Shown here: piece after piece, positions 1 to 64,000 of the stretch | How the letters are laid out: the number at the start of each line of letters is the position of its first letter | Position numbering within the stretch: the stretch's first letter is position 1 | NCBI RefSeq assembly: GCF_012027495.1 | Contig: NZ_SNUK01000002.1 | Coordinates: 310,001 to 374,000 of the forward strand | Length of the DNA stretch: 64,000 nt | Source: Thermococcus sp. JdF3 | GTDB lineage: Archaea > Methanobacteriota_B > Thermococci > Thermococcales > Thermococcaceae | Direction: 5' to 3' | Notes under the pieces: generated by a model | Told to the model about the DNA's origin: nothing | The model's database searches: none | What the model saw: only the letters and a program-made list of their open reading frames with translations | Position numbers and translations under genes: made by a program

Positions 1-254
1 CCATCGCCCAGATAAACTCCGATTACATAGGAAAGTTCCGGTGAAGGCTCTGTTACGATGCGTTTAATCCGGTTGAACGGGTCGTGAGTACCCTTGCACC
101 AGCGGAGCACCGTTGCCTTTGAAAGCCTGAGCTGGTACTCATCGGCTATAATATCGACGATTTTGCCATAGGAACATCCCATAGAACACAGGAACTTTAC
201 CCTCTCAACAACCTCGTGAAGTTCATTTACACCTAAATCTTTAATTTTCCTCAT
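1..254 (-). CDS. LAGLIDADG homing endonuclease-like protein, C-terminus cut by window edge
   Basis: The first 84 residues are visible; the gene runs off the left edge. Residues 14-60 look like a DNA-binding helix-turn-helix (KIVDIIADEYQL then KATVLRWCKG). The reading ends in SYVIGVYLGDG, which fits the first LAGLIDADG (DOD-type) endonuclease motif. No intein splice-junction context is present, so this looks like a free-standing endonuclease or a related DNA-binding protein. The ATG at 254 follows a TATA box by about 28 nt with no ribosome binding site, suggesting a leaderless mRNA. Base composition is more AT-rich than the neighbours, fitting a mobile origin. The catalytic remainder is not visible. 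Confidence 0.72.
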   Translation of the reverse strand, partial: MRKIKDLGVNELHEVVERVKFLCSMGCSYGKIVDIIADEYQLRLSKATVLRWCKGTHDPFNRIKRIVTEPSPELSYVIGVYLGD

Positions 255-281
255 GACTATCGATTAACGTAACACACGCGA

Positions 282-290
282 CAATAAAAA
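282..290 (-). promoter_or_regulatory. TATA box of the LAGLIDADG gene
   Basis: On the minus strand the sequence reads TTTTTATTG, 28 nt before the ATG at 254. That spacing would put transcription start at or next to the start codon. Confidence 0.4.
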
Positions 291-362
291 GTTTACCCCT
301 CCTCCGGGCACACATACAACCACCACTGCACAAACAAAGACACTAAAGCACAGAAATGAATA

Positions 363-440
363 TGGTAGCGGGGGGAAGATTTGAACTTCCGACCTCCGGG
401 TTATGAGCCCGGCGGGCACTCCTAGCTGCCCCACCCCGCT
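363..440 (-). tRNA. Initiator tRNA-Met (CAU)
   Basis: Read on the minus strand the gene starts AGCGGGG and ends CCCCGCT, then A and an encoded CCA. The 7-bp acceptor stem is perfect. The anticodon loop is CTCATAA (anticodon CAU) on the stem CCGGG/CCCGG. Three stacked G-C pairs next to the anticodon loop and an A1-U72 first pair are hallmarks of archaeal initiator tRNA rather than elongator tRNA-Met. The T loop GTTCAAATC is present. Its 3' end faces the LAGLIDADG gene 108 nt downstream. Confidence 0.93.
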
Positions 441-471
441 GCTCGACCCGTAGTTAGTGAACCGTGCAGGG

Positions 472-480
472 TTTATAAAT
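472..480 (-). promoter_or_regulatory. TATA box of the initiator tRNA gene
   Basis: The minus strand reads ATTTATAAAC, about 32-40 nt before the 5' end of the tRNA. The promoter of the phosphomevalonate dehydratase genes lies back to back with it on the other strand. Confidence 0.55.
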
Positions 481-492
481 TTTACGGGAGGG

Positions 493-500
493 ATTTATAA
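493..500 (+). promoter_or_regulatory. TATA box of the phosphomevalonate dehydratase operon
   Basis: ATTTATAA lies about 32 nt before the ATG at 532. An in-frame ATG at 457 lies upstream of this box and so cannot be the usual start. Confidence 0.5.
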
Positions 501-531
501 CCCACCCCACCCCAATCCCCACGGTGGTGTC

Positions 532-1692
532 ATGTACCTGACCAAGGAGGAGGAGCTGATTCTGGCGGGGGAGTACGGCTACGCCCTCCAGAAGGCGATG
601 GAGATACTCGTCGCCCTTGGAGAAATTTACGGTGCTGAGAGACTCATTCCGATAAAGAGCGCCCAGATTGCAGGCGTTTCCTACAAGAACATCGGCGATG
701 CGGGGATGGAGTTCCTGAGGGACTTCGCCGACGCCGGCGCAAAGGTCAGCGTCTACACGACCCTCAACCCCGCGGGCATGGGCGACGATGAGTTTATGGA
801 AAAGCAGAGGGAAGTTCTCGAGCTCTACAGAAGGATGGGGATTGAGATCACCTCAACCTGTACCCCGTACTACGGCGCGAACCTTCCGAAGTTCGGCGAC
901 CACATAGCCTGGAGCGAAAGCTCGGCCGTCAGCTTCGCCAACTCCATCCTGGGCGCAAGGACGAACAGAGAAGGCGGTCCGTCAAGCCTGGCCGCCGCGA
1001 TAGTCGGCAGGACCCCCAACTACGGCCTCCACCTGGACGAGAACAGGAAAGCGACGGTGATTGTCAACGTTGACGCGGAGGTGGAGACCTTCGTTGACTA
1101 CGCGGCCCTCGGCTACCACCTGGGCAGGACGCTCGGCAACGATGTGCCCTACCTCAGGGGGTTAAAACCCGAGAGAACCGAACTCCTCAAGGAGATGGGA
1201 GCGGCGATGGCAGCGAGCGGGTCGATAGCGCTCTACCACGTGGAGGGCGAGACTCCAGAGTACCGCACCGCAATAGCGGAGGAACTTGAGACGATAACCG
1301 TTGAAGATTCCGATATTAGGGCCATGCGGGAGGAGTTCAGGGACGACTGGACGGACATAGACATGATCCTCATCGGCTGTCCCCACGCATCCCTCGGAGA
1401 GGTGAAGGAGATTGCGGAGCTCCTCAGGATGCGCGGGAGGCCCCTCAGGATACCCCTGTTCATCACGGCAAGCGGCGCCGTCAAGGCTTTGGCCGATGCC
1501 CTCGGCTACACGGAGATAATAGAGCGCTACAACGGGAGAATAATAGCGGACGTCTGCTTCGTTGTCTCCCCCATAAAGGGATGGTACCGGGGGATAGCCA
1601 CCAACAGTGGAAAATCCGCGTTTTACTTCCGCTCATTCGGATTCAGCGTCAGGCTGGACGATGCAGAGGACTTGATAAGGGAGGCGCCGTGA
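532..1692 (+). CDS. Phosphomevalonate dehydratase large subunit (aconitase X type)
   Basis: A 386-residue member of the AcnX catalytic (DUF521) family. In archaea the large and small subunits together dehydrate mevalonate 5-phosphate to trans-anhydromevalonate 5-phosphate, a step of the archaeal mevalonate route to isoprenoid lipids. Recognisable stretches include CTPYYGANLPKFGDHIAWSE and AIVGRTPNYGLHLDENRKA, typical of the family, with an [4Fe-4S]-type active site expected. The start at 532 is preceded by GGTGGTGT and lies 32 nt after a TATA box. The small subunit gene follows after 10 nt and both share one promoter. Product assignment is confident by family; substrate follows from the archaeal context. 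Confidence 0.9.
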   Translation: MYLTKEEELILAGEYGYALQKAMEILVALGEIYGAERLIPIKSAQIAGVSYKNIGDAGMEFLRDFADAGAKVSVYTTLNPAGMGDDEFMEKQREVLELYRRMGIEITSTCTPYYGANLPKFGDHIAWSESSAVSFANSILGARTNREGGPSSLAAAIVGRTPNYGLHLDENRKATVIVNVDAEVETFVDYAALGYHLGRTLGNDVPYLRGLKPERTELLKEMGAAMAASGSIALYHVEGETPEYRTAIAEELETITVEDSDIRAMREEFRDDWTDIDMILIGCPHASLGEVKEIAELLRMRGRPLRIPLFITASGAVKALADALGYTEIIERYNGRIIADVCFVVSPIKGWYRGIATNSGKSAFYFRSFGFSVRLDDAEDLIREAP

Positions 1693-1702
1693 GGTGGCGG
1701 GA

Positions 1703-2104
1703 ATGAAGCTCAAGGGAAGGAAGATAGTCGGGGGAAAGGCAGAAGGAGAGCTGATAGTTTCCAGGAAAGCCCTTTCGTTCCTCGGCGGTGTTGACCCCGA
1801 AACGGGCATCGTCACCGATGCGGAGAGCGACATAAGGGGGCAGAGCATAGCCGGGAAGATACTCGCGTTCCCCCGCGGGAAGGGCTCGACGGTCGGTTCC
1901 TACGTCATCTATGCCCTGAAAAAGAACGGGAAGGCACCGAAGGCCATAATCGTCGGCGAAGCTGAGACCATAGTCGCGACGGGTGCAATAATAGCCGGCA
2001 TCCCCATGGTCGATGGCATCGATGTTTCGAGGCTGAGGAGCGGGGAGCGCGTTAAGGTCGATGCAGACTCCGGGGAGGTGGAGGTTCCCGAACCCGGGGA
2101 GTAG
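1703..2104 (+). CDS. Phosphomevalonate dehydratase small subunit (AcnX swivel, DUF126)
   Basis: A 133-residue swivel-domain protein starting MKLKGRKIVGGKAEGE. It corresponds to the C-terminal swivel of aconitase-type enzymes and closes over the active site of the large subunit encoded just upstream. The conserved core GGVDPETGIVTDAESDIRGQ and the segment GKGSTVGSYVIYAL are characteristic. A GTG at 1694 could start the frame, but GAGGTG at 1691-1696 is a well-placed ribosome binding site for the ATG at 1703, so that start is preferred. The pair forms a two-gene operon. Confidence 0.9.
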   Translation: MKLKGRKIVGGKAEGELIVSRKALSFLGGVDPETGIVTDAESDIRGQSIAGKILAFPRGKGSTVGSYVIYALKKNGKAPKAIIVGEAETIVATGAIIAGIPMVDGIDVSRLRSGERVKVDADSGEVEVPEPGE

Positions 2105-2143
2105 GTTTTTAACCCCTCTCGACTCTTTATTCTGGGAGGAAAA

Positions 2144-3433
2144 ATGTCGAGGGGAATTTACGAGTGCATCAGGTGCGGCCGCAGGGAGGTCGTCGACTCC
2201 AGCGAGCCGGTTCTGGAGAGAAGCTGCCCCGCGTGCGGCGGCGACATGGTTCTGGTGGGCTTTGAGGCCGGGGCCGAAAACGCCGAAATCCCTGGAGCCC
2301 CGAACGAACCATCCGTCTCCCAGCGCATTCCTCTCCACGCCGTTCATCCAGCGGCACTTCCACCGGCTGTAGTGGCGAAGCTGAGTGAGTTCTACGTCAT
2401 CGAGCCCCGCGGGGTCGAGGGCAACGTCTTCACATTCGAGGTCAGGGACGTCCTGGAGGGAGACTTTGAAAGGGTTCTGAGGGAGCTCGAGGAGCTCGGC
2501 TACTGGGCGGCCCTCAAGAGGCGCGGGGGAAAGGTTCTCCTCTACGTCTTCCCCGCCGGGGAGGTCAAGGAGGACAACCGCTGGCTCCCCTGGGTCTTCT
2601 TAATCGCGACGATATTCACCACGTTCCTCGCCGGATACTGGCTCTCCCTGAGCTACATCTCCCTCCTCGACGAATACGGCCTGCCCGGGATAAGAAACCC
2701 CTACGTCAACGCGCTGGCATTTTCAATAAGCGTCATGGCGATACTCGGAACCCACGAGCTGGGCCACAAAATAGCCGCGGCCTACCACGGCGTCCGCGCC
2801 ACGATGCCCTACTTCATCCCGTTCCCCAGTATGCTCGGAACGATGGGCGCGGTGATAAGGGTGAAATCCCCACTGCCAACGAGGGACGCCGCCATCGACC
2901 TCGGCGTGAGCGGCCCGATAGCGGGTTTTCTCGTTGCCATCCCCGTCAGCATAATAGGGTTAAAGCTGTCGGTTCCAGTTCCCATCAGCATGGTGCCGCC
3001 AACGGGGGGGATAACCTTCGGCGAGAACCTATTTTTCATGTTCATTGAGAAGTACGTGGTGACGTTCCCCGAGAACAGCGTCGTGTTCCTCCATCCGGTC
3101 GCCATAGCGGGGTGGGTCGGAATACTGGTGACCTTCCTGAACCTCATCCCCGCGGCCCAGCTTGACGGGGGCCACATAGCGAGGGCGTTCCTGGGAGAGA
3201 GGACGCACCGCTACCTGACCACGGCCGTTGGGCTCGTGCTCATAGGCATGAGCTTCCTCTGGGTAGGATGGCTGATATGGGGAATCCTCGTCCTCATGAT
3301 GGGTGCGGTGGGCAACCCCGGCGCCCTCGACGAGGTGTCTCCAATATCGAAGAAGAGAATTGCCCTGGCGCTGGCGGCGCTGGTGCTCTTCATACTCTCC
3401 GCAACCCCTGCCCCGATAAGCGCTACCGGCTGA
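2144..3433 (+). CDS. Site-2 protease family membrane zinc metalloprotease (M50) with N-terminal zinc ribbon
   Basis: A 429-residue integral membrane protein. Residues 7-38 form a zinc ribbon (CIRCG and CPACGG pairs). A soluble region follows, and from about residue 146 there are six or more hydrophobic segments. The zinc-binding HELGH of M50 proteases lies near residue 204, and LIPAAQLDGGH near residue 338 supplies the conserved aspartate motif of site-2 proteases. Such enzymes cut membrane-anchored proteins, often regulators; no substrate can be named here. A TATA-like TTTTTAA lies about 32 nt before the ATG. The 3' end overlaps the convergent HTH gene by 11 nt. Confidence 0.88.
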   Translation: MSRGIYECIRCGRREVVDSSEPVLERSCPACGGDMVLVGFEAGAENAEIPGAPNEPSVSQRIPLHAVHPAALPPAVVAKLSEFYVIEPRGVEGNVFTFEVRDVLEGDFERVLRELEELGYWAALKRRGGKVLLYVFPAGEVKEDNRWLPWVFLIATIFTTFLAGYWLSLSYISLLDEYGLPGIRNPYVNALAFSISVMAILGTHELGHKIAAAYHGVRATMPYFIPFPSMLGTMGAVIRVKSPLPTRDAAIDLGVSGPIAGFLVAIPVSIIGLKLSVPVPISMVPPTGGITFGENLFFMFIEKYVVTFPENSVVFLHPVAIAGWVGILVTFLNLIPAAQLDGGHIARAFLGERTHRYLTTAVGLVLIGMSFLWVGWLIWGILVLMMGAVGNPGALDEVSPISKKRIALALAALVLFILSATPAPISATG

Positions 3434-3854
3434 CTCGCCCCTTCTTTTTCTCCTTGAGTATCTGCTCGATGTCGTAGTATATCGAGTCCCTCGAGACCCC
3501 GAACATCCTCGCTATTTCGGATATGTTTAGGACGCGGGGGTTGTAGTTGAACTCCTCAAGAACACGCCCCAGGAGCCGCCTGCGCTCCTCAACGGTGCAC
3601 TCGTTCAGCGGCCGCCTCTCCAGGGGGGCGTTGTAGACGGCAACCGCGACCGCGTAGGTTCTCCTCGTGACCGGCGTGATGTACGTCCCTATCTCGAAGT
3701 CGACAACGGACGCACCGGGCGGGAGCTTCAGGTTCACCTTCTCAACGGCCTTTGCTATCGCGTCAGCCCGGCTCTTACCCGTTGAGTGCTCGGCTATGAC
3801 CCCCTTTGCCATATCTTGATGCGGATCGATCAGTATCGTAACGGTAAGGTTCAT
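3423..3854 (-). CDS. HTH DNA-binding protein, putative regulator divergent from pilin genes
   Basis: A protein of 143 residues from ATG 3854, which is preceded by TGGAG. A GTG at 3995 would add 47 residues (190 in all), but their codon use is atypical, so the shorter form is preferred with doubt. Residues 1-95 form an alpha-beta domain (MNLTVTILIDPHQ, TGKSRADAIAKAV, FEIGTYITPVTRR) of unknown function. The C-terminus holds a helix-turn-helix, ISEIARMFGVSRDSIYYDIE. It is divergent from the pilin-like genes and could regulate them, which is inference. No characterised homologue recognised. Confidence 0.6.
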   Translation of the reverse strand: MNLTVTILIDPHQDMAKGVIAEHSTGKSRADAIAKAVEKVNLKLPPGASVVDFEIGTYITPVTRRTYAVAVAVYNAPLERRPLNECTVEERRRLLGRVLEEFNYNPRVLNISEIARMFGVSRDSIYYDIEQILKEKKKGRVSR

Positions 3855-4057
3855 AAAAGCTCCAAAGGCCAGATTAATCTTCGCGGATGATATGAAGCCC
3901 TGGCGACGTGACAGGATTTCCTCCGACTGGAGTACGACGTTCCTTGTACAATCTTCAACGCTCGCAGAGTCGTGTTGGATACTTACCAATTCCACGGGAC
4001 CACCCCTTGAGGTTTCCGCAATATTGAGTATGCTCCCCCTAAATTTGGGCAGAAAGC

Positions 4058-4066
4058 TATATAAGT
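4058..4066 (+). promoter_or_regulatory. TATA box of the pilin genes
   Basis: CTATATAAG lies about 50 nt before the ATG at 4115, leaving a leader of roughly 25 nt with a strong GGAGGTG ribosome binding site at 4102-4108. Confidence 0.5.
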
Positions 4067-4114
4067 TTTTTCGGGCCTAAAATAGGGTGAAGTAACTCCC
4101 CGGAGGTGTCGGAA

Positions 4115-4519
4115 ATGTTCAGGCTAAGAAGGAAGAAGGGTCAGGGCGCCATCGAGTACCTGTTCATGATCGCGGCGGCCCTGGTTATAATCCTGATTGC
4201 GGTTAGGTACGTGAGCAACGCAGGTCAGAATGCTAGCTCTCAGGGCGATTTGGCACAAATTCAAGCCCAAGTCGAAACGATCAAGGCCCAACTCCAGGCA
4301 TCTGGCCAGGACTTAGACGAGATTAAGATACCGTACACATACAATGAGATCTCAGGAGAAACCACATTCAACGATCTTTACAAGATTTGTACAGGTACCT
4401 CCACTAGTGGAACTCTCGAATACTTTAACGAAACTGCCAACACAACTCAGAGCACTTCACTAAGCATCAACAGATACACCGCATGCAAAGCTATCGTGGA
4501 CTGGTGGAACAAACAGTGA
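4115..4519 (+). CDS. Class III signal peptide pilin-like protein
   Basis: A 134-residue protein starting MFRLRRKKGQGAIEYLF. The basic stretch followed by GQGAIEYLF and a hydrophobic helix is the archaeal class III signal peptide, which EppA-type prepilin peptidase cuts before the glutamine. The mature protein would be an adhesion-pilus subunit with an N-terminal helix and a surface domain. It contains two cysteines (KICTG and TACKA) that could form a disulfide. Codon use in the second half is more AT-rich than in neighbouring genes, common in surface proteins. The GTG at 4106 sits inside the ribosome binding site, so ATG 4115 is chosen. Confidence 0.8.
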   Translation: MFRLRRKKGQGAIEYLFMIAAALVIILIAVRYVSNAGQNASSQGDLAQIQAQVETIKAQLQASGQDLDEIKIPYTYNEISGETTFNDLYKICTGTSTSGTLEYFNETANTTQSTSLSINRYTACKAIVDWWNKQ

Positions 4520-4568
4520 TGCCGCTCGCTTCGAAGTTTTCTTTTCTTTTGTTGGGATGGTGATCTCA

Positions 4569-4967
4569 ATGCGCGCTCAGGCATCTCTGGAGTACCTCTT
4601 CATGCTCGCCGGCATGTTTGTCCTCGTTCTCGCAACCCTATTCGCCTATAACAACGGTGTCCTTCCACATACCATTCAAACCGGCGAGCAGGTGAACCTG
4701 CTCCAGCTCCAGAACGACGCGCAGTACATCGTAGTACAGCTCAACGCCAACAACCTGTGGGACGACCTCAAGCCCAAAACCGTCTCCCTCTCAGAATCGA
4801 ACGGAGAAACCACCTGCAGTGTCGATGGGACATCATACAGCGGTACCCACTCAGGAGTTATAGATTATTCAACGGACGGCAAGACACTTGAGGAAATCTA
4901 CAACGACTGCATGGACGGCAACGCCGGCGCGTGTCAGGTCATAATCTGCGCCCTCGGGGCGGACTGA
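4569..4967 (+). CDS. Class III signal peptide pilin-like protein
   Basis: A 132-residue protein starting MRAQASLEYLFMLAG, again with the Q-x-S-x-E-Y-L-F core of class III signal peptides and a hydrophobic helix. Cleavage would occur before the glutamine at residue 4. The C-terminal half has four cysteines (TTCSV, NDCMD, GACQ, IICAL), possibly two disulfides. It follows the first pilin by about 50 nt with GGTGAT before the ATG, so the two are probably co-transcribed major and minor subunits. The ATG at 4557 would lengthen the protein by four residues and break the usual short basic N-terminus. Confidence 0.78.
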   Translation: MRAQASLEYLFMLAGMFVLVLATLFAYNNGVLPHTIQTGEQVNLLQLQNDAQYIVVQLNANNLWDDLKPKTVSLSESNGETTCSVDGTSYSGTHSGVIDYSTDGKTLEEIYNDCMDGNAGACQVIICALGAD

Positions 4968-5024
4968 ATTCTGACGAAAAACCTTTAACGTTCCTGCGGC
5001 AACTATCCCCTTAAGGTGACAGCC

Positions 5025-5582
5025 ATGGGACTCTTTTCATTCGGCTCCAGGAGGGGCAAAATAAAAAAGCTCATCGAAGAGGAGCGCTTCGACGAAGCAC
5101 TGGCAATCGTTATAAAGGATAAAAAAGCCCTGGAGGGTTTAATTGAACTCCTGGACGAAAGCTCTCCCGGAATCAGGGGGGACGCCCTCCTGCTGCTCGG
5201 AATGGTGGCCGAGCGGAGGGGCGACCTCCTGGAGGGGCGGCTGAGGATGGTGTTCCCAAAGGCGGTGGCGCTCACCAGGGACAGAAACCCGTACGTCCAG
5301 GAAAACGCCATGGTGCTCTCCTACGAGCTCGCCAGGCGGTTTGGAGAGACGGTGCGGGCGCTGCGGGCGGAGGTAAGTGACGATATAATCAGGGCGGTGG
5401 TTGAGGGCGGTCGGAACCTCAAGGGGTTCGCGGCACTCATGGCGGGACAGCTCGGCATGACGGAGGCAAGGCCCTACATCGAGGAGCTCGTGGGCGTCGA
5501 GGACAAGGTTATACTTCCGTTCGAGGGCAGGAAGTGGGTACCGCTGGGGGAGATAGCGAGGGAGGCCCTTGAAAAGCTCTAG
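5025..5582 (+). CDS. HEAT-repeat-like protein, unknown function
   Basis: A 185-residue soluble protein made of helical repeats. The segments EERFDEALAIVIKDKKALEG, RNPYVQENAMVLSYELARR and KGFAALMAGQLGMTEARPYI resemble HEAT or armadillo-like repeats, which mediate protein contacts. No catalytic motif seen. AAGGTGA at 5013-5019 is the ribosome binding site for ATG 5025; the GTG at 5016 lies within it. It follows the pilin genes in the same direction with a 57-nt gap, so a link to pilus biogenesis is possible but unproven. Confidence 0.6.
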   Translation: MGLFSFGSRRGKIKKLIEEERFDEALAIVIKDKKALEGLIELLDESSPGIRGDALLLLGMVAERRGDLLEGRLRMVFPKAVALTRDRNPYVQENAMVLSYELARRFGETVRALRAEVSDDIIRAVVEGGRNLKGFAALMAGQLGMTEARPYIEELVGVEDKVILPFEGRKWVPLGEIAREALEKL

Positions 5583-5634
5583 GTGATACCATCAATCCAC
5601 GGTGGTGTGGAATAGAAAAACTTATCGGTAGGAA

Positions 5635-5656
5635 CCCCCTGAACCGGTTCAGGGGG
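5635..5656. promoter_or_regulatory. Perfect 22-bp palindrome abutting the start of the frameshifted ATPase gene
   Basis: The arms are CCCCCTGAACC and GGTTCAGGGGG with no spacer. The right arm carries the GGGGG ribosome binding site, five nt before ATG 5662, and a TATA-like AAAAACTTATC lies about 15 nt upstream. Placement suggests an operator at the transcription start, or an RNA hairpin hiding the ribosome binding site. Confidence 0.6.
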
Positions 5657-5661
5657 TATCC

Positions 5662-6815
5662 ATGTCAAGACTCCATATCGGAAAGAGGGGGGAGAATGCA
5701 CATTTCTTTGATCAAAGACCTAGAAAGGACGCGAGCAACCTGTTCGGTAGGGAGGAGGAGATTGAGAAGCTGTCCAGGGCGCTTGAGTCTCGAAGCTGGG
5801 TTGCTGTTCTGGGACCCAGGATGGTGGGAAAGACAAGTCTGACGTGGGCGGGAGCCAATGTATTTGCCGCAAAAAACGGATACCGTGTCGTTTTGTTGAT
5901 TTAAGAGATACAGACACATTTAGAGGAGCCACCGAGAAAATTCTGGGGCGTTTACCAAAGTCAACTCTGGATAAACTCTCAAAACATATCTCCGAGGTCT
6001 CCGCTTCGGCACTCGGAGCTGGTGTTGCAGTTAAGCTCAAGGAGAGCACCTCAGCAAGGCAGGCTTTGGTGGACGCTTTCTCCACACTAAAAGACACCGT
6101 TCTCATTCTTGATGAGGTTCAAAACATTCAGCAGGGCGTGCCCCATTTTCTAACAGCCCTGGGCTCGATTTTCAACGAGAACGATTCACTTCTGATCATC
6201 TTCACCGGATCCTACGCGGGTGTTGTCAGGAGACTGTTTGAGTCAACCCATGAAGACCCCCTTTTCGGTAGGATACCTATTGAGATACGCCTCTCCCCGT
6301 GGCCGGAGGATGTCGCGGAGAATTTCCTGGAAACGGGGTTTAAAAGGTTTGGAATCCCGTATGGGCAGAGAGAAATACGGGAAGCCATACGGAGACTCGG
6401 CACACTGCCGGGATGGCTGAATCTTTACGGGGTGAGGAGGTACATCGAGAGACATCACGAAAGAGCCTTGAGAACCGCGTTGAATGTGGCGGTCAGGGAA
6501 GCTCAAAAAGAGCTGGAGCATCTGCTGGAGGGCAGAACCCCCAAGGCGAGGGCGGTTATCAAACTGCTTGCATTTGGCGCTACTTGGAGAGAACTGCTGG
6601 AGACTGGAATCACGAAAGGGGCACTCAGTCATCTGCTAACAATCCTAACCGATGAGCTCTTTATCGTAGATAAGGACGAGTCGGGAGTTTACTACTTTAG
6701 CGACCCGGTCTACCGAAAGGCCGCAATGGGACTCCAATCTTGGGAACGGATGCTCAACGTTGAGGATAAGATGATACCCCGTAGGACGACAAAAAGTGAA
6801 TACCCTCTGAGGTGA
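5662..6815 (+). pseudogene. Archaeal P-loop ATPase, broken by a one-base frameshift at 5891-5895
   Basis: Two overlapping frames together give one archaeal AAA-like ATPase of about 384 residues. The first frame carries FGREEEIEKL and the Walker A motif GPRMVGKTSL, then runs into a stop after GYRVV. Adding one T to the TTTT run at 5891-5894 would restore GYRVVFVDLRDTDTF and the rest: Walker B TVLILDEVQ, sensor IIFTGSYAGVV, and a C-terminal winged helix. The rest of the frame is intact, so the change is recent, a sequencing error or programmed. It belongs to the same family as the gene at 11005. Its role is unknown; family members occur in many divergent copies in Thermococcales. Confidence 0.82.
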
Positions 6816-6929
6816 GGCCCTTGAAAAACTTCCATAAGCTGAAATCGAATTGATTTATTTTTCCCATCATTCCATGTATGTTGCGAAAGATTAATAAGCC
6901 TGTTCGTTTTAACTACTTAAGGTGATACC

Positions 6930-7166
6930 ATGATTGAGGAGCTGCTGTTCCTGTTTTTCCTGCTCCTGGCCATACTGCTGGTAGTCAAGGTTGGCTGGGG
7001 AGTGCTGAAGTACCTTGTGGCCAACGCGATAATCGGCCTGATTATCCTGTGGTTCACGAACTGGATAGGAATATCGGACGTGCCGCTGACGGCGCTGAAC
7101 GTTCTGGTGGTCGCCATAGGCGGAATACTGGGCGTCATAGCGTTGATAATAGTCTACTGGTTCTAA
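6930..7166 (+). CDS. BofA-family small membrane protein
   Basis: A 78-residue protein with two or three hydrophobic helices. The pattern VANAIIGLIILWFTNWIG matches the family annotated as pro-sigmaK processing inhibitor BofA. In archaea there is no sigma K, so the bacterial name says nothing about role. BofA in Bacillus restrains an M50 intramembrane protease, and this window also holds an M50 protease 3.5 kb upstream, but a link is speculative. The start ATG follows AGGTGATACC, and a TATA-like AGATTAATAAG lies about 35 nt upstream. Confidence 0.7.
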   Translation: MIEELLFLFFLLLAILLVVKVGWGVLKYLVANAIIGLIILWFTNWIGISDVPLTALNVLVVAIGGILGVIALIIVYWF

Positions 7167-7188
7167 CCGGATTCCCTTCCCGTTCCTA

Positions 7189-7199
7189 AACTTTTATAA
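7189..7199 (+). promoter_or_regulatory. TATA box of the aRF1 gene
   Basis: ACTTTTATAAATT sits about 70 nt before ATG 7268, giving an untranslated leader of roughly 45 nt with ribosome binding site GGGGAGTGAT. Confidence 0.45.
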
Positions 7200-7267
7200 A
7201 TTCCCTACTTTTTCATTCTCAGACAGCGAAAACTGGCTGGAAAACGTTCTGAAGGGGAGTGATGCTC

Positions 7268-8515
7268 ATGTCTCACAAGTCAGCAGAGATGTATGAACTC
7301 AAGAAGAAGGTCGAGGAGCTGAAGGGTTATCGAGGTCGAGCCACCGAACTGGTGAGCCTCTACGTTCCGGCTGGATACGACCTGAACAAGGTTATGCAGC
7401 AGCTGAGGGAGGAGTATGGAACAGCTCAGAACATCAAGAGCAAGTCAACCCGAAAGAACGTCCTCGGTGCCCTTGAGAGGGCGATGCAGCACCTCAAGCT
7501 CTACCGCAAGACCCCCGAGACCGGCCTGGCCCTCTTCGTCGGAAACGTCAGCGAGCAGGAGGGCGTCAGCGACATAAAGCTCTGGGCGATAATCCCGCCC
7601 GAACCCCTCAAGGTCAGGCTCTACCGGTGCGACCAGACTTTCATCACCGAGCCCCTGGAGGAGATGCTCCGCGTCAAGGACGCCTACGGCCTCATAACCG
7701 TTGAGAAGAACGAGGCCACCATCGGAGTCCTCCGCGGAAAGCGAATTGACGTCATAGACGAGCTGACCTCCAACGTCCCGGGCAAGACGAGGGCCGGCGG
7801 TCAGTCTGCCAGGCGTTACGAGCGCATCCGTGAGCAGGAGACCCACGAGTTCATGAAGCGCATCGCCGAGCACGCCAACAAGGCCTTCCTTCCCCTCCTC
7901 GAGAAGGGCGAGCTGAGGGGCATCATCATAGGCGGCCCCGGACCGACCAAGGAGGACTTCATAGACGGAGAGTACCTCCACCACGAGCTCAGGAAGAAGA
8001 TAATTGGCGTCGTTGATATCAGCTACAGTGGAGCCTACGGCCTCAAGGAGCTCGTCGAGAAGGCCAGCGACATCCTCAGGGATCACGAGGCCATAAAGGA
8101 GCGCCACCTCATACAGAACTTCTTCAAGCACCTCGTCAAGGACACCGGGATGATAACGTACGGTGAGAACGAAGTCAGGAAGGCCCTTGAACTCGGCGCC
8201 GTCGATACGCTCCTCATCAGCGAGGGCTACGACAGGGTCAGGGTTAAGGTTAAGTGCAACAGCTGCGGCTGGGAAGAGCTCAAGACCATGAGCGAGTCCG
8301 AGTTCCACGTTTACAGGAAGAAGCTCACCCACTGCCCCAAGTGCGGCAGTCAGAACCTCAGCTTCGAGAAGTGGGACGTCGCGGAGGAGCTAATAAAAAT
8401 GGCGGAGGAATCCGGCTCCGAGGTGGAGGTCATCTCCCTCGACACCGAGGAGGGCCAGCAGTTCTACAAGGCCTTCGGCGGAATCGCCGCGTTCCTGAGG
8501 TACAAGATTCAGTGA
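7268..8515 (+). CDS. prf1: Peptide chain release factor aRF1
   Basis: A 415-residue archaeal/eukaryal-type class 1 release factor. Domain 1 carries the NIKS stop-codon recognition motif ([14 protein letters not shown], residues near 60) and the middle domain has the GGQ motif ([15 protein letters not shown]) that triggers peptidyl-tRNA hydrolysis. The C-terminal domain includes a zinc-ribbon-like CNSCGWEE and CPKCGSQN. It recognises all three stop codons and works with aEF1A and ABCE1. The start [14 protein letters not shown] matches the expected N-terminus; upstream GTG 7259 and ATG 7262 fall within the ribosome binding site GGAGTGATG. Codon use is highly optimised, as expected for a translation gene. 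Confidence 0.97.
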
Positions 8516-8648
8516 AATTCCCTCCCGTTTCTTATTCCACGTTACGGGCTCGGAGGTGAAATATTTCCATTCCGCGCCAGCTTCCAGCCGCTCACCTTCT
8601 CCATTGTATCCTCTCCTCTGAACGGCACTTGACAATGATGCACCGAAA

Positions 8649-8658
8649 TTATTATAAT
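8649..8658 (+). promoter_or_regulatory. TATA box of the DUF234 ATPase gene
   Basis: ATTATTATAATC precedes the ORF so closely that the first in-frame ATG (8663) would lie upstream of the predicted transcription start near 8680. This supports a later start codon. Confidence 0.45.
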
Positions 8659-8689
8659 CTGTATGCACAATTTTATGTTGGTGGGTTCA

Positions 8690-10048
8690 TTGTTCGTTGA
8701 CAGGGAGCGCGAGCTGGAGTTCCTGGAGAGAAAATGGAACGAGCCCGGGGCTCAGCTCATAATCCTTTACGGAAGAAGACGCGTGGGAAAAACGGCCCTG
8801 ATTAAACGGTTCCTCGAAGGGAAGCCGGGCGTGTATCATCTAGCCACGGCGGACTCGATGGCCGAAAACATCAGGGAGCTCGGCGGGGCCCTCGCGCGTT
8901 TCACAGGCAGGGACTACTTCACGGACATCCGCGAGTTCACGAGGCTCCTCCTCAACTTCGGCAGAGAGGTTGGAAGGAAAAGGGTGGCCCTCGTCATTGA
9001 CGAGTTCCAGTACCTTACGATGCTCGAAAGCGGCGTCTTGAGCAAGATGCAGAAGGCCTGGGATGGGGGGCTGAAGGATACTGGAATTTTCGTAATCCTC
9101 TGTGGCTCCTCAGTGGGGATGATGGAGAGAATCCTGGAGTACAAAAGTCCGCTCTACGGCAGAAGAACCGGGCAGTGGAAGGTCTCCCCCTTTGACATCA
9201 GAGCCGCGGCCAGGATGCTTCCGGGGAAGGACTTTGAGGACCTTGTAAAGACGTACCTCGTCTTCGGGGGCGTTCCGTTCTACCTGGAGTTCGTGGGGAC
9301 AAAGACGACGGAGGAGGCCATAAGAGAGCTCGTTCTCCGCAAAGGGGAGGTTCTCTACGAGGAGCCGGAGTTCCTCCTGCGGGAGGAGTTCAGGGAGCCG
9401 AGAACATACAAGCTCGTCCTCAAGGGCCTCGCCCTCGGGTACGAGACCCTCGGCGAGCTCTCAGGCTATACGGGCTTGGAAAGAAGTCACCTGTCCAGAT
9501 ACCTGGATATCCTTCAGAGGCTTGACATCGTTGGTTATGAACTGCCCTATGGCAGGAGGAAGCGGGGGAGATACTTCATAAGGGACAACTTCTTCGCCTT
9601 CTGGTTCCGCTACGTCTATCCCAACCTCTCAGACCTTGAGCTGGGAAACGTCGAGGAGGTGTGGGAGAGGATTGAGCGGGACATCAACGCCTACTACGGG
9701 ATGATGTTTGAGAGGCTCGTTAGGGAGGTGCTGTCCCGCAGAATCATCGATTTCGGCCAGAGGAGCGTTCACCGGTGGTGGCACAAGGGCGAGGAGATAG
9801 ATGCCATAGCCGAGCTGGATGGGGGGCTTCTGTTCGTGGAGGTCAAGTGGAAAAAGCTGAGCGGAAAAGAAGCCAGGAGGATACTGGAGGACCTCAGAAG
9901 AAAAGCGGACAGGTTCAATGGAGAGAAAAGGTTTCTCCTGGTGGCAAGGAAAACAGAGGATAAGACCGACGAGATGCTTGACCTGGAGGACCTCAGGACT
10001 CTCGTAGAGGGAGACGGACTCAGTCCAACACCCCGGTCACCCCGGTGA
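8690..10048 (+). CDS. Archaeal ATPase with C-terminal DUF234 nuclease-like domain
   Basis: A protein of 452 residues from TTG 8690. FVDRERELEFLER opens the ATPase core; Walker A is GRRRVGKTAL, Walker B VALVIDEFQ and sensor VILCGSSVGMME. A winged helix (LSGYTGLERSHLSRYLDILQ) follows. The C-terminal DUF234 domain has the PD-(D/E)xK-like set EEIDAIAEL and LFVEVKWKK, suggesting DNA binding or cleavage. TTG 8690 is preferred because GGTGGG sits four nt before it and the TATA box at 8649 lies too near the ATGs at 8663 and 8675. The function of this family is unknown. The 3' end overlaps the convergent aldolase gene by 29 nt. Confidence 0.83.
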   Translation: MFVDRERELEFLERKWNEPGAQLIILYGRRRVGKTALIKRFLEGKPGVYHLATADSMAENIRELGGALARFTGRDYFTDIREFTRLLLNFGREVGRKRVALVIDEFQYLTMLESGVLSKMQKAWDGGLKDTGIFVILCGSSVGMMERILEYKSPLYGRRTGQWKVSPFDIRAAARMLPGKDFEDLVKTYLVFGGVPFYLEFVGTKTTEEAIRELVLRKGEVLYEEPEFLLREEFREPRTYKLVLKGLALGYETLGELSGYTGLERSHLSRYLDILQRLDIVGYELPYGRRKRGRYFIRDNFFAFWFRYVYPNLSDLELGNVEEVWERIERDINAYYGMMFERLVREVLSRRIIDFGQRSVHRWWHKGEEIDAIAELDGGLLFVEVKWKKLSGKEARRILEDLRRKADRFNGEKRFLLVARKTEDKTDEMLDLEDLRTLVEGDGLSPTPRSPR

Positions 10049-10910
10049 GGAGTTTCCTTATATCCTCCTTCACTTCGTCTCCATCCATCACGTACGGAGG
10101 CCTGAGAACGGGCTTTATCGAGAATCCCCTGAGCGACATGGCGAGCTTTATCGCAGAACCGAAGGATGAGGCAATGTCGTAAACCCTCGAAAGCCTCGCA
10201 AGCCTTCTCGCGTGCTGGAAAGCCTCCTCAAAGCGCTTTTCCTGGAAGGCCTTCCAGAGGGCAAGGTGAACCTCCGGAGCGAAGTTGGCACAGGCCATTA
10301 TCCCCCCGTCCCCACCCAGAACAAGCGTGTTGAGGAAGTGCTGGTCGAGGCCTGTGAATATCCTGAAGTCCTCCCTTTCGCCCTTCACATCAAGGATTAC
10401 GTCCCGGACGTGGTTGACGCTGTCAATCGTCTCCTTGACCCCGGCGATGTTCGAATACTCGAGGGCGAGGCGCTTGATTAGGGAAACGCTGAGCCGGTTG
10501 GCACAGGACGGGATGTTGTAGAGGATGATCGGGATGTCCGTTTTCTCGGCCACCGTCGAGTAGTGTGCAAAGAGGGCGTCATCATTCAGCGGGCAGTAGT
10601 AAGGGGGCGCTATGACGGCGTAATCGGCCCCTATGTCCTGGGCGTGCTTCGTAAGCTCCACGACCTCTGAGGTGCTGGAAGATGCCGTGCCTACGAGGTA
10701 GAAGGAAGCGTTGACGAGCTCCCTGCCCCTCTCGGCCAGGAACTTTCTCTCCTCGATGCTGAGGCTCGTGAACTCCCCCGTTGTCGCGTTGATGAATATC
10801 CCGTGGACGCCGACCTTCTGGAGGAACTCAAGGTGCTCCTCAAGAGCTGAAACGTCGATGGAGTAGTCCCCGTTGAAGGGCGTCACCAGGGGTACTATAA
10901 CACCGCGCAT
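10020..10910 (-). CDS. DapA-family lyase/aldolase (probable 2-keto-3-deoxy sugar acid aldolase)
   Basis: A 296-residue TIM-barrel class I aldolase of the dihydrodipicolinate synthase/N-acetylneuraminate lyase superfamily. Seen: the TTGE substrate loop (NATTGEFTSLS), the catalytic tyrosine in YNIPS, and the Schiff-base lysine in GVKETIDS. The arginine that follows YNxPS in true DapA and binds the aspartate semialdehyde carboxylate is replaced here (YNIPSCANR), so lysine synthesis is unlikely. An aldolase acting on 2-keto-3-deoxygluconate or a similar acid is a reasonable guess. ATG 10910 follows GGTGGTCTC. Upstream extension to 11075 would cross its own promoter and is rejected. Divergent from the ATPase at 11005. 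Confidence 0.82.
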   Translation of the reverse strand: MRGVIVPLVTPFNGDYSIDVSALEEHLEFLQKVGVHGIFINATTGEFTSLSIEERKFLAERGRELVNASFYLVGTASSSTSEVVELTKHAQDIGADYAVIAPPYYCPLNDDALFAHYSTVAEKTDIPIILYNIPSCANRLSVSLIKRLALEYSNIAGVKETIDSVNHVRDVILDVKGEREDFRIFTGLDQHFLNTLVLGGDGGIMACANFAPEVHLALWKAFQEKRFEEAFQHARRLARLSRVYDIASSFGSAIKLAMSLRGFSIKPVLRPPYVMDGDEVKEDIRKLLTGVTGVLD

Positions 10911-10959
10911 GAGACCACCGGAAATGTTTGGGGCAGGAGGTATTTTAGGGTTCCGGGAA

Positions 10960-11003
10960 GTTTTTAAGTACCGGTACCGATACCTGGTATCGGGGGCGAT
11001 ACC
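10960..11003 (+). promoter_or_regulatory. Promoter with three nested half-sites before the ATPase at 11005
   Basis: A TATA-like TTTTTAAG at 10961-10968 is followed by CCGATACC (10977-10984), GGTATCGG (10986-10993) and CGATACC (10997-11003). The middle copy can pair with either neighbour. The second pairing places GGGG, the ribosome binding site, in a four-base loop directly before ATG 11005. Another palindrome, GTACCGGTAC, lies at 10968-10977. Confidence 0.6.
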
Positions 11004-11004
11004 T

Positions 11005-12078
11005 ATGCTCTTCGACCCGAGACCAAAGGAAAGAATAGGGGACATGTTCGATAGGAGACGGGAGTTCAAAGCCATCCTGAGTGGAATGGAGGATTATCCA
11101 ATCACGCTCATCATTGGAATTCGGCGTGTGGGCAAAAGCTCGCTCCTGAAGGCGACCCTCAATGAGTACGAGGGGATAGGGCTCTACCTAGACGCCCGCA
11201 GGCTATACGCGACTGGAAGCGGGAGCATAAGCTCCTCGGTTATGGTTGACGAGCTCCAGCGAATAATCCTCGGGAACGGACGTTTTGGGTTCCTGAGGGG
11301 CATCAGCGTGGAAAGAATCAGCCTTGGGGGGATACAGCTCAGGCCTAGGGGCATGACCTTCATCGACGTACTTGAATTCCTGAACGGGCTCGGGGAAAAA
11401 ACGGGGAAAAGAGTTGTCCTGGCCTTTGATGAGGCCCAGTACCTCAGGTTCTACGGTTCGAAGGGTGGAAAGGACCTGCTCGCGGCTATCGCGTATGCGT
11501 ATGACTCGCTCCCAAATCTGGCCTTCGTGTTCACGGGCTCAGAGGTCGGCCTGCTCCACGACTTTCTGGGGATAACCGAGTACTCAAGCCCGCTCTACGG
11601 CAGGGTGTACGAAGAGGTCGAGGTGAAGCCCTTCAGCCGGGAGCTGTCCGAGGCCTTTTTGAGGCGGGGATTCGAGGAGGTCGGCCTCGACGTCCCGGGG
11701 GGAGAAATCAGAAAAGCCGTTGACGAGCTCGACGGGATACCCGGATGGCTGGTCGAGTTCGGCTTCAATTACTGGAAGAAGGGCAACTTTGAAGAGGCCC
11801 TGCAGAGCACCATCGCAAAGGCCCGGGCTATGATACGGGAGGAGCTTCGGGAGCTTGAAAGGCGTTCGCCCAGGTACTCGCTGATCCTGCGGGCCCTGGC
11901 GATGGGCCTTTCCAGCTGGTCAATGATACGGGACTACTTGGAGGCCAAGGGTGGCCCCATAACGAACGCGAGGCTGAGTCAGCTGCTCAAGAGCCTTGAG
12001 AAGATGGGGTGGATAAAGAAGGAAAACGGCGCGTATGAGATAATAGACCCGGTGGTGGAGAGGGTATTGAGGGAGTGA
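11005..12078 (+). CDS. Archaeal P-loop ATPase
   Basis: A 357-residue archaeal ATPase. FDRRREFKAILSG leads into Walker A GIRRVGKSSLL, Walker B VVLAFDEAQYLRF and the sensor-like LAFVFTGSEVGLL. The C-terminal half has a winged-helix region (ITNARLSQLLKSLEKMGWIK) that probably binds DNA. It is a paralogue of the frameshifted gene at 5662 (same domain order, ending in a DPV motif) and more distantly of that at 8690, but lacks DUF234. ATG 11005 is chosen over upstream in-frame starts, which lie before the TATA box. Stop is one base from the convergent ArgRS stop. Function unknown. Confidence 0.82.
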   Translation: MLFDPRPKERIGDMFDRRREFKAILSGMEDYPITLIIGIRRVGKSSLLKATLNEYEGIGLYLDARRLYATGSGSISSSVMVDELQRIILGNGRFGFLRGISVERISLGGIQLRPRGMTFIDVLEFLNGLGEKTGKRVVLAFDEAQYLRFYGSKGGKDLLAAIAYAYDSLPNLAFVFTGSEVGLLHDFLGITEYSSPLYGRVYEEVEVKPFSRELSEAFLRRGFEEVGLDVPGGEIRKAVDELDGIPGWLVEFGFNYWKKGNFEEALQSTIAKARAMIREELRELERRSPRYSLILRALAMGLSSWSMIRDYLEAKGGPITNARLSQLLKSLEKMGWIKKENGAYEIIDPVVERVLRE

Positions 12079-12079
12079 A

Positions 12080-14098
<2,019 letters not shown>

Positions 14099-14116
14099 CT
14101 ATTTAGGGGATTTGGT

Positions 14117-14881
14117 ATGAAGAGGGTCGCCGTCCTGCTCGTGATGGTCCTTCTGGTGTCCTCGGCTGGATGCATCGGGGAAAAAGAGCAGGTTGAGACC
14201 ACAGGAAAGCTGGAAGCCATGACCAAGGAGGCCGAAGCACTGGGGTGGGTCAAAACGGGGGAGGGATACTCCGAAACCTACGAACTTTCGATTCATGGGT
14301 TTTCCCTTGTGAAAATTCCCTACAGAATAATGCTCTTCAGAAAACCCACTTATGAGAACAGACGGATGAAAGAGCTGGAGGGACTTTTTGAATTTCTCAA
14401 CATCAGTGAATCCATGGAAACTCCCGATTTTACCACCATGGCGGTTGGATGGATAGACACGTCAGACGTGCCGGCCAGGAGGGCTTTGGGGGCCTTTCTT
14501 GAGAAGGGGATAAAAGACACCCTTGATTCAGAAGTCGCGGAGATGTTGAATAAAATGGGGCTCCCAATAATCTCGGAAGGGGAGTGGAAGGAAAGGGACG
14601 GGATGATGCTTAAAAAACTGTACGCAAGATATCCTGTGGGGACGTTCAGGACCCAGTACGGCACCGTTGAGCTGGGGAATGTGAAAGTGGAGATACGTGA
14701 ATACCTCATCCAATCAACCAGCGGCTATGGCATTGTTATAGTCGCCGTTCCCGAGGACTATCATCGGAGGATCGTGCTGCGTCCCCTCGAGTTCGTTGAG
14801 GTCGAGGTCGAGATCGACTGGAACCTCCATGACGGTTCTCTGGTGTCAGACGCGGAGAGCGTGGCAGGGGTGGTTAAATGA
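14117..14881 (+). CDS. Putative lipoprotein, paralogue of the next gene
   Basis: A 254-residue secreted protein. The first 20 residues are a signal peptide ending in a lipobox-like SSAGC, so the mature protein would be lipid-anchored at C20. The rest is alpha-beta with no recognised domain. The segment WIDTSDVPARRALGAFLEKG and the later strand-rich part resemble the following gene product, so the pair probably arose by duplication. ATG 14117 starts a classical signal peptide; the longer reading to 14021 adds a hydrophilic stretch and is rejected. The stop overlaps the next start as ATGA, implying translational coupling. Confidence 0.7.
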   Translation: MKRVAVLLVMVLLVSSAGCIGEKEQVETTGKLEAMTKEAEALGWVKTGEGYSETYELSIHGFSLVKIPYRIMLFRKPTYENRRMKELEGLFEFLNISESMETPDFTTMAVGWIDTSDVPARRALGAFLEKGIKDTLDSEVAEMLNKMGLPIISEGEWKERDGMMLKKLYARYPVGTFRTQYGTVELGNVKVEIREYLIQSTSGYGIVIVAVPEDYHRRIVLRPLEFVEVEVEIDWNLHDGSLVSDAESVAGVVK

Positions 14882-15600
14882 GGGCGCTGAAAATCATCGG
14901 TGCCATCCTCGCGGTGATGGCGCTGGTTTTCATCCTAACAGTGGCCACAATGGACGAACCCCGAACCCTTGTGCCGTCCACGGCCCCCGACAAATGGAGC
15001 CCCGAAGGAACACAGGTGAATGCCATCTCCTACGGCCCTGCAGAGGTGAGGTACACCATAACGGAGTACTCGTACACTGAGTTCGCCCGCGACATGGAAA
15101 ACCTCTCGCGGCTGGCCGGCGTGAGCGTGTCTCTGAAAGACGGGGTTGTGGGATATGTGGCGGTTGTCGATCTCTCATCGGTTCCATCGACGGTGCTTCC
15201 CCTGGTCCGCGGGAAGGTGGAGGAAGAGGTCATGGGGTTCATTGAGGACGAGGTTTTCTCCATGGCGGGGGAACTGGGGCTGGAACTCCAGGAGAGGTAC
15301 ACCTCCGGGAAAGACGTTGTGTGGCGCTTCTCGTTCCCCCTGGAGCTCCCGGGGGTGTTCGGTGGGAACACCACAAAAGAAGAACTGCCTGTGTACGTAA
15401 GGGCACGCACAGTGTGGCGCGGAAAGACCCTGGTGGTGGCCCTTGTGGCGTATCCTGACGGCACTCTGGAGGTATCGGGAGGAAAACGCTCCTTCGGAAG
15501 CCTGTCGATATCGATAACCGCCAGGGTACATCTGGAATATTCGGACGAGGCTGAGGGCTTTCTCCTGTGGGCGGGCGATGCCGAGCTCGAAGAAACATGA
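14878..15600 (+). CDS. Membrane-anchored secreted protein, unknown
   Basis: A 240-residue protein with an N-terminal hydrophobic anchor (IIGAILAVMALVFILTVAT) and an extracellular domain. It has no lipobox, unlike its upstream paralogue. Shared features are a VDLSSVP-type turn, a helix rich in Glu and Val (KVEEEVMGFIEDEV), and a final long beta region ending near ITARVHLEYSD. Overlap of four bases (ATGA) with the previous stop indicates co-translation, so the two may form a cell-surface pair. No known family recognised. Confidence 0.68.
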   Translation: MRALKIIGAILAVMALVFILTVATMDEPRTLVPSTAPDKWSPEGTQVNAISYGPAEVRYTITEYSYTEFARDMENLSRLAGVSVSLKDGVVGYVAVVDLSSVPSTVLPLVRGKVEEEVMGFIEDEVFSMAGELGLELQERYTSGKDVVWRFSFPLELPGVFGGNTTKEELPVYVRARTVWRGKTLVVALVAYPDGTLEVSGGKRSFGSLSISITARVHLEYSDEAEGFLLWAGDAELEET

Positions 15601-15648
15601 CCAACCTTTAAAAACTTCTTCCACCAATTTACTTTGGAGGTGGGTAGA

Positions 15649-15927
15649 ATGAAACATCATGTGGGCGAGCACAAGGCGAAGAAAGGGCTCATAAGGATAG
15701 AGTTCGATGAGAGGGACGGCAGGGCCGAGCACGTCAGGATCACGGGAGATTTCTTCATGCATCCGGAGGAGGCGGTCCATGAGCTGGAGCAAAAGCTCGA
15801 GGGGCACGGGATCGACGAGCTGGAATCCCTGATGGACGAGTTCTTTGCGATGAGAATGGACATTGAGATGCCCTACGTAAACATCGAGGACTTCAAAATC
15901 GCACTCAAAAACGCGCTGAAGGAGTGA
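15649..15927 (+). CDS. LplB-like protein (lipoate-protein ligase C-terminal domain)
   Basis: A 92-residue protein matching the stand-alone C-terminal domain of lipoate-protein ligase, as in the split LplA-LplB enzymes of archaea. KGLIRIEFDERDGRAEHVRI followed by GDFFMHPEEAVHELE is the family signature. In split enzymes LplB is needed for adenylation of lipoate by LplA. No LplA gene is adjacent, so the partner, if any, lies elsewhere. The start follows GGAGGTG; a TATA-like CTTTAAAAAC lies about 40 nt upstream. Its stop overlaps the next ATG by one base. Confidence 0.8.
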   Translation: MKHHVGEHKAKKGLIRIEFDERDGRAEHVRITGDFFMHPEEAVHELEQKLEGHGIDELESLMDEFFAMRMDIEMPYVNIEDFKIALKNALKE

Positions 15928-16496
15928 TGGACGTGCTCGATGTGAAGGTTCCGAGGAGAACCCTGGGGCACCTGCTGCTGGTGTTCCTGCTCTCCGCCCT
16001 CGGGGGATACTGGGCGGGGGCCACCAGTCCGGACACGGCCCTTGAGGCAGTTCGGAAGATAATCGAGCAGATCGGGCCGATCTCAGACTCCAGCTTCCAC
16101 AACTTCGTCAAGATATTCACCAACAACTCGATGGTGGCACTCCTCACCTTCATATCGGGCCTTTTCTTCGGTCTCGGCCCGTGGTTTATAATGGCCTTCA
16201 ACGGCTTCGTCGTTGGACTGGTGGTGCTTGCGGTTCACAGAATGGGCGGGATGCCGATGGGGCAGATACTCCTCGGTCTGGTGCCCCACGGCATCGTCGA
16301 GATACCCGCGATAGCCCTCGCCGGCGTCGCCGGTATCGTCTGGTACAGGGAGATAATCTCCGGAGAAGGTGAGGGTGGAGAAAGGTTCAGAAGGGGGGCA
16401 GTTAAGGGCCTGAAGCTTTTCGCCCTGTCAGTTCTGCTCCTTTTCGTCGCGGCCCTCATTGAGGCCTACGTAACTCCCAGGGTTGCGGGCCTCTGA
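15927..16496 (+). CDS. Stage II sporulation protein M-like (DUF95) membrane protein
   Basis: A 189-residue protein with about five membrane helices. NSMVALLTFISGLFFGLGPW followed by FNGFVVGLVV and GLVPHGIVEIPAIALAG are the hallmark of the SpoIIM/DUF95 family, whose archaeal role is unknown. The ATG overlaps the LplB stop (TGATG), so it is co-translated. GTG 15924 in the same frame sits at the ribosome binding site. The last 69 nt overlap the convergent DUF354 gene. Confidence 0.85.
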   Translation: MDVLDVKVPRRTLGHLLLVFLLSALGGYWAGATSPDTALEAVRKIIEQIGPISDSSFHNFVKIFTNNSMVALLTFISGLFFGLGPWFIMAFNGFVVGLVVLAVHRMGGMPMGQILLGLVPHGIVEIPAIALAGVAGIVWYREIISGEGEGGERFRRGAVKGLKLFALSVLLLFVAALIEAYVTPRVAGL

Positions 16497-17567
16497 GGCT
16501 CCCGCCTCCCCAATCTTCACCGCGCTGAACGTTCCAAACTCTTCGTACGTCTCGATTTCACCGAGTATGACGTCCATGGGGTTCTCAAAGCCGCTCACAA
16601 TGCTCCTGAGGTAAGCTCTGTAACTTCCGTTCATCTCCATCATGCGCTCGGCCATCATGGCAACCTTCACGGGGTCGGTTGAGTGGAACTTGACGCCCTT
16701 CTCGATGAGCCACCGGGTCACTGCGAGCAGTCTGCCGGGGTATGTGGAGATCGTTGGGGTTCCGAGGGCTATGGCCTCACGGTTCATTGTTCCCCCCGCC
16801 CCTATCATAAGCCTGGCGTAGTAGAGCAGGCTGAGGCTATCAACGGGCTCCTCCGGCATGATCACGTTGTCAAAGCGCTCAAAGCGCTCCCTCTGCTCAG
16901 GAGTCCTGGGGAAGAGAACTATGGGCACCTCTGGGAGGAGGGGTATAACGTCCTCAAGGATGCTCTTTCCGTGTCCGTTGAAGTAGTTGGCCTTCACTGG
17001 CTCGGTGCGCATGACGAGGTACTCGTTCCTCCTGACGCCGAGCTTGTTCAAAACCTTCCGGTTGGGAACAAAGCCGTAGAGGTGAGACAGCTCGGAGAAG
17101 CCGTTTATCGGTCTCATGCCGTTGGGGTCGGCGCCGCACCTGATCAGCTCATATGCATCTATGGCCTTGGGAAACACCAGGAGCTCAGTGTAGGGGAGTA
17201 TGAGCTTGTTCTGGCCAACGGCGGTTTCGTTGTCCACGAAGCCTATCGAAGGAATCTGAAGACCAAAGGCGACGCGCGGTGCCTCCGCGGAGTGCTTGTA
17301 CAGAGCCAGGTCGGGCTTCTCCTCCACTATGAGCTTGCTGAGGCGGTACATCCTCTCGGTACCGGCCACGAGCTTGCCCTCGAGGGTTGCCCCACCGTGC
17401 CTTCCGACGACGTAGTAATCGAACCCGTACATGTCGAGGATGCCCGTGAGGCCGTCGAATTCGCGCGTGGTTATTAAAACCTCATGCCCGGCCTTTTCGA
17501 GTTCCCTGATTATACCCTTGAAGAAGTGAACGTGAGGAGCGTTCGTGATGTCTATCCATACCTTCAT
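16428..17567 (-). CDS. DUF354 family protein, putative glycosyltransferase-fold
   Basis: A 379-residue protein with the DUF354 N-terminus MKVWIDITNAPHVHFFKGII, resembling GT-B glycosyltransferases and UDP-GlcNAc 2-epimerases. Further landmarks are VFPRTPEQRERFERF and the nucleotide-sugar-type loop YARLMIGAGGTMNREAIALG. It lies beside wecC and wecB, which make UDP-ManNAcA, so a role in surface polysaccharide or glycolipid synthesis is plausible. ATG 17567 follows GGTGGGTAGA. The C-terminal tail past residue 355 is Glu-rich and overlaps the opposite gene. Confidence 0.82.
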   Translation of the reverse strand: MKVWIDITNAPHVHFFKGIIRELEKAGHEVLITTREFDGLTGILDMYGFDYYVVGRHGGATLEGKLVAGTERMYRLSKLIVEEKPDLALYKHSAEAPRVAFGLQIPSIGFVDNETAVGQNKLILPYTELLVFPKAIDAYELIRCGADPNGMRPINGFSELSHLYGFVPNRKVLNKLGVRRNEYLVMRTEPVKANYFNGHGKSILEDVIPLLPEVPIVLFPRTPEQRERFERFDNVIMPEEPVDSLSLLYYARLMIGAGGTMNREAIALGTPTISTYPGRLLAVTRWLIEKGVKFHSTDPVKVAMMAERMMEMNGSYRAYLRSIVSGFENPMDVILGEIETYEEFGTFSAVKIGEAGASEARNPGSYVGLNEGRDEKEQN

Positions 17568-17584
17568 TCTACCCACCATGTTAC

Positions 17585-17600
17585 TGAACAGCTCTGTTCA
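17585..17600. promoter_or_regulatory. Palindromic operator candidate before the DUF354 gene
   Basis: TGAACAG and CTGTTCA form a perfect 7-bp inverted repeat with a two-base spacer (CT). It lies between a TATA-like CTTATATTG (minus strand, 17601-17609) and ATG 17567, at the expected transcription start, where a repressor would block initiation. Confidence 0.5.
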
Positions 17601-17850
17601 ATATAAGGCTTTCCCAAAAACGGTTGTGAAGCCTTCTTTTCAAAGCTTTATCCGCGCATTTTCAAGCAAAAAAACGTTTAGAACGCTTTCCCTCCATGAA
17701 AACGACCCTGACCAAAGGCAAAAATCCTTTAAATATGTCCTGACCCCGTAAAATAGCCTGGAAACCCCTGCATCCCAAGAAACCGGGCCGGAAACCGTTT
17801 TCTGGAAAAGGCTTTTATTCATGCGGGGAAAGCGTTGATAGGTGGTATGA
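17601..17850. other. Intergenic region with the wecC promoter
   Basis: No gene was found here. GGCTTTTATTCATG near 17812-17822 is the likely TATA region of wecC. A second TATA-like CTTTAAATATG near 17727 points the same way without an ORF; a small RNA cannot be excluded but nothing supports it. Confidence 0.35.
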
Positions 17851-19137
17851 ATGAGGGACAGGATAGAGAGGAGAACGGCAGAGATAGCTGTCATTGGCCT
17901 CGGGTACATCGGCCTCCCAACTGCGATAATGTTCGCCAACGCGGGCTTCAATGTTACCGGATATGAAATAAGGACTGACGTTGTTGAGAGGATAAACTCC
18001 GGAAAGGCCCACATAGTCGAGCCGGATATAGACGATCTCCTCAGGAAGGCCATTGAGAGCGGAAAGCTGCGGGCAACGTCGAACCCCGCCGACATCAGAG
18101 AAAAGGACGTTTACATAATCTGTGTCCAAACGCCCCTGAGGGAGGACAGGACGCCCAACCTCACATACCTGGAAAGCGCCGTTGAAACCGTCGCAAAGGC
18201 GATGAAGCCGGGCGCACTCATCGTTATCGAGAGCACCATTCCCCCGCTCACGACGGTTAGAATGGCCGGGCTCATAGAGGAACTGACCGGATTGAAGCCG
18301 GGAAGGGATTTCTACATGGTTCACGCGCCGGAGAGGGTGATGCCGGGCAGGATATTCAAAGAGCTGGTGTACAACTCGCGCATCTTTGGCGGGATAACCC
18401 CCGAAAGCGCCGGGCTCGCCGAGAGGCTCTACCGCTCCTTTGTCAAAGGACAGACGTTCAAAACCAGCTCCACCGTCAGTGAGGTCGTCAAGCTCATGGA
18501 GAACACGTTCAGGGACGTCAACATCGCCCTAGCGAACGAGTTTGCCTACCTCGCCCACCAGTACGGGATAAACGTCTTCGAGGCCATAGAGCTCGCCAAT
18601 ACCCATCCGCGGGTTAGGATTCACGTTCCGGGAATAGGCGTTGGCGGCCACTGCCTTCCAAAGGACCCCCACCTTCTCGTCTGGCCGGCGAAGGATGATT
18701 TTGGCCTCATAAAACTCGCGAGAGAGATAAACGATGGAATGCCGCTCCTCGTCAAGGACCTCCTTTTCGAGGCGCTGAGAACCATCAACCTCCCGCCGGA
18801 AAAGGCCGTGGTCGTTGTCCTCGGGCTGGCTTACAAGGGCGACAGCGACGACACCAGGAACTCCCCCGCGTCAGCGTTTATAGGGGCCATCGTGGACGAC
18901 GTGGCAGAGGTGAGAACGTACGACCCGTTCGTGGAAGGAACCCACAGCAGCATCGAGGAGGCCCTGAGGGGCGCCGATGCCGTGGTCATAGCGACGGATC
19001 ACACCGCCTTCAGATCCCTCGACTGGGAAACTCTCGGGAAGCTCATGCGGAACCGCGTCCTCATCGACGGCCGCCGCGTGGTCGATGTGCCGCCCGAAGG
19101 GTTCGTCTTCAAAGGCGTTGGGAGGGGAGAGTATTGA
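17851..19137 (+). CDS. wecC: UDP-N-acetyl-D-mannosamine dehydrogenase
   Basis: A 428-residue nucleotide-sugar dehydrogenase. The N-terminal Rossmann fold has AVIGLGYIGLPTAIMFANAG; the catalytic cysteine lies in GVGGHCLPKDP, and the C-terminal UDP-binding domain includes GLAYKGDSDDTRNSPA. It oxidises UDP-ManNAc to UDP-ManNAcA with two NAD+, the acid sugar used in archaeal glycans. The next gene makes the substrate, so the pair is a functional unit. A TATA-like box lies about 35 nt upstream; the stop overlaps the next start. Confidence 0.92.
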   Translation: MRDRIERRTAEIAVIGLGYIGLPTAIMFANAGFNVTGYEIRTDVVERINSGKAHIVEPDIDDLLRKAIESGKLRATSNPADIREKDVYIICVQTPLREDRTPNLTYLESAVETVAKAMKPGALIVIESTIPPLTTVRMAGLIEELTGLKPGRDFYMVHAPERVMPGRIFKELVYNSRIFGGITPESAGLAERLYRSFVKGQTFKTSSTVSEVVKLMENTFRDVNIALANEFAYLAHQYGINVFEAIELANTHPRVRIHVPGIGVGGHCLPKDPHLLVWPAKDDFGLIKLAREINDGMPLLVKDLLFEALRTINLPPEKAVVVVLGLAYKGDSDDTRNSPASAFIGAIVDDVAEVRTYDPFVEGTHSSIEEALRGADAVVIATDHTAFRSLDWETLGKLMRNRVLIDGRRVVDVPPEGFVFKGVGRGEY

Positions 19138-20267
19138 AGCCCGCCTTTGTATTCGGAACCAGGCCGGAGATAATAAAGCTCGCCCCGGTTATAAGGGCGT
19201 TTGAGGGGAGGGGAGTTAAGCCGCTCCTAATACATACCGGACAGCACTACGACTACGAGATGAGCAGGGTCTTCCTGGAGGAGCTCGGGCTTCCGGAGAT
19301 CGATTACCACCTTGAGGTCGGTTCGGGAACCCAGGCGGAGCAGACGGGAACCGCGATGATTAAGATCGAGAAGGTCCTGATGGATGAGAGGCCAGACGTC
19401 GTGCTCGTTCAGGGGGACACCAACACCGTCCTGGCCGGGGCTCTGGCCAGCGTCAAGCTCAAAATCCCAGTTGCCCACGTGGAGGCGGGCCTAAGAAGCT
19501 TTGACCGGACGATGCCGGAGGAGATAAACCGCATCCTGGCAGACCACGCGAGCGAGGTTCTCTTTCCCCCAACGGAGGAGGCCCGGAAAAACCTGGAGTG
19601 CGAGGGCATAACGGAGAACGTTTACATCGTTGGCAACACCGTCGTTGATGCCGTCCTGCAGAACGCGGAGGTCGCCGAGAGGAAGAGCGACGTCCTGGAA
19701 AGGTTCGGCCTGAGGCCAAGGGAGTACGTTCTGATAACAGCCCACCGGGCCGAGAACACCGACAGCAGGGAGAACCTCGAAAGACTCATTGAGATTCTGG
19801 AAGGGCTTCCAATAAGGGCAGTCTATCCGATGCATCCCCGCACGAGGGGCAGGCTGGAGGAGTTCGGCCTCTGGGAGAGAATGGCCTCAATAGAGAACCT
19901 GACCGTGACAAAGCCCCTCGGCTACCTCGACTTCCTGAAGCTCGAGAGGAACGCCTTCGCGATAATGACCGACTCAGGCGGCGTCCAGGAGGAGGCGATA
20001 ATCCTAAACGTGCCCTGCCTAACGCTTCGCTACAACACCGAGAGGCCGGAAACCGTCGCCGCGGGCGGCAACGTTCTCGTAGGCCTGGAAAAGGAGCGCG
20101 CCCTGGGGCATCTCCAGAAACTCCTGGAGGACAGGGAGTTCTACAGGAAAATGGCCGAGGCAGCGAATCCGTTCGGCGACGGAAAGGCCGGGGAGAGGAT
20201 AGCGGAAATTCTGCTGGAGCTCCATAAGAGGGGCGAGCTGATGGTTAAGGGCTCAAGGTTTATTTAA
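19134..20267 (+). CDS. wecB: UDP-N-acetylglucosamine 2-epimerase (non-hydrolysing)
   Basis: A 377-residue epimerase converting UDP-GlcNAc to UDP-ManNAc. Signature segments are FGTRPEIIKLAPVI, HTGQHYDYEMS, HVEAGLRSFDRTMPEEINR and TDSGGVQEEA. GT-B fold throughout. The start is a TTG at 19134 whose last bases overlap the wecC stop (TTGA), with GGGAGGGGAG just upstream; no ATG or GTG is available near the expected N-terminus. Translational coupling with wecC fits their consecutive steps. The last four bases overlap the convergent gene. Confidence 0.93.
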   Translation: MKPAFVFGTRPEIIKLAPVIRAFEGRGVKPLLIHTGQHYDYEMSRVFLEELGLPEIDYHLEVGSGTQAEQTGTAMIKIEKVLMDERPDVVLVQGDTNTVLAGALASVKLKIPVAHVEAGLRSFDRTMPEEINRILADHASEVLFPPTEEARKNLECEGITENVYIVGNTVVDAVLQNAEVAERKSDVLERFGLRPREYVLITAHRAENTDSRENLERLIEILEGLPIRAVYPMHPRTRGRLEEFGLWERMASIENLTVTKPLGYLDFLKLERNAFAIMTDSGGVQEEAIILNVPCLTLRYNTERPETVAAGGNVLVGLEKERALGHLQKLLEDREFYRKMAEAANPFGDGKAGERIAEILLELHKRGELMVKGSRFI

Positions 20268-20857
20268 TCCAAGCCGTTCTCTGTTTTTCCCTCCAATTCA
20301 AAACGCTCAGCCTGACGCGCGATAACCTCAGCGGCCCGCCTCATGAGGTAGTCCCGGTAGCCCTTGAAGGCAATGAAGCCCTCGGATTCGTCCGAGACTT
20401 CAGCGATGATGTAGGCCTGGAACTGGGCCCTGCCGGTTTTCTCAAAGGACGTCAGGGCCGTTTTCTTATCCGCAGCGTTCCGGTAGTTTATGTAGTGGGT
20501 TGGATCGCCGGCGCTGGAGTAGACGGCAACGGCCCTCACGCGTCCCTTCGAGAGAACAGGAGAATAGCTGATGTCGAGCCCCTCGACCCAAACGGCCAGA
20601 AACTGACCGTCACACTCCACCGGGGCGGAGAGGATCAGGACCTTGTGTCCTCCGGCCCTCAATTCGTCGGCGACTAAATTTCCAAAAGGAGAATCCGGGT
20701 ACACACAAAAGCCCTCATTAAAGGTCGCGTTGGCGTCCTTTGAGCCTCCAACCTGAGCGGTTGAATGTGTTTCGGACTTTGCCAGAGCAAAATCGCCGAA
20801 GTAGAGCGCGAGAACCAAAACCACCAAAACTACGATGGCGATATATGCCCTCCTCAT
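20264..20857 (-). CDS. Membrane-anchored extracellular protein, unknown
   Basis: A 197-residue protein with an N-terminal membrane anchor or signal (residues 5-23, IAIVVLVVLVLALYFGDFA) and an extracellular domain with two cysteines (EGFCVYPDS and PVECDGQFL) that may pair. FGNLVADELRAGGHKVLIL recalls an alpha-beta fold. No family recognised. It lies beside another short anchored protein in the same direction, 106 nt apart. Confidence 0.65.
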   Translation of the reverse strand: MRRAYIAIVVLVVLVLALYFGDFALAKSETHSTAQVGGSKDANATFNEGFCVYPDSPFGNLVADELRAGGHKVLILSAPVECDGQFLAVWVEGLDISYSPVLSKGRVRAVAVYSSAGDPTHYINYRNAADKKTALTSFEKTGRAQFQAYIIAEVSDESEGFIAFKGYRDYLMRRAAEVIARQAERFELEGKTENGLD

Positions 20858-20963
20858 ACACTCCCCCCCAAACGCAATAAAACTCTAAAAATTTAAACTT
20901 TTCGAAGTTACAGTTAAACGAACGTGGGTCCTCCACTGGTTACTGAATTGAAGTTATAGGACA

Positions 20964-21503
20964 CTAACGACCGGAGTTTGAAGATAGTGCTTTGCCCAGC
21001 ATATCTTCGACCGTTCTCGTGAGGTTCTGAGCCCGCTGAAAAGTTTCTTCAAGGGTTCGTGAGAGCTCCTCCCCATTCTGCCCGCCGTGTTCTCCAAAGA
21101 TGGCGAAGAATCTCTCAATTATCGCTTTAGAAGTCTCCGTAGAGTTTCTAACGACCTTCAGAGTATCGTTGTAAACCCCCAGCGCGTACTTAGAGCTCAG
21201 GGAGCTGTTGCCAACGTACCAGTCTGTGGTGTCCAGGAGTTCACGGATCATGGAAGAGTTCAGGTCACTTTCATTGTAGACGCCCCCCTCCAGGGATATT
21301 CCCGTCCCACCAGCGGACCGGTTGTACTCATGAACTCGGAGGCCGGGCGTTTTTGCCCCCTCTGCCGGTGAAGTCCGCGTGAATGGAACCTCCCCGTCAA
21401 GTCCTTCCAGTGTCTTTGAGAGCGAGCCAAGGGATGAGAGGATACCCGAATACACCATTGCCATTAGAATAAACATAATAATAACCGTCACAATCTTTCT
21501 CAT
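20964..21503 (-). CDS. Anchored coiled-coil-like surface protein, unknown
   Basis: A 179-residue protein beginning MRKIVTVIIMFILMAMVY, a signal anchor. The exterior is rich in Asn, Ser, Thr and Gly (NRSAGGTGISLEGG) with several N-glycosylation sequons (NRS, NES, NSS, NST, NLT), and the C-terminal half is helical. ATG 21503 follows GGGTGAGGG. Upstream in-frame starts at 21578 and 21519 lack a site. No family recognised. Confidence 0.6.
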   Translation of the reverse strand: MRKIVTVIIMFILMAMVYSGILSSLGSLSKTLEGLDGEVPFTRTSPAEGAKTPGLRVHEYNRSAGGTGISLEGGVYNESDLNSSMIRELLDTTDWYVGNSSLSSKYALGVYNDTLKVVRNSTETSKAIIERFFAIFGEHGGQNGEELSRTLEETFQRAQNLTRTVEDMLGKALSSNSGR

Positions 21504-21607
21504 AACCCTCACCCCCCACATTAAGTACGGTTCTCCAAATTTAAAAGTTACTGCAGTATTGTTAAAACCCCAAAACATTCCAAAAAATACGATATTTTCA
21601 GGAGACC

Positions 21608-22867
21608 CTAAATCTCCGTGCCAATGTATATGCCGTGCCTCGTTCTGACTATCCGCACCCTCACCATGTCCCCAACCTCGGCTGTGGTGTTGATGACCTC
21701 GATGAGGCGGTTCCGGGCCTTCGCGAGCATCTCACCCTTTATCCTCCCCGGGAGGACGACCTCCGCCCTGACTATCTCCCCGGGTCGGAAGGAGAGGGGG
21801 ATGAACTCGCGCTTCTCCATACCGAAGTGCTTCGGCTTCAGGACGAGCGGCCTCATTCCGGTTTTCTCCTCGAGCCCCCTGAGCCAGGCGTAGAAGTCCT
21901 TGAAAGGAACAAGCTTAGCTATTGTGGGGTTCCTGCCGAACTTGTAGGGGATGTAGTTCTGGAAGCCGAGGGCCGGCCAGCGCTTCCCGGCGCCGATTTT
22001 CCTCGCGAACTCTATGAAGGCCTCGGCCTCGTCGTCGTTTATGCCGAAGATTATGACCGGAGCGATGAGGACGTCGATTCCAGCGTTCACCATGGCCTCG
22101 GCCATGTCCAGAACGTGCCCAAGGTCGTAGTCCTTCCTGCCCATGAGCATCCTCGCCTTGTCCGGATCGAGGGAGTGGAGCGAAAGGTTCACACGGTCAA
22201 GGCCGGCCTCCGCCAGCTCCTCGACGAGTTTGTCCGTGAGGAGTGTCCCGTTGCTCTGCATCGAGATTACAGACACGTTCAGGTGCTCCCTGAGCGCCTG
22301 GACGAGCTCAACGCGGAAGGGATAGATGAGCGGCTCACCCTGGCCGTCGAGATGGGCCTCGAGGCCCCTCCCCTTTATCCTCGCGACCTCGTCGAACCAT
22401 TTCATGAGGTAGTCGACGTCAACCACATAGTCGAGCTTCCTTGTCCTCGAATACGGCCCCTCATCAACGGAGCAGAAGACGCAGCTGAGGTTGCAGCCGC
22501 TCACGCCGCGAATCTGAATCAGGTTGGTCCCCCTGTCAATCAGGCCGAAGGCGTTGTATCCCAGGAGCGGGACGTCAAGTCCCTCGTGGATATAGAAGAC
22601 CCTCCTGCTGGTGTAGCGGTTTCTCAGGAGGGCGCCGAGGTTGTTCTGGATGTATATCGAGATGTACTGCTCGATGCCGGGGTAGTCCGTGTCAATGACC
22701 ATGGCTCCGTTGCGTACCGTGATCTCCGGCTCAACGCGGTACTTCCGCCGTATAATTCTCGCCAGCTCGCCCTTGTCGAAGTCTGCGTAGAGGGTCTCTC
22801 TCCAGACCAGCCTGATGCTCTCGCCGGCATCCTCAAAGGTGACGTGGGGAAGGTGAACCTCGATCAT
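21608..22867 (-). CDS. Radical SAM protein with C-terminal TRAM-like domain
   Basis: A 419-residue radical SAM enzyme. The [4Fe-4S] cysteines lie in GCNLSCVFC (C-x3-C-x2-C) near residue 123, followed by a SPASM-free TIM-barrel core with LDGQGEPLIYP and SMQSNGTLLT. The last 65 residues resemble a TRAM/OB RNA-binding domain (VNTTAEVGDMVRVRIVRTRH), so it may modify RNA, but no substrate can be named. ATG 22867 lies about 25 nt after the minus-strand TATA-like TTTTTAAG, hence a nearly leaderless start. Confidence 0.78.
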   Translation of the reverse strand: MIEVHLPHVTFEDAGESIRLVWRETLYADFDKGELARIIRRKYRVEPEITVRNGAMVIDTDYPGIEQYISIYIQNNLGALLRNRYTSRRVFYIHEGLDVPLLGYNAFGLIDRGTNLIQIRGVSGCNLSCVFCSVDEGPYSRTRKLDYVVDVDYLMKWFDEVARIKGRGLEAHLDGQGEPLIYPFRVELVQALREHLNVSVISMQSNGTLLTDKLVEELAEAGLDRVNLSLHSLDPDKARMLMGRKDYDLGHVLDMAEAMVNAGIDVLIAPVIIFGINDDEAEAFIEFARKIGAGKRWPALGFQNYIPYKFGRNPTIAKLVPFKDFYAWLRGLEEKTGMRPLVLKPKHFGMEKREFIPLSFRPGEIVRAEVVLPGRIKGEMLAKARNRLIEVINTTAEVGDMVRVRIVRTRHGIYIGTEI

Positions 22868-23055
22868 GTTCCGGGGTTTGGGACCATTCTTAAAAATCCG
22901 ACGATGGATAAAACATCCCGACATGAGTGGGCCTCCAGGGGCGTCACTGCCCAAAGGTTTTTAAGGGAAGACCTGTTGGCATCATGCGGGCATGGAAACA
23001 TTTTAATATTATTGAATTAAACAGTCTAACAGTGGACTAGTGTGGGTGATATGGA

Positions 23056-23556
23056 ATGTGGGGAAAGATCGAGCATTATTTTGATGAATATCCAGTCAGG
23101 AAGCAGATAGCCAAGACCCTCCTCAAGTACGGCCTCAAGGTCTCCGATGACCTCAAGATCAAGGCCGGTGATATCGAGGTTCCGTACACCAAGATCGCCA
23201 AGGCCCTCGACGTGGATAGACGTGTCGTCAAGGAAACCGTCGGCATGATACTCAAGATACCCGAGCTGAAGGAGATATACACCAACCTCGAGCCGACGGT
23301 TCACATGAAGTACGTCGGCAGGCACGTCGGCTACGGCGTCATCGAGATAGAGCCGGAGCCAAGGGCGATAGGAATACTCGCCAAGATAGCCCTCAAGATA
23401 GCCGAGCGCGACATCAACATCGTCCAGGTCGTCGCGGAGGACCCGGAGCTCTACCCCGAGGCGACCCTCACGATAATCACCGAGAAGCCCATTCCGGGCG
23501 ATCTCATCAACGAGCTCTCCAAGCTTGAGGGCGTCAAGAGGATTTCGATATACTGA
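23056..23556 (+). CDS. HTH-ACT domain regulator of amino acid metabolism
   Basis: A 166-residue archaeal protein with an N-terminal helix-turn-helix (VPYTKIAKALDVDRRVVKET, residues 47-66) and a C-terminal ACT domain (GVIEIEPEPRAIGILAKIAL then NIVQVVAEDPE). ACT domains bind amino acids, so it probably senses one and regulates metabolic genes; the ligand is unknown. Two other starts near 23047-23050 are in other frames. Single gene with its own AT-rich promoter near 22999. Confidence 0.8.
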   Translation: MWGKIEHYFDEYPVRKQIAKTLLKYGLKVSDDLKIKAGDIEVPYTKIAKALDVDRRVVKETVGMILKIPELKEIYTNLEPTVHMKYVGRHVGYGVIEIEPEPRAIGILAKIALKIAERDINIVQVVAEDPELYPEATLTIITEKPIPGDLINELSKLEGVKRISIY

Positions 23557-23778
23557 TGGTTCGTTCCCAGCATTCTCCCCTTTCATCATTTTGAATCTGC
23601 GATTCCTGTTCCAACCTCCTCCGCCCGGAGCACAGGCATCCAGGACTCACTTTCTAAACGCAATCCCTGCGGTTTCTTCATCCCCCAGATGGAGATGACA
23701 AACTGGACATATCGGCTCCTATAAAGCGGTGCTCCATGAAGAACCCCTCTTGTCATCAAAGAACAAATCTGGTGCCCC
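23557..23778. other. Intergenic region, no gene seen
   Basis: No ORF of convincing length or codon use and no RNA gene was recognised. A TATA-like CCTATAAAG near 23718 faces right with nothing evident downstream; it may be chance. Confidence 0.35.
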
Positions 23779-23801
23779 CATTTTAACCAAAAGTTTTAAA
23801 C
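23779..23801 (+). promoter_or_regulatory. Upstream SurR-like binding site of the mbx operon
   Basis: The sequence fits GTTn3AACn5GTTn3AAC with only the first GTT replaced by CAT: CATTTTAAC, then CAAAA, then GTTTTAAAC. SurR is the Thermococcales redox switch for hydrogen versus sulfur metabolism. The site lies about 20 bp upstream of the second site. Confidence 0.55.
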
Positions 23802-23821
23802 CTTTGTTATTCGCAGGTAAG

Positions 23822-23844
23822 GTTTATAAGTCAATGTTAAAAAC
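23822..23844 (+). promoter_or_regulatory. TATA-overlapping SurR-like site of the mbx operon
   Basis: GTTTATAAG, five bases, then GTTAAAAAC matches the SurR consensus in all but one fixed base. The left half contains the TATA box (TTTATAAG, 23823-23830), so binding would block the general factors. Transcription would start near 23850, ahead of ATG 23906. Confidence 0.6.
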
Positions 23845-23905
23845 CAAAGATTAGCTTCCCTTAACTCTGTTCGGACATGTCCACCAACCGCTGGAGGTTG
23901 ATGAT

Positions 23906-24436
23906 ATGGGAGAGGCAAGCAAAATAAGCAGATACCTGTACACGGTGATTGTACTGTTCTTGATATGGCTGGCCATAACGGCCAGTCTGGACGTGCAGGA
24001 ACTTGGATTCGGCCTACTGCTGTCGCTCATAGTCGCGGCATTCACCTACGAGATATTCACCACCAACGGCCTGGCGAACCTCCATCCCAGGAGGATAGCG
24101 TACATGATAGCCTACATACCCTACTTCCTGTGGGCGATGATTAAGGCCAACATCGACGTTGCCTACAGGGTTCTACACCCCAAGAGACCCATAAGGCCCG
24201 GAATAGTGAAGTGCAGAACCGTTCTCAGCAGCGACGTTGGAAAGCTCGCCCTGGCCAACTCGATAACACTGACCCCAGGAACAATAACCCTCGATGTCGA
24301 CGACGATGAGTACTTCATCCACTGGATATGGGTTCCCGATGAGGCCCTTGTCGAGAGCGAAGAGGAGCACGTTAAGGCCTCCTCCGAGGGAATAACCGTT
24401 CCCTTCGAAAAGTTCCTGAAGGTGATCTTCGGATGA
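23906..24436 (+). CDS. mbxA: MBX/MBS subunit A, MrpE-like
   Basis: A 176-residue MrpE/MnhE-family protein. Two or three N-terminal membrane helices precede a cytoplasmic part. LANSITLTPGTITLDVDDDE is the typical family motif. It is part of the Mrp-like ion-pumping arm that exchanges Na+ and H+. First gene of a 13-gene operon in which most neighbours overlap by four bases. ATG 23906 follows GGAGGTTGATGAT. Confidence 0.9.
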   Translation: MGEASKISRYLYTVIVLFLIWLAITASLDVQELGFGLLLSLIVAAFTYEIFTTNGLANLHPRRIAYMIAYIPYFLWAMIKANIDVAYRVLHPKRPIRPGIVKCRTVLSSDVGKLALANSITLTPGTITLDVDDDEYFIHWIWVPDEALVESEEEHVKASSEGITVPFEKFLKVIFG

Positions 24437-24687
24437 TAGGGATAAACATCTACCTCGCCCTGATAGCGATAGCAACGCTGCTCAGCGTGTACAGGGTTTT
24501 CAGAGGGCCAACCACGGTTGACAGACTGGTGGCCGTTGACATCATGACCACCATCACCGCTGGACTCATGGTGCTTTTCGCACTCTACTACGAGCGCATG
24601 ATATTCCTCGACGTGGCCCTGGTCTACGCGATACTCGCCTTCGGTGGAGTCATAGCATTCGCGCGCTACATGGAGGGAGGACTATGA
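24433..24687 (+). CDS. mbxB: MBX/MBS subunit B, MrpF-like
   Basis: An 84-residue protein with three membrane helices of the MrpF/MnhF family. RVFRGPTTVDRLVAVDIMTT is the conserved block. It belongs to the small-subunit cluster of the Mrp-type antiporter module. Its start overlaps the mbxA stop as ATGA and its stop overlaps mbxC, so translation is coupled along the operon. Confidence 0.9.
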   Translation: MIGINIYLALIAIATLLSVYRVFRGPTTVDRLVAVDIMTTITAGLMVLFALYYERMIFLDVALVYAILAFGGVIAFARYMEGGL

Positions 24688-25100
24688 ACGCTCTGGCTGC
24701 GATAGGGGAAGCCCTCGTCCTCATAGGAACGTTCTTCTACTTGCTGTCAGCCCTGGGTCTCATCAGGATGCCCGACGTGTACAACAGGATGCAGACCTCG
24801 ACCAAGAGTGCAACCCTTGGAAGCCTCGGTGTCATGGTTGGAGTTGGCATCTGGGCGCTCGGCACCGACTTCGGAAGTGCTGCCTGGCTAACCAAGACCG
24901 TGGTCATCGCGGTCTTCCTGCTGCTCACCAACCCGATAAGCGCCCACGCCCTCATAAGGGCCGCCTACAAGAGCGGAATCCCCCTCTGGGAGGGCAGCGT
25001 CGTCGATAAGTACCGCGAGCACCTGGAGGCGGGGGAGAAGAAAAAAGCGGAGACTCCCGAGGCCTCTGAAGAAACCCCCGAGGAGGGTGGTGAGGAATGA
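24684..25100 (+). CDS. mbxC: MBX/MBS subunit C, MrpG-like
   Basis: A 138-residue MrpG/MnhG-family subunit with three membrane helices (FFYLLSALGLIRMPDVYNRM is the conserved opening). The C-terminal 25 residues are charged and low-complexity (EKKKAETPEASEETPEEGG), probably a disordered cytoplasmic tail. Four-base overlaps on both sides. Confidence 0.9.
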   Translation: MNALAAIGEALVLIGTFFYLLSALGLIRMPDVYNRMQTSTKSATLGSLGVMVGVGIWALGTDFGSAAWLTKTVVIAVFLLLTNPISAHALIRAAYKSGIPLWEGSVVDKYREHLEAGEKKKAETPEASEETPEEGGEE

Positions 25101-25381
25101 ACTGCATAACCTGCATTGAATACATTATAGTCGGCATCATGATAATCTCCGCTGTGCTCGCCGTCGAGTGGAAGGACCTCCTGGCGGCGGCGGTTGGAAT
25201 GGCGGCGGTGAGTCTCTTCGCCTCACTGCTGTTCTTCATGCTGCAGGCACCGGACGTGGCGATGACAGAAGCGGCCATAGGCGCGGCGCTCAGCGGTGCG
25301 ATATTCATCTTCGCCATCAAGAGAACCCAGCGCTTTGAGACCGAGGAAGAGGAGAAGCCCGGCTGGTGGGTGAGGTGGTGA
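25097..25381 (+). CDS. mbxD: MBX/MBS subunit D (DUF4040, MrpA C-terminal part)
   Basis: A 94-residue DUF4040 protein with three helices. The core AAAVGMAAVSLFASLLFFML and DVAMTEAAIGAALSGAIFIF correspond to the segment of MrpA next to its antiporter core. In Mrp complexes this region helps form the sodium path. Overlaps mbxC by four bases; mbxF starts two bases after its stop. Confidence 0.88.
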   Translation: MNCITCIEYIIVGIMIISAVLAVEWKDLLAAAVGMAAVSLFASLLFFMLQAPDVAMTEAAIGAALSGAIFIFAIKRTQRFETEEEEKPGWWVRW

Positions 25382-25383
25382 AA

Positions 25384-26091
25384 ATGCTCAAACGTGCGCT
25401 CGCGATAATTTCCCTGCTCCTCATAGGCTACTGGATTGCCCAGGGACTCGCCGGAGTTCCCTTCGGGCAGGACAGGATGCTCGTCGCCCAGTACTACCTT
25501 GACCACGTTAAGGAACAGACCGGCGCGGTCAACGCCGTCACCGCAATAGTCGTTAACTACCGTGGATTCGATACCCTCGGTGAGGTCACCGTTCTGTTCA
25601 TAGCCTCAACCGGCGTGGGTGCTCTCCTCTGGAGGAGGAAGAAGCAGAGGACCGCCAAAACCGAGGGCTCGATAGTTCTCACGACCGGAACCAGGCTCCT
25701 CGTGCCGTTCGTGATGCTCTTCGGTGCGTACATCTTCATCCACGGACACCTCACCCCTGGAGGAGGATTCCCCGGCGGAGCCACCATAGCGACCGCGTTC
25801 CTGCTGCTCTACATGGCGTTCGTCCAGTATGAGATACCCCACAAGGCCTTTGAGAAGGTCGAGGGTGCCGTCGGAGTGAGCTACGTTCTCGTTGGTCTCA
25901 TAGGCCTTGCCATAGGTGGCTACTTCCTCTACGACTGGATATGGCAGGACTGGGGCTTCGGCGTTGACAACATCGGCAGGCTCCTCAGCGGAGGATTCAT
26001 CCCCATAATCTACACCATCATCGGCCTCAAGGTCGGCACCGAGCTGAGCGGAATCATCGACAACATGCTCAAGGAGGAGGTGAGCGAATGA
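25384..26091 (+). CDS. mbxF: MBX/MBS subunit F: MbhE-like domain fused to MrpB-like domain
   Basis: A 235-residue protein. Residues 1-85 match the MrpA C-terminal/MbhE domain (NYRGFDTLGEVTVLFIASTG), and residues 95-235 the MrpB domain (HGHLTPGGGFPGGATIATAF is diagnostic). In the related hydrogenase Mbh these are two genes, E and F, so the fusion is itself a mark of the MBX operon. ATG 25384 follows GGTGAGGTGGTGAAA; GTG 25366 would overlap mbxD and lies in the ribosome binding region. Confidence 0.9.
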   Translation: MLKRALAIISLLLIGYWIAQGLAGVPFGQDRMLVAQYYLDHVKEQTGAVNAVTAIVVNYRGFDTLGEVTVLFIASTGVGALLWRRKKQRTAKTEGSIVLTTGTRLLVPFVMLFGAYIFIHGHLTPGGGFPGGATIATAFLLLYMAFVQYEIPHKAFEKVEGAVGVSYVLVGLIGLAIGGYFLYDWIWQDWGFGVDNIGRLLSGGFIPIIYTIIGLKVGTELSGIIDNMLKEEVSE

Positions 26092-26432
26092 TTTCAGTCT
26101 ACTACTTCGGTGCCATCTCCCTCATACTGATAGGCCTCTACGCAGTCCTCGTTAAGAAGAACCTCCTTAAGATGCTCATCGGGCTGAGCATAATGGAGAC
26201 CGGCGTGAACCTCCTCCTGGTCAGCGTCGGCTACGTTGCCGGAAGGAGCGCGCCCATACTGAGCGAGGGAATCGGGCCGAACCAGGCGGTCGATCCGATT
26301 CCCCAGGCGCTGGTTCTCACGGCAATAGTCATAGGCGTTGCCACCACCGCCATGGCCCTTAGCGTCGCCATGATACTCCACGAGAAGTACGGAACCCTTA
26401 ACGTTGAGGAGATAAGGAGGTTGAGAGGATGA
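26088..26432 (+). CDS. mbxG: MBX/MBS subunit G, MrpC/NuoK-like
   Basis: A 114-residue, three-helix subunit of the MrpC/NuoK family. MLIGLSIMETGVNLLLVSVG carries the conserved glutamate of the second helix, and DPIPQALVLTAIVIGVATTA is the usual third helix. It is in the proton/sodium path between the antiporter-like subunits. Four-base overlaps with both neighbours. Confidence 0.92.
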   Translation: MISVYYFGAISLILIGLYAVLVKKNLLKMLIGLSIMETGVNLLLVSVGYVAGRSAPILSEGIGPNQAVDPIPQALVLTAIVIGVATTAMALSVAMILHEKYGTLNVEEIRRLRG

Positions 26433-27916
26433 ACGGGCAGTACGCTTCACTCCTCATAGCATTGCCCCTCATAGGTGCCTTCTTCGTGCCCCTGATAAAG
26501 GGCGCCGGAAAGAAGGCCGTTAAGTACTACCTCATAGCTATCACCGCAGTCCAGACCGGAATAGCGGCCTGGGTCTTCCAGCAGGTCTACTCCACCGGGA
26601 AGCCGATAATAGTTATGGCCGGCGCCTGGAGACCGCCCGTTGGAATCAACCTCTACATCGGCCACTTCGCGGCTCTCTTCGTGCTCATCGTTGCCGCGGT
26701 CAGCTTCATGATGGCCGTCTTCAGCCTCAGGGCCATCGAGGTCGAGCCGATAGACAAGTACGCCATGCTCTTCCTCCTGCTGATGCTCGGAGCCACCGGC
26801 ATGATAGCGACGGGAGACATCTTCAACCTCTTCGTCTTCATGGAGATAACGGCCATAAGCGCCTACGCTTTAACCGCCTACAACAAGACTGGCGAAGCCG
26901 CGGAGGCCTCAATGAAGTACATTATCCTCGGAGGAATAGGCTCAAGCTTCTTCCTCATCGGCATAGCCCTCATCTACGGCTCGCTCGGAACCCTCAACAT
27001 GGCCCAGATAGCCCAGCTCGCCGGTAACATGAACGCCACCGTCGCCCAGGTCGGACTGGCGCTTATAGTCTTCGGTTTGGCCGTTGAGGCCGAGCTCTTC
27101 CCGCTCAACGCCTGGGCGCCAGATGCATACCAGGCCGCGCCGCACCCGATAACGGCCATGTTCTCGGCCTTCGTCGTCAAGGCGGGCCTCTACGCGATGG
27201 CCAGGCTGCTTTACCTCATGCAGGCGGTGGAGAGCTGGGGTTCGGTCCTCAAGCTGCTCATAATAATGGCCACCCTCACCGTCTTCGTCGCCGAGTTCGC
27301 GGCACTGAGGCAGAGAAACGTCAAGAGAATGATAGCCTACTCCAGTATAGCCCAGATAGGCCTCATAGCCCTCGCCTTCGCCCTCGGGACCCAGAGCGGC
27401 GTCGATGCGGGAGTCTTCCACATGGTGAACCACGCCATAGTCAAGGCCCTCCTGTTCCTCGCCGTCGGGCACGTCGCGGTTACCCTCGGCGGGGCGGAGA
27501 TGGAGAGGTTCGAGGGGCTTGGGAAGAGAATGCCCCTGACGGCCTTCGCCATAACCATCGGAGCCATAGCCGCCGTTGGAATACCGCTCTTCAACGTCTT
27601 CTGGAGCAAGCTCAGAATCCTCCTCGCCGCCATCGGCGCGGACTACGCCTGGGCCGCCGCGGTCGTCCTGACGGCCAGCGTCGTCGAGGCGGTCTATTAC
27701 TTCAGGCTGATACACACAATGTGGTTCACCGGGGAGGGCGAAAGGATAAACGAGGGACTTGCCGTCAGCCTCATGCTGCTCTTCCTCGCGGCCCTCGTGA
27801 TAGTCATAGGCGTTTACCCCGACTACGCCTGGAGCATCGCCCAGAAGGCTGGAAATGACATCTTCAATGTGGCCCAGTACATTAAGAACGTTCCACTGAT
27901 GGGGGTGGGAGCATGA
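26429..27916 (+). CDS. mbxH: MBX/MBS subunit H, MrpD-like antiporter subunit
   Basis: A 495-residue antiporter-like subunit with about 14 helices (proton_antipo_M family). Conserved ion-path residues are in FNLFVFMEITAISAYALTAY and the MIAYSSIAQIG helix, with the HMVNHAIVKALLFLAVG histidine-lysine motif. It pumps ions, driven by redox chemistry in the soluble arm. A second antiporter-like gene follows, a feature of MBX that Mbh lacks. Confidence 0.92.
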   Translation: MNGQYASLLIALPLIGAFFVPLIKGAGKKAVKYYLIAITAVQTGIAAWVFQQVYSTGKPIIVMAGAWRPPVGINLYIGHFAALFVLIVAAVSFMMAVFSLRAIEVEPIDKYAMLFLLLMLGATGMIATGDIFNLFVFMEITAISAYALTAYNKTGEAAEASMKYIILGGIGSSFFLIGIALIYGSLGTLNMAQIAQLAGNMNATVAQVGLALIVFGLAVEAELFPLNAWAPDAYQAAPHPITAMFSAFVVKAGLYAMARLLYLMQAVESWGSVLKLLIIMATLTVFVAEFAALRQRNVKRMIAYSSIAQIGLIALAFALGTQSGVDAGVFHMVNHAIVKALLFLAVGHVAVTLGGAEMERFEGLGKRMPLTAFAITIGAIAAVGIPLFNVFWSKLRILLAAIGADYAWAAAVVLTASVVEAVYYFRLIHTMWFTGEGERINEGLAVSLMLLFLAALVIVIGVYPDYAWSIAQKAGNDIFNVAQYIKNVPLMGVGA

Positions 27917-29757
27917 TTAACGAGCTGCTTATCATCCTCCTCGCGCCCCTGATTGCCGGTGTCATCGCGTGGGCGCTTGACATCAGGGGTCTCAGGGAGG
28001 GAATCGGCATCATCGGTGCCGCCGTACCTCTGGCCATGCTGGCCAAGCTCTACTCGACCGTCCTCAGCGAGCCGGTCGAATACTCGATCACCGTGAACGG
28101 GTTCACCCTCCAGTTCCAGCTCAACACCATGAGCTGGTACTTCGCGGTCATCGCTTCGCTCGTCGGCCTGGCAATGGCACTCGGAATGGCCGTGACCTCC
28201 AGGAACTCTTACGACTGGCTCTTCGCGCTCATGAGTTACACTGGAGTGCTCGGCGTCTTCCTTAGCCAGGACTTCGTGAGCTTCTTCCTGCTCTGGGAGC
28301 TCATGACCTTTGCCAGCTTCATGATGGTGCTCAGGAGGAACAGGCACGAGTCGCTGAAGTACTTCGTTCTCAGCGTCATCGGAGCCTACGCCATGCTCAT
28401 AGCCATCGGAATGCTCTACGCCAAGACCGGTGCCCTTGACTTTGCGTCCATCAGGCAGGCGCTCTACATGGACGCGGCCATGGGCACCATAACGACCAGG
28501 GAGATGGCGGTGATATTCGGCCTCTTCCTGACGGCATTTGGCGTCAAGGCCGGTGCCTTCCCGCTCCACGTCTGGGCGCCGGGAGCCTACAGCGAGACCG
28601 ACCAGAGCTACACCGCCTTCTTCAGCGGCGCCCTCAGCAAGGCGGGAGCCTACGGTTTCCTCCTGCTCTACATCCTCATGGGCTACAAGCTCTACACCGC
28701 CTTCGGAACCTTCCACAACCACCTGGTCTTCGCGTACATAATCGCCTGGATAGGCGCCCTCACCGTCGTGGTAGCCAGCTTCCTGGCCGTGCTTCAGGAG
28801 GACATCAGGAAGCTCTTCGCCTACTCCTCCGTTGGCCAGGTCGGCTACATACTGCTCGCTTTCGGCCTCGGAAGCACCCTGGGATTCGCGGGAGGCCTCT
28901 TCCACGTGCTCAGCCACGCGGTCTTCAAGGGCCTCTTCTGGCTCGTCACGGCTGCCATAATCCTCCAGACCGGCAAGACCCAGTTCAAGGACATGGGAGG
29001 CCTGGCCGAGAAGATGCCGTTCACCTTCGCCATGGGCCTCATAGCGGTGCTGAGCCTTTCGGGAATCCCGCCGATGGCGGGCTTCGCCAGCAAGTGGCTC
29101 ATCTACGAGGCGGCCATCAGCGCCCACATGCCCCTCGTCGCAGGTGCAATATTCCTCGGAAGCGGCCTGGCCTTTGCCTACGTTGTCAGGTTCCTCTACT
29201 CCGTCTGGTTCGGTCAGAGGCCGAGCGACCTTGAGGACGTCAAGGAGGCCCCGCTTCCGCTCCTGATAGCCATGGCCATACTGGCCATCCCGAACCTGCT
29301 CTTCGGTGTGGCTCCGGGCCTGGTCACGGAGTACATAAACAAGATGCTCGGTGGAGAGGTCGTCGGCGGCGACTACTACAAGCTTGTTACCCCGACCGGA
29401 ACCTACAACGCCCTGCTCGTGACGATAGTCCTCATGATAGGCCTCGCCATAGCCGGGCTGATATACCTCTACGGCGCAAAGGTGAGGAAGATAAGCGTGA
29501 CCAACACCTACCAGTCCGGTAACCCGGTCACCGAGGAGTTCAACCTGAGCATCAGGAAGAACTTCTACATGCCGCTGGCAGAGGCCCTCGACTTCTGGCT
29601 CAAGAGGAGCTTCGACAGGTTCTACGAGAGGTTAGCGGGCATGGCTGAGGACTTCGCCGACTCCCTCAGGCAGGCGTTCTACAACGGAAACGTCCAGAGC
29701 TACTCATGGTATCTGGTGATAGTGCTCCTTATACTCGCGCTGTGGGGGGTGCTGTGA
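27913..29757 (+). CDS. mbxH': MBX/MBS subunit H', second antiporter-like subunit with lateral helix
   Basis: A 614-residue antiporter-like subunit. Residues 80-420 are the conserved core (FVSFFLLWELMTFASFMMVL and LFAYSSVGQVGYILLAFGLG, with HVLSHAVFKGLFWLV). From about residue 470 there is a C-terminal extension with a long amphipathic stretch and a final helix, like the lateral helix of NuoL. The extra pump suggests more ions moved per electron pair than in Mbh, which is inference. The start overlaps mbxH by four bases. Confidence 0.92.
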   Translation: MINELLIILLAPLIAGVIAWALDIRGLREGIGIIGAAVPLAMLAKLYSTVLSEPVEYSITVNGFTLQFQLNTMSWYFAVIASLVGLAMALGMAVTSRNSYDWLFALMSYTGVLGVFLSQDFVSFFLLWELMTFASFMMVLRRNRHESLKYFVLSVIGAYAMLIAIGMLYAKTGALDFASIRQALYMDAAMGTITTREMAVIFGLFLTAFGVKAGAFPLHVWAPGAYSETDQSYTAFFSGALSKAGAYGFLLLYILMGYKLYTAFGTFHNHLVFAYIIAWIGALTVVVASFLAVLQEDIRKLFAYSSVGQVGYILLAFGLGSTLGFAGGLFHVLSHAVFKGLFWLVTAAIILQTGKTQFKDMGGLAEKMPFTFAMGLIAVLSLSGIPPMAGFASKWLIYEAAISAHMPLVAGAIFLGSGLAFAYVVRFLYSVWFGQRPSDLEDVKEAPLPLLIAMAILAIPNLLFGVAPGLVTEYINKMLGGEVVGGDYYKLVTPTGTYNALLVTIVLMIGLAIAGLIYLYGAKVRKISVTNTYQSGNPVTEEFNLSIRKNFYMPLAEALDFWLKRSFDRFYERLAGMAEDFADSLRQAFYNGNVQSYSWYLVIVLLILALWGVL

Positions 29758-30651
29758 ATGATAGACTGGAAACTCGTGCTTGAAGTCATAGGAATGCTGA
29801 TATACGCCACCTTCATGGGCTTCATATTCATGGGCATTGAGAGAAAGGCAATGGCCAGGATACAGAGGCGCGTCGGACCTCCGATATACCAGCCGATAAT
29901 AGACACCCTTAAACTCCTCGGCAAGAAGGAGAGCGTTACCCACGGGTTCATCTACGACTTCGGACCGATATTCGCGCTCGGGGCCAGCATAGCTGCGCTC
30001 CTCTTTATCCCCATCGCCAACTTCCAGCTCTTCAGTGCCAACGCAGACCTCATCGTCGTTGCATACCTCCTTGAGGTTCCGATGCTCGGCATAATGCTCG
30101 GTGCCATGAGCTCGGGCAACCCGTACTCGGCGGTCGGTGTCCAGCGTGGACTGCTCACCATGGTTGCCATGCAGCTCCCCTATGGTCTGGCGCTGATAGC
30201 GCTCATACAGCACTGGGGAACCTTTAAGCTCAGCGAGATAGTGGCCCTCCAGCAGACCCAGGGATGGAGCGTGCTGGTTCCCGCGCTGCTCCTCGCCCTG
30301 ATAGTCTTCGACATAGTCTTCCAGGCTATGCTCGGCCTTGAGCCCTTCGACATAATCACCGCCCCGGCGGAAATCTCCATGGGTCCGATGGTCGAGTACG
30401 GAGGCAAGCACGCGGCACTGCTCTTCACCCAGCACGCGGTACAGCTCTTCGCAGAGACGGCGTTCTTTGCAGTGCTCTTCCTCGGTGGGGCAAGCAACCT
30501 GCTCGAGCTGCTGGTCAAGCAGATAGCGGTGCTTTTCATAGCGATATTCGTGGCCAGCATCTACCCGAGGTTCACCATAGACCAGGCGGCCAAGTTCTTC
30601 TGGAAGTGGCCGACCATACTGGGAATAATAGCCGTGCTCCTGACGGTGTGA
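29758..30651 (+). CDS. mbxM: MBX/MBS subunit M, NuoH-like
   Basis: A 297-residue NuoH (complex I subunit 1) homologue that links the membrane arm to the electron-transfer subunits. GIERKAMARIQRRVGPPIYQ, FDIITAPAEISMGPMVEYGG and the charged cytoplasmic loops are typical. The start codon begins directly after the mbxH' stop. In MBX this gene stands ahead of J, K and L, whereas in Mbh it follows them. Confidence 0.92.
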   Translation: MIDWKLVLEVIGMLIYATFMGFIFMGIERKAMARIQRRVGPPIYQPIIDTLKLLGKKESVTHGFIYDFGPIFALGASIAALLFIPIANFQLFSANADLIVVAYLLEVPMLGIMLGAMSSGNPYSAVGVQRGLLTMVAMQLPYGLALIALIQHWGTFKLSEIVALQQTQGWSVLVPALLLALIVFDIVFQAMLGLEPFDIITAPAEISMGPMVEYGGKHAALLFTQHAVQLFAETAFFAVLFLGGASNLLELLVKQIAVLFIAIFVASIYPRFTIDQAAKFFWKWPTILGIIAVLLTV

Positions 30652-30661
30652 GGTGATGTGG

Positions 30662-31252
30662 ATGAGCGAGAGAAAGAATGACGGGTTCATAAACTACGAG
30701 CTCCAGGAGTTCAAGCTCTTCGAGCCCCTGTTCAAGTGGGCCAGGAAAAAGAGCCTCTGGATAGTGGCCTTCTGTACCGGATGCGGCGGTATCGAGATGC
30801 CGCCGCTGGCCACCGCCAGGTACGACTTCGAGCGCTTCGGAATAATGCCCAACCCGGCACCGAGGATGGGTGACCTGTTCCTCATCACGGGCTACGTCAC
30901 CCCGAAGACCCTCAAGAGGATAATCATAACCTACGAGATGATGCAGGACCCGAAGTACGTCATGATACACGGCTCATGCCCGATAAACGGCGGAGTCTAC
31001 TGGGACTCATACAACGTTGTCAAGCAACTCGACAAGTACCTGCCTGTTGACGTGGCGATAGCTGGATGCATGCCAAGGGCAGAGGCGGTCATGGACGGAA
31101 TAATGGAGATAATGCGCAAGATAGAGGATGGAACCGCCGACGGCTGGAAGCGCTACAGGGAGAACTACGAGTACTACCGGAAGAATCAGGATGAGCTGTT
31201 TGGTGAAGGATGGCGCGAGAAGGACGCCAGGAGGTGGCTGGCATGGATATGA
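30662..31252 (+). CDS. mbxJ: MBX/MBS subunit J, NuoB-like iron-sulfur subunit
   Basis: A 196-residue small subunit binding the proximal [4Fe-4S] cluster. The ligands are in FCTGCGGIEM (two cysteines), HGSCPINGG and AGCMPRAEA. It passes electrons from the ferredoxin-like subunit N to the large subunit. ATG 30662 follows GGTGATG. GTG 30653 and ATG 30656 fall within the ribosome binding site. The last ten bases overlap mbxK. Confidence 0.93.
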   Translation: MSERKNDGFINYELQEFKLFEPLFKWARKKSLWIVAFCTGCGGIEMPPLATARYDFERFGIMPNPAPRMGDLFLITGYVTPKTLKRIIITYEMMQDPKYVMIHGSCPINGGVYWDSYNVVKQLDKYLPVDVAIAGCMPRAEAVMDGIMEIMRKIEDGTADGWKRYRENYEYYRKNQDELFGEGWREKDARRWLAWI

Positions 31253-31842
31253 ACGAGAAGCCCAAGGTTGAGGAGAAGGTTGAGGAGCAGAAGCCCCAGG
31301 AGGTTCCGGAAGTGGAGGCTCCAAAGCTCCCTGACACTAAGGAGGGGAAGCTGGTCGCGGAGCTGCTTGAAAAGGCACCGTACGCCGAGGGCAACGTCAG
31401 ACGCGAGAGGCGCGTTGAGTTCAAAGTCCCTGCGGACAGGATAAAGGAGTTCCTTGAGCTCGCGAGTGAGAAGTTCGAGATGCTCATCCAGATAAGCGTC
31501 GTCGACTGGCTCAAGGAGGGCGAGTTCGAGCTCGTCTACCAGCTCTGGAGCGTCAGCGAAAGCGTCCACGCCTTCGTGAGGACGAGGATACCCAGGGAGA
31601 ACGCAAAGATGCCGACCGTCATGGACATCTGGCCGGTCGCCGAGACCTACGAGAGGGAGGCGCACGAGTTCTTCGGCATAGTATTCGAGGGCAACCCGAG
31701 GCTTGGGCCGTTCATCCTCGAGCCGAGGGAGCACGAGAAGCACCCGCTCAGGAAGGACTTCAACATGATAGGCTACGTCAAGACGATATACGGAGAGGAT
31801 TTCGACAGATACGACGAGAGCAAGACCAATTACGTGATATGA
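31243..31842 (+). CDS. mbxK: MBX/MBS subunit K, NuoC-like
   Basis: A 199-residue NuoC (30 kDa subunit) homologue. The first 45 residues are a charged, probably flexible extension (Glu, Lys, Pro-rich). The conserved C-terminal part has TVMDIWPVAETYEREAHEFF and LEPREHEKHPLRKDF. ATG 31243 follows GGAGGTGG, inside the end of mbxJ. It packs against the large subunit. Confidence 0.9.
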   Translation: MDMNEKPKVEEKVEEQKPQEVPEVEAPKLPDTKEGKLVAELLEKAPYAEGNVRRERRVEFKVPADRIKEFLELASEKFEMLIQISVVDWLKEGEFELVYQLWSVSESVHAFVRTRIPRENAKMPTVMDIWPVAETYEREAHEFFGIVFEGNPRLGPFILEPREHEKHPLRKDFNMIGYVKTIYGEDFDRYDESKTNYVI

Positions 31843-31852
31843 GGTGATGATC

Positions 31853-33037
31853 ATGAGCAATTTGGAAGTTCCGAAGGAACTTAAAACCGAGGCAAAGGCG
31901 CACGATATGTACCTCCACCCCATAGACAAGGATACCTACGAGCTGTTCTTCGGTCCGCAGCACATGGCCACCGAGAACTTCAGCATAATCCTCAAGATGG
32001 ACGGCAACAGGATAGAGAGGGCCATAGTCAACCCCGGATTCCTCCACCGCGGTTTCGAGAAGCTCGCCGAGCAGAGGCCGTACTTCACCAACATAGCCCT
32101 GCTCCTCCGTATATGTGTCCCCGAGAGCGACGTGCCCGAGAATATATACTCCATGGCCGTTGATGAGATAGTCGGCTGGGAGGTTCCCGAGAGGGCCCAG
32201 TGGATAAGGACGGTAGTCCTTGAGATGGCCAGGATGAGCGCGTGGATGTTCTGGATAATGGGCTTTGGAAACGAGATAGGTCTCTATACAGCCGGCCAGT
32301 GGGCTGCCGCCTACCGTGAGAGGTTCATGCGCCTCTTCGAGGAGCTCACGGGAGGCAGGGTCTACCACATCTACACCGTGCCCGGTGGAGTAAGGAGGGA
32401 CATACCCGGCGACAGGTGGCTCCGCCAGCTCAGGGACACGGTCGAGTACATCAAAGGCAAGATGAAGGACTTCGATGAGATACTCTTCGACAACTACATC
32501 ACCTTTGAGAGGACTGAGGGAGTAGGAGTTATGGACAAGAGGTTCGCGCTGAAGCACGCCGTCACCGGTCCGAACCTCAGGGCCGTCGGCGTCCCCTACG
32601 ACGTCAGGAAGGACGACCCGTATCTGCTCTATCCGGAGCTCGAGTTCGAGGTCCCGGTGCTCAAGGAGGGCGACAGCCTGGCCAGGGTCCTCGTGAGGAG
32701 GTACGAGATGGAGCAGGACCTCTACATCCTTGAACAGCTCCTCGACATGGGACCGCCGAGCGGACCGTACATGGTGAAGGACGCCAGGCTCAAGGCCCTG
32801 CCGAGGTTCAAGCCGCCGAGGGGAGACGCCTACGCCCACGTCGAGAGCACGAAGGGAGACTTTGGAGCATACGTCGTCAGCGACGGAACCCACAAGCCCT
32901 ACCGCGTCCACGTCAGGGGACCGAGCCAGAGCCACGGAGTCACTGTGCTTGAGGAACTGCTCAAGGGAGCCCGCCTTGCGGACGTTCCGGTCATCCTGAA
33001 GACCCTCGACAACTGCCCGCCCGACATAGACAGGTGA
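31853..33037 (+). CDS. mbxL: MBX/MBS subunit L, NuoD-like large subunit lacking half of the NiFe ligands
   Basis: A 394-residue homologue of NiFe hydrogenase and NuoD large subunits. In hydrogenases two CxxC motifs hold the NiFe site. Here the first is C88-V-P-E91 (LLLRICVPES) and the last is C388-P-P-D391 (TLDNCPPDIDR), so only the first cysteine of each remains. Loss of two ligands rules out a normal NiFe centre and fits the MBX/MBS enzyme, which reduces polysulfide (sulfane sulfur) without making H2S directly. ATG 31853 follows GGTGATGATC. The stop overlaps mbxN's upstream region. Confidence 0.93.
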   Translation: MSNLEVPKELKTEAKAHDMYLHPIDKDTYELFFGPQHMATENFSIILKMDGNRIERAIVNPGFLHRGFEKLAEQRPYFTNIALLLRICVPESDVPENIYSMAVDEIVGWEVPERAQWIRTVVLEMARMSAWMFWIMGFGNEIGLYTAGQWAAAYRERFMRLFEELTGGRVYHIYTVPGGVRRDIPGDRWLRQLRDTVEYIKGKMKDFDEILFDNYITFERTEGVGVMDKRFALKHAVTGPNLRAVGVPYDVRKDDPYLLYPELEFEVPVLKEGDSLARVLVRRYEMEQDLYILEQLLDMGPPSGPYMVKDARLKALPRFKPPRGDAYAHVESTKGDFGAYVVSDGTHKPYRVHVRGPSQSHGVTVLEELLKGARLADVPVILKTLDNCPPDIDR

Positions 33038-33042
33038 TGAAG

Positions 33043-33738
33043 ATGGAGAGCGTTGAGAAGCCAAAGGTTAGGGTCGTCGGCGAGGAGAAGGTCAAGCTCA
33101 AGAAGTCATTCGTCAAGCCGTGGATGGGCATCAAGTACCTCTTCAAGAAGCCGGTGACGATTAAGATACCCTTCGAGACGATAGAGCCTGCACCGAAGTA
33201 CAGGGGATTCCACACGCTGAACTGGAAGACCTGCGTCGGCTGTAACTTCTGCGGCCAGATATGCCCGGCAAGGGCAATAGAGATGACGTGGATGGAAGTA
33301 GATGGCAAGATGGAGAAGAGGCCGCACCCGAAGGTGGACTACGGCCGCTGTACGTTCTGCCAGTTCTGTGTGGACGTCTGCCCGACAGGGGCGCTCGACT
33401 TCACCGAGAACTACTACCTCACCACCGGCGGACTTGAGGAGGACCTTGAGCTCTATGACTGGGTGCCGATACACCCTGACAAGGTCAGGGAAATAAACGA
33501 GAAGTTCAACGATTACCGCTTCCCGGTCGAGAGGATCGAGAAGAGGGAGGACGGCACCTACGTGTACCACCTGAGGGACGGTGACACGGTGGAGTTCAAG
33601 ATACTCGGCTACGGTCTGAGGCCGCCCAAGAAGCCGACGCCGGCCAAAGCTCTGGAGAAGAAAGAGGCTGCCAAACCGGCCGAAAAGAAGGAAGCTAAGC
33701 CTGCCGAGAAGGCTGCGGAGAAGAAGGGAACCGAGTGA
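33043..33738 (+). CDS. mbxN: MBX/MBS subunit N, NuoI-like 2x[4Fe-4S] ferredoxin subunit
   Basis: A 231-residue protein with two [4Fe-4S] motifs, CVGCNFCGQICP and CTFCQFCVDVCP, near residues 64-112. It receives electrons from reduced ferredoxin and hands them to subunit J. The C-terminal 35 residues are Ala-Lys-Glu repeats of unknown role, unusually long for the family. ATG 33043 follows GGTGATGA. Last gene of the operon; a T-rich stretch follows. Confidence 0.92.
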   Translation: MESVEKPKVRVVGEEKVKLKKSFVKPWMGIKYLFKKPVTIKIPFETIEPAPKYRGFHTLNWKTCVGCNFCGQICPARAIEMTWMEVDGKMEKRPHPKVDYGRCTFCQFCVDVCPTGALDFTENYYLTTGGLEEDLELYDWVPIHPDKVREINEKFNDYRFPVERIEKREDGTYVYHLRDGDTVEFKILGYGLRPPKKPTPAKALEKKEAAKPAEKKEAKPAEKAAEKKGTE

Positions 33739-33772
33739 GCGTTTTTTGTTATTCTCCCCTTTTCTATTCTCC
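33739..33772 (+). terminator. T-rich terminator of the mbx operon
   Basis: Directly after the mbxN stop there are several T runs (GCGTTTTTTG, CCCCTTTTC). Archaeal terminators are T-rich with no required hairpin. Confidence 0.4.
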
Positions 33773-33851
33773 CGGATCGCCGTACCGGTATCAGCCTCCC
33801 AGCGTAACCCTTTAAAGTTATAATCGCACACAACTATCGGAGGGAGGCAAT

Positions 33852-34442
33852 GTGGCTGTGAGCCTGAAAAATGAAAAGAACTACGGGTTGATAGGTTCGG
33901 TTCTTGTGCTCGCCGGGGGATTCCTCGGGATAATCCCGTACATCGGGACGTTCATGGGGGCCATCTCCCTCGTCGGGCAGGTGCTTATTCTGCTCGCCCT
34001 CAAAGGGATAGGTGACAAGCTGGGAGACGACAGGCCCTTTAGGTACTACCTTTACTCAGTCATCGCTGGAATAGCCGGACTGATACTGGCCGTGGTTCTC
34101 GTTATAATCGGTGCCCTGTCCATACCATCGTTCGTTGAGAATGGGGACTCCGTATCCCTGGTTGGCATCAGCCTTCTCGGCACGGGATTGCTGGTGCTCC
34201 TGGCCGCGGCAATAGTCGGCATATACTTCACCATCAGGGCCTGGCGCGCTACGTACGAACTCACCGGCGTCGAGGAGTTCGATAAGACCGCCACGTGGCT
34301 CATGTGGGGCGCGGTGCTGGCTATAGTCGTCATTGGCCTCGTCCTGCTCCTCGTCGCGGCGGTGTACCAGATACTGGCCTTCGCCAACCTTCCGGAGGAG
34401 CTGGAGCGTTCAAACGAATCCGGAACACTGGTTATTTCCTGA
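33852..34442 (+). CDS. DUF996 membrane protein
   Basis: A 196-residue protein with about five membrane helices in the DUF996 pattern: GFLGIIPYIGTFMGAISLVG, then ALKGIGDKLGDDRPF, then later helices. It is a paralogue of the next gene, so the two result from a tandem duplication. GTG 33852 follows GGAGGGAGGCAAT. Function unknown. Confidence 0.72.
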   Translation: MAVSLKNEKNYGLIGSVLVLAGGFLGIIPYIGTFMGAISLVGQVLILLALKGIGDKLGDDRPFRYYLYSVIAGIAGLILAVVLVIIGALSIPSFVENGDSVSLVGISLLGTGLLVLLAAAIVGIYFTIRAWRATYELTGVEEFDKTATWLMWGAVLAIVVIGLVLLLVAAVYQILAFANLPEELERSNESGTLVIS

Positions 34443-34491
34443 TGCATTAATTTTTTTAAGAGTTGATGTTGATTTCATGTATGGTGGTACA

Positions 34492-35121
34492 ATGATAGTA
34501 AGGGTTGAACGTGAAAGGGAGATGGGAATGTGGGGGCTCCTCCTGGCCCTAGTCAGCGGCTTCATCCCGTACATTGGAGCGATACTCTCCATAGTGGGCT
34601 TCATCCTCGTTCTCATGGCCCTCCACGGCATAGGGGATAAGTTCAACGACGGCAGACCCTTCAGGAACTATCTCATCGGTGCGGTCTTCAACGTCGTGGG
34701 CCTGATAGTTCTCGTGATCTTCGTCCTCGGCGCCGTTGGCTTAACATCGCTCCACGAAAGCTCAACCTTCCACGGGGAGGGCGTTCAGATGGTCACCCCC
34801 GGAGAAAACGCAGAGTTCATAGAAAACGGGGATGAGGCCTCACTCGGGCTTATCCTGCTGGGGGCCTTTACGATGCTGATCTTCATCGCCCTTGGAGCCT
34901 ACTTCAAGAGCCGCGCCTGGGCGGTGATGTACGAGATAACTGGGGTTAAGGAGTTCAATGACGCCTCGACTTGGATGAAGTGGGGTGCTGTAACTTTAAT
35001 CGTCATCGTGGGCGCAATACTCCTCCTTATCGGCAGGATAATGGCCATCATGGCCTTCAGTAAGATGCCGAAGGAGATTGAAACGGGACAGGCAGAGGGC
35101 CCAGTTCTGGTCGCCTACTGA
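34492..35121 (+). CDS. DUF996 membrane protein, paralogue of the preceding gene
   Basis: A 209-residue protein with the same architecture as the gene upstream: SGFIPYIGAILSIVGFILVL, then ALHGIGDKFNDGRPF, and later helices. It has its own TATA-like TTTTTTTAAG at about 34451. ATG 34492 follows GGTGGTAC; ATG 34477 could extend it by five residues. The region between the last two helices is longer than in the paralogue (FHGEGVQMVTPGENAEFIEN). Function unknown. Confidence 0.7.
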   Translation: MIVRVEREREMGMWGLLLALVSGFIPYIGAILSIVGFILVLMALHGIGDKFNDGRPFRNYLIGAVFNVVGLIVLVIFVLGAVGLTSLHESSTFHGEGVQMVTPGENAEFIENGDEASLGLILLGAFTMLIFIALGAYFKSRAWAVMYEITGVKEFNDASTWMKWGAVTLIVIVGAILLLIGRIMAIMAFSKMPKEIETGQAEGPVLVAY

Positions 35122-35140
35122 TTTTCTCTTCTTTTTCAGA
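35122..35140 (+). terminator. T-rich terminator after the DUF996 pair
   Basis: A TTTTC..CTTTTTC run follows the stop and precedes the convergent permease gene. T-rich tracts of this type serve as archaeal terminators. Confidence 0.35.
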
Positions 35141-35154
35141 CAATAAAAAGAGAA

Positions 35155-36456
35155 TCAGAGAATCCTGTCGAGCACTATTGCCGTAAGCGCTCCGACCGCC
35201 ATTCCCGACTCCAGGATGCTGGCGACTATCTTCGGGAAGACCGCCAGGAACTCCGCCGGGAGCTGGGGTGCGCCGAGGCCGGCTATCAGTGCGGCGGCCA
35301 GTATCAGCGTGTTCCTGTCGTTGAACTCGACCCGCTCCTTTATCAGCCTCAGGCCGGTGACGCTTATCATGCCGTACAGTGCCAGGGTCAGGCCGCCAAG
35401 AACCGGGGCTGGCATTGAGGCGAGAACTCCCCCGAACTTCGGAACCAGTGAGAGGAGGATGAGTATAACCGCCCCCACCTGAACCACGTGCCTGCTGCCC
35501 ACCTTGGTAAGAGCAACGACGCCTATGTTCTCGGAGTAGCTCGTCGTTCCACACGCGCCGAGGAGGCCAGCTATCGAACAGGCCAGGCCTTCGCTGCCGA
35601 TTCCGCGCGCTATGTGCTTCCCGGTTATCTCCGAACCTGTGACGGTGGCTATGGCGTGATAGTCGCCCACACTCTCGATTATGCTCACCATGAAGGCGAA
35701 GAGGAGCAGGACTATCGCCGTGGTGTCGAATATCGGCTCGCCCCACGGGAAGGGCCTTGGGACGCTCACGATGGGCAGACTCTTTACGAGCCCGAAGTCC
35801 GTGAGGCCGAGGGGAACGCTCACCAGGTAGCCCACGGCTGCCCCCACAACGACCGGCATCGCCTTTAGACTTCCCTTCGCCCGCAGGGCAACGAAAACCG
35901 TCGTGAGGAAAGTTATGACCGCGACCAGGGTTGCCCTGGCGATGGTTCCCCCGGAGGGGTCTGCGTAGAAGTTGAAAAAGTTCTTAACCGCGACGTCGGC
36001 CAGGCTGAAGCCTATCAGCGTTATCGTGACGCCCGTGACCAGTGGAGTGAAGAGCTTCCTGACCTTCCCGATTATCCCGAGCCATCCGATGGCGGCCTCT
36101 ATCAAACCGCCGACGATTAGTGCCCCCTGAACCGCGGCCATTCCGAGGCTCGAGCCAATCGCTATGAGGCCTGGAATAAAGGCGAAGCTTGAGCCCTGCA
36201 CTATCGGGTAGCGGGAGCCTATCGTCGTCTGGAGCAGCGTTGCGATGCCCATCGCCAGCAGAACAGCCTGTATCATGAGGGCAATCTCGGAGCCGCTCAG
36301 ACCAACGGCGCCTCCAACGACGAGAGGCACAGTGACGGTGGCACCGAACATCGCGAGAACGTGCTGAAGGCCAAAAACCAAAGCCTTTGAAGGTTCAACC
36401 TTATCCTCGATTCCAACCTTCAGTACCGGTCCTTTCATGGTTTCCAGGGTTTCCAT
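35155..36456 (-). CDS. NCS2-family uracil/xanthine permease
   Basis: A 433-residue nucleobase transporter with about 14 helices. LQHVLAMFGATVTVPLVVGG opens the family, QGSSFAFIPGLIAIGSSLGM follows, and IESVGDYHAIATVTGSEITG carries the conserved acidic residue of the substrate site. It imports uracil or a purine by proton symport; substrate cannot be told from sequence alone. The minus-strand TATA-like CTTTTTAAAC lies about 30 nt before the ATG, so the leader is very short. Confidence 0.86.
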   Translation of the reverse strand: METLETMKGPVLKVGIEDKVEPSKALVFGLQHVLAMFGATVTVPLVVGGAVGLSGSEIALMIQAVLLAMGIATLLQTTIGSRYPIVQGSSFAFIPGLIAIGSSLGMAAVQGALIVGGLIEAAIGWLGIIGKVRKLFTPLVTGVTITLIGFSLADVAVKNFFNFYADPSGGTIARATLVAVITFLTTVFVALRAKGSLKAMPVVVGAAVGYLVSVPLGLTDFGLVKSLPIVSVPRPFPWGEPIFDTTAIVLLLFAFMVSIIESVGDYHAIATVTGSEITGKHIARGIGSEGLACSIAGLLGACGTTSYSENIGVVALTKVGSRHVVQVGAVILILLSLVPKFGGVLASMPAPVLGGLTLALYGMISVTGLRLIKERVEFNDRNTLILAAALIAGLGAPQLPAEFLAVFPKIVASILESGMAVGALTAIVLDRIL

Positions 36457-36532
36457 TGAAGCCCGCTCAAGCTGTGTAGGAGTTTGTTTAAAAAGTTTTC
36501 GGAGAAGGAAAAAATAAACATACTTATGTCAA

Positions 36533-37876
36533 TCACCAGCCCTGAACTTTCGTCAGAACCTCGTCCGGAACCCTCCCCTCCCCTACATCCGCTATGGCCC
36601 GCTCCAGCCTGTCGAGGCCCTCCTCGAGGAGTTCCTCCTCTATCGTGAGGGGTGGCTGAATCCTCAGCACGTTGCCCTGCAGGAACGCCAGCACGAGTCC
36701 GAGCTCATATGCCCGCCAGACGACCTTCCTAGCCTCCTCATAGGCCCTCTCCTTGGTTTCCCTGTCCTTCACGAGGTCAACACCGAGCATCAAGCCGAGG
36801 CCGCGGACGTCGCCGATGAGTTCGTGCTCTTCCTTCATCTTTTCGAGTCTCCTCTTTGCGTACCTTCCGAGCCTTTCCGCCCTCCTCAGCAGGTTTTTCT
36901 CCTCGATCTCCTCGATAACGGCAAGGGCTGCCCTGCTCGCCACGGGATTGCCGCTGAGGGTGAAGGTGTGTCCAAGCGGCGGGAGGGAGTCCATGACGTC
37001 GGAGCGGCCTATTATTGCACTTATCGGAAGCCCGCCTCCGAGGGGTTTGGCTATCGTTATGACGTCGGGCGTGACCCCGAAGTGCTCTATCGCGAACCAC
37101 TTCCCAGTCCTTCCAAGCCCGCTCTGGACTTCATCAACCGCCAGGAGGATTCCATGCTCATCGAGGATCCTCTCCACCCTCCTGAAGTAGCCCTCCGGCG
37201 GAACGACCATTCCGGCATCGCCCTGTATCGGCTCGGCGAAGAGGGCGGCGGTTCCCTCGGCGTAGACTTCGCCCTCGAACTTCTCCTTCAGATAGCTTAC
37301 GCACTCCATTTTGCAGGTCTTTGGCTCCTTCCCGAAGGGACAGCGGTAGCAGTTGGGGTACGGGATGTAGTGGACACCGCTCAGCTCACCGACTATGGAG
37401 CGAACCTCGAAGTCGAGGCCGGTTATGCTCATCGCCCCGTAGGTCGCCCCGTAATAGCTCCTGAGGTAGCTGAGTATCGTTCTCCTCCGCGTGTAGGCCC
37501 TCGCGAGCTTTATTGCCCCATCGTTGGCGTCGCTCCCGCTCGTACCAAGGCTGACCTTCGGACTATCAATCGGTGCTATCTCGGCGAGCTTCTCGGCCAG
37601 GAGGAGCGGCTCAACCGGGAAGCCGTAGATAAACGTGAAGTGGATCAGTCTGTCTGCCTGCTCCTTTATCGCCTGGACAACGCGGGGGTTGTTGTGGCCG
37701 ACGTTCTGAACGGCGGCATCGCTCAGGAAGTCTATGTACTCCCTGCCCTCGATGTCCCAGACGCGGGCGTTTTCAGCACGAACGCCGACTATGGGTGCAT
37801 AGGTGACGCGCGCTGACCTCGGAAAAACCCTTGAATAGCGCTCCAGAACTTCCTCCTTGTTCGTGGGGTAGTCCAT
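36533..37876 (-). CDS. Class III aminotransferase-fold PLP enzyme, probable amino-acid racemase
   Basis: A 447-residue PLP enzyme. The cofactor lysine is in [12 protein letters not shown], the aspartate that contacts the PLP ring is in [17 protein letters not shown], and [15 protein letters not shown] binds the phosphate. Family relatives in Thermococcus and Pyrococcus act as broad amino-acid (methionine, leucine, alanine, serine) racemases, so the substrate may be a neutral amino acid; an aminotransferase role is possible. A divergent Lrp regulator 117 nt away and shared operator repeats support amino-acid control. Confidence 0.82.
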
Positions 37877-37916
37877 GCTCTCACCATACTGCTATACGCG
37901 CTTGGAATTAATAGCA

Positions 37917-37969
37917 ATTTCGCCCAAATCTTGCTGATTTCGCAGAAAAGATTAAAAGAATAGCGAAAT
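37917..37969. promoter_or_regulatory. Lrp-type operator repeats in the racemase-lrp divergent promoter
   Basis: ATTTCGC occurs at 37917-37923 and 37937-37943, exactly 20 bp apart, and its complement GCGAAAT at 37963-37969. They lie between TATA-like CTATTAATT for the racemase (minus, near 37907) and AAGATTAAAAG for lrp (near 37950). Spacing by two helical turns suits binding of an Lrp oligomer on one DNA face. Confidence 0.5.
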
Positions 37970-37993
37970 ATTGACAAGAATTGGGGTGAGAAA

Positions 37994-38455
37994 ATGCGGA
38001 CTAGTGAGCATCTTGACGAACTGGACAGGATGATACTCCACATCCTCCAGGAGGACGGGCGGGCCAGCTACTCCGAGATAGCGAGACGCCTCAAGGTGCC
38101 GGAATCGACGGTCAGGCTCAGGGTAAAGAAGCTCATCGAGAGGGGTGTTATAAGAAAGTTCTCCGCGCTCATAAATCCCTTCAAGGCGGGCTACTCGATA
38201 GTGGCTTTCATAGCGGTCGACGTTGAGCCGAGCAGGGTCAAGAAGGCCGCAGAGGAGCTGAGCAAACTGCCGGAAGTGGATGTTCTCGGAATCGCCACTG
38301 GAGCGCACGACATACTCATGCAGGTGACTGTGAGGGATTTACACGAGCTTGAGAGCTTCCTCATAGAAAAGCTGGGGAGAATAGAGGGAATAAAAAGCAC
38401 GGAAACGTCAATCCTCACGAGCGTCAGGAAGTGGGGCTACGCGAGGGTGTTTTAG
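37994..38455 (+). CDS. Lrp/AsnC-family transcription regulator
   Basis: A 153-residue regulator. The N-terminal HTH is SEIARRLKVPESTVRLRVKKL (residues about 25-45), preceded by DRMILHILQEDGRA, and the C-terminal RAM domain (AGYSIVAFIAVDVEPSRV then VLGIATGAHDILMQV) binds amino acids and forms dimers. It is divergent from the amino-acid racemase, with a repeat-bearing intergenic region, so local autoregulation and control of the racemase are likely. The stop overlaps the convergent M24 gene by four bases. Confidence 0.88.
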   Translation: MRTSEHLDELDRMILHILQEDGRASYSEIARRLKVPESTVRLRVKKLIERGVIRKFSALINPFKAGYSIVAFIAVDVEPSRVKKAAEELSKLPEVDVLGIATGAHDILMQVTVRDLHELESFLIEKLGRIEGIKSTETSILTSVRKWGYARVF

Positions 38456-39528
38456 GTCACCCTCTCCAGCCCGTTTTTCTTGACGATATAGGTGTCCTCG
38501 TGCTTTATTGCGCCCTCCGGAATCATGAGCGGCGGGTGGATGATCGTTAGAACCATGTTTTCCTGGACCTTGGTAGCCCTCTGGGGGACGACGATAGTGG
38601 TTATAGGAGGCTCCTCGATTAACAGGCCGACGCCGTGGGTGTATCCGGCTATGTAAGCTTCCCCAAAGCCCCTCTCCCTGAAGAAGTTCGCGAGTTTCTT
38701 CTCGATGGTGTTCAATGCAACGCCAACCCTCGTCTCCTCAAGTGCAATCCTGTACGCCTCCTCCTTAACCTCGATGGCTTCCCTAACCCTCTCGCCCGGC
38801 TCTCCTACAACGAAAGTCCTGGCCATGTTCGCGTAGTAGTGGTTCCAGTCGGCTCCTATAACGACGGTAACAATGCCATTTTCGGGGACCCTGAGGTCGC
38901 GGAAGGGCTCGGCGTGAGCCCTCGGCGTCGTTGAAACGTAAACCTTCGGGTCTTCACTGCCACTGAGCATGAGCTCCCTTACGACTTCAGCCGCTATCTC
39001 CAGCTCGCTGAGGCCCGGCTTTATGACCTCCTCGGCGACCTTCATGCCCCGCCCTGCGATTTTTCCAGCTTTCCTGATGTTGTCCAGCTCCCACTCGTCC
39101 TTTATCATTCTCAGCCCCATCGTGAGGTCGAGGATGTCCACTATCTCGACCGTCGGGTTGAGGCGCTCGAATATCTTGAGGAATATCAGATAGGCGTCGC
39201 GCTCTACCCCGAACTCAAGGCCGACCCGTTCCATGCCGTTCCTGTGGATCCAGCTCACGACGCCAGCCATCAGGTCCTCTACCTTCTGAAACTCCACGAC
39301 GTTTTCAATCCAGCTTTTCTCCCTGAAAAGTTCCGCTTCACCTTTGACGACGTAAACCACCGGCTCTCCCTCGGCTGGGATGAGGAGACTCGGCCGGAGC
39401 CACTTGGTTCCGGTGAAGTATATGAAGGTGGAGAGGGTTCTTATGACGGCCCCATCAATGTCGTTCTCCCTCAGGAGTTCCTGAAAGCGCTCAACTCTTT
39501 TTCTGAATATCTCCCTATCCCCTCGCAT
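38452..39528 (-). CDS. M24-family (creatinase/aminopeptidase fold) protein with degenerate metal site
   Basis: A 358-residue pita-bread-fold protein. The N-terminal creatinase-type domain spans residues 1-125. Active M24 peptidases bind two metals through D, D, H, E and E. Here the two aspartates of the DxGAxYxGYxSDxTRTF motif are replaced (VIGADWNHYYANMARTF), the histidine of THGVG is kept, the first glutamate is lost (VLTIIHPPLMIP) and the last is kept (KHEDTYIV). Probable loss of metal peptidase activity; it may resemble metal-free creatinase-type enzymes or be non-catalytic. Third gene of an operon with DUF438 and cupin genes. Confidence 0.78.
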   Translation of the reverse strand: MRGDREIFRKRVERFQELLRENDIDGAVIRTLSTFIYFTGTKWLRPSLLIPAEGEPVVYVVKGEAELFREKSWIENVVEFQKVEDLMAGVVSWIHRNGMERVGLEFGVERDAYLIFLKIFERLNPTVEIVDILDLTMGLRMIKDEWELDNIRKAGKIAGRGMKVAEEVIKPGLSELEIAAEVVRELMLSGSEDPKVYVSTTPRAHAEPFRDLRVPENGIVTVVIGADWNHYYANMARTFVVGEPGERVREAIEVKEEAYRIALEETRVGVALNTIEKKLANFFRERGFGEAYIAGYTHGVGLLIEEPPITTIVVPQRATKVQENMVLTIIHPPLMIPEGAIKHEDTYIVKKNGLERVT

Positions 39529-39840
39529 CTACATCACCTTGATCACGAGGAATGCCATGTCAAGGCTTCCCTCGTTGGAAACCGCATGGGGGACTTCCTT
39601 CGGCAGGTATACGGCGGTTCCCTTCTTAACCTCTACCCTCTCCTCGCCAACCTCCACAGTACCTCTCCCTTTAATGACGTAAATGAAGGCATCGACAGGT
39701 GTCGTGTGTCTCTTCAGGCTCTCCCCCGGCTTCAGGGTTATGTAAAATATCTGGGCGCTTTTCTCATCCATCAGCTTCCTCACATCCACTCCGTGTGGGT
39801 TGTCCACCCGCGGGGCGTCCTCAACTCTGACAACGATCAT
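39529..39840 (-). CDS. Small cupin-domain protein
   Basis: A 103-residue single cupin. Motif 1 is GESLKRHTTPVDAFIYVIKG and motif 2 GTAVYLPKEVPHAVSN, with histidines that could bind a metal. Single-domain cupins bind small ligands or act as oxygenases and isomerases; no substrate is evident. It starts one base after the DUF438 stop and ends one base before the M24 gene, so all three are one operon. Confidence 0.8.
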   Translation of the reverse strand: MIVVRVEDAPRVDNPHGVDVRKLMDEKSAQIFYITLKPGESLKRHTTPVDAFIYVIKGRGTVEVGEERVEVKKGTAVYLPKEVPHAVSNEGSLDMAFLVIKVM

Positions 39841-39841
39841 C

Positions 39842-41182
39842 TCAATCCCTCCAGTCGAGCAGTCTCTTCTCGCCCTCGATCTTTTTATAGGGTGCGATGT
39901 CCATCGTCATCTCCAGCGTCCCCAGGTAGTTTCCGTTCTTGTCGAAGAGGGGCACGTACTTTATGTAAACGTACTTGGGGCCAAGCCTGAGCCAGAAGGT
40001 TGCCTCCTTCTTCCTGCCCTCCTTGAAGGCCTTGAGGATTTTGTTCACAATGTGAACGCTCTTCGGCGGGTGGCAGAGCTGGACGGGCCTCCCGAGCACA
40101 GAGGGAGTCCTCGCGAATATCCTCTCACCGGGCGAGAAGAACCTCACCCTGTCGTCCTTATCGATGAAGGTCACATCAACCGGTAGGGCCTCGAATATCG
40201 CCTTCAACTCCTCGACGCTGACGTAGCCCGTTCCAAGGTCTATGTCGCCCCCACGTTTGAGCTGGGACTTATCGAACTCCAGCGGCTGGCCCTTTAAGGC
40301 CTGCTGTACCTCCTTGGGGAGGCCGAGGAGCTGCTCAACGCTCAGCTCTGGGTTAATTTCCCACGGATGAAGCGGCTTAACGTCCTTTCCAGGATCCCAT
40401 TCCGGCGGGTTCACCTTGTAATAGCCGAACTCGTCCTCCTGCTGGCGGATAGCTTTCCATTCCCCGTCAGTGAGAAGGGCCTTCAGCGTGGGGTAGTAGA
40501 TGTTGTTCTCCCTGAAGACCATGTCGCTCAGGGCGAAGGCCGCTTCACCGGCTTTGGTCTTAAACGTCTCAACGAACTCCTCCCAGGGCATCTCATCACG
40601 CTTTGATAGGAGAACAGCGAGATGTTTTATCATAAACCTAATTTCGTCGTGCTTCGTCCAGAGAACTGTTGCTATCGCGGTCAGACCTCTGCGCTCAATG
40701 TAGGGGAAGGTGAGCATCTCCTCCCTGTTGTAGTGGGTGAAGCCAACCTTCCTGAGATTATTCACTATCTCCTCCAGAACACCGAGGATTTCCTTTCTCA
40801 TGCGCTCGTCCTTCGTTGTCGCGAGGGTTCTCGCGTAGAGGTTAAGCATCTCCGCATCCTTCAGTATCTCCTTGTTCTCAAGGTAGAGCGTCTTGAGCGG
40901 ATGCCCGTCGGGAAGGTCTCTCTCCTCAAGTTCCTCCGTTCCGGCAACCGCTTCCCTGAACAGCTCGACGTGCAGGTCACACATCTTCGCTATATCCTTG
41001 GCTGAAACCCCCTCCTTCACGAGCTCCTGCTCTATGATTGGAATCTCAAGGGGCGATATACCGCTCAAAACTTGGCGGAATTCTTCCTTCAGCTTATTAA
41101 CGTCCTCTCCCTCATGAATTCTGAGGAGGAGCTTCTTCAGCTGCTCCTTCTTGTATTCGCGATTGTTCAGTAACTCAGTCAT
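39842..41182 (-). CDS. DUF438 protein with hemerythrin-like and PAS-like regions
   Basis: A 446-residue protein. The N-terminal DUF438 helices (residues 5-75, KEQLKKLLLRIHEGED) are followed by a hemerythrin-like helical domain with several His and Glu residues (HVELFREAV, FTHYNREEMLTFPYIE, WTKHDEIRFMIKHL) and a C-terminal PAS-like region (DVTFIDKDDRVRFFS then GTLEMTMDIAPYKK). Di-iron hemerythrin proteins in this group are linked to repair of iron centres after NO or oxidative damage. Expression is probably controlled by the palindrome at 41196. ATG 41182 follows GGTGGTAAAG. Confidence 0.82.
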   Translation of the reverse strand: MTELLNNREYKKEQLKKLLLRIHEGEDVNKLKEEFRQVLSGISPLEIPIIEQELVKEGVSAKDIAKMCDLHVELFREAVAGTEELEERDLPDGHPLKTLYLENKEILKDAEMLNLYARTLATTKDERMRKEILGVLEEIVNNLRKVGFTHYNREEMLTFPYIERRGLTAIATVLWTKHDEIRFMIKHLAVLLSKRDEMPWEEFVETFKTKAGEAAFALSDMVFRENNIYYPTLKALLTDGEWKAIRQQEDEFGYYKVNPPEWDPGKDVKPLHPWEINPELSVEQLLGLPKEVQQALKGQPLEFDKSQLKRGGDIDLGTGYVSVEELKAIFEALPVDVTFIDKDDRVRFFSPGERIFARTPSVLGRPVQLCHPPKSVHIVNKILKAFKEGRKKEATFWLRLGPKYVYIKYVPLFDKNGNYLGTLEMTMDIAPYKKIEGEKRLLDWRD

Positions 41183-41195
41183 CTTTACCACCTTC

Positions 41196-41209
41196 ATGAC
41201 AAGTGTCAT
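41196..41209. promoter_or_regulatory. Palindromic operator of the DUF438-cupin-M24 operon
   Basis: ATGACA and TGTCAT flank AG (14 bp, perfect). It lies at the expected transcription start, 14 nt before the DUF438 start codon and just after a minus-strand TATA-like GCTTAAAAGT (41217-41226). The same 14-mer occurs before hcp. Confidence 0.65.
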
Positions 41210-41258
41210 ACTGAGTACTTTTAAGCGTTTCTGGGCAGATTTGCCCAACAATCTTTAT

Positions 41259-41272
41259 ATGTCACATGTCAT
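41259..41272. promoter_or_regulatory. Palindromic operator of the DUF2249-DUF1858 gene
   Basis: ATGTCA CA TGTCAT, one mismatch from the ATGACAnnTGTCAT consensus. It begins inside the TATA-like CTTTATATG (41253-41261), so a bound protein would block the promoter of the gene at 41294. Confidence 0.58.
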
Positions 41273-41293
41273 AGAGGGGAACGGTGATGAAAA

Positions 41294-41773
41294 ATGATGC
41301 TTGACGTTCGTGGATTAGAGCCCCCTCAGCCGGCGGTTATGATAATCCAGTCCCTCGGAAAGCTTCAGGTGGGAGAAACGCTTGAAGTCATAGGCGACAA
41401 GCCCTTCGTTGACATGCTCGGGAAGCTTGAGGAAGCCGGTTATCGGGTTGAACTGAAGGAAGTTGGCGGGGCATTCGTGCTTAGGATAACCAAGACCGAG
41501 AACTCCAAGGAGCTTACGATGGAAGCCAAAGAGTGCGACGATAAGCTGGACAAGATAACCGAGGAAACCAACGTGGCCAGGCTCCTCAAAGCTTACCCGG
41601 AATCCCTCAAAATACTGGTGAAGTACGGCTTCTCGCCCCTTGAGAATCCCGAGATGAGAAAGACACTCGCGAGGACGATAACCATGAGGCAGGCAAAGAA
41701 GCTCCTCGGGATGAGCGATGAGAAGTTCGAAGAGATGATGGAAGAACTGAAAGGGCTGGAAGAAGGTAGATAG
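41294..41773 (+). CDS. DUF2249-DUF1858 two-domain protein
   Basis: A 159-residue protein. Residues 1-75 match DUF2249, a TusA-like fold (LDVRGLEPPQPAVMIIQSLG), but the sulfur-carrying cysteine of TusA is replaced, as is common in DUF2249. Residues 90-150 match DUF1858 (TNVARLLKAYPESLKILVKY then SPLENPEMRKTLARTITMRQ), the helical domain found at the N-terminus of iron-centre repair proteins of the RIC/ScdA type. It is divergent from the DUF438 operon and both carry the shared palindrome, so a common role in nitrosative or redox stress is likely. Confidence 0.78.
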   Translation: MMLDVRGLEPPQPAVMIIQSLGKLQVGETLEVIGDKPFVDMLGKLEEAGYRVELKEVGGAFVLRITKTENSKELTMEAKECDDKLDKITEETNVARLLKAYPESLKILVKYGFSPLENPEMRKTLARTITMRQAKKLLGMSDEKFEEMMEELKGLEEGR

Positions 41774-41890
41774 TTCAGTTCAAAACATTTCCATTGAGGT
41801 TTATTTGTTTTTTTGGTAATCTCAACCTACGATGGATTTATTGTCTGTTAATCATTAAAGCCACCAAACTTTGGCGAGGCCGTTACCCGC

Positions 41891-42685
41891 TCAATATGGT
41901 TCAGCCCCTGTTTGAGCTTTAAAGTATTCCCCGGCCCTCTTGATTAAGAATTCGTTTTTAATTTTCTTTCCAATACGCTTGAAGATCAACGTGGTTACCT
42001 CTCCGCCGAACCATGCTTTGTCTTCAATTAGCTCTCGGTAGCTCTCTTCATCGGTTAAATCGCTTTCTCTTACTGAAACAAGTATTTTATATCTATCCAA
42101 TCTCTTGATTAGGACATACTCTTCCTCCTCCCTTCCGGGTCTTTCAATCAGCTCGTAGAGACCATTCTCCAAGCCTAAGAGTTCTTTCTCCACAATAGTA
42201 ACGCCAGAGGGAATGACTTCAAGCTTTCCCCGTTTTACGGTTTCGACCAACCATTCGTACAGGAGGAACTGGTTGTTTTCTTCAAAGCCTGCATCTCTGA
42301 GGTCGTGGTCGTCCGTGTAACCACAGATGAGAACCGCCCCAACCCTCATCAGCTTTCCGAGGAACTTCATAAGTTCGGGGCTCAGGACGAACAGCCACCT
42401 GCCGGTGGAGACTCCAATCTGGAGGAGCGTCATGTTCTCCTTTGAGTACGTTTCAACCTCAAGCCAGTCAAAGGAATCTCCCTCAGTGGTTTTCAGCCCG
42501 TAGTGCAGTTCTCCCACTGCAACCAGCCTAAATCCCCTCATATCAAAGATGAACTTCAGGTGCTCTTCTCGTCTTTCCCGCTGGTACGCGAGTTCACGAG
42601 TGTACTTGAACTCGCGCGAGAGCTTATCAAGCACTTCCTTCCAGGATTTATCAAACACGGCAACGGTATAATAAGTAGTCCCCAT
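41891..42685 (-). CDS. Hypothetical protein, AT-richer than neighbours
   Basis: A 264-residue soluble protein with no recognised domain. N-terminal helices (SWKEVLDKLSREFKYTRELA) precede mixed regions (LQIGVSTGRWLFVLSPELMK) and a Glu/Arg-rich middle. Codon use is more AT-rich than in the flanking genes, suggesting recent acquisition. The start ATG 42685 follows GGGGGAAGTG; the ATG at 42730 lacks a site. No relation to its neighbours is evident. Confidence 0.55.
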   Translation of the reverse strand: MGTTYYTVAVFDKSWKEVLDKLSREFKYTRELAYQRERREEHLKFIFDMRGFRLVAVGELHYGLKTTEGDSFDWLEVETYSKENMTLLQIGVSTGRWLFVLSPELMKFLGKLMRVGAVLICGYTDDHDLRDAGFEENNQFLLYEWLVETVKRGKLEVIPSGVTIVEKELLGLENGLYELIERPGREEEEYVLIKRLDRYKILVSVRESDLTDEESYRELIEDKAWFGGEVTTLIFKRIGKKIKNEFLIKRAGEYFKAQTGAEPY

Positions 42686-42749
42686 TTCACTTCCCCCATG
42701 ATTCATTACATAATGAAAATAAAGAAACATGTCCAGTCGAATTCCGAGG

Positions 42750-42982
42750 CTAGGTAACGCACTTCAACGTCCACACCAAACCGGGACTTACCAGGACAAT
42801 TCCCGGAACAGCCTGGGGCTGAACCTCATCTCCTGGCCTCTTTTCCGGACTGAACTCCTGGGGAATCGTTACGGTACCGTTCACCGTGCGTTAACGAAGC
42901 TCGCAGTCGCATTAGCTCCACTAACCGCCATTCCAGGGAAGAGCACCACCAGAGCCAGGGCAAGAATCCTCTTCCAACCCAT
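42750..42982 (-). pseudogene. Small secreted protein gene broken by a frameshift
   Basis: ATG 42982 opens MGWKRILALALVVLFPGMAV followed by SGANATASFVN, a clear signal peptide; the frame then stops at an in-frame TGA. Moving to another frame at the AAC codon near 42889 continues RTVNGTVTIPQEFSPEKRPG and ends in LVWTLKCVT at a TAG at 42750-42752. Joined, this gives about 77 residues, a plausible small secreted protein. GAGGGAT before the ATG and an AT-rich promoter are intact. A one-base loss (or sequencing error) is the simplest cause. Confidence 0.5.
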
Positions 42983-43208
42983 AGATTTATCCCTCAATAC
43001 TGTTCACGTGGATAATAAATCCAGACTTTAAAAAATTTACTATTGGGGATATAACACAGCGATAGCAGTTAAAATAAAATTACTGCTCCGCAGGAAGTTC
43101 AGATTACAACCACCAAAACAGGACAATCAAAGAACAGGCAGAAGCCCGATAGAATCCGAATCCATGAACCCAAACACCAACAAATCAAAGAGAAAAAGAA
43201 GAGCTGGT

Positions 43209-44576
43209 TTAATCAAGCTCCTCAGCGAGGGGCGAACCCTCTTCGACCTTTGTTCCCCTGCTCAGCATGTCCCTGAGGTCGGCCTCGGGATCACCGATAA
43301 GCCTGAGGTCAAACTGCCTCCGGAGGACTTCAAACACGTTGGGGGTCAGGAACTCAGGTGGTTTTGGTCCGATGTAGATACCCTTGATTCCGAGGTAGAG
43401 GAGCGAGTAGAGTATCGCTATGGCCTTCTGCTCCATCCAGCTCAGGACTATGCTTACCGGCAGGGAGTTCACGTCGGTTCCGAGCTCGTTCGCGAGAGCA
43501 ATTGCAATCTCAATTATCGAATAGACGTTGTTGCACTGACCGAAGTCGAGGAACCTCGGAATGCCCTCGATGGTGCCGTAGTCCCGCGCGTTGTAGCGGA
43601 ACTTTCCGCAGGCCGCTGAGAGTATGAGTGCATCCTTGGGAATGAGCTCAGTGAGCCTCTCGTAGTAGCCCATGCCCTTGTGCGGCGTATCACAGCCGCC
43701 CACCACGAAGATGTGCCTTATTTTGCCCTCCCGAATTAGCTCTATCAGTCTGTCCTTCATGGCCAGGACGTTGGTGTGGTGGAAGCCTGTGAGAAGCTTT
43801 CCGCCGTCGTAAGCCTGCATCTTCGGCGTCTCAAGGGCGCGCTTTATGAGCGGCTCGAAGTTGTAGTCCTCGATGTGGGGAACCCCCTCAAGGCCCGCTA
43901 TTCCGACGGTGAAGATTCTATCCTGATACGCCTTCGTCGGCTGCTGGACACAGTTGCTGGTTCCGAGTATAACGCCCGGGAACTCCGCGAACTCCTTCTT
44001 CTGATAGAGCCACGAGCCTCCCCAGTTGCCGTAGAGGGCTTTGAACTTCCTCAGCTCTGGGTAAGCGTGAGCTGGAAACATCTCGGCGTGGGTGTAGACC
44101 TTGAGCTCCTCCTCAAGGCCCATCTCTTCAATCTGCCTGAGGAGTTCGTAGAGGGCCTTGTAGCTGTGGCCGGTAACGACTATACCCTTCCCCTCCGCAG
44201 TTCCGGTTGGGACTTCAACCGGCTCAGGCCTTCCGAAGGTTTCAACGTAAGCTTTGTCGAGGAGCTTCATGGCCTCCAGGTGTACCCGACCGTTCTCGAG
44301 GATAAGCTCAAGGAAGCGGTTCTTGTCGAAGTTCACGTTTGTTAGAGTTGAGTAGAGCGCCTCCGCCAGGAAGTGGCCTATCTTTGGGTCGTCGTAGCCG
44401 ACCTCAAGGGCGTGGTGGTAGTAGGCCGCGGTTCCCTTTATACCGTACAGCAGGGCCTCCTGGAGCGAGTTGAGGTCCGGGTCTTTACCGCAGACTCCCC
44501 TTATCGTACATCCTCCGGCGAGGCTCATCGAGCACTGGTTGCAGAGCATGTCCAACCTCTCAGGTACCTTTATCAT
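43209..44576 (-). CDS. hcp: Hydroxylamine reductase / hybrid cluster protein
   Basis: A 455-residue hybrid cluster protein. The N-terminal [4Fe-4S] ligands are C12, C15, C23 and C29 (LCNQCSMSLAGGCTIRGVC). Hybrid cluster ligands are all visible: TGHSYK, THAEMFP, GTSNCVQQ, VGGCDTPHKG, SAACGKF, FGQCNN, and the E-x-K of SWMEQKA. Such proteins reduce hydroxylamine and, in bacteria, detoxify NO or make S-nitrosothiols. ATG 44576 follows GGAGGGATTGAAG; the TTG at 44582 would add two residues. A perfect palindrome lies 18 nt upstream. Confidence 0.93.
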   Translation of the reverse strand: MIKVPERLDMLCNQCSMSLAGGCTIRGVCGKDPDLNSLQEALLYGIKGTAAYYHHALEVGYDDPKIGHFLAEALYSTLTNVNFDKNRFLELILENGRVHLEAMKLLDKAYVETFGRPEPVEVPTGTAEGKGIVVTGHSYKALYELLRQIEEMGLEEELKVYTHAEMFPAHAYPELRKFKALYGNWGGSWLYQKKEFAEFPGVILGTSNCVQQPTKAYQDRIFTVGIAGLEGVPHIEDYNFEPLIKRALETPKMQAYDGGKLLTGFHHTNVLAMKDRLIELIREGKIRHIFVVGGCDTPHKGMGYYERLTELIPKDALILSAACGKFRYNARDYGTIEGIPRFLDFGQCNNVYSIIEIAIALANELGTDVNSLPVSIVLSWMEQKAIAILYSLLYLGIKGIYIGPKPPEFLTPNVFEVLRRQFDLRLIGDPEADLRDMLSRGTKVEEGSPLAEELD

Positions 44577-44593
44577 CTTCAATCCCTCCTTTT

Positions 44594-44607
44594 ATGACAA
44601 GTGTCAT
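44594..44607. promoter_or_regulatory. Palindromic operator of hcp
   Basis: ATGACA AG TGTCAT, identical to the site at 41196, between ATG 44576 and a minus-strand TATA-like CTATAATC near 44616. Position at the transcription start suits repression. Confidence 0.65.
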
Positions 44608-44670
44608 ATCCTTCGATTATAGATGAAGTGACCTTCATAAAAATCTTGCGGTTTCTTAACCTAAAGCGGT

Positions 44671-44690
44671 TATATGACTTATGTCATATA
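44671..44690. promoter_or_regulatory. Extended palindrome before the HTH regulator gene
   Basis: TATATGAC and GTCATATA, perfect 8-bp arms around TTAT. The inner 14-mer ATGACTTATGTCAT differs from consensus by one base. It lies about 30 bp upstream of a TATA-like CTTAAATATTC (44717-44727) for the regulator gene, and 90 bp upstream of hcp. Confidence 0.6.
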
Positions 44691-44748
44691 AACCTGTGTT
44701 GGGACTTGACAGAAACCCTTAAATATTCCGCCCGTCATAAAACCCACC

Positions 44749-45135
44749 ATGAAGACTAATGCGTTTGAAGTGGCCTCGCGATACGTGTACCCGTCACTCA
44801 GGCGGAGGCTCGTTGAGATACTCTATGAAAACGGCCTGAAGCAGACGAAGATAGCTGAGCTCCTCCACATCACCCAGTCGGCCGTTTCCCGCTATCTTCG
44901 GATGGACAGAGGCGCGTTGATGGATGTCTCCCAGTTTCCAGACATCGATAACGAGCTTCGTTCATTTGCCGACGAGATCATTAAGAAAAAACCGAGTGAG
45001 TATGAGATACACAGGAGGCTCGTGGAAATCTCCGTCGAGATGCTTGGAAAGGGCTACGTCTGCCAGTTCCACTCGAAAATCGACCCCGAAGTGAATCCCG
45101 CGGAATGCAACGTATGCCTTGAACTTTTCGGCTGA
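44749..45135 (+). CDS. HTH transcription regulator with C-terminal cysteine cluster
   Basis: A 128-residue regulator. The HTH spans residues about 31-52 (KQTKIAELLHITQSAVSRYL). The C-terminus has C105-x2-H108-x11-C120-x2-C123, a possible zinc or iron-sulfur site that could sense NO or redox state. It lies divergent from hcp and next to four copies of a shared palindrome, and is the obvious candidate for the protein that binds them. It resembles the predicted archaeal XRE-type regulators (COG2522-like). The function is inference. Confidence 0.75.
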   Translation: MKTNAFEVASRYVYPSLRRRLVEILYENGLKQTKIAELLHITQSAVSRYLRMDRGALMDVSQFPDIDNELRSFADEIIKKKPSEYEIHRRLVEISVEMLGKGYVCQFHSKIDPEVNPAECNVCLELFG

Positions 45136-45206
45136 GCTAAGGCTTCTCGGCTCGGCTAAAGGAAGGTTAATATGTTTCGATGGAGATTTTAATGTTGGTG
45201 ATTCTT

Positions 45207-46019
45207 ATGAAAAGGGCACTTGTAACCCTCACCCCTCCGGAGAGCAAGAGGCTTATCGCAAAGGCAGTCGTAGCTATGCCGGAAGTTCAGCATGCCCTCA
45301 AGCACGGGTTTGTTTACATTGCCACCGGCACAACCACGGCCTATATAGCCGAGGAGATCTTAGGAAAGGAAATAGACAAGGAAAAATGGACCGTTGGTGT
45401 CATCAGTAAGGGAAGAACCTGCGTTACTCCAAAGGCCACCTGGCCCAAGCACCTCGTCCTCTACAAGGGGGAACCGTTTGACGACCCCCTTGAAGCGCTC
45501 AAGCAGATGGGCCCGAAGGACGTGTTCATAAAAGGCGCCAACGCGATAGATATTAACTGGAACGTCGCCGTTTTTGCCGCCGCTCCAGACGGCGGGACGA
45601 TAGGAAAAACCTTCGGCTGGACGATAACGAAGGGTGTCTTCACGATAACGCCTGTGAGCCTCGAGAAGTTCGTGCCAACACCTGTCGAGGAAAGCGCCAA
45701 GCTGACCGGAATCTACTCCTTCGATTGGGGAACCGGGCTTTATTCAGCCCTCGTGCCGATACCCCACTCCCACCCGATAACGGAGGTTGAAGCATACAGG
45801 ATACTCGCCGGAGTTGAGGCAATACCGATAGCGGCCGGCGGAGCAGGCGGGGCCGAGGGCAGCGTCACCCTCGTGCTGGAGGGTGAAGACGAGGCAATGG
45901 AGAGAGCGAAGGAAATAACGAAGGCCGTTAAGGGTGAACCCCACCTTAAGCCCTACACTGAGGACTGTTCCGTCTGTCCGTTCGCGAAGATATGCGGACT
46001 CGGAAGCGGGGTGTTCTGA
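45207..46019 (+). CDS. Conserved protein with C-terminal cysteine motif, unknown
   Basis: A 270-residue soluble protein. KHGFVYIATGTTTAYIAEEI and NAIDINWNVAVFAAAPDGGT are glycine-rich segments suggesting a nucleotide-type fold. Near the end DCSVCPFAKICGLGSGVF gives C-x2-C-x5-C, a possible iron-sulfur or zinc site. ATG 45207 follows GGTGATTC; an upstream ATG at 45180 is rejected as too hydrophobic and weakly placed. Context with the regulator and hcp suggests, but does not show, a redox role. Confidence 0.65.
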   Translation: MKRALVTLTPPESKRLIAKAVVAMPEVQHALKHGFVYIATGTTTAYIAEEILGKEIDKEKWTVGVISKGRTCVTPKATWPKHLVLYKGEPFDDPLEALKQMGPKDVFIKGANAIDINWNVAVFAAAPDGGTIGKTFGWTITKGVFTITPVSLEKFVPTPVEESAKLTGIYSFDWGTGLYSALVPIPHSHPITEVEAYRILAGVEAIPIAAGGAGGAEGSVTLVLEGEDEAMERAKEITKAVKGEPHLKPYTEDCSVCPFAKICGLGSGVF

Positions 46020-46087
46020 GATTGAAGCTTTTTTCAAGAATTTCTTTTTAAACCTGCTTCTTTCTCTCTTCTAACGGAGGTGAGAGG

Positions 46088-46435
46088 ATGGACGAGCTTG
46101 AAATGATAAGGAGAAAAAAGATGCTCGAACTCATGAAGAAGGCTGGAATGATAGAGATCACGCCGAAGAAAAAGGTGGTCATCGAGGTCATAACGTCACC
46201 CGGCTGTCCCTACTGCCCGATAGCGTGGGCGATGGCCCAGGAGCTTGAGAGGAAATACGAAGGCGTAATAGCGAGGGAATTAAGTGTTGCAACAGCCGAA
46301 GGCCAGAGGAAGGCTATGGAGCACAACATAATGGGAACCCCCACCATACTCATAGACAACAGAGTGGAGTTCATAGGGGTTCCGAACTTTGCGGAATTTG
46401 AGAGACGGGTGAGGGAAAAGCTCGGTTTACAGTGA
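46088..46435 (+). CDS. Glutaredoxin/thioredoxin-fold protein (CPYC)
   Basis: A 115-residue thioredoxin-fold protein with the active site TSPGCPYCPIA and the cis-proline loop GTPTILIDN. The first 25 residues are a charged helix (MIRRKKMLELMKKAG). It lacks a signal peptide, so it acts in the cytoplasm, probably in disulfide exchange. A TATA-like TTTTTAAAC lies about 40 nt upstream. The 3' end overlaps the convergent CcdA-like gene by nine bases; the next two genes are also thiol-redox related. Confidence 0.85.
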   Translation: MDELEMIRRKKMLELMKKAGMIEITPKKKVVIEVITSPGCPYCPIAWAMAQELERKYEGVIARELSVATAEGQRKAMEHNIMGTPTILIDNRVEFIGVPNFAEFERRVREKLGLQ

Positions 46436-47155
46436 AGCACCCGTAAGAACCCACACCCCTATCGCAATCAGCAGTATCCCCGCTATGACCGACAGCTCCC
46501 TGCTGTGCCTCACCATCGCTTGCGAGAAGTGCTTGCTCTCGGTGACGCTCCCCATCGCCAGCAGTATGACAACCAGGGGGAGCACGAAGACGAGGTTGTA
46601 GAGGGCAAGGAGAAGGAAGGCGAGAGCTTTCCCGGCCTTTGAGATTATTATCGCATAGACGAGGTAGCTACCCGCAGAGCACGGGAGAAGGGTTGTGGAG
46701 ACTATAACTCCGAGCGTAAAAGCCCCGATGGCCGTTGCGTCGCTGCTGAATATCTTCCTCCTGATTTTGCTCTTGTCCCCGACGCGGGACTTCTCCATCA
46801 GGCCGGTGACTATGGTGTAGGCACCGAAAACTATTGCGGCAACCCCCGCGACCCACAGGGGGAGGTAGCCGGCGAAGTACAGCAGGCCAACTCCAAGGAG
46901 GTAGTAGGAGACGTAAACGGCAGCAATGAAGGCCGCACCGATGAGGTAGAGCCTTCTCTTCGACACCTCCCTGACGGAGAGTGCTATGAGAAGCATCGTG
47001 TAGATAACGAAGGTGCATGGGTTTATCGAGTCGCTCATGGCGAGGGCAAAGAACTTTGGTACAAAGTCCACCATGCCCAGCGCCCACAGCGCGAGGGAGC
47101 TAACCCCAAAGGAGGCCAGAAGGATTATCGCCAGTCCCTTTACCTCACTTCTCAT
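46427..47155 (-). CDS. CcdA-like membrane thiol-disulfide transporter
   Basis: A 242-residue protein with six membrane helices of the CcdA/DsbD-beta type. The two conserved cysteines are in DSINPCTFVIY (helix 1) and TTLLPCSAGSYL (helix 4). Such proteins move electrons across the membrane to outer thioredoxin-fold proteins. The gene 61 nt upstream of it in the same direction encodes one such protein with a surface-sorting signal, so it is a plausible partner. The ATG at 47155 follows GAGAAGTGAGG-type sequence weakly. Confidence 0.85.
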   Translation of the reverse strand: MRSEVKGLAIILLASFGVSSLALWALGMVDFVPKFFALAMSDSINPCTFVIYTMLLIALSVREVSKRRLYLIGAAFIAAVYVSYYLLGVGLLYFAGYLPLWVAGVAAIVFGAYTIVTGLMEKSRVGDKSKIRRKIFSSDATAIGAFTLGVIVSTTLLPCSAGSYLVYAIIISKAGKALAFLLLALYNLVFVLPLVVILLAMGSVTESKHFSQAMVRHSRELSVIAGILLIAIGVWVLTGASL

Positions 47156-47216
47156 GATAGTCAGTTATCACCACTCTTTTTGTGGCTTTCTAAAACAAAA
47201 AGTTGAGAACGAAAGG

Positions 47217-47810
47217 TCAGCGCCTCCGTTTACGGAGGACCAGGGGAATGACGGCAAGGGCGACCAGTATTCCGGGACCGCATATCCCGTTATCCGATGA
47301 ACCCGTGGTGGTATTCATTGGTGTTGTGGTCGTCGTTACTGTCTCATCTGGGTTCCTGTGCTCAACGTAGATAACCTGAAGTTTCTGGATGATGGTTTCG
47401 TTTTTTATTATGTACGCCTTGCCCCCCATGACCAGGATGAGGCCGTCGTTCTCAATGGCGGCCTCCACTATCTTTGGCGCCGCGGAAACGTTGAATTCCC
47501 CCTCAACTATGGCCTTGAGTTCACCCTCGTAGGCTATACCTATAGCGGGCACTCCAGATATGCCGGTGTACCGGTACTGTTCCCCGAACAGTGCCTGGTT
47601 TTCGGTATTGTCCACCAGCTCGTAGTACGTCAGACTGTCGTTTCCGTAGACCCTCGGTATCTCCTCCTTCATTTTGCGGCAGTGGGGGCAGGTCTTTGCA
47701 CCGTACATATAAAAGTCGAGCTTGTCCGGGTTCACCTGCCCCTCTGCAACGGCGTATGAAACCGTCGAGATTAACAGCATCCCGATAATAATCAAAACCA
47801 GCTTTCTCAT
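47217..47810 (-). CDS. Secreted thioredoxin-fold protein with CGP-CTERM sorting signal
   Basis: A 197-residue exported protein. It has a signal peptide (residues 1-22), a thioredoxin-like domain with active site GAKTCPHCRKM and cis-proline loop GVPAIGIAY, a Thr-rich linker (TVTTTTTPMNTTTGSS), and a C-terminal CGPGILVALAVIPLVLRKRR. That tail is the CGP-CTERM signal of Thermococcaceae, which anchors surface proteins. ATG 47810 follows GGGTGAG. It could be reduced by the CcdA-like protein downstream and keep extracellular disulfides in order, which is inference. Confidence 0.88.
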   Translation of the reverse strand: MRKLVLIIIGMLLISTVSYAVAEGQVNPDKLDFYMYGAKTCPHCRKMKEEIPRVYGNDSLTYYELVDNTENQALFGEQYRYTGISGVPAIGIAYEGELKAIVEGEFNVSAAPKIVEAAIENDGLILVMGGKAYIIKNETIIQKLQVIYVEHRNPDETVTTTTTPMNTTTGSSDNGICGPGILVALAVIPLVLRKRRR

Positions 47811-47902
47811 TTTCTCACCCAAACCTTATTCCCGTGGGAAGTTATAAACCTTGGCCGCGGAAAGCTTAAATCCTCCGGGTTGCAAAATTTTTGGGGATGA
47901 TC

Positions 47903-48367
47903 ATGCAGGAGTGGTACCGCTCCAGGGCACTGTACGAGGCCGTTCAAAAGCTGGTGGAGTCAGGCAGGATCGATGAGGCTCTCGAAATGGCTGAGGGGAT
48001 ACCCGATGGCAACATACGATCGAAGGCGTTCTCACACATAGCCGTGGAGGTGGCAAAGTCGGGGAGGGATTATCACGAGGCGCTGGAGAGGGCAGTTAAG
48101 GCGGCCCTCGACATCGACAACCGCGACGAGAGCACAAAAGCCCTGATGAGCCTGGCCTTTGAGTTCCTGAACATGGGCAATCCGGAGGAAGCCCTCAGAA
48201 TTTCCCGGTACATAACCGACCTCCCGAATAAGTCAAAGGTCGAGGCGGAGGTGGCGCTGGTCCTCGCCAAATCCGGCAAGGTGAGCGAGGCGATGGAGAT
48301 AATCAACGGCATCATGGACGACGACGTCAAGACCTGGGCTATGTCGAGGCTCGCCAGCCAGCTTTAG
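47903..48367 (+). CDS. Short TPR/HEAT-like repeat protein
   Basis: A 154-residue protein of helical pairs: YEAVQKLVESGRIDEALEMA, KAFSHIAVEVAKSGRDYHEA, FEFLNMGNPEEALRISRYI and VALVLAKSGKVSEAMEII, each a TPR-like unit. These mediate protein contacts. ATG 47903 follows GGGGATGATC. A related longer gene lies at 59684. Function unknown. Confidence 0.65.
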   Translation: MQEWYRSRALYEAVQKLVESGRIDEALEMAEGIPDGNIRSKAFSHIAVEVAKSGRDYHEALERAVKAALDIDNRDESTKALMSLAFEFLNMGNPEEALRISRYITDLPNKSKVEAEVALVLAKSGKVSEAMEIINGIMDDDVKTWAMSRLASQL

Positions 48368-48470
48368 CGCGAATCTGTATATTTTCTGCCGATTTCTCCA
48401 GAATTTTGACACCGGAGGGGCCACAAGACTTTTTTAAGCTTCCCCCCTCCAAGGAGGGAGGTGAGAAAAG

Positions 48471-48728
48471 GTGGAGAGCGGAGCGATAATCGGACTTATT
48501 GGAATGCTTCTCCTGGTCAGCTCATGGGTCCCGCAGACGATAGAGACCATAAAAACGAGGAAATGCCCCCTGAACATGCAGTTTATACTGATCTACGTCA
48601 CCGCTTCGACGCTGCTAACTGTTTACTCCTACATCATAGGGGACTGGATATTCTTCGCCCTGAACTTCCTGGCGGCCTTCCAGAGCGCCATAAACCTCGT
48701 CGTGAAGCTGATGGAGAGGAAGGGGTAG
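48471..48728 (+). CDS. SemiSWEET/MtN3-family small transporter
   Basis: An 85-residue protein with three membrane helices and the PQ motif SSWVPQTIETIKTRK. Proteins of this size dimerise to form sugar transporters; the substrate is unknown. The start is GTG 48471 with an upstream GGAGGGAGGTGAG. A TATA-like TTTTTTAAGC lies about 35 nt before it. CCCTCC and GGAGGG, two bases apart, could pair and partly hide the ribosome binding site. Confidence 0.82.
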   Translation: MESGAIIGLIGMLLLVSSWVPQTIETIKTRKCPLNMQFILIYVTASTLLTVYSYIIGDWIFFALNFLAAFQSAINLVVKLMERKG

Positions 48729-48729
48729 C

Positions 48730-49287
48730 TCACTCCCTTCCGTACAGTCCCACCAGCTCCCCTATCTGGATCACGTGGCCCTCCATGGCCCTCTCCAGCT
48801 CTTTTCTGCTCGCTCCCGGATCAAGCTCGAGGACTGTGTCGAGGGCGTAAACCCTGAAGTGGTAGTGGTGCACCCCGTGACCCTTGGGCGGACACGGGCC
48901 ACCGTAGCCGATCTTTCCGAAATCGTTCCTCCCCTGGACCATCTTCACAGGAGCATCAACGACGCCTTGGGGCGGAACGCCTTTGGGAATTTCCCCCAGC
49001 GGCGGTATGTTCCAGGCTATCCAGTGGGTGAAGGTTCCGCCGGGAGCGTCGGGGTCGTCCATTATGATGACGAGACTTTTAGCGTTCGGATCTATGTGCC
49101 CTATGAATATCGGGGGGTTCACGTTCTCACCGTCGCAGGTGAACTCGACGGGTATGTAGTCCCCGTTGTGAAACACCGAACCTATCTCAAGATCCATTTC
49201 TACCCCTCCATCGGGCTTTTTCTCAGCGGTACAGCCGGCAGTACCGGCAATAAAAACCAAGAGCAGCACCACCATCAACCTCTTCAT
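48730..49287 (-). CDS. YbhB/YbcL-family (PEBP) lipoprotein
   Basis: A 185-residue phosphatidylethanolamine-binding-like protein. The first 19 residues are a lipoprotein signal with lipobox GTAGC. The conserved core is VIIMDDPDAPGGTFTHWIAW, with GKIGYGGPCPPKGHGVHHYH as the second motif. The ligand in archaea is unknown. It ends one base from the convergent SemiSWEET gene. Confidence 0.85.
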   Translation of the reverse strand: MKRLMVVLLLVFIAGTAGCTAEKKPDGGVEMDLEIGSVFHNGDYIPVEFTCDGENVNPPIFIGHIDPNAKSLVIIMDDPDAPGGTFTHWIAWNIPPLGEIPKGVPPQGVVDAPVKMVQGRNDFGKIGYGGPCPPKGHGVHHYHFRVYALDTVLELDPGASRKELERAMEGHVIQIGELVGLYGRE

Positions 49288-49398
49288 ATGCAGAAATTGA
49301 TTTTCAAACGTAAAAACATTTCGGGACCAGACTTTTCAAAACTTCACTAGGCCGGGAATTGATTTTTAAAGATGTTGCCCATATTCTTTTGATGCCCC

Positions 49399-49860
49399 AT
49401 GAAGGTGCTCTGGGAGAAGGAGATACCTGCGGAGAGCATAGTCGTCTCGCCGAGACCGGTCTGGAAGTGCCGGGCCTGTCCGATGTACGGAAGGAGGCCA
49501 AGCTGTCCGCCCCACGCTCCGGACTGGAGGGAAACCAGGGAGTGGGTGCGGCACTTCAGGAGGGCCCTGATAATCAAGTTCGAAATCGACATGGAGCGCT
49601 TCGAGGAGGAGAAGCGGGAGGCGATCCTCTACCTGCTCAGGCGCGAGGCCGAGCTCTTCAGGGAGGGGAAGCTCTACGCGATGGCGCTCTTTCCAGGCTC
49701 GTGCAACCTCTGCGACGACTGCCCCTTCGAGAGGGGGGAGCCGTGCAGGCTTCCAACGAAGGTCAGGCCGAGCATAGACGCTGTAGGGATTGAGATCGGA
49801 GAACTCGTCGGGATAGACTTCTCCGAAAGCGTTTTGTACGGGATGGTGCTAATTGAGTGA
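49399..49860 (+). CDS. DUF2284 cysteine-rich metal-binding protein
   Basis: A 153-residue predicted metal-binding protein with CRACPMYGRRPSCPPHAPD and SCNLCDDCPFERGEPC, in all eight or so cysteines that may bind an iron-sulfur cluster. The family is common in archaea and anaerobic bacteria with no known function. ATG 49399 follows a TATA-like ATTTTTAAAG (49363-49372) by about 30 nt, so the mRNA is probably leaderless. Confidence 0.78.
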   Translation: MKVLWEKEIPAESIVVSPRPVWKCRACPMYGRRPSCPPHAPDWRETREWVRHFRRALIIKFEIDMERFEEEKREAILYLLRREAELFREGKLYAMALFPGSCNLCDDCPFERGEPCRLPTKVRPSIDAVGIEIGELVGIDFSESVLYGMVLIE

Positions 49861-49870
49861 AGGTGGTAAG

Positions 49871-50326
49871 ATGAGGGAAAACGTTTCACCCCCGCGCCTG
49901 AAATGGGGGATATCGCTCATCATGACGCTCGTCTACGCCTTCGGAGCCACGTGGTTCTACTACCTGCCGTCGAGGGGGGAGCCGGAACCGGACGTCACGT
50001 TCTGGGGACTGCTCGCCCAGTTCCTCGTTTTGAGCTTCCTGTTCTGGATAATCCTGATCCCGGAGAGAAGGTCAAGCAGGGCTCCCGATATGCTTATGCT
50101 CACGGTTCTAACCGTTCCAGCTGGAGTACTCGCGTCCCTGCTCTTCATCTTTGCGGTCACTTCCTTCGGGATTCACGAAACCTACGGCGCTGGCTACTTC
50201 GTCCTTGCCCTTGTGCCGTTTCTAATAGCCCACAAAACTGTGAAGAGGCGCATTTCCTGGATTCCATTTGCCCTTGCACTGGTTTATGGTCTCGTGGCGT
50301 ACATATGGGGGAATATGCCATGGTGA
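49871..50326 (+). CDS. Hypothetical membrane protein
   Basis: A 151-residue protein with four or five membrane helices (ISLIMTLVYAFGATWFYYLP, LAQFLVLSFLFWIILI, and others). No family recognised. ATG 49871 follows GGTGGTAAG. Its end overlaps the start of the CARF-domain gene by seven bases, so the two are probably expressed together. Confidence 0.6.
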   Translation: MRENVSPPRLKWGISLIMTLVYAFGATWFYYLPSRGEPEPDVTFWGLLAQFLVLSFLFWIILIPERRSSRAPDMLMLTVLTVPAGVLASLLFIFAVTSFGIHETYGAGYFVLALVPFLIAHKTVKRRISWIPFALALVYGLVAYIWGNMPW

Positions 50327-50802
50327 AGGTGGCCTACATAACCCTTCTCGGCCGCTCCCCCTGGGCGGTCGTGAACACCTACTACAAGCTCCTGACGAGG
50401 GGCGGGAAGGCGGAGAGGATATACGTGTTCACCGAGGAGAGGTACAAGCACAACCTTCCAAAGGTGGTCTCGGCAATCAGGGCAATATCTGAGGCCTACA
50501 ACCTCCACCCGAAGATAGAGACCGAGGTGGTGCCGGACTACGGGTTCTTCGTGGCGGACAGGAAGTTCAGGGAACTTTTCTCGAAGCTGGAGCGCGAGGG
50601 CTACCGCATGGGTCTGGACATAACCTCCGGCAGGAAGGCCCTCGTTGCAGCCGCCATAGTCCAGATAAAGGAGTTTCCGGTGTCCTTCATCGTCTACATG
50701 GGTCTCCTCGACACCGAGTTCCCGGACAGGCCCTACATGATGATTCCAACCCATCTCCAGCCGATAAAGAACTTCCTGGGTGATGAGAGTGAGGGAGATT
50801 AG
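50320..50802 (+). CDS. CARF-like domain protein
   Basis: A 160-residue protein of the Rossmann-like CARF type. MVKVAYITLLGRSPWAVVNT fits the N-terminal strand and ligand loop, and GLDITSGRKALVAAA (D100, T102, G104, K106) fits the D-x-T-x-G-x-K motif that in CARF domains contacts cyclic oligoadenylate. There is no effector domain attached. It overlaps the following PIN-domain gene by 20 bases, so that gene may carry the effector. CARF assignment is by motif and is not tested here. No CRISPR genes are nearby. Confidence 0.62.
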   Translation: MVKVAYITLLGRSPWAVVNTYYKLLTRGGKAERIYVFTEERYKHNLPKVVSAIRAISEAYNLHPKIETEVVPDYGFFVADRKFRELFSKLEREGYRMGLDITSGRKALVAAAIVQIKEFPVSFIVYMGLLDTEFPDRPYMMIPTHLQPIKNFLGDESEGD

Positions 50803-51796
50803 CGAGGTCATCGAAAAGCCGGAGCTCCAGATACTTCTCAACGTCCTGGGGGAAATAAGGGTCAGCTATCCCCTCTACGGCCTTCCCCTGCTGAGGGCGA
50901 AGCCGACAGAAACCGGCTACCGCGTCGAGCTCACCGTGAGCAGGAGGGAGTTCAACGAGAGGGTCCCGGAAAGGCTCTCCAGCGAGCTTCCAACCTGGAC
51001 CGACTTCTACGAGTGCTTCATATCCGCCGGAATAGTGAGGTACGCGAACATCGACGAGTTCCTCCAGAACCTTGAACTCTACGAGAGGCTCAAGAAGGGC
51101 GTCGCCTTCGCGCCCGACACCAACCTCTTCTACCACCGCTTCATCTCCGGGTTCAGACCCCTCGACGGGTACCAGATAGTCGTGGCCGAGGGGGTCAAGA
51201 AGGAGATAGAGAACGCGATGAACTACAAATACAGGCACAGGGAGCTGGAGGAGATAAGGCGCGAGGTGAGGAACGCGAGCCTGCTCAGGGAGTTCAGCAA
51301 CAGGAGGACGAAGAGGAGCAGGAAGGCTGCCTACATAGCCCTCAAGGAGTTCGAGAGGCTGAAGGACAGGATAATAATAGCCGAGAGCGTTAAGGAGCCG
51401 GCCCACAACAACGACGAGATAATCGTCAAGTCCCTGAAGCACTACGACAACATGACGCCCACGCTTCTCGTCTTCCTCACCGCCGACATAGCGATAACCG
51501 ATGTGGCCGAGATGGAAGGCCTGGAGTACTTCCTCTTCAGGTACCCCCGGCAGGAGATTGGAAGGCACGAGGTTTCGGCCTACCAGCTCAGGACGCTCCT
51601 CTTCAACCTCGCGGCCGTCTTCGGCGTCATAGAGGTGAACGGGATAACCGTCTTCGGCGAGTTCGGCGGCAAGCAGGGTCTCAACGAACTGAAGCTCGTC
51701 TTTCCGGCCGAGAACAGGGCCTACCACGAGTTCGAATTCCACCTCAAGCTGTCAAGGAAGCTGATGGAGATAATGGGGGGAAGGAAAATCAGCTGA
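50783..51796 (+). CDS. PIN-domain ribonuclease-like protein
   Basis: A 337-residue protein. Residues 1-105 are a helical N-terminal region. The PIN domain begins at AFAPDTNLFYHRF (D112), with conserved acidic residues in VVAEGVKKEIEN, PAHNNDEIIVKSLKHY and VFLTADIAITDVAE, the usual four-acid Mg2+ site. The C-terminal region is unassigned. PIN enzymes cut RNA; the overlap with the CARF-like gene suggests ligand-controlled cleavage. ATG 50783 sits at GGTGATG; GTG 50789 is the alternative start. The 3' end overlaps the helicase gene by eight bases. Confidence 0.75.
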   Translation: MRVREISEVIEKPELQILLNVLGEIRVSYPLYGLPLLRAKPTETGYRVELTVSRREFNERVPERLSSELPTWTDFYECFISAGIVRYANIDEFLQNLELYERLKKGVAFAPDTNLFYHRFISGFRPLDGYQIVVAEGVKKEIENAMNYKYRHRELEEIRREVRNASLLREFSNRRTKRSRKAAYIALKEFERLKDRIIIAESVKEPAHNNDEIIVKSLKHYDNMTPTLLVFLTADIAITDVAEMEGLEYFLFRYPRQEIGRHEVSAYQLRTLLFNLAAVFGVIEVNGITVFGEFGGKQGLNELKLVFPAENRAYHEFEFHLKLSRKLMEIMGGRKIS

Positions 51797-53111
51797 GCAT
51801 GCCCTCCAGCTTCTCCACGAACTCCATGCTCCTCCTGAGGTCGGCGAAGTAGTCCTTGGCCTTTTCGATGTGCTCCCTCTCCACCCTTCCGCCCCTCGCG
51901 AGGACGCTCGCCGGGGCGAGGAGCTGGACGGCGTAGCGGAGGCTGGTCTTCTCGCCCAGCTCGGCGAGGTACTCGATGGCCTCCTCGCTCACCTCTATCT
52001 TCTCCTCCTTCGCGCGAATCTTCACTATCTCCCGAATCTCCTCCTTCTTGTAGGGCTCGGTGTTGATTATGAGCAGCCTGTCGAGCATATCAATCGGTAT
52101 TCCGTGCGGCGCCTCTATGTCTGTGCCCCTTATCTTCGTCCTTCCCCTGTTGGTGGCGAGGATAAGAATCGGCGCCAGCTCGCTCTCCATCGCCCTCGCG
52201 AGGAAGGAGAAGGCCTCGATGTCGAGCATGTGGACCTCGTCTATGAAGAGCACCCCCGGCACGAGCGTCGCCTTCCCCTCCTCTATCCACCCCTTGACGG
52301 TCTCATCAACGCGCTGCCTTATCTCGTCGCTTATCTCCATGCCCGTGCTGAAGAGCAGGCCGAAGATATTGCCGCGGGCGTTGGCAACGTCGAGGTCGTG
52401 GAGCGTAACGGTGTAGGTGAACTCCTTTATCTTGAGAACCGGTCCGCTGGGGAGGTTCACCTTGCGCTTGAAGAACAGTCCCTCTTCCTCCTTCGTGGTG
52501 CCTATCTTTGAAATCCTGCCCGTCTCGGCGTCTATCTGTATGACGTCGCCCTCCTCGACGCCCATCTCCATGAGCTGATAGGCTATCTCCCTGCCGGCCC
52601 TAATCGTCTTCTCGTCGTCCTTCGTGCGGAGGGTTATGACGACGCTCTCGGGGATTTCGACATAGGGGTTGAAGGGGTGCCTCGTCCTGTTGATTTTAAT
52701 CTCCCTGACCTCGCCCTCGTAGACCTTCCTCTCCTCGCTGATTCTAACTCCAATCGCCCTCCTGAGGGCCTCCTTCAGGAACTCGGTCTTCTTGACCTCG
52801 GCCGAGTATATCTCGCTCCCCGCTATCTGGACGAAGGGCACGTCCTCGCCGAGCTCCCTCGCTATGCCCATGGCTATTGCCGTCTTACCGCTCCCGGTCG
52901 GACCGACGAGGAGGATTCCCTTGCCGGCGAGCTTGCCGCGCTTGATGAGTTCAACCGCTATCCCAGCGGCTTCCCTCGCCTTAACCTGCCCGACCATTCC
53001 GTCGGCCATGAACTTCGCCTTTCCGTTCTCGTCGAGACCGAGGCCCCTTATGTGGGAGTGCATGCCGACCCTCTCGAAGCTCCTGGGAGCCACTTCCTCT
53101 ATCACCGGCAT
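51789..53111 (-). CDS. TIP49/RuvB-like helicase
   Basis: A 440-residue archaeal AAA+ helicase of the RuvBL (TIP49) type. Walker A is VGPTGSGKTAIAMG, Walker B GVLFIDEVHMLD and the sensor ILATNRGRTKIRGTD. An inserted OB-like domain (residues 120-230) is typical and binds nucleic acid. Eukaryotic homologues act in chromatin and RNP assembly; the archaeal role is unknown. Single gene with its own promoter, convergent with the PIN gene. Confidence 0.93.
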   Translation of the reverse strand: MPVIEEVAPRSFERVGMHSHIRGLGLDENGKAKFMADGMVGQVKAREAAGIAVELIKRGKLAGKGILLVGPTGSGKTAIAMGIARELGEDVPFVQIAGSEIYSAEVKKTEFLKEALRRAIGVRISEERKVYEGEVREIKINRTRHPFNPYVEIPESVVITLRTKDDEKTIRAGREIAYQLMEMGVEEGDVIQIDAETGRISKIGTTKEEEGLFFKRKVNLPSGPVLKIKEFTYTVTLHDLDVANARGNIFGLLFSTGMEISDEIRQRVDETVKGWIEEGKATLVPGVLFIDEVHMLDIEAFSFLARAMESELAPILILATNRGRTKIRGTDIEAPHGIPIDMLDRLLIINTEPYKKEEIREIVKIRAKEEKIEVSEEAIEYLAELGEKTSLRYAVQLLAPASVLARGGRVEREHIEKAKDYFADLRRSMEFVEKLEGMLS

Positions 53112-53259
53112 AACACCACCCCCTTAATCTTTCCGGGGGTTACTAAAAGATGTGGGCTTAAAAATTTGACGGAGGCTCAGGCCGTCGATCCCGGGCATCG
53201 TTCACCCCAAAGGCCAATGTCATCATCGCCATGGACCGTTTCGTCGGGAGCTTAAAAAC

Positions 53260-53700
53260 TCACCTGTACCTGAGCCAGAAGTACAGGGAGGCGGTTCCGA
53301 CCACGATGGAGACGGCGAGCAGGAAGACACCGACGAACCTTGCAACGGAAGAGTTCTCCCCCAGTGCCAGCCAGCCCATCAGCAGGCCCGCGGGAACGAG
53401 TAGCAAAACCGCTTTCTCGGATTTCCAGAAGAAGGCCTGTATCAGGAAAGCCCCGGCCAGAAGGTAGAGCGGGTTTCCATAGTTCAGGAACAGCAGGATT
53501 GGTAGGAGAACGCCGAGAATCAGATGGGCGTCTCCAGTGCGCTTCGACGGCCTTGAACGGTTAAGCTCCCGAACCCCCGCGAGGAGCACGAAGAACGCCG
53601 CCAGGAGAAGCGCGAGGGATAATCCGCCGCCCGAATTCTGGAAATACGCCGAGAGGGCCACGAGGAAGAAGGAGAGCACGATGAGTACCTCGCCCCTCAC
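53260..53700 (-). CDS. Hypothetical membrane protein
   Basis: A 146-residue protein with five to six hydrophobic helices separated by short loops (VLSFFLVALSAYFQNSGGG, LALLLAAFFVLLAGVREL, AHLILGVLLPILLFLN and others). No family recognised. It lies nine bases after the QueE gene in the same direction, suggesting co-transcription. Confidence 0.6.
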   Translation of the reverse strand: MRGEVLIVLSFFLVALSAYFQNSGGGLSLALLLAAFFVLLAGVRELNRSRPSKRTGDAHLILGVLLPILLFLNYGNPLYLLAGAFLIQAFFWKSEKAVLLLVPAGLLMGWLALGENSSVARFVGVFLLAVSIVVGTASLYFWLRYR

Positions 53701-53709
53701 GCTCCCACC

Positions 53710-54471
53710 TCAGAGGACGTTGAGGTACTTGTGCACCTGGAAGCTCAGCCCGACGTTCTTTCTCCCCATAACCAGGGCCGCCTCGCGATAAAGGTTCATC
53801 AGTTTTTCCTGGCTTATCTCTATTGGCTCCCTCGGCTGGATTACGAGGGGAGCCAGGCCCTTCAGCAGCTCCGCGTACCAGCGGACGTTCTCGGGCCTCG
53901 TCTCGGACGTAACGACGAGCTTGGCGTAAACTTTGGCCCCGGCTTCCTTCAGAATCCTTATGCTCTCGACCTCGCGGAGAACCAATGAGCGCCAGTCTTC
54001 AGTTGCCCTAGCCGTCTCGTCCTTTATGTCCACGCTCGCGTAATCTGTGAGGCCGGCAACCTCCTTGACCAGTTCAGGAAGGCCGCCGTGCGTCTCCAGA
54101 AAGTTGTCGAAGCCGAGGCTTTTCATCTCCTCCATTAGAGCTTTAAGCGGTTTCACCTGAAGCGTCGGCTCGCCCCCGGTGTAGCTTATCGAGTGTATAT
54201 CGCCGGTGTCGAGGCGGAGTATCGCTTCAACGACCTCACCGAGTGAAGCGGGGTTCGGCCTGTACTCGAACTTCCCGGTGAAGGCTTCAACCTCGCAGCG
54301 CCAGCGGAAAACGCGGGAGGCGTTGATGTACTCCCTGGAGTCGCAATAATTACAATGAAGGTCGCAGCCGGCAAAGCGGACGAAAATCTGCCTCCTGCCG
54401 AATGCTGAGCCTTCAACGCTTCCCCCTTCACCCTGCCAGCTGTTAAAGACCTCGGCCATTATCAGCTTCAT
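53710..54471 (-). CDS. queE: 7-carboxy-7-deazaguanine synthase (QueE)
   Basis: A 253-residue radical SAM enzyme that makes 7-carboxy-7-deazaguanine for archaeosine in tRNA. The cluster cysteines are in FAGCDLHCNYCDS; SYTGGEPTLQ binds SAM. WQGEGGSVEGSAFGRRQIFV is the family opening. Length and motif spacing fit archaeal QueE. ATG 54471 is preceded by GTGAAAAG; ATG 54459 is a second possibility. The gene 5 nt upstream is on the same strand. Confidence 0.87.
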   Translation of the reverse strand: MKLIMAEVFNSWQGEGGSVEGSAFGRRQIFVRFAGCDLHCNYCDSREYINASRVFRWRCEVEAFTGKFEYRPNPASLGEVVEAILRLDTGDIHSISYTGGEPTLQVKPLKALMEEMKSLGFDNFLETHGGLPELVKEVAGLTDYASVDIKDETARATEDWRSLVLREVESIRILKEAGAKVYAKLVVTSETRPENVRWYAELLKGLAPLVIQPREPIEISQEKLMNLYREAALVMGRKNVGLSFQVHKYLNVL

Positions 54472-54475
54472 CTTT

Positions 54476-54736
54476 TCACAGCCCCTCCACGTCGATGCCC
54501 TTAACCCTCTCGCTCACGTAGCCCTCGAGTATCTCGACCCTAACCTCGCGCTCCTCCCCCGTCAGGTCAGCCATCAGCTTGACGGCCCTCGCGTAATCCC
54601 ACAATCTTCTCTTCGCCTCATCTGTGATCCTATCCGCCATGACTATTAGTTCCCCCTCCTCCGGCCTCGCACTGGCAAACTCGATGACCTTCCTGGCGTC
54701 CTCCTCGGTGAAGGTTCCCCTCTTCTTGAAGAGCAA
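54476..54736 (-). CDS. Hypothetical protein, TTG start
   Basis: An 86-residue, highly charged helical protein (FTEEDARKVIEFASARPEEG then RRLWDYARAVKLMADLTGEE). No family recognised. The start is TTG 54736, preceded by GGAGGTGAT. A longer reading from GTG 54760 would begin before the transcription start predicted from the TATA-like AATTAAATAAATG (54765-54780). Ends five bases before the QueE gene and probably shares a transcript with it. Confidence 0.6.
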   Translation of the reverse strand: MLFKKRGTFTEEDARKVIEFASARPEEGELIVMADRITDEAKRRLWDYARAVKLMADLTGEEREVRVEILEGYVSERVKGIDVEGL

Positions 54737-54751
54737 GCGATCACCTCCATG

Positions 54752-54789
54752 TAACTGCACAATTCTGCATTTATTTAATTATGCAGTTA
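54752..54789. promoter_or_regulatory. Nested palindromes around the TATA box of the queE transcript
   Basis: TAACTGCA (54752-54759) and TGCAGTTA (54782-54789) are perfect 8-bp arms, and CTGCAT (54765-54770) with ATGCAG (54781-54786) are inner arms. The TATA-like TTATTTAATT lies between. A bound regulator would control the transcript carrying the 86-residue protein and queE. Confidence 0.45.
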
Positions 54790-54802
54790 AGCAATTGAGC
54801 GC

Positions 54803-55303
54803 TTAGAGGTACCGCATCAGCAGTTCAACGGCCTCCTCGAATATCTCCCTGTCCCCTCCGTCGAGAACGCTCTCGAGGTAGTTGAGCGAGACGAGGTTGA
54901 GGATTATGTAGGCCGTGTTTCTGTCCAGGCCGAGTGAGTAGGCGTCGTAGTAAACGCGCTGCTCGCCGAGGGCCTCGTTGAGCATCTCGACGAAGTAGTT
55001 TATCTCCTCGACCGTCAGCTCGTCCCACCTGCTCTCCATCTCGTCGAAGTAACGCTCCATCGTGCGGAGCGTTTCAAGGTCGAGCTTCAACGTCCCCTCG
55101 AAGTAGGGAAACTCCCCGACGCGGAAGACCTTTATCCCCTCGTCGTCCTGGATTCCAACATAGTCCCACAGGAGAACGCCTTCTATGGGATTGTGGCCGT
55201 ACTTGCTCGCCAGGTAGGAGAAGCGCTCCATCACCGCGTCCATATCCTCCAGGAACTCCTCCTCATCATGGAAGTGGATTATCCTGCTTATCGTTCCTGC
55301 CAT
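54803..55303 (-). CDS. Conserved hypothetical protein
   Basis: A 166-residue acidic helical protein (HDEEEFLEDMDAVMERFSYL near the start, DELTVEEINYFVEMLNEAL in the middle, DGGDREIFEEAVELLMRYL at the end). No domain recognised. ATG 55303 follows AGGTG; the GTG at 55312 is within the ribosome binding region. Separate transcript from the queE genes. Confidence 0.6.
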   Translation of the reverse strand: MAGTISRIIHFHDEEEFLEDMDAVMERFSYLASKYGHNPIEGVLLWDYVGIQDDEGIKVFRVGEFPYFEGTLKLDLETLRTMERYFDEMESRWDELTVEEINYFVEMLNEALGEQRVYYDAYSLGLDRNTAYIILNLVSLNYLESVLDGGDREIFEEAVELLMRYL

Positions 55304-55431
55304 GTCCTGCACCTATGGGAGAGTAGGGCCAACTGTTATAAGGTTTTATGCATAGGGACGAATGCCCGACGAGTATTGGGTTGCGATGACGTCGGGACCC
55401 CCAGGGGGGCGACAGCTCAAATGCCCCCCTT
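55304..55431. other. Intergenic region with one G/C-run hairpin
   Basis: No gene. AGGGGGGC (55403-55410) and GCCCCCCT (55423-55430) are perfect 8-bp arms around a 12-base loop, just outside the left end of the MITE-like element. A terminator or structured-RNA role cannot be told apart. Confidence 0.4.
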
Positions 55432-55727
55432 ACAAACTTCGCCTGCGCGAAGTTTGATCAAGGTTCGTGATTCCTTTTGGAATGACTATCAAGAGTGGAT
55501 TTCTTCGAGAGTTATCTTTGAGTGTGGATTCTCTCATAGAAATGCTTTTTTGGAAGGGTTCAAGTTTTTAGCGCTCCGTAGGAGCGCGGTTTAAGTGGAA
55601 CCCGTGTGGGAAAAACTCCGTCTAGTGAATCCTCTTTCCAAGGACTAAATTGGGTGTTGAAATCCCTTTTCAAAGGAGCCTCGCAGAGGAATCACACTTT
55701 GATGAAACTTTGCCCGGCAAAGTTTCC
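55432..55727. repeat. MITE-like element with imperfect terminal inverted repeats
   Basis: The left end AAACTTCGC CTGC GCGAAGTTT then GATCAAGGTT and TGATTCC resembles the reverse complement of the right end: AAACTTTGCC, G, GCAAAGTTT then CATCAAAGTG and TGATTCC. Each end is itself a hairpin (arms at 55434-55455 and 55705-55725). Inside are three more hairpins: ATTCC/GGAAT (55470-55483), GCGCTCC/GGAGCGC (55571-55587) and TTGAAA/TTTCAA (55657-55673). No transposase gene is present. The right end lies six bases from the L37Ae TATA box. Confidence 0.6.
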
Positions 55728-55732
55728 AGGCA

Positions 55733-55743
55733 AAGGTTTATAA
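55733..55743 (+). promoter_or_regulatory. TATA box of the L37Ae-Rpo12 operon
   Basis: AGGTTTATAAAAC lies about 65 nt before ATG 55802, leaving a leader of about 40 nt, next to the end of the MITE-like element. Confidence 0.5.
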
Positions 55744-55801
55744 AACGTCCCCGGAAACACTCTCCAGTCGTGAAAACCGTTGATAATTAGGGGTGATGCT
55801 C

Positions 55802-56062
55802 ATGGGAAGGACTACTAAGGTTGGTTCAGCTGGAAGGTACGGTCCCAGGTACGGTCTCAAGATTAGAAGAAGGGTCGCGGCCGTTGAGGCCAAGATGAAG
55901 CAGAAGCACGTCTGCCCGGTCTGCGGAAGGAAGGCTGTCAGGAGGATAAGCACCGGCATATGGCAGTGCCAGAAGTGCGGCGCCACCTTCGCCGGCGGTG
56001 CCTACCTGCCGACCACTCCGGCGGGAAAGGTCGCCAAGCGTGTCACGGCCTCCAAGGCCTGA
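55802..56062 (+). CDS. rpl37ae: 50S ribosomal protein L37Ae
   Basis: An 86-residue zinc-ribbon ribosomal protein of the archaeal/eukaryal large subunit. Zinc ligands are in VCPVCGRKA and [27 protein letters not shown] is the conserved start. ATG 55802 follows GGTGATGCTC, and the ATG at 55796 within that site is not used. It heads an operon with rpoP. Confidence 0.95.
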
Positions 56063-56096
56063 TTCCTTTCCTTTACCTGATTCCAGGGTGATAACT

Positions 56097-56246
56097 ATGG
56101 TGATGGCAGTTTACCGCTGCGCGAAGTGTGGAAAGGAGGTCGAGCTCGACCTCGAGAACACCAGGGAAGTCCGCTGCCCCTACTGCGGCAGCAAGATACT
56201 CTACAAGCCCAGGCCGAGGGTGGCCAGGCGCGTAAAGGCGATCTGA
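56097..56246 (+). CDS. rpoP: DNA-directed RNA polymerase subunit Rpo12 (P)
   Basis: A 49-residue zinc-ribbon subunit, homologous to eukaryotic Rpb12. Zinc ligands are in YRCAKCGKEV and VRCPYCGSK, and SKILYKPRPR is the typical C-terminal segment. It helps assemble the RpoD-RpoL subcomplex. ATG 56097 follows GGGTGATAAC; ATG 56103 is also possible. Confidence 0.94.
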   Translation: MVMAVYRCAKCGKEVELDLENTREVRCPYCGSKILYKPRPRVARRVKAI

Positions 56247-56299
56247 TTCTTTCGTTTCGAAAGCCTTTTATCGACCAAAGCGGGTTTTAAGTGAGGACC

Positions 56300-56932
56300 A
56301 TGATGCTGATAACGACTTCCCACAGACCCACCAGAAGAACGAGGAGCTTCGGGCACGACCTGGAGAAAGTGTTCCCCAACTCCCTGTATCTGACCCGGGG
56401 AAAGAAGACGGTCCAGGACCTGCTCATGGAAGCCTACGATAGGAACTACGAGAGGCTTTTGATAGTCAACGTCTGGAAGGGCAACCCGCTTAAGATGACC
56501 TTCATCAAGGTCGACCCCGAGGACTGGGGGTACCTCGGCTATCTCTACCTCCACGGCATAAAGCTCCAGCGCGAGATCGGTTTCAGGGACGTAAGGCCGA
56601 TACGGGAGGAGATGCCCCTCGTGGTGACCACCGCCAAGCGCGTTGGTCTCGACCACGTTGCCTTCGCCCAGGTTTTTGCAGAACTCACCGGAGGAGTGTT
56701 CGTCCCGAGGAAGGAGCGCTCGCTCCTCGGCATAGCCGACAGGTACAACACCGACGTCCTGAGCGTCATCGAGAGGCACCCGCGCGGGATGGCGGTCAAC
56801 TTCTACCGCCTCGACGTCACGAATGAGAAGGCCGTCGGCCCGCTCATAAGCGTCAAGATATGGATAATGGAGGACGGGCGGAGATGGGACTACAAGGAAG
56901 CGATTCTGAAGCGTGGCCCATCGAAGGAGTGA
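56300..56932 (+). CDS. Brix domain ribosome biogenesis protein
   Basis: A 210-residue Brix-domain protein, the archaeal relative of eukaryotic Imp4/Rpf-type factors that help process rRNA. TTSHRPTRRTRSFGHDLEKV and TRGKKTVQDLLMEAYDRNYE mark the sigma70-like RNA-binding region. Position within the L37Ae-Rpo12-Pcc1-prefoldin block is conserved in Thermococcales. ATG 56300 follows GAGGACC; ATG 56303 and GTG 56291 are alternatives. Confidence 0.88.
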   Translation: MMLITTSHRPTRRTRSFGHDLEKVFPNSLYLTRGKKTVQDLLMEAYDRNYERLLIVNVWKGNPLKMTFIKVDPEDWGYLGYLYLHGIKLQREIGFRDVRPIREEMPLVVTTAKRVGLDHVAFAQVFAELTGGVFVPRKERSLLGIADRYNTDVLSVIERHPRGMAVNFYRLDVTNEKAVGPLISVKIWIMEDGRRWDYKEAILKRGPSKE

Positions 56933-57153
56933 TCGAGCTCGCCTTTCCCGATGAGGAAACCGCGAGAATAGTTCATGAGAGCGTCCTCTACGAGCACGAG
57001 AGCGTGCCTTACCGGAGAAGCAGGATAGAGTTCCTCCGCGAGGGGAACAGGATAGTAATCCGCTTTCTCGCCAGGGACAACTCCGCCCTGCGCGGAACGC
57101 TGAACTCCTACCTCCGGTGGATAAAGGTGGCTATGGATTCCCTAGAAGTTTAG
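56884..57153 (+). CDS. pcc1: KEOPS complex subunit Pcc1
   Basis: An 89-residue protein of the Pcc1 family, the dimerising subunit of KEOPS, which makes the universal t6A modification of tRNA. The core is ELAFPDEETARIVHESVLYE followed by RIVIRFLARDNSALRGTLNS. It overlaps the Brix gene: ATG 56884 is chosen because GGAGG lies nine nt upstream; a GTG at 56929, next to the Brix stop, would give 74 residues. Both are possible. Confidence 0.8.
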   Translation: MGLQGSDSEAWPIEGVIELAFPDEETARIVHESVLYEHESVPYRRSRIEFLREGNRIVIRFLARDNSALRGTLNSYLRWIKVAMDSLEV

Positions 57154-57216
57154 CCGAAACTATTTAAAGCCCGCCCCTTATTCTAACCCGGCATCGCGAT
57201 TACGGAGGTGTTGTTA

Positions 57217-57567
57217 ATGCAGAACATTCCACCCCAGGTTCAGGCCATGCTCGGTCAGCTTGAGAGCTACCAGCAGCAGCTCCAGCTCGTCATTCAGCAG
57301 AAGCAGAAGGTCCAGCTCGAGCTCACCGAGGCAAAGAAGGCCCTCGAAGAGATCGAGAAGGTCGATGATGGAGCTACCATATACAAGACCGTCGGAACGC
57401 TCATCGTCAAGACCGAGAAGGGCAAGGCCGTCGAGGAGCTGAAGGAGAAGGTCGAGACGCTGGAGGTCAGGCTCAACGCCCTCGAAAGGCAGGAGAAGAA
57501 GCTCAACGAGAAGCTCAAGGAACTCACCGCCCAGATACAGTCCGCCCTCAGGCCCACCGCGGGCTGA
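57217..57567 (+). CDS. pfdB: Prefoldin beta subunit
   Basis: A 116-residue coiled-coil chaperone subunit. MQNIPPQVQAMLGQLESYQQ opens the first helix, a beta hairpin lies around DDGATIYKTVGTLIVKTEKG, and the second long helix follows. Four beta with two alpha subunits form the jellyfish-like hexamer that holds unfolded proteins. ATG 57217 follows GGAGGTGTTG; a TATA-like ATTTAAAG lies 50 nt upstream. Confidence 0.95.
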   Translation: MQNIPPQVQAMLGQLESYQQQLQLVIQQKQKVQLELTEAKKALEEIEKVDDGATIYKTVGTLIVKTEKGKAVEELKEKVETLEVRLNALERQEKKLNEKLKELTAQIQSALRPTAG

Positions 57568-57597
57568 CCTCTTCTCTTTTCCTTCGGGGTGAGAGCG

Positions 57598-57918
57598 ATG
57601 GACGAGGGAAGCAGCGGAAGGAGGGTTATCCACATCGGTCTGCCGGAGCTGAGCGAGGAGCAGCTGATGGAGATAGGCGAGATCGCCCAGGAGACGGTGA
57701 TAAAGCACGTCTTCGACACCCTCAACCGGAGCGACGTGAAGGACATCGAGGTGACGATGAGGATAAACCGCGACGAGACCCTCGACCTTGAGATAGAGGT
57801 TTACCTGGAGGTTCCGGTCTTCGTCAGGGTGGACGTCGATGGGCTGATAGAGGAGGCCGTCGAGAAGGCCTACGAGGCAGTTGAGAGGAAGCTGAGGGAG
57901 ATTGCGGGTAAGGGTTAA
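57598..57918 (+). CDS. DUF3194 protein
   Basis: A 106-residue alpha-beta protein of the DUF3194 family, found near prefoldin in archaea. LPELSEEQLMEIGEIAQETV and the final helical EEAVEKAYEAVERKLREI are typical. Function unknown. ATG 57598 follows GGGGTGAGAGCG. Probably co-transcribed with the prefoldin gene, 30 nt upstream. Confidence 0.82.
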   Translation: MDEGSSGRRVIHIGLPELSEEQLMEIGEIAQETVIKHVFDTLNRSDVKDIEVTMRINRDETLDLEIEVYLEVPVFVRVDVDGLIEEAVEKAYEAVERKLREIAGKG

Positions 57919-57951
57919 ATCCAGTTTTTAGTAAAACACGACGGTGGGAGC

Positions 57952-58275
57952 ATGGACTACAGGAAGATCGCCGAGGCTTTTGCAAGGGACGCCAAGAAGT
58001 TGCTTGGAAAAGACCTCGTGGAGATAATCCTTTTTGGCTCAGTCGCGAGAGGGGAGGCCGGCGAGGAGAGTGATATAGACCTCCTCGTTATCGTTGAAGG
58101 TGATTCCTGGAAAAACCAGAGAAAGCTGGCCGATTTGGTGGTTGATTACCTTGTCAAATACGGCGTCTACGTTTCCCCCAAGGTGGTGAGCGTTGAGGAG
58201 TTTGAATTTATGAAAAGCATAAACTCCGCGTTCTACATTAACCTGAGGACGGAGGGAGTGACCCTTGGCCAGTGA
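57952..58275 (+). CDS. MNT-type nucleotidyltransferase
   Basis: A 107-residue minimal nucleotidyltransferase. The active site is FGSVARGEAGEESDIDLLV (G-S-x10-D-x-D), with a further carboxylate in KLADLVVDYLV. In archaea MNT proteins pair with HEPN proteins as toxin-antitoxin modules, where MNT adenylylates its HEPN partner. Here only a 20-codon HEPN-like stub follows. GTGGGAGC precedes ATG 57952. Confidence 0.85.
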   Translation: MDYRKIAEAFARDAKKLLGKDLVEIILFGSVARGEAGEESDIDLLVIVEGDSWKNQRKLADLVVDYLVKYGVYVSPKVVSVEEFEFMKSINSAFYINLRTEGVTLGQ

Positions 58276-58327
58276 AGTTGAGATACTGCTCAGGGACGCC
58301 CACGAGTTGCTGGAGGGGCTAAAATGA
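58265..58327 (+). pseudogene. HEPN-like N-terminal stub
   Basis: TTG 58265 opens 20 codons, MASEVEILLRDAHELLEGLK, ending in TGA that overlaps ATG 58324 of the next gene. The helix resembles the N-terminus of HEPN proteins encoded after MNT genes. It could be the remainder of a deleted partner or a short leader that couples translation. Confidence 0.4.
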
Positions 58328-59307
58328 AGGGAAAACTCAAACTTAAACGCTTCCTTGAGCGCTCAGGGGGCAAGTCCTTCCTGCTTCTCTGCCACCACAA
58401 CGCCGACCCCGACTCCCTCGGCTCGGCGATAGCCTTCGCCCTCTACCTCAAATCAATCGGGGTCGAGAGGATTAGAATAGGCGTCGCCCAGAGCGTCTCC
58501 TCCTACGCCAAGCGGCTTTTAGCGTTCTCCCCCGTTCCCGTTGAGAAGAACCCGGCGGTTGAGGAGGACGTGGTTGTAATCTTCGACACCTCCTCCCTCG
58601 AACAGCTCGAACCCATCGGGATCCCGCACGGTAAGGCCGTAATCGTCGTAGACCACCACTTAGAAAAGGAGAAGCCTATTAGGGCGGATATAGCGGTCGT
58701 TGATTCATCGCGCACCTCAACCGCCGAGATAGTCTGGGAGCTGTTCAAATACTTCGGCTTCTACGACGAGACCGCCGTTAAAGCCCTCCTGGCGGGAATA
58801 GTCACCGACACCGCCAACTTCCGCTTCGCCAACGCGAGGACCTTCAAAGCGGTAAGTGAGATGCTGGAGCGCTTCCCGGTTCAGATGGGCGAGATTTTCC
58901 AGCTTGTAGCCCCTGTCAGCGACGAGAACATCGACCAGGCGAAGCGCATGGCGGTCTTAAAGGCCTGCCAGAGAATGGAGATAAGGAAGTTCAGGAGGTA
59001 CATCATTGCCGTCTCGAAGGTTTCCGCCTACGAGTCGCTCGCCTGCAAGGTCTTCCTCCAGCTCGGGGCTGATATAGCGGTTGTGGGGAGCGAGAAGAAG
59101 GGAGTGAGGATTTCGGCGAGGGCAAAGGAGAGTCTCGTCAAGAAGGGCCTCCACCTCGGTAAAATCATGGAGAAGGTCGGACCGGTGATAGAGGGCTCAG
59201 GTGGTGGACACGCGGGAGCGGCCGGGGCGAACGGAAAGGGGAACCTTGATGAAGGGATCAAGCTAATCCTGAAGGAGATAGAGAGGTTTTTGAGGGAGGT
59301 GGACTGA
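58324..59307 (+). CDS. DHH-DHHA1 phosphoesterase
   Basis: A 327-residue DHH-family phosphoesterase. The metal site includes CHHNADPDSLGSAIAFA, VVIFDTSSLEQL and VIVVDHHLEKE, and the C-terminal DHHA1 motif is EGSGGGHAGAAGANG. Archaeal members degrade short oligoribonucleotides or single-stranded nucleic acid (RecJ/NrnA-like). It overlaps the HEPN stub and the following zinc-ribbon gene. Confidence 0.88.
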   Translation: MKGKLKLKRFLERSGGKSFLLLCHHNADPDSLGSAIAFALYLKSIGVERIRIGVAQSVSSYAKRLLAFSPVPVEKNPAVEEDVVVIFDTSSLEQLEPIGIPHGKAVIVVDHHLEKEKPIRADIAVVDSSRTSTAEIVWELFKYFGFYDETAVKALLAGIVTDTANFRFANARTFKAVSEMLERFPVQMGEIFQLVAPVSDENIDQAKRMAVLKACQRMEIRKFRRYIIAVSKVSAYESLACKVFLQLGADIAVVGSEKKGVRISARAKESLVKKGLHLGKIMEKVGPVIEGSGGGHAGAAGANGKGNLDEGIKLILKEIERFLREVD

Positions 59308-59633
59308 TGGCGAAGTGCCCGCTCTGCGGAACGGCCCTTGACTGGGGGGAGCTGATCGAGCAGATGCTCGCCCTTGAGGACGCTGAGGGGCTTTTCAAGG
59401 ACCGTGAACGGTTCATGGCGACCTTCGAGTCCTTTGTCTTCAGGTGCCCCCACTGCGGCGAGGAGTTCTACGGGAAAAATCTGCCGGCGAGAGAAGCGGA
59501 GAAGGTGTTTGCACTGCTCAACGAGTTTAAAGGCTCCATAGACTGGGAAAACCGGAAGGTTCGCCTGAGGCTCAACAGCCTTCTGGCGCTCGACACGATG
59601 CTTGAGAACTGGGACAGGAAGGTCAAGGGTTAG
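59307..59633 (+). CDS. Zinc-ribbon-containing hypothetical protein
   Basis: A 108-residue protein with two CxxC pairs, KCPLCGTAL and RCPHCGEEF, 40 residues apart, which could bind one zinc. The rest is helical. It starts at the last base of the DHH gene stop codon (TGATGG), so the two are co-translated. No domain name recognised. Confidence 0.7.
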   Translation: MAKCPLCGTALDWGELIEQMLALEDAEGLFKDRERFMATFESFVFRCPHCGEEFYGKNLPAREAEKVFALLNEFKGSIDWENRKVRLRLNSLLALDTMLENWDRKVKG

Positions 59634-59683
59634 CGATAGCCTTTTTTACTTTCGTCCCCTATTTTCACCGGCTGGTGGTTCTC

Positions 59684-60916
59684 GTGGAGGCCGTGGAGCT
59701 TTACCTATCAAGGGGGGACTATAAGAACGCATTGAGGAACGCGCTGAATGTTGAGGATCGGATAAAACGCCTGATAGCCCTGACCGAAGTCCTGACGGCC
59801 TTTCCGCGGGACGAAGTTTTGAGTCATATGCTCGATGCTCTGGAATCCACTGGTGGTGCACCCGAGAGGGCCCTGGCATATTCAATCCTCGGAAGGGCGC
59901 TCTACACGCTTGACAGGGATCGGGACGCCGAGACGTACTTCGAGAATGCTATTGTCATGGCGAGGAGCATAGACTCGCCGAGGGTCCGGGGGGAGGTTCT
60001 GGCGGGAATAGCGAGGAACCTCGTCCTTTCCGACCGTTACAGGGACGGACTGGAGCTGTTCAGGGAGGCCGTTGAGCTGCTCCAGGCTTCTCGGGGACTG
60101 TCATCGGCGGCCACTTCATCGCTCATAAAGGTCGCCCGGCTAATTGAGAAGAGCGCCGACGAGATACCCAACGAGATTGCACTGGAGTTCTGCGGGCTGG
60201 CCAGGGACGTTTACGCCTCTATATTCTTCAAACTTCAGGCGAAGTACATAGAAGACAAAATGGAGCTTATCAAAGACGTTCTCAAGAGGGGCAAGGTAGC
60301 GGTGGAGGAGCTCCTTGAAAGGGGAGAAGTCGAGCCGGCCATCTCCATGATGCGCTTCCTCCCCCTGGAGGGGAGGGCCATAGCAATGCTTGAGCTGGCC
60401 TACTGGCTCTACCTGCACGAGCAGCCCAGGCTCGGCAGGAGGGTCTTTGACGACGTCCTTGAGATAGTCTTCGTCGGAAAGTTCAGGCCGACCGACAGGG
60501 AGCTGGGGGGAATAGCAAGGCGCTTCCTGCGCATAGGCTTCCTGGAGGAGCCGCTGATTCTGGCGGGCGTTATCAAGGACGATAAAATCGCGTCGGAACT
60601 TCTCGGCGAGGTGGCCTTGGCCTACGCCCGCTGGGGCGACAAGGCCAGGGCACGCTCGATAGCCGAGGGAATAAGGGACGAAAGCGTTAAGAACCGCGTT
60701 TTAGAGGCACTGGAGGGTGAGAGCTATGTGGGACACGAGCAAGGACTACCGCTTACTGGTGGCGGAGAAATCGGTGGAGCTGTTCCTGAAGACGGTAGAG
60801 GGCGCGAAGTTCAAGGGGAAGTGGAACAAGAAGGGAGCGATTCAGCTGGCGAAGGAGATGATTCCCGAGATACAGGCGATGAGGTACAGCTACGTGGAGC
60901 CGAAGGAGCTGATTGA
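59684..60916 (+). CDS. TPR-like repeat protein with out-of-frame C-terminal overlap
   Basis: A 410-residue protein. Residues 1-345 are helical repeats ([60 protein letters not shown]). The last 63 residues are low complexity and rich in Gly, Glu and Arg; they are encoded in the same DNA as the first 191 nt of the tRNA-binding gene in another frame, so a lost stop codon is likely, the older stop probably being near residue 347. GTG 59684 follows GGTGGTTC; GTG 59675 is the alternative. A related short protein lies at 47903. Confidence 0.7.
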
Positions 60917-61451
60917 GACACCGCAGATGAAGGCACTGAAGGAGAAGGCCAGCGGTATAATCGAGGCCCTCGGTGGAGAGGACTGGCACCACAAGTTCAT
61001 CAGCCTGGCGGACAAGAGCGAGCGCGAGAAGGTCGAGGAGCAGGTTGCAAAGGTCCGCTTCTTCCTGAACACCATCCTCGGCCTTGACAAGCGCCTCGCC
61101 CTCGGGAAGATAAACGACCCGGTCATAGCCGTTGACATAAAGGTCGGCGAGGTTATGAGCGTAGGGAAGCACCCAAACGCAGACAGGCTTCTCGTCACCA
61201 ACGTGAACATCGGCGACAGAGCCATTACCGTTGTTACGAACGACCTGAGCGTTAAAGAAGGGAACCGCGTGGCCGTCGCTCTGCTCCCGCCGGCCAACTT
61301 CCGCGGAATAGTGAGCGAGGGCATGTTCCTGGGAGCGGGAGAGGGAGTTCTCAAGGACGTGAAGGGAGAAGTCGGCGGACTGCCGAAGGGTGTCCCGCTG
61401 GAGGCCTTCAACGAGACGAGAAATCTCGTGGAGGCGTTTTTGAAGGGCTGA
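60726..61451 (+). CDS. tRNA-binding (EMAP/Trbp111-like) protein
   Basis: A 241-residue protein. The N-terminal half is helical ([20 protein letters not shown]). The C-terminal half is an OB-fold tRNA-binding domain: [35 protein letters not shown] and [11 protein letters not shown] are typical of the C-terminus of archaeal MetRS-like and Trbp111 proteins. It could deliver tRNA to a synthetase. ATG 60726 follows GAGGGTGAG. The upstream TPR frame overlaps it. Confidence 0.85.
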
Positions 61452-61454
61452 TCT

Positions 61455-61472
61455 TTCGCTTTTTGTTCGGAT
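61455..61472 (+). terminator. T-rich terminator after the tRNA-binding gene
   Basis: CTTTCGCTTTTTGTTC follows the stop by a few bases. T runs of this kind end archaeal transcripts. Confidence 0.3.
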
Positions 61473-61633
61473 GTATTCACTAAATTACTCGATTACTCTC
61501 CTTTCTTTTGGTCTGTTCCCATTATAAAACTCACTAAATAAATTCATACTCGAAAAAAGAAAGGAGCTCTACGAATAGCAGAAGGAAAACTTCATATAGG
61601 GTAAATTATGATAGCTCCTCGGAGGTGAAGCAC

Positions 61634-62629
61634 TTGAAGCGGAAGTTTCTGCTGGCAGTCCTCCTCGGACTGCTGGTGATGGGGGCGACTACGGGGAGTG
61701 TCCCTGAGGAGGTACAAAAGCCCATCCATCCAATTCTGCCATCCCAACCTCTGACAAAAGCTTTCACAGGTCCCAACGCACAAATTCAAGCCCGTGCTTT
61801 TCTTAAGGGACTCCCGGTAACACTTACTTTAAACTTCGACACCATGAATAACATAACTTTCATTGGAATAGCCCTGAGACCAGCAGGTAATGGGACGTAC
61901 ATTCCTGCATATTACATAGTTCAAGGGGCAAAGCCTTGGGAATATTCTCTCATTCAGAGAAAGTTTACAGAATTTGCGGAAGGTCACTTTAGGGCTCAGG
62001 TTTCGGACATTAAAATTGCATCGAGCATCGAACCCAACGTAAACTGGAACTATGCCGGGAGTATTGACTATATAACTCATACTGTCTCCTATCTCGGACA
62101 GAGCGGGTATCTTGAATTTAAGGGGTTCTATTATTATTGCGTGATTGACCAGAATACTATTGAGTACTATGCCCAAACAAAGCTTCGTGGGGATGTATCC
62201 TCATCAGCGGTTGCAGTTAAGGATCTTGACCTCCACGTAAGTCGAGGGCACACACATGAGATAATAGACGATTTCCTTCCGGACGGACACGTTGGATCAT
62301 ATTCCGTAAACACAAACGATGGTTACTACTTTAGGATTGATACCCACACTGCAGATCCTAACAGCTACGTGGATTTCCATGCATATGACTTCAAGAAAAA
62401 ATCTTGGTGGAGGGACCCTCCCGCGTGGGGTCGTTCTTTCTACATGAAAACGGCCACTACCATGAAAACCACATCAACAGCTACCACTACGTATTTCGGT
62501 GTCTTCAAATACAGGGTAAGTGGAGAGTTCTATTTCAAAACCCCCGACTATACAGTAATAACAAAATCACCCAAAGACATAGACGTTTCAGTATCTGTCT
62601 ACCCACCCCATACTGTGTTTCACGGTTAA
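61634..62629 (+). CDS. Secreted protein, unknown, AT-rich
   Basis: A 331-residue exported protein. The start is TTG 61634, preceded by GGAGGTGAAGC, with a TATA-like CATATAGG about 40 nt upstream; GTG 61625 lies within the ribosome binding region. The signal peptide is KRKFLLAVLLGLLVMGATTG. The rest is beta-rich with many Tyr, Thr and Asn residues and a Met/Thr run (TMKTTSTATTTYFG). No family recognised. Codon use is AT-rich compared with flanking genes, a sign of transfer or relaxed selection. Confidence 0.6.
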   Translation: MKRKFLLAVLLGLLVMGATTGSVPEEVQKPIHPILPSQPLTKAFTGPNAQIQARAFLKGLPVTLTLNFDTMNNITFIGIALRPAGNGTYIPAYYIVQGAKPWEYSLIQRKFTEFAEGHFRAQVSDIKIASSIEPNVNWNYAGSIDYITHTVSYLGQSGYLEFKGFYYYCVIDQNTIEYYAQTKLRGDVSSSAVAVKDLDLHVSRGHTHEIIDDFLPDGHVGSYSVNTNDGYYFRIDTHTADPNSYVDFHAYDFKKKSWWRDPPAWGRSFYMKTATTMKTTSTATTTYFGVFKYRVSGEFYFKTPDYTVITKSPKDIDVSVSVYPPHTVFHG

Positions 62630-62637
62630 TACCCTGA

Positions 62638-62948
62638 ATGCCTGCCTCTATTTTTTGTATTCCGAGGGTCCAGCTACCCATTCTCTCTATCATCCTCTAC
62701 GGGCTCCTCTTCATTCTACCCGGGAGATTGCCTTTCCCCCTCTACGCCCTTTTTTATTCCATAGTTTTTACCTTTCAGGCCGCCGCCGTGTTTGATGGGC
62801 TGGGCGTTGATGCGCACTTACCCGGGTCCCTGGAGCTGGTGAGCTGGCCTACTCCTCCCTGATTGGCACGCTGATGGCATCTGTTCCGCTCGTACTGATA
62901 AGGGCGAAAAGGGGAATAACAGGGCCGATTCTCTGCTCTTCGCATGGT
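62638..62948 (+). pseudogene. Small membrane protein gene with a frameshift
   Basis: ATG 62638 opens a hydrophobic reading with two helices (LPILSIILYGLLFILPG and LYALFYSIVFTFQAAAVF), which ends after GSLELVSWPTPP. In another frame, the bases after 62835 continue as ELAYSSLIGTLMASVPLVLI then RAKRGITGP, a further helix. Joined, this suggests a three-helix membrane protein of about 100 residues broken by one indel. No ribosome binding site is convincing. The end is uncertain and could reach the AOR gene. Confidence 0.3.
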
Positions 62949-64000
62949 TCAATCCCGCCCGAACTCCATTCTCTTCCTCACGACCTCCAGCGCCCTCTCC
63001 GCATCTCCCCTGAACTCTCCGTAGCCGAGTTCCTCCATCGTCTCGGGCAGGGGGACGCCAAGCTCCTCGTGCCAGCCCCTGAGCCTGTAGAACTCCCTCC
63101 TTGCCTCAAGGAAGTCGTTGTGGTCAATGAAAGCTTTGTTGCCCTCCGCCGGCCCGTCCGGCTCCGGCTCCCACCAGCGCGGCGGAATTACGTCGTCGAG
63201 CGGCGGCGTGACCCAGTCGAGGGCGTCGTGTATCCGCGCGATGCTCTCAACCGCTTGGGCGACCTTCCTGAGCTCCTCCACTGTCCACTCCTCGCCCGTC
63301 GCGAGGGAGTAGAACCTGGCCAGGTCTTCCATCTTGTAGGACACGAACTTGCAGGTTCCGAGCATGTCGGTGATGTAGCTCTCGTCCCTCGCCTCGATGA
63401 GCGAGGGCACCAGTTCCTTCGCAGGCCCCTGGTTCGGAAGCTGGTGGGGCCTCGGCCAGCCGCGGAGGTGGCTCGCTCCGACGTCTGCCGTGGCGTAGCT
63501 TAAAGCGTAGGTTCTCCTTCCGCGCGGGTCCCAGGCGGGGCTTTCCATGCCCTTGACGTGTACCGCGAACTCGCAACCCCTGCCGAGCCTCTCGCAGGCC
63601 CTCTTCACACCGTCCGCCAGAACCGCGCCGATGCCTTTCCTTTCGGCCATCAGCCTTATTAGCCTCTCCTCGGCCTCCTCGTCGCCCCAGCCTTTAACGG
63701 GGAAGCCTATCTCCTCCTCTCCGACGAGACCGCGCTCGACCATCTCGAAGAGCCATCCGAGGGTGTTGCCGGTAGCTATGCTGTCAAGCCCGAGGTCGTT
63801 CACCAGCCAGTTGAAGTACGCAACGGCTGGAAAGTTGAAGACCCCTGTGGCAGCGCCGAGCATCGCTATGCTCTCGTACTCGGGCTTGACGCGGATTTTT
63901 CTCCCCCTGTATTCCACCTCGACGTAGCGGGCGCACTTTATCGGACAGCTCTTGCCGTGGACGAACCACTCAGGGGTTACCTCGTACTTCTTCACCTCGT
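62949..64000 (-). CDS. Tungsten-dependent aldehyde ferredoxin oxidoreductase family, N-terminus cut by window edge
   Basis: The C-terminal 350 residues of an AOR-family enzyme (domains 2 and 3). Visible landmarks are HGKSCPIKCARYVEVEY (cluster region), ATADVGASHLRGWPRPHQLP and GTCKFVSYKMEDL (the distal cluster cysteine). These enzymes oxidise aldehydes to acids with a tungstopterin and pass electrons to ferredoxin through one [4Fe-4S] cluster. The usual first cysteine of C-x2-C-x3-C is a glycine here (G-K-S-C-P-I-K-C), leaving three cysteines. The start lies beyond 64000. Which aldehyde is oxidised is not visible. Confidence 0.85.
   Translation of the reverse strand, partial: EVKKYEVTPEWFVHGKSCPIKCARYVEVEYRGRKIRVKPEYESIAMLGAATGVFNFPAVAYFNWLVNDLGLDSIATGNTLGWLFEMVERGLVGEEEIGFPVKGWGDEEAEERLIRLMAERKGIGAVLADGVKRACERLGRGCEFAVHVKGMESPAWDPRGRRTYALSYATADVGASHLRGWPRPHQLPNQGPAKELVPSLIEARDESYITDMLGTCKFVSYKMEDLARFYSLATGEEWTVEELRKVAQAVESIARIHDALDWVTPPLDDVIPPRWWEPEPDGPAEGNKAFIDHNDFLEARREFYRLRGWHEELGVPLPETMEELGYGEFRGDAERALEVVRKRMEFGRD

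Follow-up and report, generated by a model that had tools for sequence, protein, structure and literature searches.

We describe a clade of archaeal proteins with the prolidase fold (M24B) in which the canonical metal ligands have been lost and a different set of residues at the ligand positions is invariant. Its member in Thermococcus sp. JdF3 is encoded within the 64,000-nucleotide stretch of DNA that was analysed (the window, to whose first letter all positions refer). With middling confidence, we read the clade as a probable single-metal enzyme other than a prolidase that acts on a small-molecule substrate and is part of a nitrosative- or oxidative-stress operon under probable repression by the 44749-45135 regulator. 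Because annotation labels the members of this clade prolidases, an archaeal enzyme of a distinct kind may be concealed behind an unproven name, and the single-metal reading, if true, would show how a two-metal peptidase fold became a one-metal site. Through its linkage to genes for DUF438-hemerythrin, hybrid cluster and flavodiiron proteins, the clade also offers a testable archaeal nitrosative-stress module in the genetically tractable Thermococcus, whose operator is defined and for which there is a candidate regulator.

A search of mainly open-access literature returned no publication on the function of the clade. A 2009 paper (PMC2814137) names PH1902 of P. horikoshii, which has two relatives in P. 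furiosus, as another putative X-Pro dipeptidase, and PH1902 is probably a member of the clade, since the identity levels given there fit it. The group was already seen at that time; the altered ligands, the spread of the family and the link to a stress module were not found in print within the literature searched.

A prolidase fold with a rewired active site

The protein matches the Pfam families Peptidase_M24 (4.7e-34) and Creatinase_N (4e-16), and its AlphaFold model, computed with 24 aligned sequences as input, has a mean pLDDT of 91.1. The predicted fold joins a pita-bread C-terminal domain to a creatinase-type N-domain and resembles prolidases over nearly its whole length. Its top structural match is a P. 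furiosus protein, 78% identical, deposited in the Protein Data Bank as 9KW9 ('proline dipeptidase ... complexed with Co') and 9KWA ('... with Mn') and released on 2025-12-10, for which the literature search found neither an activity report nor a paper. Structural Z scores are 36.8 for creatinase 1CHM, 36.2 for DoeA 6YO9 and 35-37 for prolidases, and the N-domains of Spt16 are also among the matches (Z 33-34). The NCBIfam model for archaeal PepQ scores 146.9 bits, under its cut-off of 630, and the same genome holds three further M24 proteins above the Pfam cut-off, canonical ones included.

We mapped the metal ligands by alignment to P. furiosus prolidase 1PV9, by MAFFT alignment with the genome's own PepQ and by profile-profile comparison. 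All three place Val223, Asn234, His298, His331 and Glu344 at the prolidase ligands Asp209, Asp220, His284, Glu313 and Glu327, in place of the D, D, H, E, E set of M24B prolidases, and the second conserved prolidase histidine (His291) is likewise absent, with Glu305 at its position (Table 1). The pairing of Glu313 with His331 requires a one-residue insertion ahead of the histidine. The original prediction, that both aspartates are replaced and that only the histidine and the last glutamate remain of the five ligands, is thereby upheld, and alignment with prolidases did not recover the five ligands at shifted positions; the prediction was also right that the first glutamate is gone, but it overlooked both the invariant histidine in its place and the solved structure of the orthologue.

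Table 1 Features of the M24 gene, its active site and the surrounding gene cluster, with positions in the window.
Feature	Position	Strand	Basis or remark
M24B (prolidase-fold) protein, rewired active site, 358 aa	38452..39528	-	ORF, Pfam, alignments
Glu344, ligand Glu327, kept	38497..38499	-	
His331 for ligand Glu313, invariant	38536..38538	-	
Glu305 for conserved His291, invariant	38614..38616	-	
His298, ligand His284, kept	38635..38637	-	
Asn234 for ligand Asp220, invariant	38827..38829	-	
Val223 for ligand Asp209	38860..38862	-	
His205, equivalent of PepQ His192, kept (PRxHxEP motif)	38914..38916	-	
Cupin, same operon, missing in some relatives	39529..39840	-	
DUF438-hemerythrin-PAS protein, first operon gene	39842..41182	-	Listed ORF extends to TTG at 41251
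Operator palindrome TGACAAGTGTCA, exact	41197..41208	.	14 bases upstream of likely DUF438 start ATG at 41182
Near copy of palindrome, before TusA-DUF1858 gene	41260..41271	.	
TusA-DUF1858 protein, divergent	41294..41773	+	
Hybrid cluster protein	43209..44582	-	TIGR01703, 649 bits, cut-off 360.8
Operator palindrome TGACAAGTGTCA, exact, before hybrid cluster protein gene	44595..44606	.	
Near copy of palindrome, before regulator gene	44675..44686	.	
Candidate regulator, HTH and C-terminal CxxH...CxxC	44749..45135	+	

The ligand positions are spaced by 11, 64 and 14 residues in two canonical controls. Within the family the first interval is 11 in 78 of the 79 rows scanned (one row was unmatched by the expression), followed by 63-65 and then by 13 or 14. 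The distance from His331 to Glu344 equals the canonical 14 in 23 of the 78 matched rows, on inspection the ones falling outside the Thermococcaceae-containing branch, and is 13 in the other 55; the rows with 14 support His331 as the replacement of Glu313. In established prolidase structures, Asp209 serves one metal only, and Asp220, His284, Glu313 and Glu327 serve the other, which implies that one metal site has been lost and that the remainder would be an altered version of the second. As Asn234, His298, His331 and Glu344 are invariant, occupy the positions of one prolidase metal and keep its spacing almost unchanged, the site is, on the evidence of the alignments, rewired and not decayed. 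One bound metal is more likely than none, judging by the same residues.

Conservation and distribution of the family

From 77 orthologues collected, we assessed conservation on the 59 that are full-length and distinct, leaving out partial sequences and one gene (L070) split by about 1.9 kb. Asn234, His298, His331 and Glu344 are present in 59/59, as is Glu305, and position 223, the former Asp209, is always valine and never aspartate (0/59). Positions that never vary are 202, 203, 205, 207, 208, 227, 231, 234, 298, 305, 306, 308, 311, 317, 331, 333, 342, 344 and 346, and the strictly conserved residues cluster in motifs belonging to the former active-site cleft (KWLRP, PRxHxEP, HGxGL..EE, IHxP and KxED/NT). 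Among distant archaeal members, 27 rows reach the ligand positions (2 of them repeating L021/L022); Asn234, His331 and Glu344 are found in all 27 and His298 in 26, the sole exception being a gene in pieces. The Thermococcus protein carries every hallmark of the clade, namely the Asn/His/His/Glu set and the KWLRP, PRxHxEP and GYxHxxGLxxEE motifs. Read from sequence, this pattern marks an enzyme that was redirected, not one in decay.

The family was found in 24 of 229 genomes from the class of a Desulfurococcales locus and in 6 of 227 from the phylum of a Njordarchaeota locus. It is sharply set apart by score in six genomes, with at least 594 bits for family members against at most 99 bits for ordinary M24 matches. 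In a 49-row tree, from which L154 and L155 were removed as repeats of L022 and L021, a branch of length 1.53 and 99/100 support separates the 42 family rows from the seven outgroup rows, a placement to be read with caution given the long branches among the latter. By this tree, the rewired family is a single clade.

Broken copies of the gene occur in L070, L071, L158 and L159, where it is split by about 1.9 kb, interrupted by an in-frame stop or spread over two frames. One genome has a second member (L073:14993-16066) that is 78% identical to the first, lies 7.8 kb from it and sits behind a DUF438-like fragment. Another member (56%) is on a contig labelled 'bacterium' (L019), together with pyruvate kinase-like and hydrolase-like genes, and may reflect lateral transfer or a mixed bin.

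Linkage to a putative stress module

The M24 gene closes a gapless run of three, in which the stop of the DUF438-hemerythrin-PAS gene is 1 base from the start of the cupin gene, whose stop abuts the M24 start. In the Thermococcaceae loci fetched, DUF438 is usually ahead of M24, often without the cupin, the TusA-DUF1858 gene is divergent, and genes for the hybrid cluster protein and the small regulator are near M24. The cluster in the window also encodes a 279-residue protein (41891-42730, minus strand) that has no Pfam or NCBIfam match and has relatives in several other Thermococcaceae clusters.

Parts of this arrangement recur in other archaeal lineages. A second archaeal class has three loci in which DUF438 adjoins M24 (L134 showing only its PAS part), and we found the orders DUF438-M24 in L143 and L134, DUF438-regulator-M24 in L146 and regulator-M24 in L020 and L031. 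M24 is followed by a flavodiiron protein gene, named by eye, in L144 and L022/L154, which are two separately placed lineages. Among the 28 distant loci, L134, L143, L144, L146 and L154 have such a neighbour, and the other 23, several of them on short contigs, have no DUF438, regulator or flavodiiron gene among their labelled neighbours. Known activities of hybrid cluster proteins and flavodiiron proteins are the reduction of NO or of oxygen. For the former, a recent abstract indicates NO reductase activity (PMC10210160).

Co-occurrence was counted in 74 of 94 family genomes, those with a completeness of 90% or more and a contamination of no more than 5%, with relatedness ignored in all three tests. 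M24 and DUF438 occur together in 60 genomes, M24 only in 5, DUF438 only in 1 and neither in 8 (Fisher 7e-7); for M24 and the regulator, the corresponding numbers are 61, 4, 1 and 8 (Fisher 3e-7). Co-occurrence with the hybrid cluster protein is weak (42, 23, 2 and 7; Fisher p 0.026).

In four genomes without a linked DUF438 gene, M24 and a neighbouring SDR dehydrogenase gene lie on one strand, with M24 coming second in L085, L106 and L107 and first in L109, where peroxiredoxin-like, rubrerythrin-like and flavodiiron-like genes, named by eye, are also near. A substrate common to the two proteins is a lead only. A Parageobacillus plasmid (L095:592-2080) likewise has a cupin gene ahead of an ordinary M24 gene, beside hydantoinase and pruA genes.

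A shared operator and a candidate regulator

The genes of the cluster share a palindrome. Exact copies of TGACAnnTGTCA occur only twice in the 2.14 Mb genome, both in the stress cluster (at 41197 and 44595). If up to one mismatch is allowed, there are 18 matches genome-wide against 15 for a reversed control, per strand, and four in the window against 0.89 expected, a number that none of 100 shuffles reached. We rejected the palindrome as a general genome motif because both exact copies are confined to the cluster; one-mismatch matches across the genome are about as frequent as those of the reversed control. The original prediction that the M24 gene belongs to a DUF438 operon under a shared palindrome is thus borne out by the tight packing of the three genes and by the exact copy ahead of the first of them.

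Across loci, the operator with up to one mismatch precedes TusA in 29/29, the hybrid cluster protein in 15/16 and the regulator in 18/31, against 0/61 for control genes (Lrp, racemase, UraA, hydrogenase and cupin); these locus counts probably include the same genome twice, for example in L016/L092 and L015/L067. The 4/38 counted before DUF438 is an undercount, because the listed ORF begins at an upstream TTG, which shifts the searched stretch too far upstream, and the interval common to TusA and DUF438 was entered under TusA. Two Desulfurococcales loci carry the operator directly before M24 and before the regulator. In the 259 kb of distant loci, the only exact copy precedes the DUF438-regulator-M24 run of L146, and the other 27 of the 28 loci have none.

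Operator copies closely follow TATA-like stretches, as seen by eye, a position that would suit repression. The motif CxxH...CxxC is present in 34/34 distinct homologues of the regulator that reach the C-terminus, and the 44749-45135 protein may control the whole cluster as a metal or Fe-S regulator; the linkage of the two suggests that it binds the operator.

Two further genes flank M24 in many Thermococcus loci: a leucine/methionine racemase (36533-37876, minus strand; NF045634, 881 bits against a cut-off of 800) and, divergent from it, an Lrp-type regulator (37994-38455, plus strand) whose gene overlaps the M24 stop by 4 bases. We do not favour them as functional partners of M24, since they lack the operator (0/11 each) and are not beside M24 in genera other than Thermococcus.

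Proposed function and alternatives

In the mechanism that we propose, the metal site with Asp209 would have been dropped and the other prolidase site rebuilt, with Asn234, His298, His331 and Glu344 probably holding a single divalent metal (Fe2+, Mn2+ or Co2+). For acid/base roles the candidates are His205 and Glu305; for anion binding, they are Arg203 and the basic KWLRP loop (Lys42, Arg45). The substrate of the enzyme during nitrosative or oxidative stress is probably a small molecule, which may be anionic, and expression of the operon is probably repressed by the 44749-45135 regulator via TGACAnnTGTCA, with both the signal and the pairing presumed. A role outside ordinary peptide turnover, as originally predicted, is the likelier reading from the gene context. 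Against a stress enzyme speak the depositors' name of proline dipeptidase, the genomes in which M24 has no DUF438 and no regulator and adjoins a dehydrogenase gene instead, the weak co-occurrence with the hybrid cluster protein, and the lack of DUF438 and operator in most of the distant loci. A more specific version, which we put forward tentatively, would liken the 2-His/Glu/Asn site to that of 2-His-1-carboxylate mononuclear iron enzymes and have the clade destroy or repair a product of NO or oxygen damage, in an archaeal stress module under a regulator that reads NO with a CxxH...CxxC Fe-S cluster or iron; no description of a stress-module regulator with this motif was found in the literature searched.

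Having lost three ligands and kept His205 and several glutamates invariant, the protein might instead be a metal-free hydrolase of the creatinase or ectoine-hydrolase type, acting through His205 with Glu207, Glu305 or Glu344, and its predicted fold is equally near to creatinase, DoeA and prolidases. We consider this unlikely: it is not evident why such an enzyme would require an invariant Asn/His/His/Glu set at near-canonical metal-site spacing, DoeA has different residues at all five ligand positions, and orthologue crystals contain Co or Mn by their PDB titles, so that the metal independence suggested in the original prediction is not well supported. Those titles and the match to archaeal PepQ point to a Co- or Mn-dependent dipeptidase with an unusual site, as does the 2009 paper on the putative X-Pro dipeptidase PH1902 (PMC2814137). 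This seems improbable to us given a score far under the PepQ cut-off, the replacement of both aspartates, Glu313 and His291 in 59/59 orthologues, and the canonical M24 proteins elsewhere in the genome; the name may rest on similarity in both sources, and no activity report was found in the literature searched. Most doubtful is a protein that, like the Spt16 N-domain, would bind or sense without catalysis, such as an Fe-NO sensor or a partner of the DUF438 protein: the Spt16 structural matches and the tight pairing with the DUF438-hemerythrin-PAS gene would fit it, but strict conservation centred on the motifs of the old active-site cleft is usual for enzymes. The single-metal enzyme remains our preferred reading.

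Comparison with known M24 systems

With PepQ and other M24B Xaa-Pro peptidases (1PV9, 1WY2), the protein has the two-domain fold in common over the full length at about 30% identity. It keeps the equivalents of His192, His284 and Glu327, whereas Asp209, Asp220, Glu313 and His291 are replaced by Val, Asn, His and Glu. It also belongs to another operon, and its N-domain has the KWLRP loop where ordinary members have a different one. In ordinary prolidases, specificity is shaped by the equivalent loop of the partner subunit, and PDB titles for the Lactococcus enzyme list the mutants D36S and H38S, which we take to lie in the N-domain loop matching KWLRP. The P. furiosus orthologue 9KW9/9KWA, 78% identical, carries the same replaced residues; at the sequence level nothing sets it apart, and only its deposited name departs from a non-prolidase reading.

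Ectoine hydrolase DoeA/EutD (6TWJ, 6TWK, 6YO9) has the M24 fold (Z about 36) and has also lost the canonical ligands, yet its ligand positions are Glu, Pro, Tyr, Met and Thr by HMMER alignment to 1WY2, against Val, Asn, His, His and Glu here. A true doeA locus has eutB, eutC and doeB, and no ectoine genes were among the identified neighbours of M24. For creatinase (1CHM, 7YTO), the fold match (Z 36.5-36.8) is tied with that of prolidases; its catalytic residues are His232 with Glu262 and Glu358, and His205 presumably occupies the position of its catalytic histidine. The DMSP lyase DddP is an M24 relative with a new reaction. Unlike the protein described here, DddP keeps binuclear ligands (Asp295, Asp297, Asp307, His371, Glu406 and Glu421; PMC4108388).
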